Shown here: positions 1 to 46,113 of the stretch, in pieces
How the letters are laid out: the number at the start of each line of letters is the position of its first letter
Numbering within the stretch: the first letter of the stretch is position 1
Virus record (IMG/VR): IMGVR_UViG_3300025120_000110
Coordinates: 1-46,113 of that record
Reading direction: 5' to 3' (one strand)
Source of the DNA: a virus
DNA: 46,113 nt
Notes under the pieces: generated by a model
What the model saw: only the letters and a program-made list of their open reading frames with translations
Told to the model about the DNA's origin: nothing
The model's database searches: none
Made by a program: the position numbers and the translations under genes

Positions 1-634
1 AAAATGTTCTTTTTCTTTTTTTATGAGCCGTATATTTAAATTGATCTTGATTTTCTAGCTTAACAACTCCTGCAACATTCGCAGCAGTTGAGAAAAGTGG
101 AATAAAGTCTAAATCTGTTGTCCCCATAGAAACACCTACCCCCACTCCAGAATATACTTTTTGTCCATTTAAAAAATAATCACAATCATTAAAGGTTACT
201 GACCCGATACCTGCATTTATGTTTGTTTTTAAAGATTGTCCAAAATCTCCAGTCGCTGCAAATAGACCTCCAGTAACAATATTATATGTTAATTTTGAAT
301 CTCCGTTTTCTGGAGTTGTTTGATGAAAATATAATTTAGCTTTATCAAAATCATCTGACTCGTCTCCCTTTGTAAAAAAATCTCCTGTTTTTATATTATA
401 AAAAGTCTCATTTGTAATCGTGGAAGTTAAAGGAACTTCTTGAAATAAACTCTGCCCATTCAAATATAAAGATACTTCTTGCTGGCCCGTGCTTACGGAT
501 CTGTCATAGAAAAAATCTCCTAAACTTCCAACAGCATCTCTATTTAATAAATCAAAAGTTTTCGTCCCTAAAATTTCCGAAGAACAATCAGAAACCAAAG
601 CTCCACCAGTGCTTGAAACAACATCATAAATCAT
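1..634 (-). CDS. Distal tail protein, C-terminus beyond left edge (partial)
   Basis: An open frame of 211 codons runs from an ATG at 634 to the left edge without a stop; the protein starts MIYDVVSSTGG. Its ATG overlaps the stop of the neighbouring gene by four bases (ATGA), which argues for this start and for translational coupling. The sequence is rich in Gly, Ser, Thr and aromatic residues, with short beta-strand-like stretches and no catalytic motif that I recognise. The visible part ends in a basic patch (AHKKRKRTF). Its place after the tape measure and three other distal tail genes suggests a baseplate, tip or fibre component. Function is inferred from position only. Confidence 0.6.
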   Translation of the reverse strand, partial: MIYDVVSSTGGALVSDCSSEILGTKTFDLLNRDAVGSLGDFFYDRSVSTGQQEVSLYLNGQSLFQEVPLTSTITNETFYNIKTGDFFTKGDESDDFDKAKLYFHQTTPENGDSKLTYNIVTGGLFAATGDFGQSLKTNINAGIGSVTFNDCDYFLNGQKVYSGVGVGVSMGTTDLDFIPLFSTAANVAGVVKLENQDQFKYTAHKKRKRTF

Positions 635-2025
635 TTTCTCTCCCCCTTATAATAAACGTAATCTTTTTTAAATAAATCTGATGGTCCAGAGAGGCTTACG
701 CCAGAAGCTTTTAAAGCGGGCCTGTCTTCTACTGTTTCAAAAAGAGGGATCTGAGTAACTCCACTTATATCTGGTAAATCTCCAGCTTGAAATCTAAATC
801 CATACAGTTTCACCCCGACAGTAGCAGAACCAGAAATACCTTTTCTTTCAATATAGTTTTGAACTTGTGATTCAACGTGACGAAGACCTAATGTTGAAAA
901 AGCGCTATCTCCACTAGGCACATATTGATAACCAGAATCAGGATGAAGAAGACCTACTTGTTCTTTGTTAAAAGTTGTAACTCCTCCTTCTTCAAATGTA
1001 TTATATTCAAAATAGACATCACCTTCAAATTTTGAAGCAGTAGAACTTGCTGTAAGCCCTCCTGTTAACATATATCTACCAGTAGAAATATTTAAACTTC
1101 CAGTGTTTTCATAGTCATATCCCGTTATACCTGTTTTAAATGTAGTAACTTGTCTATATCCAGTAATTATTTTTTTGGTCGTTGCTCCTGTTTGACTTTC
1201 AAAAAATGAACCAATTAACCCACTTCCAATGCTAAACTCTAAACTTGGAGCGACATAACCAGATAATAAGCAAAAAGAATTCAGACTAATATCAGATGTT
1301 CTAAATTCGCCAGAAGGCCCAGCCGTTCCCCCTCTAAAATATTGATTAGAGCCTCCTAAATAAAATTCTGTATTATTACCAATGTAGCTAGAATCCACAT
1401 TAAATGTCTCAGTCTCTAGGTTATGATTTAAGTAATCAAATCTTGAAAGAGATAAGGTGTTTGACCCAACAGAAAACCCAACAATATTTCTTCTCGAAAG
1501 TTCTATCGAATTAGCGGTATAAATAAAATCTCCTCCTCTATCAAACGATTGATAAAATAGTTTGCCCCTATCATTAACACCAAAATTAAAGCCCCTTGAA
1601 CCAGTTACGACTAATCCATCAACACTTGTTGAGATTTTTTCAAGAGAACCAAAAATAACAGAGTCAGAAACTTCATTATTAAATTGAAAATCAACTACAC
1701 TAGATAAAGAAGAATATTTAACTGCTGGTGTATCTACCCTTAACGTTGATTTACTTAAATCTGCCATATCATTACCCAGAAAAATTCCTGTAGTAAAGAG
1801 TTTCGCACCAGCAACGGTAGATTGTCCAGAATGAGTAACGATCCCACTATATATCCCCGTGTTTACAGATGGATCACAATTTTCTATAACCCCATAGTTT
1901 AATCCTCCCGCAGATTCATTACCAATGTGTCTTCCACTCATACCAGAAAAATCATAATAAGTCAAAATCTTTTGGTTACTTCCAAAAGATTCAATAATAC
2001 TATAATTTAATCCCGACTGACTCAT
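631..2025 (-). CDS. Distal tail protein with LamG-like middle
   Basis: A 464-residue protein encoded after the tape measure in the virion operon. Residues about 90-270 look like a concanavalin/LamG-type beta sandwich: alternating hydrophobic strands separated by Gly/Asn/Ser turns, such as the FQFNNEVSDSVIFGS and TEFYLGGSNQYFRGG stretches. Such domains in tail proteins usually bind carbohydrate or pack fibres. The C-terminus is more charged. No enzyme motif is visible. It starts with ATG one base downstream of the preceding stop and overlaps the next gene by four bases, so the distal tail genes look co-translated. A tail tip or fibre protein is the likely role; the domain call is by eye. Confidence 0.55.
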   Translation of the reverse strand: MSQSGLNYSIIESFGSNQKILTYYDFSGMSGRHIGNESAGGLNYGVIENCDPSVNTGIYSGIVTHSGQSTVAGAKLFTTGIFLGNDMADLSKSTLRVDTPAVKYSSLSSVVDFQFNNEVSDSVIFGSLEKISTSVDGLVVTGSRGFNFGVNDRGKLFYQSFDRGGDFIYTANSIELSRRNIVGFSVGSNTLSLSRFDYLNHNLETETFNVDSSYIGNNTEFYLGGSNQYFRGGTAGPSGEFRTSDISLNSFCLLSGYVAPSLEFSIGSGLIGSFFESQTGATTKKIITGYRQVTTFKTGITGYDYENTGSLNISTGRYMLTGGLTASSTASKFEGDVYFEYNTFEEGGVTTFNKEQVGLLHPDSGYQYVPSGDSAFSTLGLRHVESQVQNYIERKGISGSATVGVKLYGFRFQAGDLPDISGVTQIPLFETVEDRPALKASGVSLSGPSDLFKKDYVYYKGERK

Positions 2026-2026
2026 A

Positions 2027-3646
2027 TTAATAATACCTACTCATATTATAAGAAATAGTTTGATCATTTAAACTACTACTTTCGTTAAAAGAAAATACTC
2101 CACTGGCATAACCACTAGATATTTCTATTAATTTTTGTAAATCTCCAGTTGAAGCTTCACAACTAGCTGCAACAGCATACTCTCCTGCTCTCCTATTTAC
2201 TAATTTTTGTTTAGCAAATCCCCCTAAACTTGGGACGATTCCACTCAACTCAATAGGTTTTTTATCTGTTATACTAATTTGCAATCCAGATAATTGACCA
2301 GAGGATAAATCTATCCTATTATCAAATTCTAAAGAATACGAGATAGAACTTTCTTGAGGGCTTTTCGTTATTTGTCTTGAGTTGGGATTTGGGTTTAGAA
2401 AGTCTCCGCTTATATTATAACCTGTTGCATCTCCTGTAAAATCTTGCAGAGCTTCTATCGCTAAATTCAAAAACCCAGAGTTTGCTATGACACCACTATA
2501 CTGAGCATCTACTTGTTTAAATCTTTCTCCAGTGGCAGGATCTCCAGTGCCTATTATATCAAATGGTCCTTTGTATTTGAATTCTCCATTGATAGACACT
2601 CTGACTACTGATTCATCTTTACTAGCAGAAACTGTCGCTGATCTAGTATGAAGAATATTCCCACTCCTATCTAAATTTTCTGGATCAGAAAAAGTATATG
2701 TAAAATTTACAACATTAGATCCAGTATCTAAATCATAACTAACAGTAGAAGGTCCATTATTTATAAAAGTATAAGAACCAGTTTCATAATTAGAAAGAGA
2801 AGAAGCTACAGCATTTACGGCTACTTGAGTTGCTTGACTTGAATCAAAAATACCAGTATCTAATAACCCTGTCCCGAATTGAGGAGAATCAAAACTTCCT
2901 TGAACTGATCCGTTGACAGTTACATTTAACCCGTCTTGTTTGTCAAAAGATATTTTTGTTGAACAATTTAAAATTCCAGATTTTGAAACTCCTGTTGTAG
3001 TCAAATCTTCGCTAGTGCTATACTTATAAACTTCATCTATGGCGTATTCATTACTAGATTTATCGATGTTTTCAGTTCTTGAAAACAAGAACGCATTATT
3101 GTTAGCACCTGTTTGGAATAAACTTAAATCTCTACACCCAGTAGTTCTTCCTGTTACGAAATGTCTAGCATTCACCAAAGGATCACTGCTATCAACTTTA
3201 ATTCCTTTTGCAGAAACGGAATGACTTACTTCTGTTATTCTTCCGTTTTGCTCTGAAAAATCCCATTCATCTTTTGGATTTTCTATCCCAAAAAACTGAG
3301 AAAAAGTTTCCTCCGAATAACTTTCAAAAGAAACGGAATATGGCAAAACTGTTGTTAGATCAGAAGAATCGAAAGAAATTGATATAGGCTTCGCTGATGC
3401 GAATTGCTTATTGCTATCGTTATTGCTAATAGTAATAGTTTGAAATTCTGAAAGCATTCCGCTAATCATTTGCATTTTTTGCAAATGAAGGCCACTCAAG
3501 TTAGATCCAGTTAAATTGCCTACTATTTCTATAGAATTTTTAGTGTGGTCTACTGCTCCTTGGATATATACAGGCTCTACCCCATACCCAACTAATGGAG
3601 TCGGGTAAGGAAAACTATAAGATCCATATGTTACGGTTTCTGCCAT
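2027..3646 (-). CDS. Distal tail/baseplate structural protein
   Basis: A 539-residue protein rich in Ser, Thr, Gly and Asn, predicted to be mostly beta structure, with no signal peptide and no catalytic motif. It shares a recurring pattern of the type ISYSLEFDNR / VRVSINGEFKYKG with the adjacent protein encoded at 3646-5187 (IEYSLSITYSNKG), which suggests that the two contain related beta modules and may have arisen by duplication. Its start codon overlaps the upstream stop by one base. It lies in the block between tape measure and fibre genes, where phages encode distal tail, hub and tip proteins. The specific role is unknown. Confidence 0.55.
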   Translation of the reverse strand: MAETVTYGSYSFPYPTPLVGYGVEPVYIQGAVDHTKNSIEIVGNLTGSNLSGLHLQKMQMISGMLSEFQTITISNNDSNKQFASAKPISISFDSSDLTTVLPYSVSFESYSEETFSQFFGIENPKDEWDFSEQNGRITEVSHSVSAKGIKVDSSDPLVNARHFVTGRTTGCRDLSLFQTGANNNAFLFSRTENIDKSSNEYAIDEVYKYSTSEDLTTTGVSKSGILNCSTKISFDKQDGLNVTVNGSVQGSFDSPQFGTGLLDTGIFDSSQATQVAVNAVASSLSNYETGSYTFINNGPSTVSYDLDTGSNVVNFTYTFSDPENLDRSGNILHTRSATVSASKDESVVRVSINGEFKYKGPFDIIGTGDPATGERFKQVDAQYSGVIANSGFLNLAIEALQDFTGDATGYNISGDFLNPNPNSRQITKSPQESSISYSLEFDNRIDLSSGQLSGLQISITDKKPIELSGIVPSLGGFAKQKLVNRRAGEYAVAASCEASTGDLQKLIEISSGYASGVFSFNESSSLNDQTISYNMSRYY

Positions 3647-5187
3647 TATATAAATAAGTATTGTATACTTCGTGATGCGGTTCCTTGTCCTAGATTTAAG
3701 TTGATGACATCATTAATAATATGAATTACATTTTCGTCAACCATCTCATTCATTTCAGATGTTTTTGACTCTAAAACATTTCTAACGTCATAAATTCCCA
3801 TACTTTGACTTGTGACTGCTTCCGCTGTAACTGAAGCTTGACCCACTGTTTTCTTATCATTAACTACAATTTGATCTTCTAAATTCACTAAATCTAAAAA
3901 CTTATGAAGCCTATTAATTTTATGAGTCTTATTTAATGTTTTTTTAAATTTTAACAAACCATCATTATCATCTTTATAAGCGAGATCTGTTGTAAATGTT
4001 ATGCTTTCATTAATAGATCCTTCTGATTTTTGGAATGTTGTAGATCTAGCCTTTTCAACTATATCAGTAACTGGATGAAATAGTCTTTTTACTTTATCTT
4101 GATTAAATGTTTGATTTGAAATCCAAGAGGTTTTGGTATTTAAAAATTTTTCTCTGTTATTCCTACCTTTATTGCTATATGTAATAGATAAAGAATATTC
4201 TATAAATCTACCTTGTTTTGTTTCAGCGCCAGAATATGATATTCTTTCGTCTTGTGATCGAGAAGGGTCTGTGCTAAAAGATATTGTTAATGAACCTGAA
4301 TCCCCATCCTTTGTAATGCCCTTTTCAATTGATACTGGTGTACCAAATTCAGTTTCATTCTCAGAAGCGATTTCATCAATAATTGTCGCCATAGCAGAAG
4401 TAATAACATTTTCAGAATTTCGACTGAGAGAAGTTAAGTTAACTGTGTGTGTTTTATTTATAAATCCATTTTCTCCTATCTCAAGAGCTTGTGTTTGATT
4501 TTTACTAACTCCTTTTACGCCATCTATAAAAGAAGAATCAACTTTCTCTGATAAGGAAACTGATAGATCTATTAAATTATAAGTTTCTGTTATTAAACCC
4601 CTGAATCCCTTATCAATTTTTGCTTTTTCCGAGATTCCATCTTCTTGATATCCTAAAGATGGTCTATTGGCGAAATAATAATTAGTTAAAAATGTTTTCG
4701 CATCATTTAAAAATTGACTGCCAGCCTCTTGTTTATATTGTAAAGATATATTTCTATTAGAAGAATAATCCCCGCCAGATCTTTGAAAGTCATAAGTCTC
4801 TTTAAAGTTTTCTACTAAATTAGGATTTGGTATTAGTTTAGAAAATGTTTTAGAAGAATAATCATCAAGCCTTCTTGATTCTTGTATCACTATAGAAACT
4901 ATTTCAGAACCTACTAAAGTTCCAGCACTAAAATCAAACGATTGTATTCTTCCTTTTAGATAATCGTCTGCTCCAATTCTGGCTACTATATTTTGCCTTT
5001 CATAAGCTGCTGTTATAGCATCTCTTCCTTGGATCAAAGTAGTATCATTTTGTTCAAAATTAATATCAGAGACATCTATTTCATATGTCCCTTCTACTTC
5101 ATACCCAAATATTTCTTCTGTATCTAAATAAGAATAACTTACCTCAACAGCGGAAGATAATACATTATTGACTATAAGTGCTGCCAT
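3646..5187 (-). CDS. Distal tail protein next to tape measure
   Basis: A 513-residue protein whose gene directly follows the tape measure (six bases between stop and start). In many siphoviruses this is the place of the distal tail (Dit-like) or hub protein. Residues 1-100 contain beta-rich sequence with YSYLDTEEIFGYEVEG and an IVARIGADDYLKGRI stretch; the middle and C-terminus repeat the beta pattern also seen in the protein at 2027-3646. No lysozyme, peptidase or other enzyme signature is visible. Structural role inferred from position and composition; homology to a known Dit or Tal family cannot be confirmed by eye. Confidence 0.55.
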   Translation of the reverse strand: MAALIVNNVLSSAVEVSYSYLDTEEIFGYEVEGTYEIDVSDINFEQNDTTLIQGRDAITAAYERQNIVARIGADDYLKGRIQSFDFSAGTLVGSEIVSIVIQESRRLDDYSSKTFSKLIPNPNLVENFKETYDFQRSGGDYSSNRNISLQYKQEAGSQFLNDAKTFLTNYYFANRPSLGYQEDGISEKAKIDKGFRGLITETYNLIDLSVSLSEKVDSSFIDGVKGVSKNQTQALEIGENGFINKTHTVNLTSLSRNSENVITSAMATIIDEIASENETEFGTPVSIEKGITKDGDSGSLTISFSTDPSRSQDERISYSGAETKQGRFIEYSLSITYSNKGRNNREKFLNTKTSWISNQTFNQDKVKRLFHPVTDIVEKARSTTFQKSEGSINESITFTTDLAYKDDNDGLLKFKKTLNKTHKINRLHKFLDLVNLEDQIVVNDKKTVGQASVTAEAVTSQSMGIYDVRNVLESKTSEMNEMVDENVIHIINDVINLNLGQGTASRSIQYLFI

Positions 5188-5193
5188 AATAAA

Positions 5194-8100
5194 TTATTGT
5201 AAATCATCTACCTTGCCTTGTAATAGATCGACCTTGTTTTCTAGAGTAAGTAAATCTTTTCTTCTATTTTCCATGAATTTAGCGGCTTCTTCGACCAAAG
5301 CCGCTGCATTATTTGATGCTGTTAAATTCGATTCTGCAAAATCCTTTACCTTCTCAAATGATCCGACAGAGTTTTTTAGTTCGCCTTGTAATGTTTTCAA
5401 TGCTTCAGCGAAACCCTTTGTAGCCTCATTATTGTGAAGAGAATTAAAGGCTGTTTGAGATGCTGCCATTTCTGCCCTTAATGCCTCTTGTTGTTTAATT
5501 AATGATTTAGTTGATTGATCTAATTCTGCACCGAAATTAGTTTTTCCTATATTTACGAGGCTATCTGCAAATTTTGCTCGCTTGTCACCATCTTTTCCCT
5601 TTTCATTAACATTCTTATATTGGCCTCGAATAACAGCATTTCTTGCATCATCTATTTTTAATCTAAAGGCTTCAAGAGCCATTCCTGTTTTTCCTGTCGC
5701 TGCTGCAATTACTTCATTTACATTACCCAACCCTTTTGAATCGAACCCTTCAAATAGTTGGCCCAGAGTTTGAGTTTCATTATCTGTTCTGTCTTTTTTG
5801 TTGATTAGATTAATGGCTCTCATAGCATCTTGAAAAGTCGCAGTAACATCAACTCCACCTTGTTTTATAAGATGATCACTCAATTTAGATAATCCTTCAG
5901 ACATTCTTTTACGACCCTCTGATATTTTATCATCATTTTGAGCCATTAGTGCGCTAACATCTTCCATTTTGTTGAGAAATGATGTGCCAGCCTGTATAGC
6001 TGCTTTTTTAAACTTCTCTCCAGCTTCTGCCGCATTTTTTATTAGCTCTTTGGTGTCTTGTAATCCTAAAGGTTTTTGTCTTTCTGCCGCTAATTTTGCG
6101 TCTGCCTTCATTTGATCTTGTCTTAACAAATTAATATTTGCTAATGCTGCATTCTGCTCTGAGGTTAACATTGTTGCAGATGCAAATGGGCTATCTTTAC
6201 CTGCCGCCACTGTCAAACCAGATTGGATAGAAGCTCTTTCAGCCATACCCTTGACAGTTCTTCCCTTTAATCCTTTATTTACTCTTCCTTCAATATCTAC
6301 AGCCTTTGACCTAGCAACAGCAAGTCTTTCGCTTGCTCTCGCAAGAGCATTATTTGCCTTTTCTAATTTTTTTTCATAATCCTCTTGCTCTCCAATGGTT
6401 TCAAATCTCATTCCAGCAAGGTCTCTTGAAGCTGCCGCTAATCTATCTTGTGCTTGAGATAATTTCTCAAGATCTTGTTCTTCTTTTGAATATTCATCCT
6501 TTAAGGCTTTCATAGCCTGAACATATTCTTTTTGGATAACGCTAGTGTCTTGACCTGCGGCTTGCATTTTGGTCATGTTTTCTGTCGCCCTGTCCATAAA
6601 TCCCTGACTATTATTAAAGCCAAGTCTTCTATTTCTTGATCCTGATGAAGAAACCTCTGCATATCTTTGCATAATTTTTGGATCAAGAGGCTCTGGTCCT
6701 TGAAACGCTGAAACTAGTCCTTTGCCCAAACTGCTTCCAGCAACCGCACCTACGCCTCCTCCTAATAAACCTCCAATTGCCATACCAACTGGCCCTCCAA
6801 AAGCTCCCGCCATAGCTCCTAATTTAGCCCCTGCCAATCCACCAGCTAATGCTCCTCCTGCACCACCAAGTTCTTGATCTCTTTCTTGTGTAGTAATAGT
6901 TCCTGCTTTTTCCTGTTGGAAAGCATCGAAAGCACTAAATCCAGCTAAACCAATAGCCAATGGGGCTCCACCAAGTTTGCCTAGTTTACCCACCTTTCCC
7001 ATAGATCTAGTTCTGGCATTTGCGCTGCGTTGAAGATCATTCGCTTTTCTTGTTGCAGTCTTACGATTAAACCCATCAGACATTAAAGACTTTTTTATAG
7101 CATGGCGACTTCGACCGCCCATAGGATCTTTGCTCATAGGCAAGCGACTCTGTATTCCCTGCCTCACCTTTGAGACTGCTCTAGTTCTACCAACAGAAGC
7201 TCCCACACGGCCCATCCCCGCTTGTACTCCTTTACCGACACTTGAAAATGCTCTCCCGCCGATTCCTCCTGTGACCATATTAAGAGCAGACATTGCCATT
7301 AAAGCTGTCATCGCATGATTTGCGGCATTAGCAACGCCCTCTAGCCCACTATTGGCAGATGATTGCGCTCTTGAGGCATTATCAAGAAGCTGAATCTCTT
7401 GCATTTTAGTCGAGATACTTTTTTCGCTTGCCAGTATTTGATCAATTTTAACTTCAGCGTCCATCTCAGTCGCATTAGCTGATTGATCTGTTGCAGAAGT
7501 AAGTGAGTTTAAAGCCATCTGCATTGAACCTAAAGCAATAATGAAACCAGAAGCGCCGCTCATTAAACCGCCGCCACCCCCTTTTGCGTAATTTGGAATA
7601 AATCCTCCCGCAAACATGCCAATACCCTTGCGCTCTCTCTTTATAGCGTCTTGCACCCCGTTAGGCTCATCTCTTATATTTGTCAGAACCTTTCTTCCCT
7701 TATCATCAGAGTGTATCCTCATTAAAGACTGAGGAACGCCACCTCCGTTAGCATAGTTTGGAACAAATCCTGCCGCAGCAGACATCGGAGCGCCCTTTCT
7801 TGGCAAGCTCCTCATGGTTTGTTGAATGAATTTATCTTTTTGCCCCTGACTGTTTTTAAAATCACCCCACTTGTAGTTCTTTCCAGTAATCCCAAATATT
7901 TCTTCTACAGCTTTATTGCCAGCAATATTAACATCTAAAGTATTGTTTCCTGTTCCAGATTTTATTCCACCAGTTACAGCCTCGATAATAGATTCAAAAA
8001 TAGCTCCCCTTAATGCTCCAAAAGCACCTGCTCCACCCTCCTTTAAAACTCTTTGTTTTACTTGTTTCGTTGTAAACTTTCTAGGCTGCATTTTTAATTT

Positions 8101-10305
8101 GCCCCCACTCTTTGAAACAATGCTCTCCATAGAGTTATTAACGCCTCTAGTTAAAGAAGCATCTAGGATTTGATCCATCCTTAACATTCTCCTAAACCCA
8201 GAGTCTTGTTTTAGATTGGGGTCTATTCCAGCAACACTTCCATCAAAACCCGAAAACCTTGATTCAAGTCTTTTTTTAGATTGGAAATTTGTCTTAAGAG
8301 CGCCTTCTAATAGAGCTTGAGCTTGAGGCACAAGCATCAGAGCTTTTTTACTATCTAAAGAGTCTGCATTATATCTAGGGAAGTTAGCTCCATCTGCCCT
8401 CTTAATAGCTCCTTTTCTATAGCCAGAGAGAGCCGCTTGCTCTGCTGATATTTGACCTGATTTTATTCTAGGAGATATTTGGGCTGCGCTTAAAGCAGGT
8501 CCAGCAAATCCTCCTATACCGAATTTATTATAATTAGGAACAAATCCTCCAGCATAAGATGGTATTATAGCGGAGTCTTTGCCACCCGCAAAATTGCGGA
8601 CCTCTGTCTCCTTATTATTCATGATAACTCTTCTCCCTTGAATCGTGCCATCACTTAACCTAGCTCTAACATCAGGAGGCGCTCCTAGCGCCCTTGCCTC
8701 TGCCTCTTCTGCTCTAAATCCCATACTGAATCTACCTCTTTTCCCAGTAAATCCACCTGTATTACTAAATCCTGTAACGCCTCTAGCAGCAGCCATATTA
8801 GCCAACCCTCTCATTAATTGAGCTTGTTGAGAGAGTAGAGCATTTTCTCTTTGAATTGCAGATATAACAGCTTGCTCTTTTTGAGCTTGGCTCATTGTAG
8901 TGCTTTCCATCTGCTTCCTCAAACTAGAATCTCTTTGAAGAAGCCCTACTATACCTCCTTCAATTTGTTTTATTTTCTCTGTTTGACTGCCCATTGAAAA
9001 TAAAGCCCTCAAACCTTCTGATGCAAATTTAGCAACTAATTTAAAAATTTTAACAAAAGCCGCTGTAAATATAACAACCGCTGGTCCACTTAAAAAAGAA
9101 CCTATTGTTTTAAATAAACCTTTTACAAAAACATTCCCTTTCTCTGGATCTAAAGCTGTATTTAGAAAATCTGTAACTTTTGTTGCTATACCTACCAAGC
9201 CCTCAAGCAATGGACCAAATGTAACAGATCCAATCCTTTCAGCTAGAGAGGTGAGTCCTTGAACAAGTGAATTTATTTGAGCAGATATAGTTTCATTTAA
9301 TAATTTATTTTTTTCAAAAGCTTCATTTGTGGCACTGGCAGCGGTCAAAGCAGCTTTTTGGAATATAGAAGTATTAGAACCCAAATCTTTTAATGAGGCA
9401 CTAACTACGTTAATTTGGAAAACACCCCCTGCTAATTCCTTAATTTTAGAAACAACAGTGGGATCAGCGATACCTTCTATTGCATTAGATAAAGCCTGTA
9501 ATTTTTGGACTCCAGACTGATTTGCATCAATCGCAACTCCTAATTCTTTCAGTTCTGAAATCGTTGTTCCTCTTTGTAGCCTTGTAAAAATAGATTTAAA
9601 TGCGTTACCAATAACAGCACCTCCCCTTGAGGTTCTTTGTTCTACTGCTGTGATTAAACCAAGTAACTCATTAAAACTCACACCAGCATCCTCTGCTGTG
9701 GAACCTGCTCGCTGGAAAGCTGCGGCCAAATCATCCGTTGATACAGCAAAAGCTGTATCCACAGCTACCATTTTATTAACAATCTGAGTATGAGAAAGTC
9801 CAGCAGATGTAAATCCATTTATAGCAGCAGTAAGAGCCTTTACAGACTTTTCTGCGTCCATGCCAGAAATCCTTGTAAGGATAAGGGCTGATTTAAGCCT
9901 AGAAGCAGTTTCTTCGGCACTTAAACCTTGCCTAGCTAATTCTGCTGCTCCGTCTGCGACTGTAGCGAAAGACTGTCCTGTTTCTTTTGCTACTTGAAAG
10001 ATAGAATTTCTAAACCTATTAAAATTACCTTCTGTTGCTTGAAAAATAGAATTAATTTCTGTTAATCTTTTTTGAACATCAATAGTTGTAGAAACAAGCT
10101 TTTTAAATGATTGCGTAACACCATTAATAACAACTGTGGTGGCACCAAAGGCAAAAACACGCGCAGTCGAAGCATCCAAAGATTTTTGGAACTCTGAAGC
10201 CTGTCCCGTAATCCTGCCTAAAGCCTGTTGAATCTGCTTTGTTGAAGCATTTAGGCTCTGTGGATTGAGACTTACATTTAAGGATGCATTTAAACTAGTC
10301 GCCAT
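5194..10305 (-). CDS. Tail tape measure protein with GGFVPNYA motifs and apparent inserted domain
   Basis: A 1703-residue tape measure protein, the longest gene in the window. It sets tail length and is normally ejected with the DNA. Residues about 60-340 match the TP901-type tape measure core (alpha-helical, with EINSIFQATEGNF and AELARQGLSAEETA followed by TSRGGAVIGNAFKSIF). Hydrophobic segments lie near 365-430, with Gly-rich hydrophobic stretches near 910-935 and 1150-1190; the C-terminal third is coiled-coil. Three motifs of the type GGF(V/I)PNY(A/N) occur near residues 588, 847 and 902. Between the first two is a globular-looking insert with FESIIEAV near 772, TLDV near 790 and GDFK near 813, which could be an E/D/DxK nuclease pattern. 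Chaperone-like genes lie directly upstream, as is usual. Confidence 0.92.
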   Translation of the reverse strand: MATSLNASLNVSLNPQSLNASTKQIQQALGRITGQASEFQKSLDASTARVFAFGATTVVINGVTQSFKKLVSTTIDVQKRLTEINSIFQATEGNFNRFRNSIFQVAKETGQSFATVADGAAELARQGLSAEETASRLKSALILTRISGMDAEKSVKALTAAINGFTSAGLSHTQIVNKMVAVDTAFAVSTDDLAAAFQRAGSTAEDAGVSFNELLGLITAVEQRTSRGGAVIGNAFKSIFTRLQRGTTISELKELGVAIDANQSGVQKLQALSNAIEGIADPTVVSKIKELAGGVFQINVVSASLKDLGSNTSIFQKAALTAASATNEAFEKNKLLNETISAQINSLVQGLTSLAERIGSVTFGPLLEGLVGIATKVTDFLNTALDPEKGNVFVKGLFKTIGSFLSGPAVVIFTAAFVKIFKLVAKFASEGLRALFSMGSQTEKIKQIEGGIVGLLQRDSSLRKQMESTTMSQAQKEQAVISAIQRENALLSQQAQLMRGLANMAAARGVTGFSNTGGFTGKRGRFSMGFRAEEAEARALGAPPDVRARLSDGTIQGRRVIMNNKETEVRNFAGGKDSAIIPSYAGGFVPNYNKFGIGGFAGPALSAAQISPRIKSGQISAEQAALSGYRKGAIKRADGANFPRYNADSLDSKKALMLVPQAQALLEGALKTNFQSKKRLESRFSGFDGSVAGIDPNLKQDSGFRRMLRMDQILDASLTRGVNNSMESIVSKSGGKLKMQPRKFTTKQVKQRVLKEGGAGAFGALRGAIFESIIEAVTGGIKSGTGNNTLDVNIAGNKAVEEIFGITGKNYKWGDFKNSQGQKDKFIQQTMRSLPRKGAPMSAAAGFVPNYANGGGVPQSLMRIHSDDKGRKVLTNIRDEPNGVQDAIKRERKGIGMFAGGFIPNYAKGGGGGLMSGASGFIIALGSMQMALNSLTSATDQSANATEMDAEVKIDQILASEKSISTKMQEIQLLDNASRAQSSANSGLEGVANAANHAMTALMAMSALNMVTGGIGGRAFSSVGKGVQAGMGRVGASVGRTRAVSKVRQGIQSRLPMSKDPMGGRSRHAIKKSLMSDGFNRKTATRKANDLQRSANARTRSMGKVGKLGKLGGAPLAIGLAGFSAFDAFQQEKAGTITTQERDQELGGAGGALAGGLAGAKLGAMAGAFGGPVGMAIGGLLGGGVGAVAGSSLGKGLVSAFQGPEPLDPKIMQRYAEVSSSGSRNRRLGFNNSQGFMDRATENMTKMQAAGQDTSVIQKEYVQAMKALKDEYSKEEQDLEKLSQAQDRLAAASRDLAGMRFETIGEQEDYEKKLEKANNALARASERLAVARSKAVDIEGRVNKGLKGRTVKGMAERASIQSGLTVAAGKDSPFASATMLTSEQNAALANINLLRQDQMKADAKLAAERQKPLGLQDTKELIKNAAEAGEKFKKAAIQAGTSFLNKMEDVSALMAQNDDKISEGRKRMSEGLSKLSDHLIKQGGVDVTATFQDAMRAINLINKKDRTDNETQTLGQLFEGFDSKGLGNVNEVIAAATGKTGMALEAFRLKIDDARNAVIRGQYKNVNEKGKDGDKRAKFADSLVNIGKTNFGAELDQSTKSLIKQQEALRAEMAASQTAFNSLHNNEATKGFAEALKTLQGELKNSVGSFEKVKDFAESNLTASNNAAALVEEAAKFMENRRKDLLTLENKVDLLQGKVDDLQ

Positions 10306-10324
10306 ATAGTGTAAATTACACCTA

Positions 10325-11194
10325 TCAGGTCAAAAAGTCCTCTGCTTTAAGACTCCCTCCTCTAGCTTTCATTTTCAGTTTTAAATCGTCTATACCGTGA
10401 GTAACTTTAGCTTCTCCTTCTTCCTTTTCTTCATATTCTAATATTTTAAGAGGATCATTAGATATTTCTTCTGGAATTCTAACATTCTTCATTTTATTAA
10501 ATAATGCATTAGATAATATTAATAGATTTTTTTGAAAAATTGTAATGGTATTAAAATTTACATTAAATAATTTTAATGGGTCTCTATACTGTGCTGCGTA
10601 AATGTCAAAAAACCCTCCAAAAAAAGAAGCTCCTAAAACATTTTCTTTACTGCTTAATTCGGCATATCTTTTAAAAAGAGCTTCTGTTATATCAGTATCA
10701 GATACTTCTTCTAAATTTTCTGAGAATTGCTTATCTAAATAAACACATTGGCAAACCATTTTTTTTACTTTTTTTATTTCAGATAAGCTTTCTGCGCTGT
10801 AAGAGATTATTCTTTTTCTTTTAAAACTTAAATCTTGCACTTCTTTTCTTTGATTTTCAATTTGACTATTGAAAACCTTTCTTTGAGTAGGATCTTGAAT
10901 TTTAGCTAAAGCTGTAGTAGATTTTTTTATCATCCATTCCAAAGATTTTATTTTTTCTTCTTCAGAATCAGACCAAGATCCTGCTTTTTTAGCTTCTTTA
11001 ATCAACTGATCTTCCGTGTGGATTCCAGATTTTATAGAATTAGCAACATCCGTTTTTTGTTCTTCATCAAGTTGAAGAATTTCCGTAAACAAAAAATGTT
11101 TAAAATAGTAATTTTTATCAGAGACCTTTAACACGCTAAAGCCTCTTGATATATCTAAAAGATCTCCAGAATAATTTTTTTCATTATTCCTCAT
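10325..11194 (-). CDS. Candidate tail assembly chaperone, second of a pair
   Basis: A 289-residue charged, helical protein encoded between the tail-tube genes and the tape measure, exactly where tail assembly chaperones (gpG/gpGT of lambda and analogues) are found. I chose the ATG at 11194 (MRNNEKNYSG); a TTG 24 bases upstream extends the frame but is less likely. The start lies inside the end of the upstream gene (stop at 11184-11186). The frames are related such that fusion of the two would need a +1 or -2 shift, so coupling is a simpler reading than the classic -1 frameshift. No enzyme motif. Function inferred from location and acidic, helical composition. Confidence 0.5.
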   Translation of the reverse strand: MRNNEKNYSGDLLDISRGFSVLKVSDKNYYFKHFLFTEILQLDEEQKTDVANSIKSGIHTEDQLIKEAKKAGSWSDSEEEKIKSLEWMIKKSTTALAKIQDPTQRKVFNSQIENQRKEVQDLSFKRKRIISYSAESLSEIKKVKKMVCQCVYLDKQFSENLEEVSDTDITEALFKRYAELSSKENVLGASFFGGFFDIYAAQYRDPLKLFNVNFNTITIFQKNLLILSNALFNKMKNVRIPEEISNDPLKILEYEEKEEGEAKVTHGIDDLKLKMKARGGSLKAEDFLT

Positions 11195-12014
11195 TTTCTT
11201 CAGGTTCGTCCTCTTCAAACAAATCGTCTAAAGATTTTTGAATACTTTCCTGATCTTTCCCAAGTTGATTATACCAAATGCTTGAGACTTTAATCAACGT
11301 ATCAAAAGCTGCTTCATATAGTTTTCTTAATTTTAAAAAATCTATTTCACTTAATCCTGTATCTTCTACAGAAACTTCATCTTCTTCATCTTCTTGTAAA
11401 AGCAAAAGTAAATTTCTTTTACTCTTATAAGATTCTCCTTGGAAAATGGGGAATAATTGAGTTCTATCTTTATCTTTAACTTTATCTTCGTAATAAGAAA
11501 AATTTAAAACCAACCATTCTATTAATTTTTGTTCAGCTTTCGCATCTGCTGTTTGACCGAATTGATCTCTTAATGAAATCTCGTATTCAAAAATAGTCTT
11601 TTTAGTTTCTGCAAAAGTTTTTTCTGCTTTTTTTAATTTGGCACTTTGTTCTTCATTTAGAGATTCTGATCCTCCAAAAAATTCAATAGTTCTCGCAGCG
11701 TCAATATTTTCTAAAACAATTTCACTAACTGTTTCCGAGGTTGATTTTGAAGTGATCCCACCTAAATCACCCATCTTTTTAGCGAGCATGGCTTTTGTCA
11801 AAAACCCAGCATTAATTAGTTCATTAAATTTTTGTCCATAAAAGAAATCCGCTTCTTCCCTTTGAACGATTGTTGGTTTAATAAAAACAATCCTATTTTT
11901 AATGGTTTTAGTTACTCTTTTTGTAGTCTCGACAGGACCATCCTTTGTCTTTTTAATGTGAGGGACTTCAGATTTAACCTCTCTTTTAACATCAAATGAA
12001 TATAACTCTTTCAT
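11184..12014 (-). CDS. Candidate tail assembly chaperone, first of a pair
   Basis: A 276-residue acidic protein starting MKELYSFDVKRE at 12014. The frame extends further upstream, but the chosen ATG lies seven bases after a -10 box (TATAAT) with TTGATT 16 bases before it, so the mRNA should begin at or very near the ATG. The C-terminus is strongly acidic (DLFEEDEPEENEE). The gene overlaps the following one by eleven bases. Position between tail tube and tape measure genes suggests a chaperone that keeps the tape measure soluble during tail assembly. No recognised domain. Confidence 0.5.
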   Translation of the reverse strand: MKELYSFDVKREVKSEVPHIKKTKDGPVETTKRVTKTIKNRIVFIKPTIVQREEADFFYGQKFNELINAGFLTKAMLAKKMGDLGGITSKSTSETVSEIVLENIDAARTIEFFGGSESLNEEQSAKLKKAEKTFAETKKTIFEYEISLRDQFGQTADAKAEQKLIEWLVLNFSYYEDKVKDKDRTQLFPIFQGESYKSKRNLLLLLQEDEEDEVSVEDTGLSEIDFLKLRKLYEAAFDTLIKVSSIWYNQLGKDQESIQKSLDDLFEEDEPEENEE

Positions 12015-12021
12015 TGATAAT

Positions 12022-12049
12022 ATTATATGAAATATTAAGGCAAAATCAA
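12022..12049 (-). promoter_or_regulatory. Leaderless-type promoter for gene starting 12014
   Basis: On the minus strand: -35 TTGATT, 16-base spacer, -10 TATAAT, then seven bases to the ATG. Predicted transcription start coincides with the start codon. Confidence 0.55.
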
Positions 12050-13302
12050 AATTTAAAAAATGAAAATGAGTCAATATCGAATATTTTTAGTTTAAATCCC
12101 GTGTTAATACTCGCTGCGCTATCAGAAGCAGCTATTAATGTGTTTATATCCGAAGTAAAGTGAACGTAAGATGGCCCATCAGTAGTAGTAAAGTAACTAG
12201 TTAAAAGAACAGCCTCTCCTCCAATTATTAAAAATATTGGATTCCCAGAATCTTGAACTGCAAGAAGTTCGGCTAAATTATCATAAGGATCTGGCACATT
12301 CGTGGGATTAGAATCAAAAACAGCTTCTTTTATTGTAAGGCTATTCGCAGCAGTCAATACGTTTAAAGTTAATTTTTTTTCAAAATCAAAACCTGCTACT
12401 ATGGGCCTGTAATATTCTTCAATTATATTTACGCTTGTTGTTTTTAAATAATCATTAATATTTGAAGGCAAAACCTTTGAAAAAGAAATATTATCTGGAA
12501 GTTCTTCGTTTAAAACTCCCACAGAGATATCTTGACTAGCATGATCTGCTGTAGCAGAAATTGTTCGTGAAACCCAAGTTCCATCAGGATCAACAAAATA
12601 AACAACATCAGAAGCTTGCAGTTTAAAATGCTTCGCCATTATAATATGTCTTTTTGTAATTGCTGTTGCTCCTCTTTTTCTAAAATCTAATGGACTACCA
12701 TGCCCACGATTGTTCCAAACAACAACTGAGGTGAAATCAATATCTTTACCCCAAAAATCAGTTGAACGAGCAGCATTAAATCCTCCCCCGTTTAATGTTC
12801 CATTCGGGTCTGTAAAAGATGTTAACATACTAGCATTAGCAGCTACACTCATTGTGTTGGTGATATTATCGTTAATTTGTGAGGTAGAATGTTTTGCTAA
12901 AGAGTTTTTTGATTGGCCTGTTACAGAAAGTGACAGTTCTGAAGTGCCATTTTTATGAAAAGATAAAGAATTTATACTTTTATCAGTGGCTCCATTGGAT
13001 TTTCCTGTTACATCTAACCCATTCGCGATTAAAGTCTCATCTTTGTAATAAGAAAATGTGCTGTTCGCATAATCATAATGGGCTTCTAAATCAAAAGGAA
13101 CTCCACTTTGATAACCTCCAAAAAAGTTTCCGCTTTGATCAAACAAATAACCGTCTGCCCCAGAAAATGTTATTAAATTAGAAGAGTAAAATTTTCCACT
13201 CTCAAATAAAGATAATTCAAAACCACTATCAGGACTATTTATAACCAAAGATATGTCATATATAGCATTTTGATAATCGGAAAAACTTTCATTTATAATC
13301 AT
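12046..13302 (-). CDS. Virion-associated protein, beta-rich
   Basis: A 418-residue protein in the tail gene block, between the second tail-tube-like protein and the chaperone candidates. The N-terminal 90 residues are rich in aromatic and Gly residues (GGYQSGVPFDLEAHYDY), resembling the LamG/receptor-binding modules of the other tail proteins of this phage; the middle has the SVVVWNNRGHGSPLDFRKRG stretch. The start overlaps the upstream stop by four bases (ATGA), so translation is probably coupled. No catalytic motif. A tail surface or tail completion component is plausible but unproven. Confidence 0.45.
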   Translation of the reverse strand: MIINESFSDYQNAIYDISLVINSPDSGFELSLFESGKFYSSNLITFSGADGYLFDQSGNFFGGYQSGVPFDLEAHYDYANSTFSYYKDETLIANGLDVTGKSNGATDKSINSLSFHKNGTSELSLSVTGQSKNSLAKHSTSQINDNITNTMSVAANASMLTSFTDPNGTLNGGGFNAARSTDFWGKDIDFTSVVVWNNRGHGSPLDFRKRGATAITKRHIIMAKHFKLQASDVVYFVDPDGTWVSRTISATADHASQDISVGVLNEELPDNISFSKVLPSNINDYLKTTSVNIIEEYYRPIVAGFDFEKKLTLNVLTAANSLTIKEAVFDSNPTNVPDPYDNLAELLAVQDSGNPIFLIIGGEAVLLTSYFTTTDGPSYVHFTSDINTLIAASDSAASINTGFKLKIFDIDSFSFFKF

Positions 13303-14156
13303 TGTATTATGGGGAAGTAGTAAGAAAAGTTTACTGTAGTATTATCGTCTAAATTAGCGGATTCATCAACATTTTCTAAACAACAACCACTAGTAATAAA
13401 ATCCATTAAAGAGTTCCCAAGATCATCTTTTAAATCAATTTTAATTACTCCGCTATCACAAACAAGGCTAGAAAGATTTAATCCTGTTACAGAATTTTTA
13501 ATCATACTTACTTCTAAAGACCCTCCTGCTGGTAGATCTGGATATCTAAAACTAGGATTCCTTTGTCCTATTCTGGTGACATTTTTTCTAGGCAAATCTA
13601 CGGAAATAGAAAAATCTTGTAAATATAAACTTTGAGTATTTATTCCTTCCTGACCATTTGTTACAGTCGTAATCTCTATTTTTTGAGGTCTAGCAAAACC
13701 CTTTATAAAATCATCATTTGTTTGCTCCTCTATACTTATAGCTCCAGCATCACTAAAAGTTGCTCCAACACCCTCGTATGTTGCTCCCCCTTTTATAAGT
13801 TCTCCTACACTAGCATTTATCGAATAACTCGTTAAAGAAGCATCGTTAATTATTGTAGACCCAACAGTGTCTTTAATTTGAAAATCAAATTTTCCAGTAG
13901 TAAGAAACCCTCCATGTCTTTGTTGAAATTGATAAAATGGATCAACCCCAGTCGCCCCTGTAGTTAAAAGCATTTCCATGTCTAGCGTAGTTGTTTGATT
14001 GGCTGTTAAAACTCTTTCAGCTATATTAATAGTTCCCAATCTTTGAATATCTTGAACTTCTTTTGGGGTCGAGAAAGATAAAGAATTTACTGCGGGTATG
14101 CGTGAACCATCAATAAATAATTGAGTGTCACTGGAATGTATTCTATCTACAGCCAT
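13299..14156 (-). CDS. Second tail-tube-like protein
   Basis: A 285-residue protein starting MAVDRIHSSDTQLF. The frame is open 19 codons further upstream, but that stretch covers a terminator hairpin, so I place the start at 14156. Features such as the SISVDLPRKNVTRIG segment followed by P-rich SFRYPDLPAGGSLEVSM parallel the SIEVPMSRTNISALG ... PLDFPINVTMSVS segment of the major tail protein just upstream, so the two look paralogous. It is therefore probably a tail tube or tube-terminating protein made in smaller amount, since a terminator separates it from the 414-residue gene. Paralogy is by eye and should be tested by profile alignment. Confidence 0.6.
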   Translation of the reverse strand: MAVDRIHSSDTQLFIDGSRIPAVNSLSFSTPKEVQDIQRLGTINIAERVLTANQTTTLDMEMLLTTGATGVDPFYQFQQRHGGFLTTGKFDFQIKDTVGSTIINDASLTSYSINASVGELIKGGATYEGVGATFSDAGAISIEEQTNDDFIKGFARPQKIEITTVTNGQEGINTQSLYLQDFSISVDLPRKNVTRIGQRNPSFRYPDLPAGGSLEVSMIKNSVTGLNLSSLVCDSGVIKIDLKDDLGNSLMDFITSGCCLENVDESANLDDNTTVNFSYYFPIIQ

Positions 14157-14172
14157 ACACCCTACTTTACAC

Positions 14173-14202
14173 AAAAAAGCCCCGCATTTCTGCGAGGCTT
14201 TT
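14173..14202 (-). terminator. Intrinsic terminator after major tail protein gene
   Basis: Read on the minus strand: GCCTCGCA, loop GAAA, TGCGGGGC, then a run of six T. It is also flanked by T residues on the plus strand, but the gene layout makes the minus strand relevant. It separates the major tail protein gene from downstream tail genes and would lower their expression. Confidence 0.85.
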
Positions 14203-14223
14203 CTGGTTAACATTTATACCATA

Positions 14224-15468
14224 TTAATATGGACCGAGCGCATTGAGCTTATCATATAAGTTTGTTGTCGCATTATAATTGTCTGATGGAGCATTACCTG
14301 CTGCATTTGCACAATTACCAGTGTAAAATAATCCTTGGCCTGTAACGGTAGGACCACCGATTTGAGCAGAGAATGTCAAGTCAACAGTCTCGTTATCGTC
14401 TAGTCCGACAGAGAACGCCTGAGAATCAAGAGATGCATTTTCTAGTCTGTATGCATGTTGAGCTACTCCAGCGTCATCTTTAACAGTGATAGTTACATCT
14501 GTTGTATCGTCTCCAGCAGTTCCTGTAAGAACCATATCAAGAGCACCTGTAGAGAAATTTTTAAGAAGCGCACTTACACTCATGGTGACATTGATTGGGA
14601 AATCCAAAGGTCTTGCAACTGCTCTCTCAGCACCAAGTGCAGAGATATTAGTTCTAGACATCGGAACCTCAATTGAACAACTTTGAATGTGCATGTCAGA
14701 CATGTCTGTTCCTCCCCACGACCATTTCTTTCTATCAAAACCGATAGTAACATCTTCTGGACGAAGAACTAAAACACCCATATCTCCAGTGCTAGGAGCA
14801 TCAAGTCTATATTGACCAGTGTCTGCCCTTGCTCCATCAGCATTTAATGCTGGGTTATATAATCCAGAACTACTTGTTTGAATCTGAATATTTTGAGCTT
14901 CACCCTCAATATCCACTCTTGGAATTTCTCCAACAGCGAAATTAACACTATAACTATTGATGATGCAGTTTCCAAGGGAGACGACATCAGAAGAAAGTCT
15001 TTCTGCGGGGCTAAAAGCTGATGCTTTAAAAGCATCCTCCCCCTCTTTAACAGTAAGAACATAAAGGTTTTTTTCTCTTTTTTGAGCGTCTTCTGTCATC
15101 ACACCTGAAATAAATTGTGATTTGACTTTAGGCTCAGTGAGTGTGTCAAGCCCTACTGTATTGAAACCCAAAGTAGCTTCGTTTTCTCCATTCCCCAAGT
15201 AATATCCAAGTGAGAAAGTGGGGTTAAGTTCTGACATAGTTACTGTCCCGATTCGTGCTAACTGACCAAACTCTCTGACATCTTGTCTTGCACCTGCAAG
15301 ATCAACATCAAAAGAGAAGGTATCGACACGATGAAGCTGTGTTGGGATAAATCCCTTAACCCCCGCTAGGGCGGCGCTACCACCAAACTCTGTTTGGACA
15401 GGCAGAAGTCCTGTAGGAGAAGCATAAACAGCCTTGCTTTGTGAAATTACTCTTGTTCTAGAAGCCAT
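14224..15468 (-). CDS. Major tail (tube) protein
   Basis: A 414-residue protein with uniform, Gly/Thr/Val-rich beta-type sequence. Its base composition is more GC-rich than that of neighbouring tail genes, similar to the capsid gene, which suggests codon adaptation to high expression. Conserved-looking segments include VDTFSFDVDLAGARQDVREF near the N-terminus and SCSIEVPMSRTNISALGAE near the middle. It is followed by a strong terminator, as expected for an abundant virion protein, and lies after the head-tail connector genes. No Shine-Dalgarno sequence precedes the ATG; the leader is AT-only. It most likely polymerises into the tail tube. A sheath protein is less likely because no separate sheath/tube pair with typical sizes follows. 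Confidence 0.7.
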   Translation of the reverse strand: MASRTRVISQSKAVYASPTGLLPVQTEFGGSAALAGVKGFIPTQLHRVDTFSFDVDLAGARQDVREFGQLARIGTVTMSELNPTFSLGYYLGNGENEATLGFNTVGLDTLTEPKVKSQFISGVMTEDAQKREKNLYVLTVKEGEDAFKASAFSPAERLSSDVVSLGNCIINSYSVNFAVGEIPRVDIEGEAQNIQIQTSSSGLYNPALNADGARADTGQYRLDAPSTGDMGVLVLRPEDVTIGFDRKKWSWGGTDMSDMHIQSCSIEVPMSRTNISALGAERAVARPLDFPINVTMSVSALLKNFSTGALDMVLTGTAGDDTTDVTITVKDDAGVAQHAYRLENASLDSQAFSVGLDDNETVDLTFSAQIGGPTVTGQGLFYTGNCANAAGNAPSDNYNATTNLYDKLNALGPY

Positions 15469-15515
15469 ATTAATTTAAATTAAAAGTTGAAATGTTTACA
15501 CTTTCTTACACGGAT

Positions 15516-16400
15516 TTATAGTCTTGGGAAACGATAAGTGCATAATTCAAAGTCCAAAAACCCAATTGAAATATTTTTATTAAGGTTTTCTCTAATCTTC
15601 TCTGATACTACTTTTGAAGCAGAAACGTCTTGAATATGCGACTTATCAGGGTCTGTTTGAGCCGCTACTAGAGAATCGTAGTTATATGGAAAATCTTTAA
15701 TAGAGAAAGAAAAACCGTAAGGAAAACTTTCATACGGAATATGCGTAATATCTTCTCTTACAGAATCTCGGAAAAGAGACATGACTGAATCTAAAGTATA
15801 ATTATCAAACGAAAGGATCATAACCCTCATGCTTGTTCTAGTGTCTTCTTCTCCCCCGAAAGAAAACTCTGTATTATTAGATGAAGCTTGTGAAATAAAA
15901 CAAGCAGGTAAAAAATATGTTGTTTCGTCATATTCATCCGTTTTCCCATATTGATAAGGTAATTCTGTAGCACTGTCTTTAAAATCTGAGTGAATGATTA
16001 CCTGTGCGTCTGTATCATTAGTTATGTAAGTGTTAACTTCTTTTACAGTAGAATTAGCTGTTAATGAAGTGCTGCCAATAGCAGCACCTGATGTTTTTGG
16101 AAAAATTAATCTACCATTTTCATAATCAGTGAAGACCCCTCCATTTTGATCGTAGTTTCCTGTAATAAAATGATTGCCCAAAAAGAAACCAGAGTTTGGT
16201 TGATCTACTGAGGATTCCCCTACCAGAGATCGATATTTTCCTTGGAAGGCTATATGTGAAGACGGGATATCTGAGAAACTTCCAGATGTGAAAGCATTAT
16301 CTAAATTAATCGCATACGCTTTGGAGTTATCTGATAATAGCTTGTTTTCAAACCATAGATAAAAACTCGACAAAACATTCTGGTCAAATTGTGCTTTCAT
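15516..16400 (-). CDS. Head-tail connector or tail completion protein
   Basis: A 294-residue protein directly upstream of the major tail gene. No family was recognised. The start overlaps the upstream stop by four bases (ATGA). The C-terminus (SEKIRENLNKNISIGFLDFELCTYRF) resembles the terminal part of minor tail or completion proteins that end in beta strands. The position between the neck genes and the tail tube gene is where tail terminator/completion proteins lie in siphoviruses. Function is inferred from gene order alone. Confidence 0.4.
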   Translation of the reverse strand: MKAQFDQNVLSSFYLWFENKLLSDNSKAYAINLDNAFTSGSFSDIPSSHIAFQGKYRSLVGESSVDQPNSGFFLGNHFITGNYDQNGGVFTDYENGRLIFPKTSGAAIGSTSLTANSTVKEVNTYITNDTDAQVIIHSDFKDSATELPYQYGKTDEYDETTYFLPACFISQASSNNTEFSFGGEEDTRTSMRVMILSFDNYTLDSVMSLFRDSVREDITHIPYESFPYGFSFSIKDFPYNYDSLVAAQTDPDKSHIQDVSASKVVSEKIRENLNKNISIGFLDFELCTYRFPRL

Positions 16401-17044
16401 AAATCTAATCTTAACATCTTCTTTTTGAAGTTATCTATTAACTGTTTAATATAAGCACTTCTTCTTAAAGTTACACCAGAAGATCTGTTTTTGACTTGTA
16501 TACCTGTCCCAGAACTAGATTGACCAAATCCTGTAGAACTAAATAGGTATTGACCCAAGTTAGTTAATCCCCCTTCTTCAAGGCTTTTTGCCCAACTCTT
16601 TCCAGTCATCCAAGGTATGGGGGTAAGGCTATATATTTCCTCAATACTAGGTATATAAAAAGTAGCCATATATCTACCCTTTGAATTAATTCTTCTAACA
16701 GTAAATTTTATTTTCTGTTTAAATATTTCTGATATTATAGACGTAGGATCATCAGAAGAAGAAAAACCAATAAATGAAAATAGGTTTCCATAACCTCCCA
16801 AAGTGCCACTAGTATTTGAGGCATTCGGACCAGCGTTTAATTCTAAAGTTATTGGGTGAATAGAAAATTCTTTTTCTAACTCTTTCCTTCTTTCTTCTAT
16901 TTTAGGTTCTATAACATTTCTTACTGCCATGGCCATACTTTTAGAGTTTGGCCTATCTACGGTTAGCTCTCTCAATAGTTCTTTTGCATTAATAGTAACT
17001 ACTGGGGCTGAAGCTGATATAAAACCTTTCCTAGCCATTACCAT
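16397..17044 (-). CDS. Neck/head-tail joining protein candidate
   Basis: A 215-residue basic protein, fourth gene after the major capsid gene. The ATG at 17044 overlaps the upstream stop (TAATG). A second ATG two codons later is also possible. The middle (SKGRYMATFYIPSIEEIYSLTPIPW) and Lys/Arg-rich C-terminus (FKKKMLRLDL) are notable; the size and basic charge fit HK97 gp10-like tail joining proteins, but I cannot confirm the family. Tight coupling with flanking genes supports a shared role in connecting head and tail. Confidence 0.4.
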   Translation of the reverse strand: MVMARKGFISASAPVVTINAKELLRELTVDRPNSKSMAMAVRNVIEPKIEERRKELEKEFSIHPITLELNAGPNASNTSGTLGGYGNLFSFIGFSSSDDPTSIISEIFKQKIKFTVRRINSKGRYMATFYIPSIEEIYSLTPIPWMTGKSWAKSLEEGGLTNLGQYLFSSTGFGQSSSGTGIQVKNRSSGVTLRRSAYIKQLIDNFKKKMLRLDL

Positions 17045-17490
17045 TAATTCTCACGTTTTAAAAATATAGAATAAAACTGAGCGTCAAATGGTCCGATTAC
17101 TTTTGCGTCTCCGTCAACAATGTATAGCTCATCATCAACTTCTATTTTAGAACAAATCTTGATCTTTTCATAAGCATCAGATTTTACCTTAATTCTTATT
17201 TGACCCTCTGAAGCTAAAAGATTCATTTGACCATTTCCATCAATAATATCTTCCTTTTGTTCATTCTTATAATAAATCCGAGCGTCAAAAGAATGTCTTG
17301 TTAAAGTTATCTCTGAAGAAATTTTTGCAGTATTTTTAGTGCGCCCATATAATGGGTTATAATTAAGCTCTGCTGGGACGCTACTAGCTTCTTCTACATA
17401 AACATATATAGTTCTAGAAAAAGTATCATGAACATTACTTAACGCTGAATTAATAGCTGTTTTTTCTGCATCTGTAAGTAGAGAAGCCAT
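17044..17490 (-). CDS. Head-tail adaptor candidate
   Basis: A 148-residue protein with a helical N-terminus (LTDAEKTAINSALSNVHDTFSRTI) followed by beta strands (EITLTRHSFDARIYYKNEQ, KIKICSKIEVDDELYIVDG). A small alpha/beta protein of this kind after the capsid gene is typical of head closure or adaptor proteins; the DDELYIVDG segment resembles the barrel of stopper proteins in which a short text of the form 'Y.V.g' recurs. This is a weak similarity by eye. Adjacent genes are one to five bases away. Confidence 0.4.
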   Translation of the reverse strand: MASLLTDAEKTAINSALSNVHDTFSRTIYVYVEEASSVPAELNYNPLYGRTKNTAKISSEITLTRHSFDARIYYKNEQKEDIIDGNGQMNLLASEGQIRIKVKSDAYEKIKICSKIEVDDELYIVDGDAKVIGPFDAQFYSIFLKREN

Positions 17491-17494
17491 ATTA

Positions 17495-17989
17495 TCACAC
17501 TAATTTTCCTGATAAATTAAAAGTGCCGTCAGTTCCTGCAACCTGAATTGGAGAAGATTTTTGATAGTTATATTGATAAACAAGATCATTTAATCTTTTG
17601 GAGGTTTCTGCTGACAAATCTCTATACGTTTTAGCAACAGAATTTTTGTTCTGTCTTTGGATAGTTGTATCACCCTCTTTAATTGTAACCCAATCAACAG
17701 AATCAGAATAAGTAAAAGATCTCAAAGATTCTCTAGCTGATTTTTGATAATACCAAAGTTCATAAAGAGTGGTATATATATTTTTTTCAACAGGCAATAA
17801 CCCAGAATTAGAACCTACCATCGTAATTGCCCCCGTAGAGTTTACTTCAAACTCTTCGTGTGTTATACCATTTAATTCTCCTATATTAGTTTCTAACCAC
17901 CCAGAGACAAAGCCTACATTATAAGAACCCGTATCATTCGGGAAATCATATGTTACAATATCTGTCGCTATAGATCCAAGATCATTCAT
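17495..17989 (-). CDS. Head-tail connector candidate
   Basis: A 164-residue protein with a central helical part (YTTLYELWYYQKSARESLRS) and Ser/Asp-rich flanks. It lies between the 144-residue gene and the adaptor candidate, with gaps of three and four bases, all on one transcript. No motif that I recognise. Placement in the connector block is the only functional hint. Confidence 0.4.
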   Translation of the reverse strand: MNDLGSIATDIVTYDFPNDTGSYNVGFVSGWLETNIGELNGITHEEFEVNSTGAITMVGSNSGLLPVEKNIYTTLYELWYYQKSARESLRSFTYSDSVDWVTIKEGDTTIQRQNKNSVAKTYRDLSAETSKRLNDLVYQYNYQKSSPIQVAGTDGTFNLSGKLV

Positions 17990-17992
17990 AAA

Positions 17993-18427
17993 TTACAAAT
18001 CCTTAAATAACTTTACAGCAGATTCGTAATCTGGGGAACTAGGATCTATAATTGGTTTCGCTTGCCCTTGAACAGTGACATTATGTTTTTGTACATAAAA
18101 ATCAAAAGACTTCATTAAAGACTTCCTTAAAAGATTATTATTTCTTTCTCTTGGGACACCTATTTTAGCAGCTAAATCCGTTAAATCAGCGACAGAACTC
18201 GCGTCAACTCTTTGCTTAAAAAGATCCCTATGCATAGTCCCATAAGGATTCATTTGAGGCATTCCTAACAATTCTTCAAGTTCTTTTACTTTTTCGATCT
18301 CTTTCTCCTTTTCGCTTCTCTCTTTCCCATCCGTAATATCAAAATCCTCAAGGTGTTTCTTTTCGACACCTTTTGATACATTCATTTCAGTAGCAATTTT
18401 TTTTTCTGTAGACTTTTTCTCACTCAT
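17993..18427 (-). CDS. Hypothetical protein, first gene after capsid terminator
   Basis: A 144-residue protein. The first 60 residues are very rich in Lys and Glu (EKKSTEKKIATEM, KERSEKEKEIEKVKELEEL), predicted to be a charged helix or disordered; the C-terminal half is a compact domain with LTDLAAKIGVPRERNNNLLR, which could be a small helix-turn-helix or SAP-like fold. It follows the capsid terminator and has its own promoter whose -10 box ends five bases before the ATG. It may be an internal head protein or connector. Function unknown. Confidence 0.5.
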   Translation of the reverse strand: MSEKKSTEKKIATEMNVSKGVEKKHLEDFDITDGKERSEKEKEIEKVKELEELLGMPQMNPYGTMHRDLFKQRVDASSVADLTDLAAKIGVPRERNNNLLRKSLMKSFDFYVQKHNVTVQGQAKPIIDPSSPDYESAVKLFKDL

Positions 18428-18432
18428 AATAC

Positions 18433-18461
18433 ATGATAATTGAATTTTTGGTAAAAATCAA
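18433..18461 (-). promoter_or_regulatory. Leaderless-type promoter for gene starting 18427
   Basis: Minus strand: -35 TTGATT, 17-base spacer, -10 TATCAT, five bases to ATG. It lies directly after the capsid gene terminator and restarts transcription for the connector/tail genes. Confidence 0.55.
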
Positions 18462-18462
18462 T

Positions 18463-18493
18463 AAAAAAGAGCCGCCCCTTTCGGAGCGACTCT
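18463..18493 (-). terminator. Intrinsic terminator after major capsid gene
   Basis: Minus strand: 11-bp stem AGAGTCGCTCC / GGGGCGGCTCT closed by GAAA (two G-T pairs), then six T. It ends the capsid transcript and fits the high output expected of that gene. Confidence 0.88.
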
Positions 18494-18516
18494 CTTTATG
18501 ATTGTGTGCTATCTTC

Positions 18517-19665
18517 TTAAGAGCTAGTTCCAATTGCAAGTCCGATAAGGGCTTTGTCATCAATACAGATGCGTCCCTCTTCAACTTTGCCGTAGTAACC
18601 GATCTTGTTCTGACGAACAGAGAACTGATCGTCAACAAGAACTTGGAACTCAGAAGGAGAACCTTCACCGATAACCGTAGGACGAATAAGAGAGTCCTTG
18701 GAACGGTCAACACCGATAAGAATCTGATCATTGGCCTGAGTGAATGAACCACCCTGTCCACCAGTGACATTACCTTCTGCCGCAGCGATAGTAGCAAACA
18801 GCTTATTAAAGCGCTGATTTTTACCCATCTCATTAACTTCCATGATGTTAATACCATAGAAAGATGGAAGACCAGCACCAGCGTAAAGCTCTGCGCGGAG
18901 GTTCTCAGGAGCTACCTGACCGTCAGTTCCAGCAGCAACAGTTCCGTCCGAATCAACAGTGTTGATTGGGTTGTAAGCCATTGCACGAAGGTCTTCGACG
19001 ATTTCTGGTGAAACCAGAAGGTCAGTAATTCCAGATTTAACTCCACCAACAGGTGTTCCCCCGTTGAATGAACTATTAACACGCTTGCTTGCAGTGATCA
19101 AGTTATTGAGATCGTGAAGGATCATGCGATCCGACTGTGTTCCCTGAATAACCTGACTTCCTTGGGTTCCAGCACTTCCTGTAGCTTTACAGAGAGCAGT
19201 GGCAAGGACATTGAAAGCAGTTTTGGTTTGCTTAAGTAAAACTTCTTGAGCCATCCTAGTGAAAGTCTTGCTAACAACATCAAGGCGAGCCTTACGGACA
19301 TACTTGCGATCAAACGCAAGAGCGCTGTCCAAGGTGTAAGTCTGGAACTTGAGTTCATTGTGAGCAGGAAAGACTTGACTATAAGGTAGCCCTCCAGCAA
19401 CTTGCTGAGAATACACCTGAATGTAGTCCTCATCAGTGATATCGTGGAAAAGATCCAAAGGCAAAGAAGGGTTGTCATCTTCTCCATAAGAAATTGTGCT
19501 ATACAGATTTCCAATTGTTGGAGCGTTATTGATAACTTCCGATACTACAGGTCCAAGCAGTTCTGCAACCGCCGCCTGTGCCTCATAAGCTTCTTCACGA
19601 TTATTAGATCCCATTGCTCTTACAAGAGCCAACTGATCTTCAGTTCTTTTGATTGTGATTTTCAT
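18517..19665 (-). CDS. Major capsid protein (HK97-fold)
   Basis: A 382-residue protein, located after protease/scaffold and decoration genes and followed by a strong terminator. Order, size and composition match an HK97-fold capsid protein. Likely regions: N-arm 1-60; an E-loop-like stretch near 85-130 (VYSQQVAGGLPYSQVFPAHNE); a long spine helix near 125-165 (KARLDVVSKTFTRMAQEVLLKQTKTAF); A-domain near 185-330 (ITDLLVSPEIVEDLRAM). Base composition is balanced and distinct from the AT-rich neighbours, as for highly expressed genes. The ATG follows the previous stop by 11 bases, with no Shine-Dalgarno motif. Identification rests on gene order and sequence style. Confidence 0.82.
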   Translation of the reverse strand: MKITIKRTEDQLALVRAMGSNNREEAYEAQAAVAELLGPVVSEVINNAPTIGNLYSTISYGEDDNPSLPLDLFHDITDEDYIQVYSQQVAGGLPYSQVFPAHNELKFQTYTLDSALAFDRKYVRKARLDVVSKTFTRMAQEVLLKQTKTAFNVLATALCKATGSAGTQGSQVIQGTQSDRMILHDLNNLITASKRVNSSFNGGTPVGGVKSGITDLLVSPEIVEDLRAMAYNPINTVDSDGTVAAGTDGQVAPENLRAELYAGAGLPSFYGINIMEVNEMGKNQRFNKLFATIAAAEGNVTGGQGGSFTQANDQILIGVDRSKDSLIRPTVIGEGSPSEFQVLVDDQFSVRQNKIGYYGKVEEGRICIDDKALIGLAIGTSS

Positions 19666-19676
19666 GATCGTAAATA

Positions 19677-20327
19677 TTAGCAGTCAAGTTTTAAAATTGC
19701 GTAAGCACCTGCGAATGCATCGGTGGTGCCACCTTGAGATTCCCGTAATCCAGTCGCGATAAACTGACCAATACTATGAGTTACATGGAAGTGGTGTTTA
19801 GCGTGATTAGAATCGTGAAATCCAGTAATCGTTCCGTTAGCAGCGGGCGCTGCGATAGAGCCAATAGCAGGTAAACCTAATGCTTGTCCATTTGCAGGAC
19901 CAGCAAGACCTTTGGAGTTAATAGTAAAGAGTCCTTTCGTAGCGATTGGAACAGCTTCACCAGAAACAACGCACTGGAGTTCTTCTTTCTTTTCGGGGTA
20001 ATACAAAAGATTTTCCCCATTTTCATCTACATTACGCACATCGCGTAAGAGAATCCCTAAAGCTTGCTCACCAACACCCGTGCTGTGCATTTTGGTAACC
20101 TTGTAAGGAACCGTTGGGTATAAAGATAAGCCGTTGCCTAAAGTATTTTGAAACGAGTTAGAATCTCCCCGTGTCGTATACTCTACAGGCTCTTCAGAAA
20201 GATTAGCTGATTTAATCTTTACTACAGAACCCGCTTCGCCCGTTTCTTTGTCGTATGAATAGAAATTGATAACATCATTCTCATCATATTGACGAAACGG
20301 CAATAAACGTGTAATTTCGTTAGCCAT
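19677..20327 (-). CDS. Head decoration protein candidate
   Basis: A 216-residue protein encoded between the scaffold and the major capsid genes, where lambda-type phages encode the decoration protein. The sequence has the expected features: VVKIKSANLSEEPVEYTTRG, then GLSLYPTVPYKVTKMHSTGVGEQALGILL, and a Gly/Ala-rich C-terminal half with GEAVPIATKGLFTI. The segment 'GEQALGILLRDVR' resembles viral capsid stabilising proteins. Base composition is similar to the capsid gene, which fits high expression. A fibre-like His-rich segment (HDSNHAKHHFHVTHS) near 170-185 could bind metal ions. Decoration role inferred. Confidence 0.6.
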   Translation of the reverse strand: MANEITRLLPFRQYDENDVINFYSYDKETGEAGSVVKIKSANLSEEPVEYTTRGDSNSFQNTLGNGLSLYPTVPYKVTKMHSTGVGEQALGILLRDVRNVDENGENLLYYPEKKEELQCVVSGEAVPIATKGLFTINSKGLAGPANGQALGLPAIGSIAAPAANGTITGFHDSNHAKHHFHVTHSIGQFIATGLRESQGGTTDAFAGAYAILKLDC

Positions 20328-20349
20328 AATTGATTTATTTTAGTTTTTT

Positions 20350-21021
20350 TTAATTTGATACTTCTACAGAGAAGTTCTTCTTTAGCCTTTCGACAAAAGA
20401 AACCTGTTCACTAGCTTCAGCGTTGTTATTAGGGATGGATGCCTCTGCCTCATCTCCCTCAATCTCAAGCTCTTCCTCTGACTCTTCTCCCGCAGCTTCT
20501 ACCTCTTCAGGGTCATCCCCTTCTTCGCGGCTAGCTACTGCTTCTTCGATACGAGCCTTAATCTCAGCTTCTTTAGCTTCGATATTTTTCTTCAGCTTGT
20601 GTGCAAAAATCACCTCAAGCTTCTCCTTATAATTATTGAAATCTTCTTCAGAAGAACCAAGTTCTTTAACTTCAGCAGTGACTAAAGAAATCTCTTTTTC
20701 ATTAAGATCGTAATCACTATCAACAAAGTTCATGCGGTCGTTGAAAAGATCTACGGCAGCTTTTGCCTCCACTTCTCCTTTGAGCGCATCAAGTTCTTCT
20801 TTTGTCTGCTTGAAAGAGTCTTGTAACTCTGCAAGCTCTGCTTCAGCTTTCGCTTTAGCTTCCTGCTCAACTTCCATCTTGGATGTCCAAGACTCGTTGT
20901 GTTCTACGAGAGTATCACGGATAGTCTCGCTAACAGTTTTAGCCTCTGAGCCTTCCTTCACTGCTGAAGCAACACTCTTGGACAACTGAGTAATAAGTTG
21001 GTCGAATTGTTCTTTATCCAT
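20350..21021 (-). CDS. Nested scaffold protein from internal start (candidate)
   Basis: In the same frame as the protease-scaffold gene, an ATG at 21021 (MDKEQFDQLITQLSKSV) would yield a 223-residue coiled-coil, acidic protein equal to the scaffold half. Base composition changes here: upstream is AT-rich, downstream is more balanced, like the capsid genes. The bases before the ATG are an A/T-only stretch like the leaders of other genes here. Lambda Nu3 and several other phage scaffolds are made in this way. Direct evidence for use of this start is lacking. Confidence 0.4.
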   Translation of the reverse strand: MDKEQFDQLITQLSKSVASAVKEGSEAKTVSETIRDTLVEHNESWTSKMEVEQEAKAKAEAELAELQDSFKQTKEELDALKGEVEAKAAVDLFNDRMNFVDSDYDLNEKEISLVTAEVKELGSSEEDFNNYKEKLEVIFAHKLKKNIEAKEAEIKARIEEAVASREEGDDPEEVEAAGEESEEELEIEGDEAEASIPNNNAEASEQVSFVERLKKNFSVEVSN

Positions 21022-21849
21022 ATTAAAAATGTTTTTTAATTTGTTTGACTTTACATTAATATTAGCGTTTCGGGAAATTTTTTCTAATTTTTTATTGCTG
21101 TCTTCTTCTTTTGTTGTATAGACACCCCTTACAGCAGCAGCAGGGTTTCTTGTTAATGCTGCTCCTAATGGGTAAGTTTGACCAACAATTAATCTATTAA
21201 CAGGCTTGCCTTCTGGATCTTCTCCTTTGCCGCCTAAACCCTTGACATATTGCTTTAGGTCTTCTTTTTCGGCACCTGTCGCAATAGTAGAATCTTCTAA
21301 AAATTTAGATCCAACTGCTACTTCAAATTCTTTAAATGCTAACTCCCAACTAGTAGAAATACTCTGATAGGTTTCTTCATTTTTTTCTGAAGCATCTTCA
21401 ATAGCTTCCGCTAACTTTGGATAAACTGATTTATAAATTAAGCCAGCAGCATTCATATAGAATGGCTCTTTCTTGTCGGCGTAGGATTCAATGTCGTTAT
21501 TTTTAAAATCAAATTCTCTATCAGAGAAGGACGCATTAATCATATGACCGACGATTTTATCTTTTTTGTGTTCGATGTTAATGGGCTTATTGATAAATCT
21601 TTTTATAGCAGCTATTGCAGTTTTTGCGTCGATGCCATCGCCATTTTTGTTGAACTCATTAACTTTTGCTAAGTTAAAAACAACTGGTAAAACGTCGATA
21701 TTTTGATCTGGGTCAAAACCTTCTGGCAACAGAGATTCTGCGGCCTCTTGGATATTCGCCTGAGAGAGTCCGAATAGTTCAAACTCTTCATCTTTTATCT
21801 CCCTTACCTTGCCTTCAAATAAACAAATATTAAAATCATCCAATGACAT
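20350..21849 (-). CDS. Prohead protease fused to scaffold
   Basis: A 499-residue protein. Residues 1-250 look like a phage prohead serine protease of the XkdF/U35 or S78 type: NIEHKKDKIVGHMINASFSD around 91-110 supplies His94/His102 and YQSISTSWEL around 161-170 supplies a Ser (165 or 167). Residues 277-499 are a Glu/Lys-rich coiled coil with an acidic stretch (EEVEAAGEESEEELEIEGDEAEAS) typical of capsid scaffolds. So one gene provides both the maturation protease and scaffold, as in lambda C/Nu3. An internal ATG at 21021 could give the scaffold alone. The gene lies between portal and decoration genes. The protease type is assigned by eye. Confidence 0.75.
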   Translation of the reverse strand: MSLDDFNICLFEGKVREIKDEEFELFGLSQANIQEAAESLLPEGFDPDQNIDVLPVVFNLAKVNEFNKNGDGIDAKTAIAAIKRFINKPINIEHKKDKIVGHMINASFSDREFDFKNNDIESYADKKEPFYMNAAGLIYKSVYPKLAEAIEDASEKNEETYQSISTSWELAFKEFEVAVGSKFLEDSTIATGAEKEDLKQYVKGLGGKGEDPEGKPVNRLIVGQTYPLGAALTRNPAAAVRGVYTTKEEDSNKKLEKISRNANINVKSNKLKNIFNMDKEQFDQLITQLSKSVASAVKEGSEAKTVSETIRDTLVEHNESWTSKMEVEQEAKAKAEAELAELQDSFKQTKEELDALKGEVEAKAAVDLFNDRMNFVDSDYDLNEKEISLVTAEVKELGSSEEDFNNYKEKLEVIFAHKLKKNIEAKEAEIKARIEEAVASREEGDDPEEVEAAGEESEEELEIEGDEAEASIPNNNAEASEQVSFVERLKKNFSVEVSN

Positions 21850-21857
21850 ACCTTTTC

Positions 21858-23807
21858 TTACACAGAAATTTGAGTTGAATGATATAAAATTGCAGAAGAT
21901 AAGTCATCTAATTGATGCTGGTTGCCTAATTCAAGAATGCTTGCATTGACATTTAGTGAACTTAATTTATCTAAATCCGCTACTATTTCAGCTAAAGTAG
22001 ATTCCCATTCAGTAGCATCTTTTGCTATAACAATAGATTCACAAACTTGAGAGACCATTTCTTTTTTTTCTTTAGACATTCTCTTTAAACCAAATTTAGA
22101 AGCAAATTCTTTGAAAGCTAATAGTTCAAATTCATTTAATCTTTTAGTTGCCTCGACAATATTTTTCTTTGAATAATTTGAGTTTGATACTCCCACTGGT
22201 CTACCACCAGAAGGAGATACAGGTTTCTCTTCTTTCTTCTCTGGCTCAGATGATGTTTCTCCATCATCATACAAATTAATTGTATTAACCAATGGCATAT
22301 AATGCCCTTTTTCTCTATCATCGACAAATTTTCTTTGAGCAGCTTCCATATCTTTCCCTTCTGGAAAGACACCAGTGTGAACAACTTGCATCCCTTGTTC
22401 TGGGGTAAGGACACCAAGCTCCATAAGTCTTGTCGCTAACTTGGAAAGATTATTGTCATCCATAGTATCAGTCTTAACAAATTTAGCCTCTGGAAAACTA
22501 CGCAAGCCAGCCGCCTTACAAATCCTTCTAATCTCTGGATTTATAAAATCTTGAATAAATGCCCTTCTAGACTCTTCAAGTCTCTGAAAAAAAACTTTCA
22601 TCTTCATTGTAGCATCAGAATACTTGGAATCTCCGATAAGCACATTCTGTAACCCATCCTCAATATCTTTATTAATTACGGCATACTTTTCTGGACCAAC
22701 TACTTTTTTAATGTCTGGGATAATAAAATCTGCTTTAGTTGTATAATCAGATACAAGAACTCGACCAACGCTTTGGTTTTTAAAAATTGTTTGCATAGCA
22801 GCAAGATTTTTGTGGTTCACCCCCCCTTTATCTGGCTCATTCCCCATTGTAACAAGCAATACGACATTTTCAATTGATCTACTAATTGCCTGATCAATAT
22901 TTTTTAATTCTATTTTTCTGTTAATATCATCAAGAACAGAATAACCTACAGGAATAGCAAGAGGTTCATAATCTTGTTTTTTTGCGAAAACTACATGAAG
23001 AAGTTGTGGGTCGAGTTTGATTTGGACCCTTGTCATTGCATAAGCTTTTTTACCAGACTTAAGAGCCTCTTGAACATCCTCGGGCAAAGAGTTAAAGGTT
23101 TCCATTTCGTGTTCTGTCTCTGGTTTTTGTAACCTAGAAATTTCAAAAGGACTTAATACTTTAAAATATTCATAACCACTAAATGAAACAGAACCTTTTG
23201 TAGCGATATCTGTAGGGTTAATTAACAAATATCTAATAGGAATTTCTTTTCTTGAACTCGCTCCATACGCCTCAAGCATTTTTTGAGAGTTTTTAAGAGG
23301 TATTTTACCGTCTATTCTGTAGAAGAAAACATTACCTGATCTATAATACTCTCTAAAATATTGTTGTTTTAAATCATGCATCCTGATTCTTTTAAACCAA
23401 GCTTCAATGAATTTTTTTGATTTTTCTGTACCTCCCTCAAGATATAATTCTGAATCTGCGAATTCTGATAAAAGATCTATAGTCCCTCTAAAAGAAGAGA
23501 TATTGAAATAAGCTTTTTGACAAAGCTCAACAGCTTCTCTCGCATCAGCAGCATCTTTCTCGTAGTTAAATGGCAAAAGACCATCTTTAATGTTGCTAAA
23601 TTTTTTGCCTAGACCAGAGGTAGCTACTGCATTAGTTCTTGCTTGAGTTCTAGACGATGGTGAATTTAACCTAGATGCAAAAATAGGTTCTCCAATTAAT
23701 TCTGGACTAAAGGCTTCTTCTTGGGGTTTTAATAAATCCTCCATCGGAGATTTATCGTTTTTAAATTTTTCCCAATATTCTGATCGTTTGGTATATTTAC
23801 GAGGCAT
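21858..23807 (-). CDS. Portal protein
   Basis: A 649-residue portal protein, the dodecameric ring at the capsid vertex through which DNA is packaged. The frame extends upstream, but I chose MPRKYTKRSEYWEKF at 23807, which follows a promoter-like element. Motifs of portal type include the helix-rich segment KFIEAWFKRIRMHDLKQQYF near 130-150, ending in REYYRSGNVFFYRIDG, and IPIRYLLINPTDIATKG. C-terminal residues about 520-600 are variable (NLYDDGETSSEPEKKEEKP), with a helical tail. It lies between TerL and the protease, the standard order. It overlaps TerL only in the discarded extension. Confidence 0.82.
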   Translation of the reverse strand: MPRKYTKRSEYWEKFKNDKSPMEDLLKPQEEAFSPELIGEPIFASRLNSPSSRTQARTNAVATSGLGKKFSNIKDGLLPFNYEKDAADAREAVELCQKAYFNISSFRGTIDLLSEFADSELYLEGGTEKSKKFIEAWFKRIRMHDLKQQYFREYYRSGNVFFYRIDGKIPLKNSQKMLEAYGASSRKEIPIRYLLINPTDIATKGSVSFSGYEYFKVLSPFEISRLQKPETEHEMETFNSLPEDVQEALKSGKKAYAMTRVQIKLDPQLLHVVFAKKQDYEPLAIPVGYSVLDDINRKIELKNIDQAISRSIENVVLLVTMGNEPDKGGVNHKNLAAMQTIFKNQSVGRVLVSDYTTKADFIIPDIKKVVGPEKYAVINKDIEDGLQNVLIGDSKYSDATMKMKVFFQRLEESRRAFIQDFINPEIRRICKAAGLRSFPEAKFVKTDTMDDNNLSKLATRLMELGVLTPEQGMQVVHTGVFPEGKDMEAAQRKFVDDREKGHYMPLVNTINLYDDGETSSEPEKKEEKPVSPSGGRPVGVSNSNYSKKNIVEATKRLNEFELLAFKEFASKFGLKRMSKEKKEMVSQVCESIVIAKDATEWESTLAEIVADLDKLSSLNVNASILELGNQHQLDDLSSAILYHSTQISV

Positions 23808-23825
23808 ATGAAAGTTTACACTAAA

Positions 23826-23854
23826 GTTATAAAAGTTACTTTGAAACTTTTCAA
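23826..23854 (-). promoter_or_regulatory. Promoter before portal gene
   Basis: Minus strand: -35 TTGAAA, 17-base spacer, -10 TATAAC, then 18 bases to the ATG at 23807, giving a leader of only about 11 bases. It lies in the end of the TerL gene. Confidence 0.4.
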
Positions 23855-25746
23855 ATCGCAAATGGAATAAATGTTCCCTCTGGTTTTTGTTCTACAGACG
23901 CATTCTCAGCATCAAAAAATACTTTCGCAAACCAGTTACCTAAAACCAAGGAAGAATAAGAGTCTTTTCTAGCTCTATTTGGACCTTTTTGTCTTCTGAG
24001 GTTTTGTGGTAAATTAAATGACTGAGAACCTTGTGGGTTTGCTATAACCTCAATGTTAGCACATTCTGACTTTGTAAGTTCAATAACATACTTTTGGTGG
24101 TCTATGAAATCAATCATCATGGCCCCTTTAGAAGCTTTTGGTGATTTTATATCCCAGTTTAATTTATCTATAGGCAAGTTCTTTTTTCTTTGTTCATCAA
24201 AATGAGCATCAACCGCTCTGGACGCAAATAAAATTCTTTTATGATCTATTGCTGCTTGTAGCATTTCATTAGCATTTCTAATCCAATTAGAAGTAGGTTT
24301 CCTTAAAATACAATATTTACGTTCTCTTAAGTTGTATTGATTTTTAAAATTTATTATATCTGAATGCCAATTTTCTGGTTTTTCTAGATCAACGTCAATA
24401 ACACCAATGTTTATATTTGCATTTTTAAACAAAGCACTCTCATTACAAGAATTTATAAACTGAACTCCTCCATTGTAGTCACCACAGATACCAACAATAT
24501 TAAAGTGCTGTATTAGATATAACATATACTCCATATGTTGTTTTAAAGAAACTCCCGCTATAGCATAACCATGAATTAAACAAACTTTTTGTGCGTCTCT
24601 GTCTATCTTAAAAACATGCATCGCAAAATGGTCAGCACTTGTATTGCCAGCCCAGTTTGGGTCAAAAGATAACAAGTATTCATCACTGGGGTTCCCAACT
24701 ACTTCAACAGCAGGAAATTCTCCATCTGGGATAGTGCAAGCAGCCATCTTTGATAATCTGTAATATCCATCACTTTCATCTATAAATTGTGCGCCAAACT
24801 CTCTTTTAAACTGCATCTCACTCATAGTAGCTTTTGCTTGTTTAAGCAGATTTTGATCGTAGAGTCTTGATGGGGCGCAGTCGTAACTTAACTGCATGAT
24901 TAGTCTATAAGCATCATCTTTAAGATCGTCTTCCTCATAGTCTTCTTTTTTTACTCCGTCTCCTTGTATTAACTCTTCATATTTTTTATAGAGTTTATAC
25001 ATATATTCAAATTTAAATGATGGAGATGAAAGAATAATAAGTTTATTATTAGGCCATATATATCTATCCTTTTCTCTCATCTCGCCTTTGTCGATTAGAC
25101 GGGATTCTAAATTGTATAGTTCCTCCCTCTCGATAGGATTCTCTACCACCCCCAGAAATGGTATAATAACTTCATTAAATATTTTTTCAGGTATCGTTAA
25201 GAACTCATCCAAAACAATCCTATTAAATCGAAATCCACGAAGCCTCTCACCATTAGCTAACGGAAGGGCTATCGCCCTAGCCTTACCTAAAGTCATTGTC
25301 CATTGGTCAGTTCCTTTAGTTATTTTAAATCCACATTCTTTGATTAGACTTGCTTCGGGTTTGCTAATTATATCCTCCATCTTTTGGAAGATTTGTTTAG
25401 ATTGCCTAAATGTCCCTGCAATAACTCCTATGTTTGAATTAGGGTTGAGTAGACACTCTAGTAAGACGTAGATCGCAGTAGAGAACGTCTTCGACATACC
25501 ACGCGAGAAAACGAACATAGAATAGTCAGAAACCATCATCCCCTTAATAGCCATTGCCTGAAAGGGGAATAACTTAACACCTAAAAATAACTCAGAAGTA
25601 AATGCTATATTGTTCCGTAAGAACTTATACAGCAAATACTTCGCTTCTTCTTCTTTGATACTGCCGTCCATTTCCTTTAGGAACTTATTTAGTTCCTGAG
25701 AGGAATGCTCAAGCCGATATCCTTGTTTTCCCTTTGTCCAAGACAT
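23851..25746 (-). CDS. Terminase large subunit
   Basis: A 631-residue DNA packaging motor. Residues near 75-90 contain the ATPase Walker A of terminase type, FVFSRGMSKTFST, unusual in having Ser in place of the Gly before Lys. Walker B with catalytic Glu is IVLDEF near 179; a coupling motif LIILSSPSF follows near 240. The C-terminal nuclease domain has LSFDPNWAGNTSADHFA near 360, a GICGDYNGG segment near 420, and MMIDFIDHQ near 545, which supply the metal-binding Asp residues of the RNase H-like fold. The start overlaps the upstream zinc-finger nuclease gene by 38 bases. Identification is strong; packaging mode (headful or cos) cannot be told. Confidence 0.93.
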   Translation of the reverse strand: MSWTKGKQGYRLEHSSQELNKFLKEMDGSIKEEEAKYLLYKFLRNNIAFTSELFLGVKLFPFQAMAIKGMMVSDYSMFVFSRGMSKTFSTAIYVLLECLLNPNSNIGVIAGTFRQSKQIFQKMEDIISKPEASLIKECGFKITKGTDQWTMTLGKARAIALPLANGERLRGFRFNRIVLDEFLTIPEKIFNEVIIPFLGVVENPIEREELYNLESRLIDKGEMREKDRYIWPNNKLIILSSPSFKFEYMYKLYKKYEELIQGDGVKKEDYEEDDLKDDAYRLIMQLSYDCAPSRLYDQNLLKQAKATMSEMQFKREFGAQFIDESDGYYRLSKMAACTIPDGEFPAVEVVGNPSDEYLLSFDPNWAGNTSADHFAMHVFKIDRDAQKVCLIHGYAIAGVSLKQHMEYMLYLIQHFNIVGICGDYNGGVQFINSCNESALFKNANINIGVIDVDLEKPENWHSDIINFKNQYNLRERKYCILRKPTSNWIRNANEMLQAAIDHKRILFASRAVDAHFDEQRKKNLPIDKLNWDIKSPKASKGAMMIDFIDHQKYVIELTKSECANIEVIANPQGSQSFNLPQNLRRQKGPNRARKDSYSSLVLGNWFAKVFFDAENASVEQKPEGTFIPFAI

Positions 25747-26662
25747 TTACTCGTTCATCTATAAAATATTGTAAGTCAACATTCCACATAGCTTCACCAT
25801 GATAAAGAATAAGTGGAATTAGCTTTTTAGCTCCTGCTCTGTTGTGTGCAAAAATGATTTGTATGTTTTTAGGGTAGTCTGTAATTAAGTTTCTTATATT
25901 GTGCCATAAATAACCAAGATTAGACTTAAACTTGGAAACCTTGTTATCTTCTTCTAGTTTGTTTATTGTTGTTTCTACCACAACGAACATGTAAGAATTA
26001 AACTCTACGCATCTATCCATCTCGCGCCTAAACCTGTCAATGTCCTTGCCGAAGGTTTGTCTGAAGTCATCTTGCGACTTACGATCAACAAATGTCTTTG
26101 TATAAAGATCTCCTCTGGCCGTATAGTCTCCGAAGTCCAATTTGTTTGTTACAGAGTCTTGAAAAATAAGTGGGGTTTTTTCTCTAGTATCAGTAAAGAT
26201 TGGTATAGTCTGATAATCATTCTCCCAGAAATTTTTAGGTAGATTTGCATTGAAGTAATTTTCTACCCCGACTTCTTCCAAAAAGGCAGAATACGAACCC
26301 CAAAACTTTTTATAGTAAAATATGCTCGCCATCTGCGACAAGTCGTAAAAAAGGTTTGGAGGAGATATAGAAATTTCTTTTAATGTAAATTTATCTACTA
26401 CCTTTTCTTTAATATACTTTTTGACATCCTCCTCTGGAGCCGAGTCCATCCATAACTTAAAATTATCATAACAGTTAAAGCTATCCCTAAAATATTGATC
26501 ATAAGATCGAAAAGCCAATTTTTCACCCGTGTAGAGGTCTCTTCGGTCGTAATGTTTGACATAGTAATCTCCTATAGTTAGAGAATGAGCTTTTAAGTGA
26601 GCATGGAAGCTTCTTTTTTTGTTAAACTCTTTACCACATTCTTTACAGACAAAATCGCTCAT
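25709..26662 (-). CDS. C2H2 zinc finger fused to ERCC4/XPF-type nuclease
   Basis: A 317-residue protein. Residues 6-26 form a C2H2 finger (C6-x2-C9-x12-H22-x3-H26). Residues about 153-280 look like an ERCC4 (XPF-type) nuclease: FTDTREK at 157-162, LDFGDYT at 175-181 and FVDRKSQDDF at 191-200, which give the acidic and basic residues of the ERKxxxD site. Such enzymes cut branched DNA, or act as restriction-like nucleases. The gene overlaps TerL by 38 bases and its upstream neighbour by four, so it belongs to the packaging operon. A role in cutting branched DNA before packaging, or in recombination, is inferred. Confidence 0.75.
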   Translation of the reverse strand: MSDFVCKECGKEFNKKRSFHAHLKAHSLTIGDYYVKHYDRRDLYTGEKLAFRSYDQYFRDSFNCYDNFKLWMDSAPEEDVKKYIKEKVVDKFTLKEISISPPNLFYDLSQMASIFYYKKFWGSYSAFLEEVGVENYFNANLPKNFWENDYQTIPIFTDTREKTPLIFQDSVTNKLDFGDYTARGDLYTKTFVDRKSQDDFRQTFGKDIDRFRREMDRCVEFNSYMFVVVETTINKLEEDNKVSKFKSNLGYLWHNIRNLITDYPKNIQIIFAHNRAGAKKLIPLILYHGEAMWNVDLQYFIDERVNVLDKGKTRISA

Positions 26663-27720
26663 AAGATCTCTTTTTTAGATATTCCTAGAATCCTAGCTTT
26701 GTAGTCATCCATAGACTCAAGTCGATCAGCTTCTTCTTCGATTAGCTTGTTCTGCATCTCTGCCATCATTATCATGCGATCACGCTCCTCTTTGTCTTGA
26801 AAAGCTTCGACTAGTGCAGCGATGCTTCCGTTCTGCTCCCCCCTTGCCTTTAAACGCGCCTGACGGCTCCCGTTAAGGTCTTTCGTCAAAGATTCGATTC
26901 TCTTCTCACATTGGTTTAGCTCGTCGCTGGTGGCCTTTATAATCTCCGTAAGGCGCAATGTTATATCTCGTTCATTTTCAGTGTCATTGAGCATATTATT
27001 CAATCTGTCGATTCTCTGTTGAATATGCTTCTGCCGAACATAGTTCGTGCAAACAGTAATATACAAGTTTAGCTCATCATTTGTTAAATCGGGCTTGTCC
27101 CACACCGTTCTAACAAACTCACTCTCAAATAAATCTCTATCTGCTATTGTTGAATATTGATTGATGAAATGAACGAAACGAGGACTCTTCAGGTAGAAGA
27201 GAAGCTTCTCACACATTTTCTTTTGTTTTGTTTGTATTGATATCTCATCAAAGCTCTGTCCCGCCCAGTCATTAACCTTTTTAATGGATCTAGATAGTGA
27301 TTTAGGTGGAGACCACTTATCATTAGTGACCATATCGTTATCATCTACGATTTCTGGCCTGTAGCTACGCAAAAATTCCATCACCATCCTATGCTGCTGG
27401 CTCAATGGTTGAATTTCTCTATCTCGGAAAACTAATCTAGTCGCTTCCAAAGCATTCATACCCCTTTCGATGTTGTCACTCATCAAAAATTCTCTTTGTT
27501 GCGTCTCTAACTCAATTTCTTCAACTCTTTGGGGTGTAGTAGTATTAAATTCTAAATTATTATTAATTAAAAATGCTCTAACAGCCCTACCTTCTTTAGA
27601 ACGACCATCTAAAGTGTCGTCATTAAACACAATTTGCGTAATATGTCTTAAATCGGGGTTTTTAGTAAACTCTTCTTGTATTTGGGTTTTCTGTTCTTCT
27701 GTTAACTGTAGATTATTCAT
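26659..27720 (-). CDS. Coiled-coil protein, possible small terminase subunit
   Basis: A 353-residue helical, highly charged protein. The N-terminal 140 residues contain two segments that resemble helix-turn-helix units (DLRHITQIVFNDDTLDGRS and MNALEATRLVFRDREIQ), suited to DNA binding; residues 210-330 are coiled-coil (RIDRLNNMLNDTENERDI). It lies two genes upstream of TerL, with an ATGA overlap on both sides, a place often taken by the small terminase. Small terminase subunits have an N-terminal HTH followed by a helical oligomerisation region, which fits, but I did not recognise a specific family. Confidence 0.4.
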   Translation of the reverse strand: MNNLQLTEEQKTQIQEEFTKNPDLRHITQIVFNDDTLDGRSKEGRAVRAFLINNNLEFNTTTPQRVEEIELETQQREFLMSDNIERGMNALEATRLVFRDREIQPLSQQHRMVMEFLRSYRPEIVDDNDMVTNDKWSPPKSLSRSIKKVNDWAGQSFDEISIQTKQKKMCEKLLFYLKSPRFVHFINQYSTIADRDLFESEFVRTVWDKPDLTNDELNLYITVCTNYVRQKHIQQRIDRLNNMLNDTENERDITLRLTEIIKATSDELNQCEKRIESLTKDLNGSRQARLKARGEQNGSIAALVEAFQDKEERDRMIMMAEMQNKLIEEEADRLESMDDYKARILGISKKEIL

Positions 27721-28394
27721 AAAATATCGTTATCCTTCATGATTTTAAGGGCAATGTGATAAAATTTCTTTTTTAAATTTGCCATTTGTTTATATCTTGG
27801 TTTTCTTCTTTTAGAAGAATCCGCTTTAAACCCAAACTTCTTTGCTACTTCATTTTCATCGATATGATCAATATAAAGCATGTAATATATGTTTTTATGT
27901 TTTTCATTTAATTGTTCCATAACCAACACATGCAACTTGTCTGAAGATTCTTTATAATCTACAAAATCTTGAATATTCGTCGTTCCTGTAGCTATACCCT
28001 CTTCTAACGCTAAAGGTAATTTTATATTGTAAGCTCTTTCTTTTTTTTTCCTCCATTTAGCGAAATCAGGGCAGCTTTCATCTTGCTCTTGGCTTTTTGT
28101 TAATTCACAAGAATTTGCCCCCATATTATGAGGACAACGCAGACACGGCTTTGCGAAACTTGAATAATTATTACGAATCAGATTTTTTATCTGATTAGAT
28201 ATAATCATCGAAGCCCAAGGCTTAAATGAACGAGACTGATCCCATAGATGCCACTTATTATATATATGTAAGCGAATTATTTGACAGACATCATCGTAGT
28301 CCATCCACGCTAAAGCACTTAATTGCCATTTAGGTCTATATTTTTTAAGAAGCTCTTCTAAATCATCGCGTTGACTTTCAAAATCATTATTCAT
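27717..28394 (-). CDS. Sigma-70-like (region 2/4) phage transcription factor
   Basis: A 225-residue protein. Residues about 32-78 match sigma region 2 (MDYDDVCQIIRLHIYNKW, then FKPWASMIISNQIKNLIRN), similar to phage late sigma factors of the T4 gp55 type and to ECF factors. Residues 84-108 contain a cysteine cluster (C84-x2-C87, C96, C108) that could bind zinc. A helix-turn-helix-like ENEVAKKFGFKADSSKRR segment lies near 185-205. It would direct host RNA polymerase to phage promoters. The gene overlaps both neighbours. The ATG at 28394 is chosen over one two codons upstream; the difference is trivial. The function is likely but based on motif resemblance. Confidence 0.6.
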   Translation of the reverse strand: MNNDFESQRDDLEELLKKYRPKWQLSALAWMDYDDVCQIIRLHIYNKWHLWDQSRSFKPWASMIISNQIKNLIRNNYSSFAKPCLRCPHNMGANSCELTKSQEQDESCPDFAKWRKKKERAYNIKLPLALEEGIATGTTNIQDFVDYKESSDKLHVLVMEQLNEKHKNIYYMLYIDHIDENEVAKKFGFKADSSKRRKPRYKQMANLKKKFYHIALKIMKDNDIL

Positions 28395-28743
28395 CAACAT
28401 CCCTCATACGGGAAGACGAGCATTCTTTAACAGTTTGATCTAAAAGGGCTTGACCTTCTGGATCATTTGAAGGAGGTCTTTGCATAGGAGGTAAGTTAGA
28501 TGATTGAGAACCAGCAGAAGACCAAATGTCTTTTAAACTAGTCTTATCACTATTACCCTCAACAACAATACTTCTTTTTAATTTATTTAAATCGACATCT
28601 AGCTCTGGCTCTAGCTCTGGCTCTTGTTTTTTAGAAGCTTTTGACAAACCATCGAGACTTTCACCGCAACTAGAACAAAATTTAGGCTTTGTCACCTCAT
28701 ACAAGATCTTATGTCCACACGATACACAAAAAAGTTTATTCAT
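28387..28743 (-). CDS. Zinc ribbon protein with acidic Pro-Glu linker
   Basis: A 118-residue protein. Residues 6-26 form a zinc ribbon (C6-x2-C9 ... C23-x2-C26). Residues 39-52 are EPELEPEL-type sequence, encoded by an imperfect six-base repeat. The rest is Ser/Pro-rich and disordered. It is coupled to the sigma-like gene and may act with it as a transcription accessory factor. A promoter whose -10 box ends five bases before the ATG is present. Function unknown. Confidence 0.55.
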   Translation of the reverse strand: MNKLFCVSCGHKILYEVTKPKFCSSCGESLDGLSKASKKQEPELEPELDVDLNKLKRSIVVEGNSDKTSLKDIWSSAGSQSSNLPPMQRPPSNDPEGQALLDQTVKECSSSRMRDVDE

Positions 28744-28748
28744 GGCTA

Positions 28749-28777
28749 ATTTTATTAATTTAATTGGTTTTTTTCAA
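28749..28777 (-). promoter_or_regulatory. Leaderless-type promoter for gene starting 28743
   Basis: Minus strand: -35 TTGAAA, 17-base spacer, -10 TAAAAT, five bases to ATG. It lies at the end of the PhoH-like gene. Confidence 0.5.
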
Positions 28778-29432
28778 TTTTATCTACTAAATAGCTGATA
28801 ATCTTATCTCTCATAACATCATCCTTCGTAAAATGTAGATGATGTATCCCATGACTTCTACTTTCTTCATCATCGAAGACCTTACAAAATTTTTCAAAGC
28901 CAGTAGACCTAATATCACTCTGCATTGTATCTCCACATATAAATAATGTAGAGTTTGCACTTATTCTAGTAATGACAGTTGTAAGTTCTTTTATTGTCAT
29001 GTTTTGGGCTTCATCAACGATAACGACCTTGTTTCTCCATGTGGCCCCACGAATAAAGTTAATCGGGGCCGCATCTATCGCATTCCGTTGTTGTATTTGT
29101 TGTTTTTCATGTGGACTTAAAAGTTCATCCAGCTTATCTTCTAAAGGACCAATATATGGATTAAATTTATCATCCATACTCCCTTTCAGAAAACCCAACC
29201 CCTTCTCCGCACTCTCAGCTAAACTCCTCAAATATAGGATCTTAAGCAGATTGTCTTGATTGTGTTTATATATAGCAGTATACACTGACATAAATGTCTT
29301 TGCCGTCCCTGCTGGCCCACTTATAAATACTACCCGCGTTTCGGGGTTCCTCATGATCTTATGAAATTGACTTTGTTTTTCTGTAAGTTCTATATGCCCC
29401 AACAAAAAAGAGTTTTTATATTTATATGACAT
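28755..29432 (-). CDS. PhoH-like P-loop ATPase
   Basis: A 225-residue PhoH-family ATPase, common in phages. Walker A is GPAGTAKTF near 38-46; LRSLAESAEKGLGFLKGSMDDKF near 68-90 is a PhoH-specific stretch (LP.....LGFLPG in the family); Walker B is VVIVDEAQNM near 138-147; ITRISANSTLFICGDTMQSD near 152-171 matches the T-R-x-G-x-x-S-x-x-x-x-x-GD motif. The family is linked to RNA helicase/NTPase activity in phosphate-stress regulons, but its phage role is unknown. It is the first gene of the minus-strand virion block, before the zinc ribbon and sigma-like genes. Confidence 0.88.
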   Translation of the reverse strand: MSYKYKNSFLLGHIELTEKQSQFHKIMRNPETRVVFISGPAGTAKTFMSVYTAIYKHNQDNLLKILYLRSLAESAEKGLGFLKGSMDDKFNPYIGPLEDKLDELLSPHEKQQIQQRNAIDAAPINFIRGATWRNKVVIVDEAQNMTIKELTTVITRISANSTLFICGDTMQSDIRSTGFEKFCKVFDDEESRSHGIHHLHFTKDDVMRDKIISYLVDKIEKNQLN

Positions 29433-29590
29433 GTATGTTCTTTTTTACACGAATAACTGAATCGAAGGCTTCTTGTTTATAGAATTCACCACCCCCCCGC
29501 GCTGTGAGCGTCAAGTCATTTCTCAAAAATTCTCAGAAAACCCACCCCTATCTACCCCACCAAAAAAACAAAATAAAAGCATCTTTTCTC
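29433..29590. other. Divergent gap between PhoH gene and accessory block
   Basis: No gene is supported. There is a short G/C run (CACCCCCCCGCGCTG near 29490) and A/C-rich sequence. The promoter of the next plus-strand gene starts at 29591. Confidence 0.4.
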
Positions 29591-29619
29591 TTGCGTTCTC
29601 TCTGGATCTGTGCTACAAT
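29591..29619 (+). promoter_or_regulatory. Leaderless-type promoter for gene at 29626
   Basis: -35 TTGCGT, 17-base spacer, -10 TACAAT, ACACCC, then ATGAC. Predicted start of transcription is the A of ATG. Confidence 0.65.
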
Positions 29620-29625
29620 ACACCC

Positions 29626-29877
29626 ATGACAAAAACAAATTCAATCCCCACTAAGTCAGTCCAAAATCTAGAAATCAGTGATGATATGCATGACACGGTT
29701 GAAATGGGATATATGGAAGCAGATAAGTGTTTCTACTACTGCGAATTCTCTTACAAAGGAAAGTCTCACGAGGGAGTCATTGAAGCAGTTAGGGTTTGGG
29801 ACGAAGGTTCCGAATGCGCTTTCGTAGAATGGGAAGGCGATACCATTAATAACGTCGAAGAAAATAATTCAAAATAA
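29626..29877 (+). CDS. Small accessory protein
   Basis: An 83-residue acidic protein starting MTKTNSIPTKSVQNLE. The frame is open upstream, but the ATG at 29626 lies six bases after a -10 box. The middle (ECAFVEWEGDTINN, CEFSYKGKSHEGVI) suggests a small beta-rich fold. No family recognised. It is the first of a row of single-gene units. Confidence 0.6.
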   Translation: MTKTNSIPTKSVQNLEISDDMHDTVEMGYMEADKCFYYCEFSYKGKSHEGVIEAVRVWDEGSECAFVEWEGDTINNVEENNSK

Positions 29878-29890
29878 TAGCAGAAAAAGC

Positions 29891-29919
29891 TTGTTTTAAA
29901 TTCATTTTTAATCTAAACT
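29891..29919 (+). promoter_or_regulatory. Leaderless-type promoter for gene at 29926
   Basis: -35 TTGTTT, 17-base spacer, -10 TAAACT, ACCGAC, then ATG. Confidence 0.55.
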
Positions 29920-29925
29920 ACCGAC

Positions 29926-30084
29926 ATGGAAACAAAAACACCCCGCAGTTACCACGCAAGAGTCCAAGCAGCCCGCAAAGCAATGTGGATGAGAGAGAAT
30001 GAGCGTCTTGCTAATCCTCCCAAGGAAATAGACTGGACAGCAACCATTGAGGCTGGCAAAGTAGTCTATAAAAAAACAAAATAA
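29926..30084 (+). CDS. Small basic protein (52 residues)
   Basis: A 52-residue, positively charged protein starting METKTPRSYHARVQ. It has its own promoter with the six-base -10 to ATG spacing, which supports reality despite its length. It ends in a Lys-rich tail (VVYKKTK). No domain recognised. Confidence 0.5.
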   Translation: METKTPRSYHARVQAARKAMWMRENERLANPPKEIDWTATIEAGKVVYKKTK

Positions 30085-30090
30085 AAACCC

Positions 30091-30119
30091 TTGCACAGAA
30101 TCAAAATCTAACCTATACT
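30091..30119 (+). promoter_or_regulatory. Leaderless-type promoter for gene at 30126
   Basis: -35 TTGCAC, 17-base spacer, -10 TATACT, AAACCC, then ATGAC. Confidence 0.65.
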
Positions 30120-30125
30120 AAACCC

Positions 30126-30317
30126 ATGACAGAAACAACTACAACTCCCAAGACTGACCTCGACAAGTTTTACACAGAGCGCAATGCTGCAACCGCCATG
30201 CGTGATGATCTCTTCTTCCTCGTAGGTTGGCTTTCCGTAGACGAGCCAGAGACATCTAAAAGACTTGAGGCAATACTAAAACAACACGCAGAGAACAGAG
30301 AGCAAAGCTACATGTAA
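30126..30317 (+). CDS. Small helical accessory protein
   Basis: A 63-residue protein (MTETTTTPKTDLDKFYTERN), probably helical and acidic, with a hydrophobic core segment FFLVGWL. Not recognised. The promoter shows the standard six-base spacing. A second gene, encoding a membrane protein, starts 35 bases after its stop, probably on the same transcript. Confidence 0.55.
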   Translation: MTETTTTPKTDLDKFYTERNAATAMRDDLFFLVGWLSVDEPETSKRLEAILKQHAENREQSYM

Positions 30318-30352
30318 TCCACTCACACCCAAACACTAACAAAAACAAAATT

Positions 30353-30688
30353 ATGAATCATCGTTTAAACTACCTCAAGAACTTCGTCACTATCGTAATG
30401 ATTAGCCACCTTGCCGTGCTTGCCATCTTCGGCTTGATGGCTTACTTCGTTGGCTTAACCCAAGCCATTGATAACATCGGAGGATGGTATGAGACCAAAG
30501 CAAACGGAGAGGTATACTATCATGCCTATAACTTCCTGCACTTCATGGCTCTCACTTACCTTCCTGCTATGGTGCTAGCTCCTTGCATCACTGCAATCGA
30601 CTGGATCAATGACGCACCCTCAAGACGCAAGCTCAAGCGCACACCTAACACAATCACAGGCAAAGAATTAGTTGATATAAAACTCTAA
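30353..30688 (+). CDS. Small two-helix membrane protein
   Basis: A 111-residue protein with two hydrophobic helices, about residues 10-36 (FVTIVMISHLAVLAIFGLMAYF) and 64-82 (MALTYLPAMVLAPCITAI). The C-terminus is basic. It lacks its own obvious promoter; an A/C-rich leader (CACTAACAAAAACAAAATT) without Shine-Dalgarno precedes the ATG. It likely sits in the host inner membrane. No family was recognised. Confidence 0.5.
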   Translation: MNHRLNYLKNFVTIVMISHLAVLAIFGLMAYFVGLTQAIDNIGGWYETKANGEVYYHAYNFLHFMALTYLPAMVLAPCITAIDWINDAPSRRKLKRTPNTITGKELVDIKL

Positions 30689-30696
30689 AATAGTTC

Positions 30697-30724
30697 TTGC
30701 AATAAACTCAAACTACACTATACT
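30697..30724 (+). promoter_or_regulatory. Leaderless-type promoter for gene at 30731
   Basis: -35 TTGCAA, 16-base spacer, -10 TATACT, ACCATC, then ATGAC. Confidence 0.65.
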
Positions 30725-30730
30725 ACCATC

Positions 30731-31072
30731 ATGACCGTTAAGAAACCAGCATTCATCTACTCCGTAATCGTTAAAGCTCTCAAAGAATCTCGCTTGAGAC
30801 GCGACATGGCTAACGTAGAAGAGCCAGCAATTGACAAATATACCGCTGCTGTCATCACTGATATGTGCAGTGAAGCAGTAGCCGACAATAGTGACATTAA
30901 AAACTTTCGCGGAACTTGTGAATGGATACTTGAGACAATTCTCCGCTTGCGTAAGGACACCTACCCAGACATTCACCCTCTCTGCCGTCACAGGCTCGTC
31001 AAGGAAGATCTCATGCTGAAGAGCGATGATCTGGCCGCGAATAACATGAATAAAAAACTCTCGGTAGGGTAA
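30731..31072 (+). CDS. Accessory protein, unknown
   Basis: A 113-residue helical protein (MTVKKPAFIYSVIVKALKES). It contains Cys residues at about 46, 63 and 83 without a metal-site pattern. It has its own promoter, is followed by a strong terminator (31091-31122) and then by repeat copy 1, so it forms a complete single-gene unit. Its GC content is higher than that of the virion genes. Confidence 0.55.
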   Translation: MTVKKPAFIYSVIVKALKESRLRRDMANVEEPAIDKYTAAVITDMCSEAVADNSDIKNFRGTCEWILETILRLRKDTYPDIHPLCRHRLVKEDLMLKSDDLAANNMNKKLSVG

Positions 31073-31090
31073 CCTGCCACTGTCATGGAG

Positions 31091-31122
31091 CCTCGCCACC
31101 TCAACGGGTGGCGAGGTTTTTT
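31091..31122 (+). terminator. Intrinsic terminator
   Basis: Stem CCTCGCCACC / GGTGGCGAGG with a six-base loop, then TTTTTTCTT. Confidence 0.9.
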
Positions 31123-31154
31123 CTTGTAAAAAAAACAAATAAAAAGCTTGACAG

Positions 31155-31234
31155 CGTAACCCACTGATACTCAACGAGTTACGAGCGTCGGCCCCGCGCC
31201 CATGCGTAAGTCGTTGATACTCAGTCACTTACGC
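31155..31234. repeat. Twin-hairpin repeat copy 1
   Basis: First hairpin 31155-31183 (CGTAACCCACTGA, TAC, TCAACGAGTTACG), GC-rich linker of about 20 bases (GCGTCGGCCCCGCGCCCAT), second hairpin 31204-31234 (GCGTAAGTCGTTGA, TAC, TCAGTCACTTACGC). Confidence 0.85.
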
Positions 31235-31269
31235 AAGTTAAAAAAAGAAATAAAAAACGCATTTAGGGC

Positions 31270-31297
31270 TTGCGGTTGGCTGCGTTTGTGATAATAT
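31270..31297 (+). promoter_or_regulatory. Leaderless-type promoter for gene at 31304
   Basis: -35 TTGCGG, 16-base spacer, -10 TAATAT, TCCCAC, then ATGAC. Confidence 0.6.
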
Positions 31298-31303
31298 TCC
31301 CAC

Positions 31304-31615
31304 ATGACAGTAAATGACATCATGACCCGCCCGACCGACACCTACTTCGTAGTCACCGCCGCCAGCTATGCCGACCCCATGACTAGGTGGCTAGTGGGAG
31401 GCGGCAGTGATCAGCAGCAAGCCATCTCCATCGCTGAAAGCGTTGTGAGCGGGGTGGTAGACGGTTTCACCGACAAGGCCGAAGCCTTTGAGAGTTACCC
31501 CGAGTTGGCCCCGCCCACCAAAAAATGGCTCGCCATCACAGCCGCTGCCGATGAACACTATGATGGCCTACACGCCGACTCTGTTGAGCGATGCCGTGAG
31601 GCCGATTCGGAATAA
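31304..31615 (+). CDS. GC-rich accessory protein between repeats 1 and 2
   Basis: A 103-residue protein (MTVNDIMTRPTDTYFVV) of visibly higher GC than the virion genes. It shows alternating beta/alpha segments (TYFVVTAASYADPM, QQAISIAESVV) but no known motif. It has its own leaderless promoter and is bracketed by twin-hairpin repeats. This could be a gene cassette gained from a GC-richer source. Function unknown. Confidence 0.55.
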   Translation: MTVNDIMTRPTDTYFVVTAASYADPMTRWLVGGGSDQQQAISIAESVVSGVVDGFTDKAEAFESYPELAPPTKKWLAITAAADEHYDGLHADSVERCREADSE

Positions 31616-31620
31616 GCTCT

Positions 31621-31698
31621 GTAACTCCTTGACACTCAGGGAGTTACGAGCGGCGGCCCGCCCGCGCCTCGTAACTCATTGATTCTCAATGACTTACG
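31621..31698. repeat. Twin-hairpin repeat copy 2
   Basis: Hairpin 31621-31647 (GTAACTCCTTGACACTCAGG then GAGTTAC), linker AGCGGCGGCCCGCCCGCGCC, hairpin 31670-31698 (CGTAACTCATTGA, TTC, TCAATGACTTACG). Confidence 0.88.
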
Positions 31699-31802
31699 AA
31701 AGCTGTAATCAGAGGCTTTGTGTGCTTGTCAAGCGATATCTTTGTATTTGTTATTTGTCTCTATAACCTGCAACCTGAGATACAAAAAAGATAAAAAAAG
31801 AT

Positions 31803-31830
31803 TTGCACTCCTGCGATCTTTTGGTAGATT
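31803..31830 (+). promoter_or_regulatory. Leaderless-type promoter for gene at 31837
   Basis: -35 TTGCAC, 16-base spacer, -10 TAGATT, CCTCTC, then ATGAC. Confidence 0.55.
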
Positions 31831-31836
31831 CCTCTC

Positions 31837-32022
31837 ATGACAGTTCAAAATCCTATTGGCCAACTCGCCCCGATGACAGAATCCGACCTGCGCGATATGC
31901 TCGATGACGGGCCTCGCTGCGGGAACTGGAACCCCACGCCCGATGAGATTCAGGAGGTTCTCGCTGAGATCCATGCTGATCTCGGTGATCGCGATCCTAA
32001 CTGGTCTTCAGATCCTAAATAA
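31837..32022 (+). CDS. Small acidic accessory protein
   Basis: A 61-residue acidic protein (MTVQNPIGQLAPMTESD) rich in Asp, Pro and Asn. GC-rich. It has its own promoter and a terminator at 32048. An alternative frame on the opposite strand is open too, but the promoter decides for this one. Small, acidic phage proteins are often inhibitors of host enzymes, but nothing here shows that. Confidence 0.45.
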   Translation: MTVQNPIGQLAPMTESDLRDMLDDGPRCGNWNPTPDEIQEVLAEIHADLGDRDPNWSSDPK

Positions 32023-32047
32023 TCAAAAGAGACAAGACTCTCTTCAA

Positions 32048-32074
32048 GGCTCCCGAAAGGGAGCTTTTTTTTTG
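32048..32074 (+). terminator. Intrinsic terminator
   Basis: GCTCCC, GAAA, GGGAGC, followed by nine T. Confidence 0.9.
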
Positions 32075-32094
32075 TGCTTTTATGTAAAAAAAGA

Positions 32095-32123
32095 TTGCCA
32101 AAAACAAATTCTTCTGTTACACT
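32095..32123 (+). promoter_or_regulatory. Leaderless-type promoter for gene at 32130
   Basis: -35 TTGCCA, 17-base spacer, -10 TACACT, CCCCCC, then ATG. Confidence 0.6.
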
Positions 32124-32129
32124 CCCCCC

Positions 32130-32348
32130 ATGTTTACGTTCAGTTACTACATCGTCGCCAGCACAGGAGTTTATACAGGAGTCGCCATGTCGCGTTCTCC
32201 GAAGAAGGCTTCCGAAGAAGCCTCGCGGATCGCTTGGGAAAATCTCCAAGAGGGGGATGCCAAGGCTCAATACTGTTCGGGCATCTCTGTGGAGGGGTGG
32301 ACGGCGTGGCGGGGTCATAAAAAAATCGCGGAATACATGGACATCTAA
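32130..32348 (+). CDS. Small accessory protein ending in repeat copy 3
   Basis: A 72-residue protein (MFTFSYYIVASTGVYTG). The stop codon TAA is part of the first hairpin of repeat copy 3, so the repeat is transcribed with the gene. Other frames are open here because the region is GC-rich, but the promoter with six-base spacing points to this one. No domain recognised. Confidence 0.5.
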   Translation: MFTFSYYIVASTGVYTGVAMSRSPKKASEEASRIAWENLQEGDAKAQYCSGISVEGWTAWRGHKKIAEYMDI

Positions 32349-32420
32349 CTCCTTGATACTCAGGGAGTTACGGGGCAGGGGCGGCGCGGGCCGCGTAACT
32401 CATTGATACTCAACGAGTTA
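32346..32420. repeat. Twin-hairpin repeat copy 3
   Basis: Hairpin 32346-32370 (TAACTCCTTGATACTCAGGG then AGTTA), linker GGGGCAGGGGCGGCGCGGGC, hairpin 32394-32420 (GTAACTCATTGA, TAC, TCAACGAGTTA). Confidence 0.88.
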
Positions 32421-32457
32421 TGACATGAAAAAAAATGAATTTAAATGCAGAAATCGC

Positions 32458-32485
32458 TTGCATATCTGGTGATATTTGGTAAACT
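32458..32485 (+). promoter_or_regulatory. Upstream promoter with hairpin leader
   Basis: -35 TTGCAT, 16-base spacer, -10 TAAACT. The predicted RNA begins near 32492 with AGAAGC ... GCTTCT, an inverted repeat that can form a hairpin, and reaches the ATG at 32542 through an A/C-rich leader. It may give the longer protein form. Confidence 0.4.
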
Positions 32486-32578
32486 ATTTGCATAGAAGCT
32501 ATTTAACCTGTGCTTCTCTAACCTACAACAAAACACAAACTATGTTCGGAAAAAAATTCAAATTCAGCAAAAAACCTC

Positions 32579-32606
32579 TTGCACTTACCCAACAACCTGT
32601 TATACT
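32579..32606 (+). promoter_or_regulatory. Leaderless-type promoter for gene at 32614
   Basis: -35 TTGCAC, 16-base spacer, -10 TATACT, seven bases, then ATG. It lies inside the longer reading frame that begins at 32542. Confidence 0.5.
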
Positions 32607-32613
32607 TATCCCA

Positions 32614-32892
32614 ATGCAAACAAACACCATTAACACCAATCCCATCCTTCCTACTAACCCTGTTCAACTTGCTTCTACTCTTACTGGTAAGACAATACGC
32701 TACACGAACATAAAAGCTTCTTCGGTTACAGAAAACAGAGAACGGGTTTTTAAGATTCAGTCCGTAGAGGATATTTCTGTTTCCCATTCAACTGGTAATG
32801 AATACGTTGACGTTCAACTCTCGGACTTAGACGACAATGGATCAGTTAAGCCTCGCAGATTGATCACCTCAAGAATTTCAATTGTTGTGTAG
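32614..32892 (+). CDS. Small accessory protein with two possible starts
   Basis: A 92-residue protein from ATG 32614 (MQTNTINTNPILPTNP), preferred because a promoter with the window's standard geometry ends seven bases upstream. The same frame is open from ATG 32542 (MFGKKFKFSKKPLALTQQ), giving 116 residues; this form would be made from the upstream promoter at 32458. The C-terminal part has beta-like segments (EYVDVQLSDLDDNGSVKPRR), resembling a small OB- or SH3-type fold. Unknown function. Confidence 0.5.
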   Translation: MQTNTINTNPILPTNPVQLASTLTGKTIRYTNIKASSVTENRERVFKIQSVEDISVSHSTGNEYVDVQLSDLDDNGSVKPRRLITSRISIVV

Positions 32893-32906
32893 GTGTGTAA
32901 ACGCAT

Positions 32907-32949
32907 GAGGGGTGGCAGGTTGTGTGTGTCTTAATTCCTGCTGCCCCTC
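32907..32949 (+). other. Imperfect hairpin, possible weak terminator or leader structure
   Basis: GAGGGGTGGCAGG pairs with CCTGCTGCCCCTC (two mismatches), followed by only TTTA. It lies between the gene ending 32892 and the A-rich leader of the gene at 33001. Confidence 0.4.
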
Positions 32950-33000
32950 TTTACAACAAAACTCTTCTAAACAGAAAAAACAAAAAAACAAATTAGCATC

Positions 33001-33222
33001 ATGCCTAAATCATCAGAAACACTTCGTATCGAAGTAAAAACACAAGACCAAGCAGCCATTTTAAATTATGCGTTTGGATTAGTCCATCAACATCTCGCAA
33101 GTCGCCTTGAAGATGTTGAAGATAATAAACTAGATTCTTTTATGGACAACATTAAGTGGACACGCAAACATGCAAAGTCTCTTAATGACAAATTTTCTCT
33201 TAATGAGTTACAGAATTCCTAG
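33001..33222 (+). CDS. Small helical accessory protein
   Basis: A 73-residue charged, probably helical protein (MPKSSETLRIEVKTQD). It has an A-rich leader without Shine-Dalgarno sequence and no promoter of the leaderless class. AT-rich like the virion genes. No family recognised. Confidence 0.5.
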   Translation: MPKSSETLRIEVKTQDQAAILNYAFGLVHQHLASRLEDVEDNKLDSFMDNIKWTRKHAKSLNDKFSLNELQNS

Positions 33223-33229
33223 GAGATCC

Positions 33230-33390
33230 GAAGAATAGGTGGTAACAGTGACCAACTCTTAATTGACTGGCACTCGTCAACAAGCCGATCCCCCTCCTGC
33301 TATGCTAGCCAGCGGGAAGGGGGAACCACTTTCTTGCTAGATGGGGTAAGTCCCGTCCTCCTTCGTCACTGGGGGGCGGGGCTTTTCTTT
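33230..33390 (+). ncRNA. Candidate structured RNA upstream of tRNA
   Basis: About 160 non-coding bases with three hairpins in a row: TTGAC/GTCAA at 33263-33280; CCCCCT-CCTGCT against AGCGGG-AAGGGGG at 33290-33323; and the terminator at 33352-33390. Conservation is unknown; no known RNA family was recognised. It could be a small RNA, a 3' UTR of the 73-residue gene or a leader of the tRNA. Confidence 0.3.
33352..33390 (+). terminator. Terminator-like hairpin adjoining tRNA
   Basis: Stem CCCGTCCTCC / GGGGGGCGGG (ten pairs with two G-T), then GCTTTTCTTT. The tRNA begins at the next base, so it must have another promoter or come from read-through RNA. Confidence 0.7.
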
Positions 33391-33466
33391 GGGAGTGTAG
33401 CTCAATGGTTAGAGCAAACGACTCATAATCGTTTGGTTGCGGGTTCGAGTCCCGCCGCTCCCACCA
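33391..33466 (+). tRNA. tRNA-Met (CAT), CCA encoded
   Basis: Full cloverleaf: acceptor GGGAGTG / CGCTCCC, D-arm GCTC...GAGC, anticodon stem AACGA/TCGTT with loop CTCATAA (anticodon CAT), five-base variable loop, T-arm GCGGG TTCGAGT CCCGC, discriminator A, then CCA at 33464-33466. The G1-C72 pair and the lack of three G-C pairs in the anticodon stem make it an elongator Met or a tRNA-Ile2 (needing lysidine), not an initiator. Repeat copy 4 starts at its last base. Confidence 0.93.
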
Positions 33467-33543
33467 TAACTCATTGATACTGAAGGAGTTACGAGGGACG
33501 GCCCGCCCCGCGCTCGTAACTCGTTGATACTCAACGACTTACG
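33466..33543. repeat. Twin-hairpin repeat copy 4, abutting tRNA-Met
   Basis: Hairpin 33466-33493 (ATAACTCATTGATACTGAAG then GAGTTACG), linker AGGGACGGCCCGCCCCGCGC, hairpin 33515-33543 (CGTAACTCGTTGA, TAC, TCAACGACTTACG). It begins at the CCA end of the tRNA. Confidence 0.88.
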
Positions 33544-33613
33544 AAGGAAAAAGAAGCACACTTTTCTAGGTCTGTCAAGCAGAAAAAAAATAAAAGAAAA
33601 AGCTAAAAAAGGG

Positions 33614-33641
33614 TTGCATCAAATCAAATATGTGGTAAACT
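33614..33641 (+). promoter_or_regulatory. Leaderless-type promoter for gene at 33648
   Basis: -35 TTGCAT, 16-base spacer, -10 TAAACT, TCTCGC, then ATG. Confidence 0.65.
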
Positions 33642-33647
33642 TCTCGC

Positions 33648-34406
33648 ATGTTGATACTTGCTAAAAACAAAGTCGAGTCCGAGCAGTTGGCCAACGTCCC
33701 AACTCCTGCCGCTACGGACACTCACACACCAATCGGTCACGCACTTCTTGCGGATCGCACCCGCAACGTCATTGCTAAAGCTGGTCTTGAGATCACTCAA
33801 GAGGAACACGCAATTGCGCGTGGTGGTCTCCGTTACTTCGGCGGCTTCGCCCTCAAGGGTGATGCCATCGATGGAGATGACCGCAAGCTTGTGCTTGGTC
33901 TCCGCAACGCGCACGACAAGTCCTTCGCGGCTTCCGTGTGCATCGGTAACCAGATGATGGTCTGCGAAAACCTTTGCTTCTCTTCAGATGTAAAGCTCGC
34001 TCGCCGTCACACCGTCAACATCCTTCGGGATCTGAATACGGTGCTTTCGTCTGCCGTGAGTCGCGTTACCTCGCACTGGGTTGACATGGGCAATCGGATT
34101 GCTTCCTACAAGGAGAGTGAAATCTCCAAGGAGGCGGCTTCCGACTTGGTTGTTGATCTCGCTGAGATGGGCGCGTTTCCTGCACGTTCCGTCTACAAGG
34201 CGATTCAGGAGTTCCGCAACCCTCGCCATGAGGAGTTCAAAGGCGGGACACTCTGGACGCTCTACAACGGCGTGACCGAGCATCTCAAGGGTGGCGACCT
34301 TACCAAGTTGCCACAGCGCACGATGACCACGCAGTCTGTCTTTGACAGGCTCGCGGGCCATAAGCCCAAGATCGTCGAGGCCGAAGAGATTGCCTTGCCC
34401 GCATAG
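33648..34406 (+). CDS. DUF932-like phage/plasmid protein
   Basis: A 252-residue protein resembling the DUF932 (phage/plasmid-like) family: HTPIGHALLADRTRNVIAKAGL at 27-48, then RYFGGFALKG, DDRKLVLGLRNAHDKSFAA and VCIGNQMMVCENLCFSSD near 95-115, a typical family stretch (N-S-xx-G-xx-A...G..VfVC.N). The family is widespread on phages and plasmids; biochemical role unknown. The gene is clearly GC-rich, unlike the virion genes, and lies alone between repeat copies 4 and 5 with its own promoter and terminator (34427), which makes it the clearest cassette-like unit. Confidence 0.7.
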   Translation: MLILAKNKVESEQLANVPTPAATDTHTPIGHALLADRTRNVIAKAGLEITQEEHAIARGGLRYFGGFALKGDAIDGDDRKLVLGLRNAHDKSFAASVCIGNQMMVCENLCFSSDVKLARRHTVNILRDLNTVLSSAVSRVTSHWVDMGNRIASYKESEISKEAASDLVVDLAEMGAFPARSVYKAIQEFRNPRHEEFKGGTLWTLYNGVTEHLKGGDLTKLPQRTMTTQSVFDRLAGHKPKIVEAEEIALPA

Positions 34407-34426
34407 TCCTGCCTCTACCATCACAG

Positions 34427-34456
34427 GCCCGCATTCCGAAAGGGGTGCGGGCTTTT
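34427..34456 (+). terminator. Intrinsic terminator
   Basis: GCCCGCATTCC, GAAA, GGGGTGCGGGC, followed by TTTT. Confidence 0.88.
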
Positions 34457-34503
34457 GCTTGCAAAAATAAAATGTTTTTTTAGTTGACACGGGATTTAAG
34501 CCT

Positions 34504-34582
34504 CATAACTCGTTGAGGTTCAACGAGTTACGCGGCGCGGGGCCGCCCCGCCTCGTAACTAACTGATACTCAAGGACTTACG
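34504..34582. repeat. Twin-hairpin repeat copy 5
   Basis: Hairpin 34504-34532 (CATAACTCGTTGA, GGT, TCAACGAGTTACG), linker GGCGCGGGGCCGCCCCGCC, hairpin 34554-34582 (CGTAACTAACTGA, TAC, TCAAGGACTTACG). Confidence 0.86.
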
Positions 34583-34606
34583 ACTGAATTTTAATTCATT
34601 TTTAAT

Positions 34607-34635
34607 TTGACTCTTTTTTTTATTTGAGGTATATT
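34607..34635 (+). promoter_or_regulatory. Leaderless-type promoter for gene at 34642
   Basis: -35 TTGACT, 17-base spacer, -10 TATATT, CTAGCC, then ATGAC. Confidence 0.65.
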
Positions 34636-34641
34636 CTAGCC

Positions 34642-34836
34642 ATGACCAAGACATATAATATTTCTCGACAATACCCAAACGACATACCTTTTGATTTTGT
34701 ATTTGAGTGGTTTAATGGAGCAGAAGAAACAGGAATTGTCTGCTCATTACATGCAGCGATTAAGCTTGCAGAAGAATTTCAAAAGTTCGGTTATAAAGAG
34801 TTGGAGGGCAGCATTCAATTTACCTCTGCAATTTAA
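34642..34836 (+). CDS. Small accessory protein (64 residues)
   Basis: A 64-residue protein starting MTKTYNISRQYPNDIP. An in-frame TTG six codons upstream is rejected because the promoter places transcription start at the ATG. Residues about 20-60 (FVFEWFNGAEETG, HAAIKLAEEFQKFGY) suggest a small alpha/beta fold. Not recognised. Confidence 0.55.
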   Translation: MTKTYNISRQYPNDIPFDFVFEWFNGAEETGIVCSLHAAIKLAEEFQKFGYKELEGSIQFTSAI

Positions 34837-34847
34837 ATTAATTTTAA

Positions 34848-34875
34848 TTGACGAATCAAAATAATCTGTTACATT
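34848..34875 (+). promoter_or_regulatory. Leaderless-type promoter for gene at 34882
   Basis: -35 TTGACG, 16-base spacer, -10 TACATT, ACCCAC, then ATG. Confidence 0.65.
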
Positions 34876-34881
34876 ACCCAC

Positions 34882-35568
34882 ATGGCAAAACTACTTAACG
34901 CTGGAAATTACAAAACACGCAAGGGAGAAAAGTATGGTTGGAAAACCTATGGAATACACCTTGCACCATTTAACATATCAGGAAAAAATGTTTGCGCTTC
35001 TGCTACTACTGGTTGCTCTACTGCTTGTCTCAATACTGCTGGCCGTGGAATCATGCATTCCGTTCAAGATGCCCGAGTTAAAAAAACACGAAGGTTTTTC
35101 GAGGATCGGGATGGATTCATATCGCAGTTATTCAAAGAAATCAAAAGCTCGATTAAAAGCGCTGCGAGAAAAGAATTAAATAGTTGCTTCCGTTTGAATC
35201 TCACAAGCGACATCCTTTGGGAGAGATTTGTTGTTGGACATTTTCCAGATACTCAATTCTATGACTACACTAAACACTTAAAAAGATTCGTTCGTTTCCT
35301 AGAGGGTAAGTTCCCCCCCAACTATCACCTCACATACTCTCGCAGTGAAGAGACTCCTGACGAACTAGTAAAAGGACTCTGTGCGAGCGGTGGCAACGTC
35401 GCAGTGGTCTTCCGCAATCACCTTCCCGAAACGTGGCTTGGAATAGAAGTAATTGATGGCGACGATTCCGATTTACGTTTTGAAGATAGCAGGGGGAAGA
35501 TAGTAGGGTTACTTGAAAAGGGGCTTGCCAAAAAAGACAAGACAGGATTTGTTGTTGAGCCACAATAA
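34882..35568 (+). CDS. Gp88-family phage protein
   Basis: A 228-residue protein of the family typified by mycobacteriophage gp88. Diagnostic features are the N-terminal LNAGNYKTRKGEKYGW, GIHLAPFNISGKNVCASAT at 25-42 and GCSTACLNTAGRG at 44-56, with Cys38, Cys45 and Cys49 as possible metal or Fe-S ligands, then KKTRRFFEDRDGF. The C-terminal domain contains RLNLTSDILWE and YHLTYSRSEETPDE. The family occurs in many phages; no proven activity is known to me, though the cysteine triad and barrel-like pattern have prompted comparison with radical SAM enzymes. It has its own promoter. Confidence 0.75.
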   Translation: MAKLLNAGNYKTRKGEKYGWKTYGIHLAPFNISGKNVCASATTGCSTACLNTAGRGIMHSVQDARVKKTRRFFEDRDGFISQLFKEIKSSIKSAARKELNSCFRLNLTSDILWERFVVGHFPDTQFYDYTKHLKRFVRFLEGKFPPNYHLTYSRSEETPDELVKGLCASGGNVAVVFRNHLPETWLGIEVIDGDDSDLRFEDSRGKIVGLLEKGLAKKDKTGFVVEPQ

Positions 35569-35585
35569 AAATTAATAAAAAAGAC

Positions 35586-35613
35586 TTGCAATAATAAGCA
35601 AACACTATATACT
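35586..35613 (+). promoter_or_regulatory. Promoter for gene at 35623
   Basis: -35 TTGCAA, 16-base spacer, -10 TATACT, nine bases to ATG; a leader of no more than about three bases is expected. Confidence 0.6.
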
Positions 35614-35622
35614 TCAAGCACT

Positions 35623-36000
35623 ATGGGACTCGATCAAAACGCATACAAAGTAAAAAGCAGCTACGCCCCCACCACCAAAACCCAAACTGTCAGGACTACA
35701 GAAATCTGTTACTGGCGCAAGCACAATGCCTTGCAGGGTTGGATGGAGGAACTGTGGTGTGAAAAGACTGGGAAAACACCCATCGAACTTAATTGCCAAG
35801 ATTTAGAAATCACTTCCGAAGATCTTGATAAGTTAGAGGCGACAATCACCAATAACAAACTTCCTAGCACTCAAGGATTCTTTTATGGATCAGACACTAG
35901 CCAAGACGAAAGCCGCAAAGAATATGATCTAGAATTTGTTTCTAAAGCTAGGGCAGCGATCAAGGAAGGATACACAATTACCTATTCTTGCTGGTGGTGA
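35623..36000 (+). CDS. Conserved phage protein of unknown function
   Basis: A 125-residue protein of a type that recurs in phages: N-terminal MGLDQNAYKVK, then ICYWRKHNALQGWMEELW near 28-46, a TQGFFYGSD segment near 83-92, and the C-terminal GYTITYSCWW. I recognise the style (MGLDQYAY... YWRKHxxLxxWM... YxxWW) from other phage genomes, where it is annotated as hypothetical. The pattern of conserved Trp, His and Asp is suggestive of a binding or catalytic site. Role unknown. Confidence 0.65.
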   Translation: MGLDQNAYKVKSSYAPTTKTQTVRTTEICYWRKHNALQGWMEELWCEKTGKTPIELNCQDLEITSEDLDKLEATITNNKLPSTQGFFYGSDTSQDESRKEYDLEFVSKARAAIKEGYTITYSCWW

Positions 36001-36071
36001 TCAAAAAAAATGCAGGAAAATTGGATAATCTTTATAGTTTTAGTAACAGCAATCTTTACAATCTTTTTCTC

Positions 36072-36254
36072 ATGACAATAGAAGTAATACAAAAGGAAGT
36101 TTATGGAAACACCTTAACCTATGTGGCAGATGAATCTGTCAGGAATTCCATAAAGAAACTAACAGGAAGAAAAACTTTGACCGACTACGACATTGAAGCG
36201 CTCAAAGAACTAGGCTTCGTCTTGGTCCTCAAACAGATAACCGTCAACATCTAA
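36072..36254 (+). CDS. Small accessory protein (60 residues)
   Basis: A 60-residue protein starting MTIEVIQKEVYGNTLTY. The frame is open upstream, but a TACAAT -10-like box nine bases before this ATG and the ATGAC context fit this start; no good -35 is visible. The C-terminal GRKTLTDYDIEALKELG looks like a small helical domain. Repeat copy 6 follows. Confidence 0.45.
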   Translation: MTIEVIQKEVYGNTLTYVADESVRNSIKKLTGRKTLTDYDIEALKELGFVLVLKQITVNI

Positions 36255-36262
36255 CCCATCCC

Positions 36263-36341
36263 CGTAACTCCTTCATAATGAGGGAGTTACGCGGGCCGCG
36301 CCGCCCGCGCCGCGTAACTCGTTGATAATCAGTGAGTTATG
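36263..36341. repeat. Twin-hairpin repeat copy 6
   Basis: Hairpin 36263-36291 (CGTAACTCCTTCA, TAA, TGAGGGAGTTACG), linker CGGGCCGCGCCGCCCGCGCC, hairpin 36312-36341 (GCGTAACTCGTTGA, TAA, TCAGTGAGTTAT). It lies between convergent gene blocks. Confidence 0.86.
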
Positions 36342-36353
36342 ACAGATTAATAG

Positions 36354-36381
36354 ATAAAAAAAACCGCACAAACGTGCGGTT
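36354..36381 (-). terminator. Intrinsic terminator after SprT-like gene
   Basis: Minus strand: AACCGCAC, GTTT, GTGCGGTT, then eight T. Only the minus strand has the T run. Confidence 0.88.
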
Positions 36382-36423
36382 CTGTGATATGCTTATTTGT
36401 TTATTAAGTGATTAACCTATAAC

Positions 36424-36948
36424 CTAGCTTTTAATTTTATATGGACTGCTATCAGTGTTATTAAGTTTATTTGCTACAACCTGAAGCTTACCATATGTTT
36501 CTTGCTTTTTACCTTGAAGCCATATACAATCCCAACGCTGTCTTCGAGGTTTGCGGTGGTAGTATCGGTATAGCTGCCCTGTGTCTTTATTAATCAGTTT
36601 CCATTTACCTTTAATGGTTTTTACTGTGCCTCCTTTCTCTTCGGGGGTATAGCAACGTTCAGGTCGTGCGCCCACCTTGATACACATCCGCTTCCACTCA
36701 GCATCGTGACCATGCCCGCTGCCAGCTAGGGCATGGGCGATCTCATGTAAAACAACGTCTTTAGATTCTTCTATTGTATTAATCAGAACCAGCTTCTTTG
36801 TAATACCAATTTCTTTTTTGTAGTATCTGCACTGCCCGTATCTGCGGGTGGCCTTATTATCCCAGACAAATTTCCAGCCTATTCCTGCTAGATACCATTC
36901 TTCAAGCTTCTCCGCAGCAAACTTTTGTATTTCTATTAGCTTGTTCAT
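36424..36948 (-). CDS. SprT-like metalloprotease domain protein
   Basis: A 174-residue protein with the zinc site HEIAH at 68-72 and a third His in GSGHGHDAEWKRM near 79-81, the arrangement of SprT/Spartan-like proteases. N-terminal helices include FAAEKLEEWYLAGIGWKFVWD and RRYGQCRYYKKEIGIT, as in the family. The C-terminal part is basic (YRYYHRKPRRQRWDC). The start at 36948 (MNKLIEIQKF) is preferred over an ATG 17 codons upstream because AGGAG lies eleven bases before it. Spartan-type enzymes degrade DNA-protein crosslinks; a role in phage DNA repair or in clearing host proteins from DNA is inferred. Confidence 0.8.
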   Translation of the reverse strand: MNKLIEIQKFAAEKLEEWYLAGIGWKFVWDNKATRRYGQCRYYKKEIGITKKLVLINTIEESKDVVLHEIAHALAGSGHGHDAEWKRMCIKVGARPERCYTPEEKGGTVKTIKGKWKLINKDTGQLYRYYHRKPRRQRWDCIWLQGKKQETYGKLQVVANKLNNTDSSPYKIKS

Positions 36949-37013
36949 TCTACTATAACTCCTATTATTGTTACTATTATTAGAAAGATTAACCACCATT
37001 GATATAAAGTCAT

Positions 37014-37307
37014 TTACTGGGTGGCTATATGTTCGATGTGCTGCTCAATATACTCAGCGAAATCACTAATATTATTTATGTGTTTAGCCCGCTCTTTGGT
37101 AGCCTTGTCATACGCCCCGCCCGCCACAGGTGGGAAGTAGTTATTGTCCTGCACATAATAGTCTCTGCCGTGAAAGGGGCAATCCTTAAGCGCCTCGTTT
37201 AAATCCTCTAGAGCTTTATTGATTTTAATATTCCCCCGCAATAATGTTTTTTTATCTGTTCCATTAAGATGAACTGTGGGCAATGGATAGTTTACTGTTT
37301 CAGTCAT
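37014..37307 (-). CDS. Small protein with operator-controlled promoter
   Basis: A 97-residue protein starting MTETVNYPLPTVHLNGTD. A TTG two codons upstream is rejected because the promoter predicts RNA start at this ATG. The middle has CPFHGRDYYVQDNNYF and the C-terminus ISDFAEYIEQHIEHIAT is helical. No family recognised. The promoter spacer contains a perfect palindrome, so this gene is probably under specific repressor control, unlike its neighbours. Confidence 0.6.
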   Translation of the reverse strand: MTETVNYPLPTVHLNGTDKKTLLRGNIKINKALEDLNEALKDCPFHGRDYYVQDNNYFPPVAGGAYDKATKERAKHINNISDFAEYIEQHIEHIATQ

Positions 37308-37313
37308 GGGCAA

Positions 37314-37342
37314 ACTATACTCCCCACCTACGGTGGGGTCAA
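37314..37342 (-). promoter_or_regulatory. Leaderless-type promoter with palindromic operator
   Basis: Minus strand: -35 TTGACC, 17-base spacer, -10 TATAGT, TTGCCC, then ATGAC. A 17-bp palindrome (CCCCACCTACGGTGGGG, 37323-37339) covers the spacer and part of the -35, the usual place of a repressor operator. Confidence 0.7.
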
Positions 37343-37361
37343 GAATAAAAATGAATAAAAA

Positions 37362-37448
37362 TTACATCAAATCAAAAAAGTAATTACTTAAAAGATAAAA
37401 TGCGGTTGCTAAAAAAAATAAATATAAAGTTGCTTCTATTCTGCTCAT
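37362..37448 (-). CDS. Membrane microprotein (28 residues)
   Basis: A 28-residue frame (MSRIEATLYLFFLATAFYLL, then SNYFFDLM) with a single transmembrane helix at about 7-21. A TCGACA-17-TATAGA element lies upstream. It fits the pattern of tiny membrane proteins in this block. It is short enough to occur by chance, so confidence is moderate. Confidence 0.4.
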   Translation of the reverse strand: MSRIEATLYLFFLATAFYLLSNYFFDLM

Positions 37449-37893
37449 GCTTATTAAGGTTTTATTCTATAAACTGGGGTTCTTTATTTGTCGATTAAAT
37501 GTGCAATTATCGACACGTTTTGTCTATATGTATTCTATATACACATATACTTATTAAGACAAACGGAAATAAACTGGCGATTAAATAACAGTAAATTATT
37601 ATTCATTAGGCTGAATCACCGAGAAAGCCCTTTTATTTGGTTGAATTAGGTTAAATTGAGGTGGGCTAGGGGAACCGAAAGAACTTATTTATTTATTTAG
37701 AGCGTAGGCGACTATCCTAAATTTCTTTCTTATTTGTTCTATTGATGCTAAAACCCTTATTTTATCTTATTTTCTTTTATATTTACCCCTATGTATTTCT
37801 TATATACATCTATTCTATTTTATTCTTTTAAAGAGTCTTTTAATTAATTATAAATGGAGAAGTAATTTAAATTGATTTTATTGTAATTTATAT
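37449..37893. other. 445-bp AT-rich gap without genes
   Basis: Neither strand has a credible gene. The stretch contains inverted repeats such as GTCGAT/ATCGAC (37478-37501), TATATGT/ACATATA (37524-37550) and TATGTAT/ATACAT near 37790-37809, and long pyrimidine-rich segments near 37720-37830. An AT-rich, structured gap of this kind could hold a replication origin or the promoter of the downstream microproteins. No iterons or DnaA boxes were recognised. Confidence 0.4.
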
Positions 37894-37965
37894 AGCGGGA
37901 GTGGGACTCGAACCCACACTTTAGCGATTTTAAGTCGCTTGCCTCTGCCGTTGGGCTACCCCGCC
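37894..37965 (-). tRNA. tRNA-Leu (TAA) with short variable loop
   Basis: Minus strand, 72 bases: acceptor GGCGGGG / TCCCGCT (G-T pairs at both ends), D-arm GCC...GGC, anticodon stem AGCGA/TCGCT with loop CTTAAAA (anticodon TAA, reading UUA), variable loop only AAAGT, T-arm GTGGG TTCGAGT CCCAC, discriminator A. CCA is not encoded. Bacterial tRNA-Leu normally has a long variable arm, which is missing here. Confidence 0.85.
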
Positions 37966-37970
37966 AAAGG

Positions 37971-38054
37971 TTACCTTGATGCCGATTTGAAAAACAGTAA
38001 AATCAAAACGATAAGAAGGAACCAAAGTCCAAATCCTAAAATAAATGTTGTCAT
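37971..38054 (-). CDS. Membrane microprotein (27 residues)
   Basis: A 27-residue frame (MTTFILGFGLWFLLIVLILL, then FFKSASR) that is almost entirely a transmembrane helix with a basic end. Its ATG overlaps the stop of the upstream 130-residue membrane protein gene (ATGA), which supports coupled translation. Topology with the positive end inside is expected. Confidence 0.5.
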   Translation of the reverse strand: MTTFILGFGLWFLLIVLILLFFKSASR

Positions 38055-38443
38055 TGTTCTATTCTTTTCTCTCCAGTATATCTAGATAATTGAGTAGAGG
38101 ATATCTCATACTCTTTACTTACCCCTCTTGCTACTGATCTGAAGGTCATATAGTCTTGCGGTAAAGCACTTATATATAAACCATTCTGTTTATCATAATA
38201 CCCATTTTTCTCTTCAAGCAATTGAAGCATCTTTTCTAATTGGTATTTAGTTAATTTTACCCGAACATCAAATCTTTTGTATTTAGTAGGTTGCTTATCT
38301 ACTGAAACAGATTCTTTAGGTAGGTCAAATATCTTTGTAGCCTCAGATTCTTTATCAATTAAGTGAGTAAAGAGTAAAAATCCTAGGGCGAAAGTAATTG
38401 CAAATACTAATATTGCTATCTCAGGCGTTCTGTTTGTCCTCAT
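38051..38443 (-). CDS. Single-pass membrane protein
   Basis: A 130-residue protein with a transmembrane helix at about 9-27 (IAILVFAITFALGFLLF) and a soluble charged domain after it (FDVRVKLTKYQLEKMLQLLEEK). The N-terminus is positive, suggesting an N-in, C-out orientation. No family was recognised. Its start lies 22 bases inside the previous gene. It is followed by the coupled 27-residue membrane protein. Confidence 0.5.
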   Translation of the reverse strand: MRTNRTPEIAILVFAITFALGFLLFTHLIDKESEATKIFDLPKESVSVDKQPTKYKRFDVRVKLTKYQLEKMLQLLEEKNGYYDKQNGLYISALPQDYMTFRSVARGVSKEYEISSTQLSRYTGEKRIEQ

Positions 38444-38576
38444 TTACCTCTTTTATATCAAATGCTCTAATGTCTCCATCATTAATATCTACCCAATCCT
38501 TGAGTATATTGCAAGCTTCTTCATATGTTTCAGCCTCTACATGATCTAAAAATGTAATTTCAAATGTTTTTTTCAT
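38421..38576 (-). CDS. Small acidic protein (51 residues)
   Basis: A 51-residue protein starting MKKTFEITFLDHVEAETYEE, of the compact beta-alpha type with DGDIRAFDIKEVNED at its end. I chose ATG 38576, four bases after the preceding stop, over upstream in-frame Met codons. Similar short 'EAxxxAxxxL' proteins occur in phages; function unknown. Confidence 0.45.
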   Translation of the reverse strand: MKKTFEITFLDHVEAETYEEACNILKDWVDINDGDIRAFDIKEVNEDKQNA

Positions 38577-38580
38577 ATTC

Positions 38581-38817
38581 TTATCGGTTTTCTTCTGCAT
38601 ATATATCAAAATATCTTTTCAATGCTTCTATTTTATCATCAGCGGAAGCTAAAGCTTCTAAAGCTTCGTTTGCGTTGTCGTAAAAATCACTGGTTGAATG
38701 ATCTCCAATCCCTGCTGGGTGATTAGCTAGCAAATCAATCGTTAGAAATGCTTTCTTTTTTTCTGCCTCTGCTTGTGATAAAAGCATATCATATAGAGGT
38801 AAATTCATCTTTCTCAT
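38581..38817 (-). CDS. Small helical protein (78 residues)
   Basis: A 78-residue protein starting MRKMNLPLYDMLLSQAEAEK. The ATG overlaps the stop of the preceding gene (ATGA), which decides the start. The DNANEALEALASADDKIEALKRYF stretch predicts a coiled coil. No function known. Confidence 0.5.
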   Translation of the reverse strand: MRKMNLPLYDMLLSQAEAEKKKAFLTIDLLANHPAGIGDHSTSDFYDNANEALEALASADDKIEALKRYFDIYAEENR

Positions 38818-39287
38818 TTTATTTTTTCTTTGAACCATGCAGGAGTTTTTCTAGTTTTCCAAGTAGCGAACCCTGCCTTCTCGCCATTGTAATAAGCACG
38901 ATATGCTGTAACAGCACAATCATTTTTGTATTCTTCTGGCATAGCTTGAGCAAATGATGTCAGACCAGTGCGTGGAAGAGATAGCTTGTGGTAGTTCTTG
39001 CCACACCACTGTATAGTGTGAAGTGACTTGTGAACTTTGCCGTAGCGTCTGGTATACTCCTGACACATGGCGTAGGCATGATCGAGTAACCACTCGTAGT
39101 TTTGCTCTGTCTCTCTAGCCCAGATAGTGCATGGGTGATTGTAGAAAGCTCTTTTGTATGGTGCGGCTCCGTTGTCATACACGGCACAAAGCATTTGTGC
39201 TGATTCTAGGATCATTTTGACAACGTGCTTATCACACAATTGTTGAGCGGATACTTTTGGGTCTTGATCTACTGCAAATATATTCAT
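38814..39287 (-). CDS. Conserved phage protein of the MNIF...CDKHVVKM type
   Basis: A 157-residue protein whose N-terminus (MNIFAVDQDPKVSAQQLCDK, then HVVKMILESAQ) belongs to a family widespread in T4-like and other phages. It has been annotated as hypothetical or as related to pyrimidine-dimer glycosylases (Pyr_excise). The conserved set includes Asp7, Cys18, Asp19, His21, plus NHPCTIWARE and a Trp-rich C-terminus (FATWKTRKTPAWFKEK). A DNA repair role is possible but unproven. It starts six bases after the -10 box of its own promoter. Confidence 0.65.
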   Translation of the reverse strand: MNIFAVDQDPKVSAQQLCDKHVVKMILESAQMLCAVYDNGAAPYKRAFYNHPCTIWARETEQNYEWLLDHAYAMCQEYTRRYGKVHKSLHTIQWCGKNYHKLSLPRTGLTSFAQAMPEEYKNDCAVTAYRAYYNGEKAGFATWKTRKTPAWFKEKIK

Positions 39288-39293
39288 AAAGAC

Positions 39294-39322
39294 AATTTAA
39301 ATTTATTTAAATTCAGAGTCAA
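39294..39322 (-). promoter_or_regulatory. Leaderless-type promoter for gene starting 39287
   Basis: Minus strand: -35 TTGACT, 17-base spacer, -10 TAAATT, GTCTTT, then ATG. Confidence 0.65.
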
Positions 39323-39329
39323 GGGCAAA

Positions 39330-39476
39330 TTACCAGTTTTTTATAATGTTTGCGATAATAAACAAATTACAAATAATGGCTTGGAGGACAATTATTGTTC
39401 TAATTAAAGCCACATAGTCAGCTTCATTATCTTTTCCTTGTTTTTCTCCTAATGCCTTTGCCCATAATCTCCACAT
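39330..39476 (-). CDS. Small membrane protein (48 residues)
   Basis: A 48-residue frame starting MWRLWAKALGEKQGKDNEAD and ending in a transmembrane helix (IRTIIVLQAIICNLFIIANI). Proteins with this plan (short 'LWAKALG' head, acidic linker, 'IRT...' helix) recur in phage genomes as hypothetical proteins. Its ATG overlaps the upstream stop by one base (TAATG). Confidence 0.6.
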   Translation of the reverse strand: MWRLWAKALGEKQGKDNEADYVALIRTIIVLQAIICNLFIIANIIKNW

Positions 39477-39679
39477 TACTTCTTTGGGTAAACTACTTTC
39501 TGTTCACCATCTTCATATACTTCATATACTTTACCATTAGACTGCTCGGCATTCATGATGGCCATGACAATGGCGGGAGTTGCATGAGATAATGGAGGTT
39601 CAGCAAGCTTTGTGGAATATCCACCCATCCAACGATCCTTCTTATCAAGGACAACGTAACTAGCGACTTTCTTTTTCAT
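39476..39679 (-). CDS. Small hypothetical protein (67 residues)
   Basis: A 67-residue protein starting MKKKVASYVVLDKKDRWMGG, with a C-terminus of YEVYEDGEQKVVYPKK. It overlaps the upstream gene by 20 bases and the downstream microprotein by one. Part of a coupled run of four small genes (39330-40094). Confidence 0.45.
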   Translation of the reverse strand: MKKKVASYVVLDKKDRWMGGYSTKLAEPPLSHATPAIVMAIMNAEQSNGKVYEVYEDGEQKVVYPKK

Positions 39680-39875
39680 TTTTTTCTAATAGATAACTAT
39701 GTTCTACTTGTTCTACAGAGGGCATCCCTGCATAATTATAAGTAACATTCCCTTTTTCGTTGCTTACGAGAATATTTAATCCTCCTGTTTCTTCGTTCAC
39801 TTCTGCTTTGAGTCTCCACCCATTTAACAGAACAAAGTTAATCCATCGATCTGGATCATTATTAATGTAACTCAT
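39660..39875 (-). CDS. Small hypothetical protein (71 residues)
   Basis: A 71-residue protein (MSYINNDPDRWINFVLLNGW) with beta-type segments GGLNILVSNEKGNVTYNY. It starts directly after the stop of the preceding gene. Unrecognised. Confidence 0.45.
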   Translation of the reverse strand: MSYINNDPDRWINFVLLNGWRLKAEVNEETGGLNILVSNEKGNVTYNYAGMPSVEQVEHSYLLEKNEKESR

Positions 39876-40094
39876 TTATTCGCTGATTTTAAATTGAACT
39901 GCTCCTGTATCTGTTGTTGGTTTAACAGAAGAATCTACTTTGTTTGGTTTACTTTCATTTACCATAATGTTCATTTTCTCTAGCCATACCCTGCTTACAG
40001 GGATATGTTGCTTTGAGCCAAAGTATTCGTTTAGTGTCTCCATGTCAATGTTGACAAACGACTTTGCTCCTTTTGGTCTTCCTCTTGTAGCCAT
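39876..40094 (-). CDS. Small AT-hook-like protein (72 residues)
   Basis: A 72-residue protein starting MATRGRPKGAKSFVNIDMET. The RGRPKGAK segment at 4-11 is an AT-hook core (RGRP) of the type that binds the minor groove of AT-rich DNA. The remainder (LNEYFGSKQHIPVSRVWLEKM) is compatible with a small DNA-binding fold. The ATG is reached by a promoter with a 22-base A/C-rich leader and no Shine-Dalgarno. It could be a regulator or nucleoid-like protein; this is inference. Confidence 0.55.
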   Translation of the reverse strand: MATRGRPKGAKSFVNIDMETLNEYFGSKQHIPVSRVWLEKMNIMVNESKPNKVDSSVKPTTDTGAVQFKISE

Positions 40095-40122
40095 TTTTTG
40101 GTTGTTTATTTTAGTTGATATC

Positions 40123-40150
40123 AATATATTCAGATTTGATTTAAAGTCAA
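40123..40150 (-). promoter_or_regulatory. Promoter with short A/C leader for gene starting 40094
   Basis: Minus strand: -35 TTGACT, 16-base spacer, -10 TATATT, 28 bases to ATG (leader about 22 bases, without Shine-Dalgarno). Confidence 0.55.
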
Positions 40151-40170
40151 TATTTTTTTTCAATAAAAAT

Positions 40171-40479
40171 TCATTTTTTATAGAACTCTCTGTATTGTTC
40201 TTTTATAAATGGAGTCAGGATATTCTCATATGCCCTAACTAGTGCCTCCTCCAATTCTCCCTGCACATCTTCTAGAATGTAGCCTAGACCTGATATGGAG
40301 AGCATAGCATGAAACCCTTCATGAATGATTGTGTCCAAAAGAATTTCCCCTTTAATTTTATTAGATATGCAAATCTTGTTTTGATCAGCATCAAATTCAC
40401 CATATTCTTTCATCTGTTTATAGACTATGGTAAATTTCTGGCCCGCTATAGTCACTTCTTTTGGCTTGTATGCTTTCAT
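40171..40479 (-). CDS. Small putative metallopeptidase (HEGFH)
   Basis: A 102-residue protein with HEGFH at 53-57 within LLDTIIHEGFHAMLSISG, the zinc-binding helix of a zincin. A Glu-rich helix (EDVQGELEEALVRAYENI) follows, which may supply a third ligand, as in small SprT- or ImmA-like phage peptidases. The substrate is unknown. It lies eight bases after the RuvB-like gene, so both probably share a transcript. Confidence 0.65.
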   Translation of the reverse strand: MKAYKPKEVTIAGQKFTIVYKQMKEYGEFDADQNKICISNKIKGEILLDTIIHEGFHAMLSISGLGYILEDVQGELEEALVRAYENILTPFIKEQYREFYKK

Positions 40480-40487
40480 GTTAAATA

Positions 40488-41426
40488 TTAAGCGATCTCT
40501 CTCGCAAGGTCTAAACCTTTTTTAGTTAATTCTCGTTTAGTGTCAATTTTTAATAGACGTTTCTTTATAAGCATGGACTCGTAGTCTCTCTGGATTGCAC
40601 CTCTCTGGAAGCCTGTAACGGAAGCTAGGCCATTCAAGGTCATTGCTCCACGTTCTCCCAACGCCTTTACTATAGAAATCTCTGAAGCTGTCAAGCCAAA
40701 CTTCTTAACGCCCATCGCATCAGAAAAATCCTTCCAAATTGTTTTGGTAACCTTTTTTACATCCCTAGCAGAAACGTAAATTTTTAAATCTTCAGCTTTA
40801 ACTACAGCATCTCTCGGATTCCCTCTAAAAGAGGAAATGATATCTTCTTTTACGGAATCCTCGATATCTGCACTCCACTCAAAGTTGTCGTGAAAGATAT
40901 CATAAAGTTCTTTATTTTTATATTCTTCAAATGCAATATCTCTGAGCCTGTCTCTGAGAGGTTCAACTAATTTCTGCTGATCGGTAGTCGCCATGCAAAA
41001 AGTAAGTTTAGTAAAATCAAACTCATAAGGAACTCCGTCATGCTCTACTGTCCTCCTTGGATTCTTATCTACATTAAGAACAGAAAGAAAAATTTGTTGA
41101 AGATCATTAGGAAGGTTATGTCCTTCGTCGATAAAAAGAAATGCATTATGCTGAACCCAGACTGGATAAATCTGCTCAAAAAAGCTTCCTGCATTTTTTA
41201 TGGTTTTACCATTGACTTCAAGCATTGGTGGTTTTGCGCCATCGCTCCTCCTGAGAGCCTGTCTAAACTTGCGAGCGAAAAATGTTTTTCCTCCCCCCTT
41301 GCCAGTAGTGAGATTAATAAATGGCAAGCGGTCAGTTTTCTTGTAAGCATCTATATAGATACTTAAAGTCTTTTTCACTGACTCTTGCCCGATTGCGTCA
41401 TCGAATATACTGTTTATCGTTGGCAT
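40488..41426 (-). CDS. RuvB-like AAA+ ATPase
   Basis: A 312-residue protein with a RuvB-type plan: N-terminal FDDAIGQESVKKTLSIYI, Walker A TTGKGGGKTFF at about 41-51, Walker B FLFIDEGHNLP at about 97-107, FCMATTDQQKLVEPLRDRLRDI with the sensor and arginine finger near 145-165, and a C-terminal winged helix (LTASEISIVKALGERGAMTL). RuvB drives branch migration of Holliday junctions. The domain is recognisable although the protein is divergent and no RuvA or RuvC is seen here. It has its own leaderless-type promoter, divergent from the gene at 41521. A role in recombination or replication restart is inferred. Confidence 0.75.
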   Translation of the reverse strand: MPTINSIFDDAIGQESVKKTLSIYIDAYKKTDRLPFINLTTGKGGGKTFFARKFRQALRRSDGAKPPMLEVNGKTIKNAGSFFEQIYPVWVQHNAFLFIDEGHNLPNDLQQIFLSVLNVDKNPRRTVEHDGVPYEFDFTKLTFCMATTDQQKLVEPLRDRLRDIAFEEYKNKELYDIFHDNFEWSADIEDSVKEDIISSFRGNPRDAVVKAEDLKIYVSARDVKKVTKTIWKDFSDAMGVKKFGLTASEISIVKALGERGAMTLNGLASVTGFQRGAIQRDYESMLIKKRLLKIDTKRELTKKGLDLAREIA

Positions 41427-41432
41427 ACGGGA

Positions 41433-41460
41433 ACATTAGCAGAAAATTGAACCCATGCAA
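41433..41460 (-). promoter_or_regulatory. Leaderless-type promoter for RuvB-like gene
   Basis: Minus strand: -35 TTGCAT, 16-base spacer, -10 TAATGT, TCCCGT, then ATG. It is back-to-back with the promoter at 41486. Confidence 0.6.
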
Positions 41461-41485
41461 GCATTTTTTATGAAAAAAAATACCA

Positions 41486-41513
41486 TTGACGTATAGATGT
41501 TTTTGCTTATAAT
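41486..41513 (+). promoter_or_regulatory. Leaderless-type promoter for gene at 41521
   Basis: -35 TTGACG, 16-base spacer, -10 TATAAT, AATAAAC, then ATG. Confidence 0.65.
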
Positions 41514-41520
41514 AATAAAC

Positions 41521-41757
41521 ATGAGTAAATACCAATATCTCGCAGGACGATTTGTTATTTTAATTTGTGCTATTGTAATAGGTATACCCTTGGGCATTCT
41601 GGTAGGCTTGATTTTCTTTTTAAGAACATCGTTGAGCTACCCTGTTACCATGTATAATTTAGCCGTTGACAAGTGGGAGCATAGAGTTCAAATAGAGCAA
41701 GCAGATATGTGGACAAGACACATATCCAGAATGAAAAAAAACAAAGACTTAAACTAA
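41521..41757 (+). CDS. Small membrane protein
   Basis: A 78-residue protein starting MSKYQYLAGRFVILICAIVI; a long hydrophobic region (about 10-42) forms one or two transmembrane helices, followed by a soluble charged tail (WEHRVQIEQADMWTRHISRM). An in-frame ATG eight codons upstream is rejected because the promoter predicts RNA start at 41521. The stop overlaps the MazG-like start (TAATG). Role unknown. Confidence 0.55.
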   Translation: MSKYQYLAGRFVILICAIVIGIPLGILVGLIFFLRTSLSYPVTMYNLAVDKWEHRVQIEQADMWTRHISRMKKNKDLN

Positions 41758-42089
41758 TGAAAAACTTTGGAGAATTAAGTAGCCGTGTGCTAATTTGGGC
41801 AAATGAAAGAGGGATTTTTGATAATTCAGAAGATCTTAATGAAAAGTGGAAGTATCGAGCTTTAGCTCAATTAGACAAAACTCAAGAAGAACTAAACGAG
41901 ACAATCGAAGCCGTAAAACAAGAAGACGAAGCGGAGATTAGAGATGGCATAGGAGATATTCTAGTCACGATTATAATCGCATCAAAAATGCTTGGCGAAG
42001 ATCCAGAAAGATGTTTGGAGATAGCTTATAATGAAATAAAAAATAGGACAGGCAAAATGGTTGATGGAAAATTTGTTAAAGATCAATAA
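41757..42089 (+). CDS. MazG-like nucleoside triphosphate pyrophosphohydrolase
   Basis: A 110-residue all-helical protein with the MazG/dUTPase-superfamily signature: EELNE at 44-48, then ExxD at 60-63 (EIRD) and Asp67, in TQEELNETIEAVKQEDEAEI. Such enzymes turn NTPs, dNTPs or (p)ppGpp into monophosphates and pyrophosphate. Phage MazG proteins have been linked to alarmone or nucleotide pool control. It starts at 41757, where the stop of the membrane protein gene overlaps (TAATG). The next genes encode a DUF1599-like protein and, further on, an inorganic pyrophosphatase that would remove its by-product. Confidence 0.8.
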   Translation: MKNFGELSSRVLIWANERGIFDNSEDLNEKWKYRALAQLDKTQEELNETIEAVKQEDEAEIRDGIGDILVTIIIASKMLGEDPERCLEIAYNEIKNRTGKMVDGKFVKDQ

Positions 42090-42102
42090 AAAATAATTAA
42101 AA

Positions 42103-42438
42103 ATGAATACTGAACAATTATTAAATTTACATGATGAAACTTGTGGTAAGTGCAAGGAGATAATGAAACAAAAAAATAGCGATTATACTGGAGGGAAAAA
42201 TGCCACTGACGTATTCGCTAATTTTAATTCTTCTGTTATCCTAGATATCCACCCAGTCCAAGGTCTTTTGCTTCGTCTAATCGACAAAATTCAAAGGATT
42301 CGTTCTTTTACTAATGATAAGCAATTACAAGTTTCAAATGAGTCGGTTGAAGACGCTTGCGAGGATATCGTAAATTACGCGATATTAGCAAAAGCTATGC
42401 TAATCGAAGAAAGAAAAAAGATCGAACAAAATTTATAA
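42103..42438 (+). CDS. DUF1599 / nucleotide-modification-associated domain protein
   Basis: A 111-residue protein with CGKCKEIMKQKNSDYTGG near 14-31, FANFNSSVILDIHPVQGLLLR near 38-58, DKIQRIRSF and VEDACEDIVNYAIL near 87-100. This matches the DUF1599 pattern (DY..KN...NF......G...R..DK..R......DA..DL..Y), which is linked by gene context to nucleotide modification in phages. It lies 14 bases after the MazG-like gene. The exact chemistry is unknown. Confidence 0.7.
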   Translation: MNTEQLLNLHDETCGKCKEIMKQKNSDYTGGKNATDVFANFNSSVILDIHPVQGLLLRLIDKIQRIRSFTNDKQLQVSNESVEDACEDIVNYAILAKAMLIEERKKIEQNL

Positions 42439-42463
42439 AACAAAAAGACAGAAAAAAATTATC

Positions 42464-42556
42464 GATTTGTTGACTAACCTATTATTTGGCATTGTTTCGT
42501 TCATCCTAGCCTATTTATATATTTGGCTCTTTTGTGTTAATCCTAGACTAAAATAG
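42464..42556 (+). CDS. Possible membrane microprotein with non-ATG start
   Basis: A 30-codon frame between genes that encodes a transmembrane helix (LLTNLLFGIVSFILAYLYIW, then LFCVNPRLK). No ATG exists; TTG at 42467 or 42470 would be the start. The composition and basic end resemble the other microproteins here, but the start is doubtful. Confidence 0.3.
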   Translation, partial: DLLTNLLFGIVSFILAYLYIWLFCVNPRLK

Positions 42557-42557
42557 A

Positions 42558-43280
42558 ATGAAAATCGCAGTTTTAATGTGGTATGATGATAAGTTTAAAT
42601 CTTATGGTGATAATTGTTATAAGATAAATAAAGTTTATTGTGATAAATATGGATATGACTTGATAAAATCTTCAGACAGGTTTTACAAGGCGAGAAGTTG
42701 TCATTGGGAGAGATATCCTTTTATACTTAAATATATTAAAAATTATGATTATATAGTATGGATAGATTCAGATGCCTTTTTTTACAATGTATCTCCTCCA
42801 ATAACAGATTTAATTAATAAATATAAAAAAGAAATTATCTTTGGTGAAGATGAGATAAAATTCAACCCTCCAGCAATAAATACAGGTGTTGCGGTATTCA
42901 AGAATACAGAGAAAGTTATTAATATTTTAAAAAAATGGGCTTATTCAAATGAATTAAAAGATAAATACTGCGGATTTGTGATAAGAGATGGTTATTTATG
43001 TCCGAAAACAAACTGGATAGAAGACCAAGCTCTCGTTAGAGGGTTTTATCAAGATAATGTGGACGATATTAGAAGCATATCAAAAATTCTACCATATCGA
43101 AAATTACAACACTCCAAAATTCATGAGAGGAATATCTTATTTAAATTCAATACCTTACCGTATATCTTCCATTTTGCTGGTAATACTGTTGAAGCTAACA
43201 AACATAAAGTGAGATATAAAGAATCCAAAAAATATCTCGACTTACTCCGAAAAAAAGGATACAAAATATTAGACTCATAA
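42558..43280 (+). CDS. Glycosyltransferase, GT34/galactosyltransferase-like
   Basis: A 240-residue protein with a GT-A fold: N-terminal MKIAVLMWYDDKFKSYGDN, the metal/sugar-nucleotide motif DSD in YIVWIDSDAFFYN at about 65-77, NTGVAVFKNTE near 110-120 and EDQALVRGF near 153-162, and a C-terminal His segment (YIFHFAGNTVEANKHKVR). This order resembles GMA12/MNN10 (GT34) enzymes. Possible acceptors are phage structural proteins, DNA hypermodifications or host surface sugars. The ATG lies one base after the preceding frame. Confidence 0.65.
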   Translation: MKIAVLMWYDDKFKSYGDNCYKINKVYCDKYGYDLIKSSDRFYKARSCHWERYPFILKYIKNYDYIVWIDSDAFFYNVSPPITDLINKYKKEIIFGEDEIKFNPPAINTGVAVFKNTEKVINILKKWAYSNELKDKYCGFVIRDGYLCPKTNWIEDQALVRGFYQDNVDDIRSISKILPYRKLQHSKIHERNILFKFNTLPYIFHFAGNTVEANKHKVRYKESKKYLDLLRKKGYKILDS

Positions 43281-43313
43281 AATTAAAAAAAATATTAGAG
43301 GATTACATTCATA

Positions 43314-43892
43314 ATGAATTTAGTAGACGATATACCAACCACAATAGATAACTTTAAACATGTAAATTGTATTATTGAAATCCCCAAGGGAACTAATACA
43401 AAATACGAGTATGATGAGAATTTAAATATATTTAAATTAGATCGATGCTTGGTATCTTCTCTGCAATATCCTATTAATTACGGTTTTATACCACAGACAC
43501 TGGCTCTAGATAATGATCCTTTAGATGTATTAGTCTTTAACCATGACCCAATTGATAGAGGAGTATTAGTCTCTTGTAGGGTTCTAGGTATTCTTGGCTT
43601 TGTCGATGGTGGAGAAATAGATAATAAACTTATTGCTGTCCCAGACTGGTCTCCAAAAGAAAAATATAAAACACTAGCCGATATTGAACCAGAGCATCTG
43701 AAGATTTTTAGACAATTTTTTAAGATCTACAAGATTGACAGAAACTCTGAAACAGAAGTGGGTCAATGGACGGGTAGAACCAAGGCCAATAAAGTTTTAA
43801 AAGAGTCTCACAAAAGATGGAGGCAAAGAGGGGGAGACGATAAAGAATATTGGAAATGGATTAAGAGATGCAAAGAAAATTCATATCAATGA
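43314..43892 (+). CDS. Class I inorganic pyrophosphatase
   Basis: A 192-residue enzyme that hydrolyses pyrophosphate to phosphate. The family signature DNDPLDV is at 66-72; IEIPKGTNTKYEYD at 21-34 carries the conserved Glu, Lys and Tyr; YPINYGFIPQT is at 52-62; GEIDNKLIAVP at 100-110 carries the conserved Asp and Lys. All catalytic features are present, so it is probably active. Pyrophosphatase genes are not common in phages. It could pull DNA or RNA synthesis forward and remove the pyrophosphate released by the MazG-like enzyme. The next gene overlaps its stop (ATGA). Confidence 0.88.
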   Translation: MNLVDDIPTTIDNFKHVNCIIEIPKGTNTKYEYDENLNIFKLDRCLVSSLQYPINYGFIPQTLALDNDPLDVLVFNHDPIDRGVLVSCRVLGILGFVDGGEIDNKLIAVPDWSPKEKYKTLADIEPEHLKIFRQFFKIYKIDRNSETEVGQWTGRTKANKVLKESHKRWRQRGGDDKEYWKWIKRCKENSYQ

Positions 43893-44050
43893 ACCCCGAT
43901 TTAATAACCAAATATGTTCCGTTAATTGCGGGAATTATGTATGCTCTTGTTGCTGTAGCTTACTTTATGAAACGTGATGTTGGATGGGCGATTATTTGGC
44001 TTTCTTACGCTACAGCTAACTTTGGATTGATGGTAGTAGGGAACCAATAA
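43889..44050 (+). CDS. Small two-helix membrane protein (53 residues)
   Basis: A 53-residue protein (MNPDLITKYVPLIAGIMYAL) with two hydrophobic helices, about 9-25 (YVPLIAGIMYALVAVAY) and 33-48 (AIIWLSYATANFGLMV). The ATG overlaps the pyrophosphatase stop (ATGA). No family was recognised; a link to the pyrophosphatase is only positional. Confidence 0.5.
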   Translation: MNPDLITKYVPLIAGIMYALVAVAYFMKRDVGWAIIWLSYATANFGLMVVGNQ

Positions 44051-44055
44051 AATAA

Positions 44056-44080
44056 AATAGCCCCCTAAATGGAGGCTATT
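44056..44080. terminator. Bidirectional terminator between convergent genes
   Basis: Stem AATAGCCCCC / GGAGGCTATT with loop TAAAT; T-rich on both sides. It ends the plus-strand block and the minus-strand block. Confidence 0.65.
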
Positions 44081-44089
44081 AATTTAAAT

Positions 44090-44542
<453 letters not shown>

Positions 44543-44583
44543 GACAAATTATATATTTTATTGTTAATAATATCTACACTTAA

Positions 44584-45279
44584 TTACACAAAAAAGGACT
44601 TTAGGTGACCTACTCTTAATTTAGGAACGATTAAAGGCTTAATTTTTAGCTTTTTATAAACATTTCTACAGAAACTAACGTCTTCAAAGCTCAAATCTTT
44701 GACCGTAAATCTTTCTCCTTCTTTACTTGGGTGCTTGCAATCAGGAATATTAGCATCTCTGAGAGGATAATATGGATAATCCATTTTCTCATAAATTGAT
44801 CTATGAACCTTGGTAAATCCAAACCCACACCAATCTACTTGAACTAACTTATTTGGCTCTTTCTCTGCTGTCTCATCAAGCCATTTTACTGAAGTAAAAG
44901 GCATATGTAGATTTTCTTTGAAGAAGTCCTCATCCCAATTACCTACCATTGCTTTATCTCCGTAATCAGACCTATACCATCCAGTAACAAACTTTTTATC
45001 TGGCGGCAAACTGAGCATATATTCTATCTGCTCAATATTAAATTTTACGTCAGAGTCAATCCAGAAAAGCCATTCTGCTTTTGGAGGAGAGGTGTCTACA
45101 AATCCACCCCCTCCTGTAGCTAAATAATTACGAGCAAAGTTTAAGAATAGACCACTACAAGAAAAAATAGCAGAGTTATTTTTATTACACCAAGTTTGCA
45201 ATTCTAAATATTGCTCAAAGCACTGTCCTTGAATTCCTCTATGGTCAATAGGGATTAAAAATACACAATTTAACATCAA
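44584..45279 (-). CDS. Glycosyltransferase-like protein (GT-A fold)
   Basis: A 231-residue protein (or 230 from the second Met). WLFWIDSDVKF at 70-80 carries the DSD motif, with YMLSLPPDKKFVTGWYRSDY near 87-107, VDWCGFGFTKVHRSIYEKM near 147-166, FEDVSFCRNVYKK near 196-208 and a C-terminal His (RVGHLKSF) as metal or sugar ligands. This is the pattern of phage-encoded GT-A enzymes. It lies 28 bases after the tail fibre gene, so it may add sugars to virion proteins or act on the host surface. Substrate unknown. Confidence 0.65.
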   Translation of the reverse strand: MMLNCVFLIPIDHRGIQGQCFEQYLELQTWCNKNNSAIFSCSGLFLNFARNYLATGGGGFVDTSPPKAEWLFWIDSDVKFNIEQIEYMLSLPPDKKFVTGWYRSDYGDKAMVGNWDEDFFKENLHMPFTSVKWLDETAEKEPNKLVQVDWCGFGFTKVHRSIYEKMDYPYYPLRDANIPDCKHPSKEGERFTVKDLSFEDVSFCRNVYKKLKIKPLIVPKLRVGHLKSFFV

Positions 45280-45307
45280 AGCATTATAAGCTTTAATAGT
45301 ATCAAAA

Positions 45308-46113
45308 TCAACCGCTTTGTTCGTTAGAGTATTCTGGATCTACAATTTCTATCTCTAGTTTCCCTATGTCTTTACGCTCTCCATAAACGACATAAAAATA
45401 ATTAAGAGGTTCTTCTGTATTTGAACCTATGGTTACCTCTCCATCATCTGCTATTGATTCAACATAAAGGTCTTGATTTGGACCTATGGCTGTAATATCT
45501 ACAGTCATCGAATCAATATGGACTAGACCAATCCAGTAATCAGGCATCTCAAGTATACTTGAGGTGCTTTTTCCTCTGAAATACACACCATTTTCTGGAC
45601 CCTCGATACACCCGTGTAGTAATTTCTTCCCCTCTTTTGTCGGGTGGTCGATTAAAAAGTTTTTGGAAGTACCTACAATAGAACCTCCAACTGTTAAATT
45701 GGAATTATAAGCATTAATATTACCCCTAGCGATTCTAAACACTTCAGTCGCTTGACCTGCATTGGCGCTGCCGTAACCAAACGTAGCTATCTTCTGAGTA
45801 CCACCTGAGTTCGGTGACTGAACATATAAAACATAGTTACTAGCCCCAGTGTCTCTTGTAATTAAGCTATAACTAGTGCTACTTGCATCTGTTCTGAGTG
45901 CGTTTGCATAAACCACCCCATTAACGTCAGCATTGCCATTAACTGCTAACTTCTCACTCGGACTCGTTGTTCCTATACCAACGTTGCCAGAAGAATTAAT
46001 ATACAAGCGGGTTGTGCCAGAAGCTCCACCTGTAGTAAGCCTTAAATTATCGCCACCAGCAAATACTGTAGATGCTGATGTATAATCTATAGCACCTATT
46101 TGAATTACATTAC
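45308..46113 (-). CDS. Tail fibre protein, C-terminal part (N-terminus beyond right edge)
   Basis: An open frame of 268 codons runs from the right edge to a stop at 45308; it has no true start within the window. The visible part begins with fibre shaft sequence, with GNVGIGTTSPSEKLAVNG repeats typical of phage tail fibres and tip proteins. The C-terminal domain (KNFLIDHPTKEGKKLLHGCI, then EGPENGVYFRG) is a conserved fibre end found in cyanophage and other marine phage fibres; the intramolecular S74 chaperone is not clearly visible. The glycosyltransferase gene follows on the same transcript. It is probably the host-recognition fibre. Confidence 0.75.
   Translation of the reverse strand, partial: NVIQIGAIDYTSASTVFAGGDNLRLTTGGASGTTRLYINSSGNVGIGTTSPSEKLAVNGNADVNGVVYANALRTDASSTSYSLITRDTGASNYVLYVQSPNSGGTQKIATFGYGSANAGQATEVFRIARGNINAYNSNLTVGGSIVGTSKNFLIDHPTKEGKKLLHGCIEGPENGVYFRGKSTSSILEMPDYWIGLVHIDSMTVDITAIGPNQDLYVESIADDGEVTIGSNTEEPLNYFYVVYGERKDIGKLEIEIVDPEYSNEQSG

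Follow-up and report, generated by a model that had tools for sequence, protein, structure and literature searches.

The window, by which we mean the whole analysed stretch of 46,113 nucleotides of viral DNA, carries between positions 31156 and 36340 an array of gene modules separated by six copies of a double-dyad element. Each copy is 77 bp long and consists of a 27-bp dyad, a 23-bp G+C-rich spacer and a second 27-bp dyad. The earlier note had described copies of about 75-80 bp with two near-palindromes around a G/C linker of about 20 bases, and all six are present where it had placed them, off by a few bases at most. When up to 3 mismatches to the dyad pattern were allowed, the window gave 16 matches, all inside the six copies (0.00 expected from 100 shuffles), and strict 77-bp copies were found nowhere else in the window, confirming the absence from the virion block and to the right of 36.4 kb. 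The features considered here are the following; genes were called with a home-made caller, and some small ones were missed.

25709..26662, minus strand: gene for a protein with a C2H2 finger and an ERCC4-type nuclease domain, a candidate trans-acting factor
31156..31232, no strand: element copy 1 (dyads 31156-31182 and 31206-31232, linker 31183-31205)
31233..31620, plus strand: module between copies 1 and 2, one ORF 31304-31615 (G+C 0.58, GC3 0.66)
31621..31697, no strand: element copy 2 (dyads 31621-31647 and 31671-31697)
31698..32344, plus strand: module between copies 2 and 3, ORFs 31837-32022 and 32130-32348 (G+C 0.53-0.54)
32345..32421, no strand: element copy 3 (dyads 32345-32371 and 32395-32421)
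32422..33465, plus strand: module between copies 3 and 4, ORFs 32614-32892 and 33001-33222 and a tRNA-Met (ORF G+C 0.35-0.40)
33466..33542, no strand: element copy 4 (dyads 33466-33492 and 33516-33542)
33543..34504, plus strand: module between copies 4 and 5, DUF932 gene 33648-34406 (G+C 0.56, GC3 0.66)
34505..34581, no strand: element copy 5 (dyads 34505-34531 and 34555-34581)
34582..36263, plus strand: module between copies 5 and 6, ORFs 34642-34836, 35623-36000 and 35988-36254 and GP88 gene 34882-35568 (ORF G+C 0.36-0.43 where measured)
36264..36340, no strand: element copy 6 (dyads 36264-36290 and 36314-36340)

Copy 1 lies 84 nt past the stop of the ORF 30731-31072 and is preceded by an intrinsic terminator (31088-31127), copy 2 begins 6 nt past the stop of ORF 31304-31615, and the stop codon of ORF 32130-32348 is the TAA of copy 3 itself. 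The 3' end of the tRNA-Met(cat) gene (33391-33463) abuts copy 4, copy 5 follows the DUF932 ORF at 99 nt with an intrinsic terminator (34427-34460) in between, and the array ends with copy 6, which lies in a convergent gap and faces an SprT-like gene (36424-36999, minus strand). Another intrinsic terminator (32045-32076) separates the two ORFs between copies 2 and 3. Copies follow each other at 465-1759 bp with genes between them; the regular spacing and unique spacers of a CRISPR were not found in the array, as the earlier note had also judged.

We then considered where the element occurs. A total of 325 distinct copies came from about 95 IMG/VR contigs, which belong to uncultured and mostly marine phages; the linker has a G+C of 0.85, and the contig set holds about 860 dyads versus 0-1 in shuffles. 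All long contigs tested that had a findable terminase belong to one phage family of about 105 kb (terminase at least 51% identical). As in the window, all copies lie in one cluster in the long contigs G003, G018, G026, G042 and G043, and arrays hold 3-15 copies where they are covered. Elements are carried by all 15 terminase relatives whose contigs reach further than 7 kb upstream of the terminase, and relatives without elements mostly stop short of the array. G026 seemed to lack the element only when the linker was modelled at a fixed 21 nt, since its copies have a 25-26-bp spacing. Spacer length is constant within a phage lineage (23, 24, 25 or 26 bp), and linkers resemble each other more inside one contig than across contigs (0.66 vs 0.53). 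Outside these contigs, an exact-pattern scan of 84,980 bacterial and archaeal species matched a single MAG, and one of its two contigs codes for proteins that belong to this phage family. Rfam at the gathering threshold returned only tRNAs, with sub-threshold matches on elements pointing to no family; blastn of the region and the consensus element against phage and plasmid records gave tRNA matches only, or none; GenBank phages and plasmids had no match to the element, and no description of it was found in the literature searched. The statement of the earlier note that the repeat matched no named family stands.

The position of the element relative to genes is not random. It lies at gene 3' ends, in tandem or convergent gaps and hardly ever in divergent ones: 19 convergent gaps have an element and 2 do not, versus 2 and 37 divergent gaps (Fisher p = 2e-11). 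It often stands behind an intrinsic terminator and ahead of the next promoter, and promoters lie outside the 77 bp in the window copies. In tandem gaps it is upstream of the next gene's start, with a 10th percentile distance of 85 nt. A gene 3'-end position together with folds predicted to be very stable (z -3.9 to -7.5) would suit an RNA 3'-end structure or a bidirectional terminator, in which the hairpins would terminate transcripts or shield their 3' ends. T runs of at least 5 within 20 nt occur at 139 of 430 strand-ends (about 27 expected), 24 of 26 gaps with the element at most 20 nt from the stop have no other terminator, and in some lineages the element is flanked on either side by A and T runs, which a bidirectional terminator would show. 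However, none of the six window copies has a T tract beside it, and in the gene's direction upstream A runs (54%) are commoner than downstream T runs (40%). A separate terminator is moreover present in 53 of 127 gaps whose element lies more than 20 nt past the stop, versus 3 of 70 gaps without element, and 47 of 55 such terminators are upstream of the element. A pairing-kept hairpin followed by a U tract, which defines an intrinsic terminator, was not found, T runs being a feature of some other lineages. Folded RNA 3' ends, a role the earlier note had offered, are disfavoured by these 47 elements and by the behaviour of the arms described below; we regard this explanation as unlikely.

Comparison of the sequences indicates that evolution keeps the letters of the element, not its folding. 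The dyad consensus is TAASTCRYTGA-nnn-TCARYGASTTA (wider form YGTAASTC...GASTTACR), and the arm sequence is kept although core proteins have diverged to 24-54% identity and the terminase to 51-59%. In 227 distinct copies, facing arm positions vary nearly independently, as at positions 5/23 (CG 223, GG 160, CC 34, GC 32). Pairing of the twin hairpins is 80.0% versus 79.0% when shuffled, and their covariation is weak, exceeding shuffles slightly by two measures (11/500 and 18/500), which may reflect a minor structural role; an alternative long hairpin had no covariation and paired below shuffles. On the coding strand, GU and AC mismatches are about equally common (GU:AC 121:124 and 112:81), so that there is no G-U preference. 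The linker as a hairpin of its own was rejected (fold z only -0.34). The compensating arm changes reported earlier do exist as single cases (CCTTGA with TCAGGG) but are not general, and the selection for pairing read from them is not supported: facing positions are nearly independent, covariation is weak, and GU is no commoner than AC. As bases are conserved while facing positions are nearly independent, the data point to a sequence-specific protein; among the roles offered before, protein binding sites fit this conservation best, the binding protein itself being putative.

The modules between elements are exchanged among related phages. Elements separate genes of different G+C, with a GC3 step of 0.140 versus 0.069 and 0.064 (p = 3e-8 and 5e-6), and the DUF932 module recurs as a cluster beside other neighbour modules in other contigs. 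Across contigs, cassette neighbours are different in 305 cases and the same in 139, and several empty/filled contig pairs reveal modules gained or lost, with chimeric elements and crossovers inside the element; related phages therefore do carry different genes between copies, which the earlier note had suggested checking. Compared with the remaining intergenic DNA, elements are enriched only about 1.5-fold as switch points (at 90% flank identity, odds ratio 1.66 with p = 7e-4; at 94%, 1.41 with p = 0.07). These switch statistics replaced breakpoint statistics on loose alignments, in which divergence noise was dominant and enrichment little or none. As the excess is only modest, recombination may be a by-product.

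Could a dedicated recombinase act on the two dyads, inserting and excising cassettes as an integrase does at attC? The layout recalls an integron, with every gene, or small group of genes, followed by an imperfect palindrome in a one-direction array that ends at a convergent junction, and the changing neighbours and chimeric elements agree with modular gain and loss. The inverted 9-11-bp half-sites also resemble tyrosine recombinase core sites, a resemblance that serves as a lead only. On the contrary, neither tyrosine (PF00589) nor serine (PF00239) recombinases had a match in 19 records, control genomes being positive for the former, and no IntI-type integrase accompanies the element. Crossovers are scattered over linker centre, linker end and arm 1 instead of falling at one point, switch-point enrichment is modest, modules hold several genes and internal promoters, and the attC R''/R' boxes (RYYYAAC / GTTRRRY) are absent from the consensus. 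An attC-like recombination target, as proposed earlier, thus has partial support from the chimeric elements, but its recombinase was not found, and a cassette system of this kind seems rather improbable. Slightly more doubtful is a viral counterpart of the integron in which a family protein, possibly the C2H2-ERCC4 nuclease (in 11 of 15 family records tested), would cut or pair the double dyads and trade single-gene cassettes with no known recombinase. A conserved 353-aa neighbour has an all-helical structure with no confident PDB match, and a RuvB-like gene considered as Holliday-junction partner was dropped, its PHROGs label being clamp loader.

An operator or stoperator, at which a phage regulator silences or activates downstream accessory genes, would explain conserved dyads lying upstream of the next start in tandem gaps, but elements in nearly all convergent and almost no divergent array gaps are the reverse of upstream control, and the lack of an integrase gene leaves no sign of lysogeny, so that we give this idea little credence. 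Least credible is the non-autonomous mobile element, REPIN- or MITE-like and spread by a transposase, that had also been suggested: many palindromic twin units and the linker likeness within contigs recall it, but Y1/RAYT transposases (PF01797) are absent from 19 records, each genome has one cluster strictly at transcription-unit ends, host genomes were not seen to carry it, and empty/filled pairs show gain or loss of the genes between elements.

Considering these data together, the element probably acts as a module border to which protein binds, rather than as an RNA hairpin. In full, the reading that we favour, with somewhat better than even confidence, is a protein-bound double-stranded DNA boundary between independently transcribed accessory modules, which doubles as recombination homology in one uncultured phage family. 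Dimers of a putative sequence-specific protein would occupy the two dyads, and the resulting nucleoprotein complex would be the border, acting between neighbouring units as a supercoil sink or roadblock. Repetition of the border would offer homology to general (RecA-type) recombination, by which the intervening module could be exchanged; the relative G003 encodes a RecA.

Known systems offer partial parallels. The promoter-early stem-loops (PeSLs) of T4-type phages were reportedly studied by Arbiol in 2010 and Comeau in 2014. The element resembles them as a repeated intergenic motif between small accessory genes, ahead of the next promoter and dense in a region whose modules are shuffled among related phages. 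PeSLs, which are described in PMC4503421, combine a stem-loop terminator with U tract and an early promoter in one motif, whereas the element has no internal promoter, its window copies have no stem-loop with U tract, and its two dyads with G+C linker are kept by sequence without conserved pairing. Its carrier is not T4-type either: the nearest cultured TerL is about 23% identical, TerL matches reach only about 23-31%, to Bacillus/Clostridioides phages, and the family encodes a DnaE-type polymerase III alpha. REP/BIME/REPIN units are likewise paired palindromic extragenic sequences with a short linker at gene ends, documented as recombination points in bacteria and typical of convergent gaps (PMC1525189). 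Unlike them, the element is not dispersed in bacterial chromosomes, being confined to one phage family without RAYT, and its half-site letters are conserved without selection for pairing. The ESAS of cluster K mycobacteriophages, likewise phage-encoded inverted repeats that recur, with a spacer, at numerous accessory genes, lie just upstream of the SAS or start codons (PMC3203893), whereas the element stands behind stop codons and also closes arrays with no following gene (19-21 convergent cases). Our best reading is that it would work like T4 PeSLs and bacterial BIMEs while being a member of neither.

Outside T4 and lambdoid phages, the basis of clean gene-by-gene accessory exchange is largely unknown, and here, throughout one uncultured phage family, the genes that are traded appear to be delimited by a dedicated, sequence-conserved boundary. 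Such a boundary would make module borders readable from sequence and accessory genes findable by bracketing, and with it one could test whether exchange sites are under selection instead of arising by accident. The element also provides a handle to find and classify this virus family in metagenomes.

All six copies of the repeat that the earlier note had described were located in the window, while shuffled window sequence gave zero matches; the rest of this 46,113-bp IMG/VR virus record held no further copies. Each copy is 77 bp long, with two 27-bp dyads flanking a 23-bp spacer that is almost entirely G and C.

Element copies in the window and their immediate setting
31156-31232, copy 1, behind an intrinsic terminator at 31088-31127
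31621-31697, copy 2, at most 10 nt from, or overlapping, a stop codon
32345-32421, copy 3, at most 10 nt from, or overlapping, a stop codon
33466-33542, copy 4, adjoining tRNA-Met
34505-34581, copy 5, behind an intrinsic terminator at 34427-34460
36264-36340, copy 6, at most 10 nt from, or overlapping, a stop codon

The tRNA-Met(cat) lies at 33391-33466 with its 3' end against copy 4, and in two related contigs (L025 and L035) the sequence preceding an element also resembles a tRNA 3' end.

IMG/VR pattern scans combined with a dyad weight matrix yielded 325 distinct copies on about 95 contigs (tallied by name), with 1 to 15 copies each, grouped within a contig in one array. The matrix matched about 860 dyads in the real sequences, and shuffled ones yielded 0-1. 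Dyad spacing is constant per lineage and varies among lineages (23 bp in the majority, otherwise 24, 25 or 26), and the spacer is G+C-rich in all of them (mean 0.85). The linker core is lineage-specific: the lineage of contig G026 (L204; 25529-32408), together with L149 and L150, carries a G+C palindrome around GGCATGCC at 25-26 bp spacing, and other lineages have GGGGCCCC cores.

Homologues of the window's core proteins were encoded by 105/127 element-bearing loci, distant members falling to 24-54% identity. Terminases were 51-59% identical to the window's in the long records tested, with a minimum of about 51% elsewhere, and a few records gave no terminase match; elements were present at all 15 terminase loci having more than 7 kb upstream. 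GenBank phages and plasmids gave no element match, and an exact-pattern scan of one genome per species across 84,980 bacterial and archaeal species matched a single Verrucomicrobiales MAG; of its two contigs, L068 encodes the phage family's proteins. Therefore, the element belongs to a phage family and is not a host repeat, the MAG being a weak hint to the host. Many terminase contigs, such as G025 (L103), whose TerL is identical to the window's, terminate at the array or short of it, where variability and repeats probably break assemblies. Record G051 (IMGVR_UViG_3300009104_001827) measures 211,117 bp, roughly double the family's usual genome size, and is possibly a concatenated assembly.

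The majority of copies sit in tandem gaps. According to our custom gene caller, elements occupied 19/21 convergent but 2/39 divergent gaps (Fisher p 2e-11; a previous count of element-bearing gaps gave 21 convergent and 3 divergent), a contrast that weakened with best-scoring genes only (13/13 versus 10/34, p 8e-6). A conventional intrinsic terminator was found in 53/127 tandem gaps with the element more than 20 nt past the stop, compared to 3/70 element-free gaps, and 47/55 of such terminators lay upstream of the element. A gene is therefore followed by a terminator, then the element, then a promoter and the next gene; many of the copies probably remain untranscribed. In certain other lineages A runs precede and T runs follow the element; in gene direction upstream A runs outnumber T runs, an excess that does not fit a terminator's needs. 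By eye, several accessory genes, at 31304, 33648, 34642, 34882 and neighbouring positions, appear to start just a few bases past a -10-like box, e.g. GGTAAACTTCTCGCATG, which suggests leaderless mRNAs with one promoter per unit.

The earlier note had also read compensating arm changes as selection for pairing, which the larger collection did not support, as facing positions were near-independent over 227 distinct copies. For example, positions 5/23 were CG in 223 cases, GG in 160, CC in 34 and GC in 32, in agreement with the product of column frequencies. Among 40 representatives sharing less than 75% similarity, twin pairing reached 80.0% versus 79.0% in shuffles, with a slight covariation excess (18/500), and a long alternative hairpin showed no covariation. 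Moreover, mismatches oriented by gene direction gave G-U to A-C ratios of 121:124 and 112:81; as G-U was not clearly commoner, no RNA strand is preferred. The bases A3, A4, T10, A18, T24, T25 and their mirror are invariant, the signature of a putative symmetric site read by a protein. That these letters were retained while core proteins diverged (24-54%) argues for a conserved binder, which we infer.

Results also showed that elements separate unlike modules. GC3 in the window shifts at the elements (0.66 / 0.53-0.62 / 0.27-0.38 / 0.66 / 0.31-0.45; virion genes 0.24), and over all contigs the step between adjacent genes was 0.140 across an element versus 0.069 or 0.064 where none intervened (p 3e-8, 5e-6). 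The same module had different neighbours in 305/444 comparisons. Contigs L056 and L029 have flanks that are 98% identical. In L029 two elements (3742 and 5129, reverse complement) enclose 1.4 kb; L056 has one element there (8491), whose left portion is identical to one L029 element and whose right portion is identical to the second, with the junction inside the G+C linker. Six more empty/filled cases, partly non-independent, switched elsewhere within the element, and the contig pair G043/L101 added two. Switch points fell in 45.5% of element sites versus 33.5% of other intergenic sites (odds ratio 1.66, p 7e-4; 1.41, p 0.07 with stricter flanks), and in 16% of genes, below elements. Considering these varied places and the modest excess, exchange at elements is real yet also occurs elsewhere, and is not fixed to a single base. 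Linkers were more similar within a contig (0.66) than between contigs (0.53), the pattern expected from gene conversion between copies. Almost all genes share one direction in the arrays of G018, G043, L101 and the window, although the palindromic element makes recombination possible in both orientations.

We rate the element as a variant of its own within the known kind of repeated module-boundary elements. In the way it works it resembles PeSLs, known from T4-type phages (summarised in PMC4503421), but lacks the built-in promoter and terminator that define them. It likewise resembles BIMEs, which are known recombination points and share its preference for gene ends and convergent gaps (PMC1525189), while the RAYT and bacterial chromosome that define them do not apply here. 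Neither the integrase nor the R box of attC is found, and ESAS are located upstream of start codons (PMC3203893), unlike the element.

A sequence-specific protein may bind both dyads as dimers, and the bound dyads would form a border separating transcription units. The border, being repeated, could also serve as the homologous sequence through which a RecA-type process exchanges the module enclosed by two copies. No tyrosine recombinase, serine recombinase or Y1 transposase was found among 19 records, and the relative G003 encodes RecA.

Candidate factor and probable sigma factor gene in the window
25709-26662, minus strand, C2H2-finger ERCC4-type nuclease, overlapping the terminase gene
27717-28400, minus strand, Sigma-70 region 2 protein, conserved across the family, close to the array

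The nuclease, which combines an N-terminal C2H2 zinc finger with an ERCC4-type (XPF/Mus81-like) domain having conserved DTREK...GDY...DRK, was present in 11/15 family records tested and is simply a candidate for acting on the element. The Sigma-70 region 2 protein is a probable phage sigma factor.
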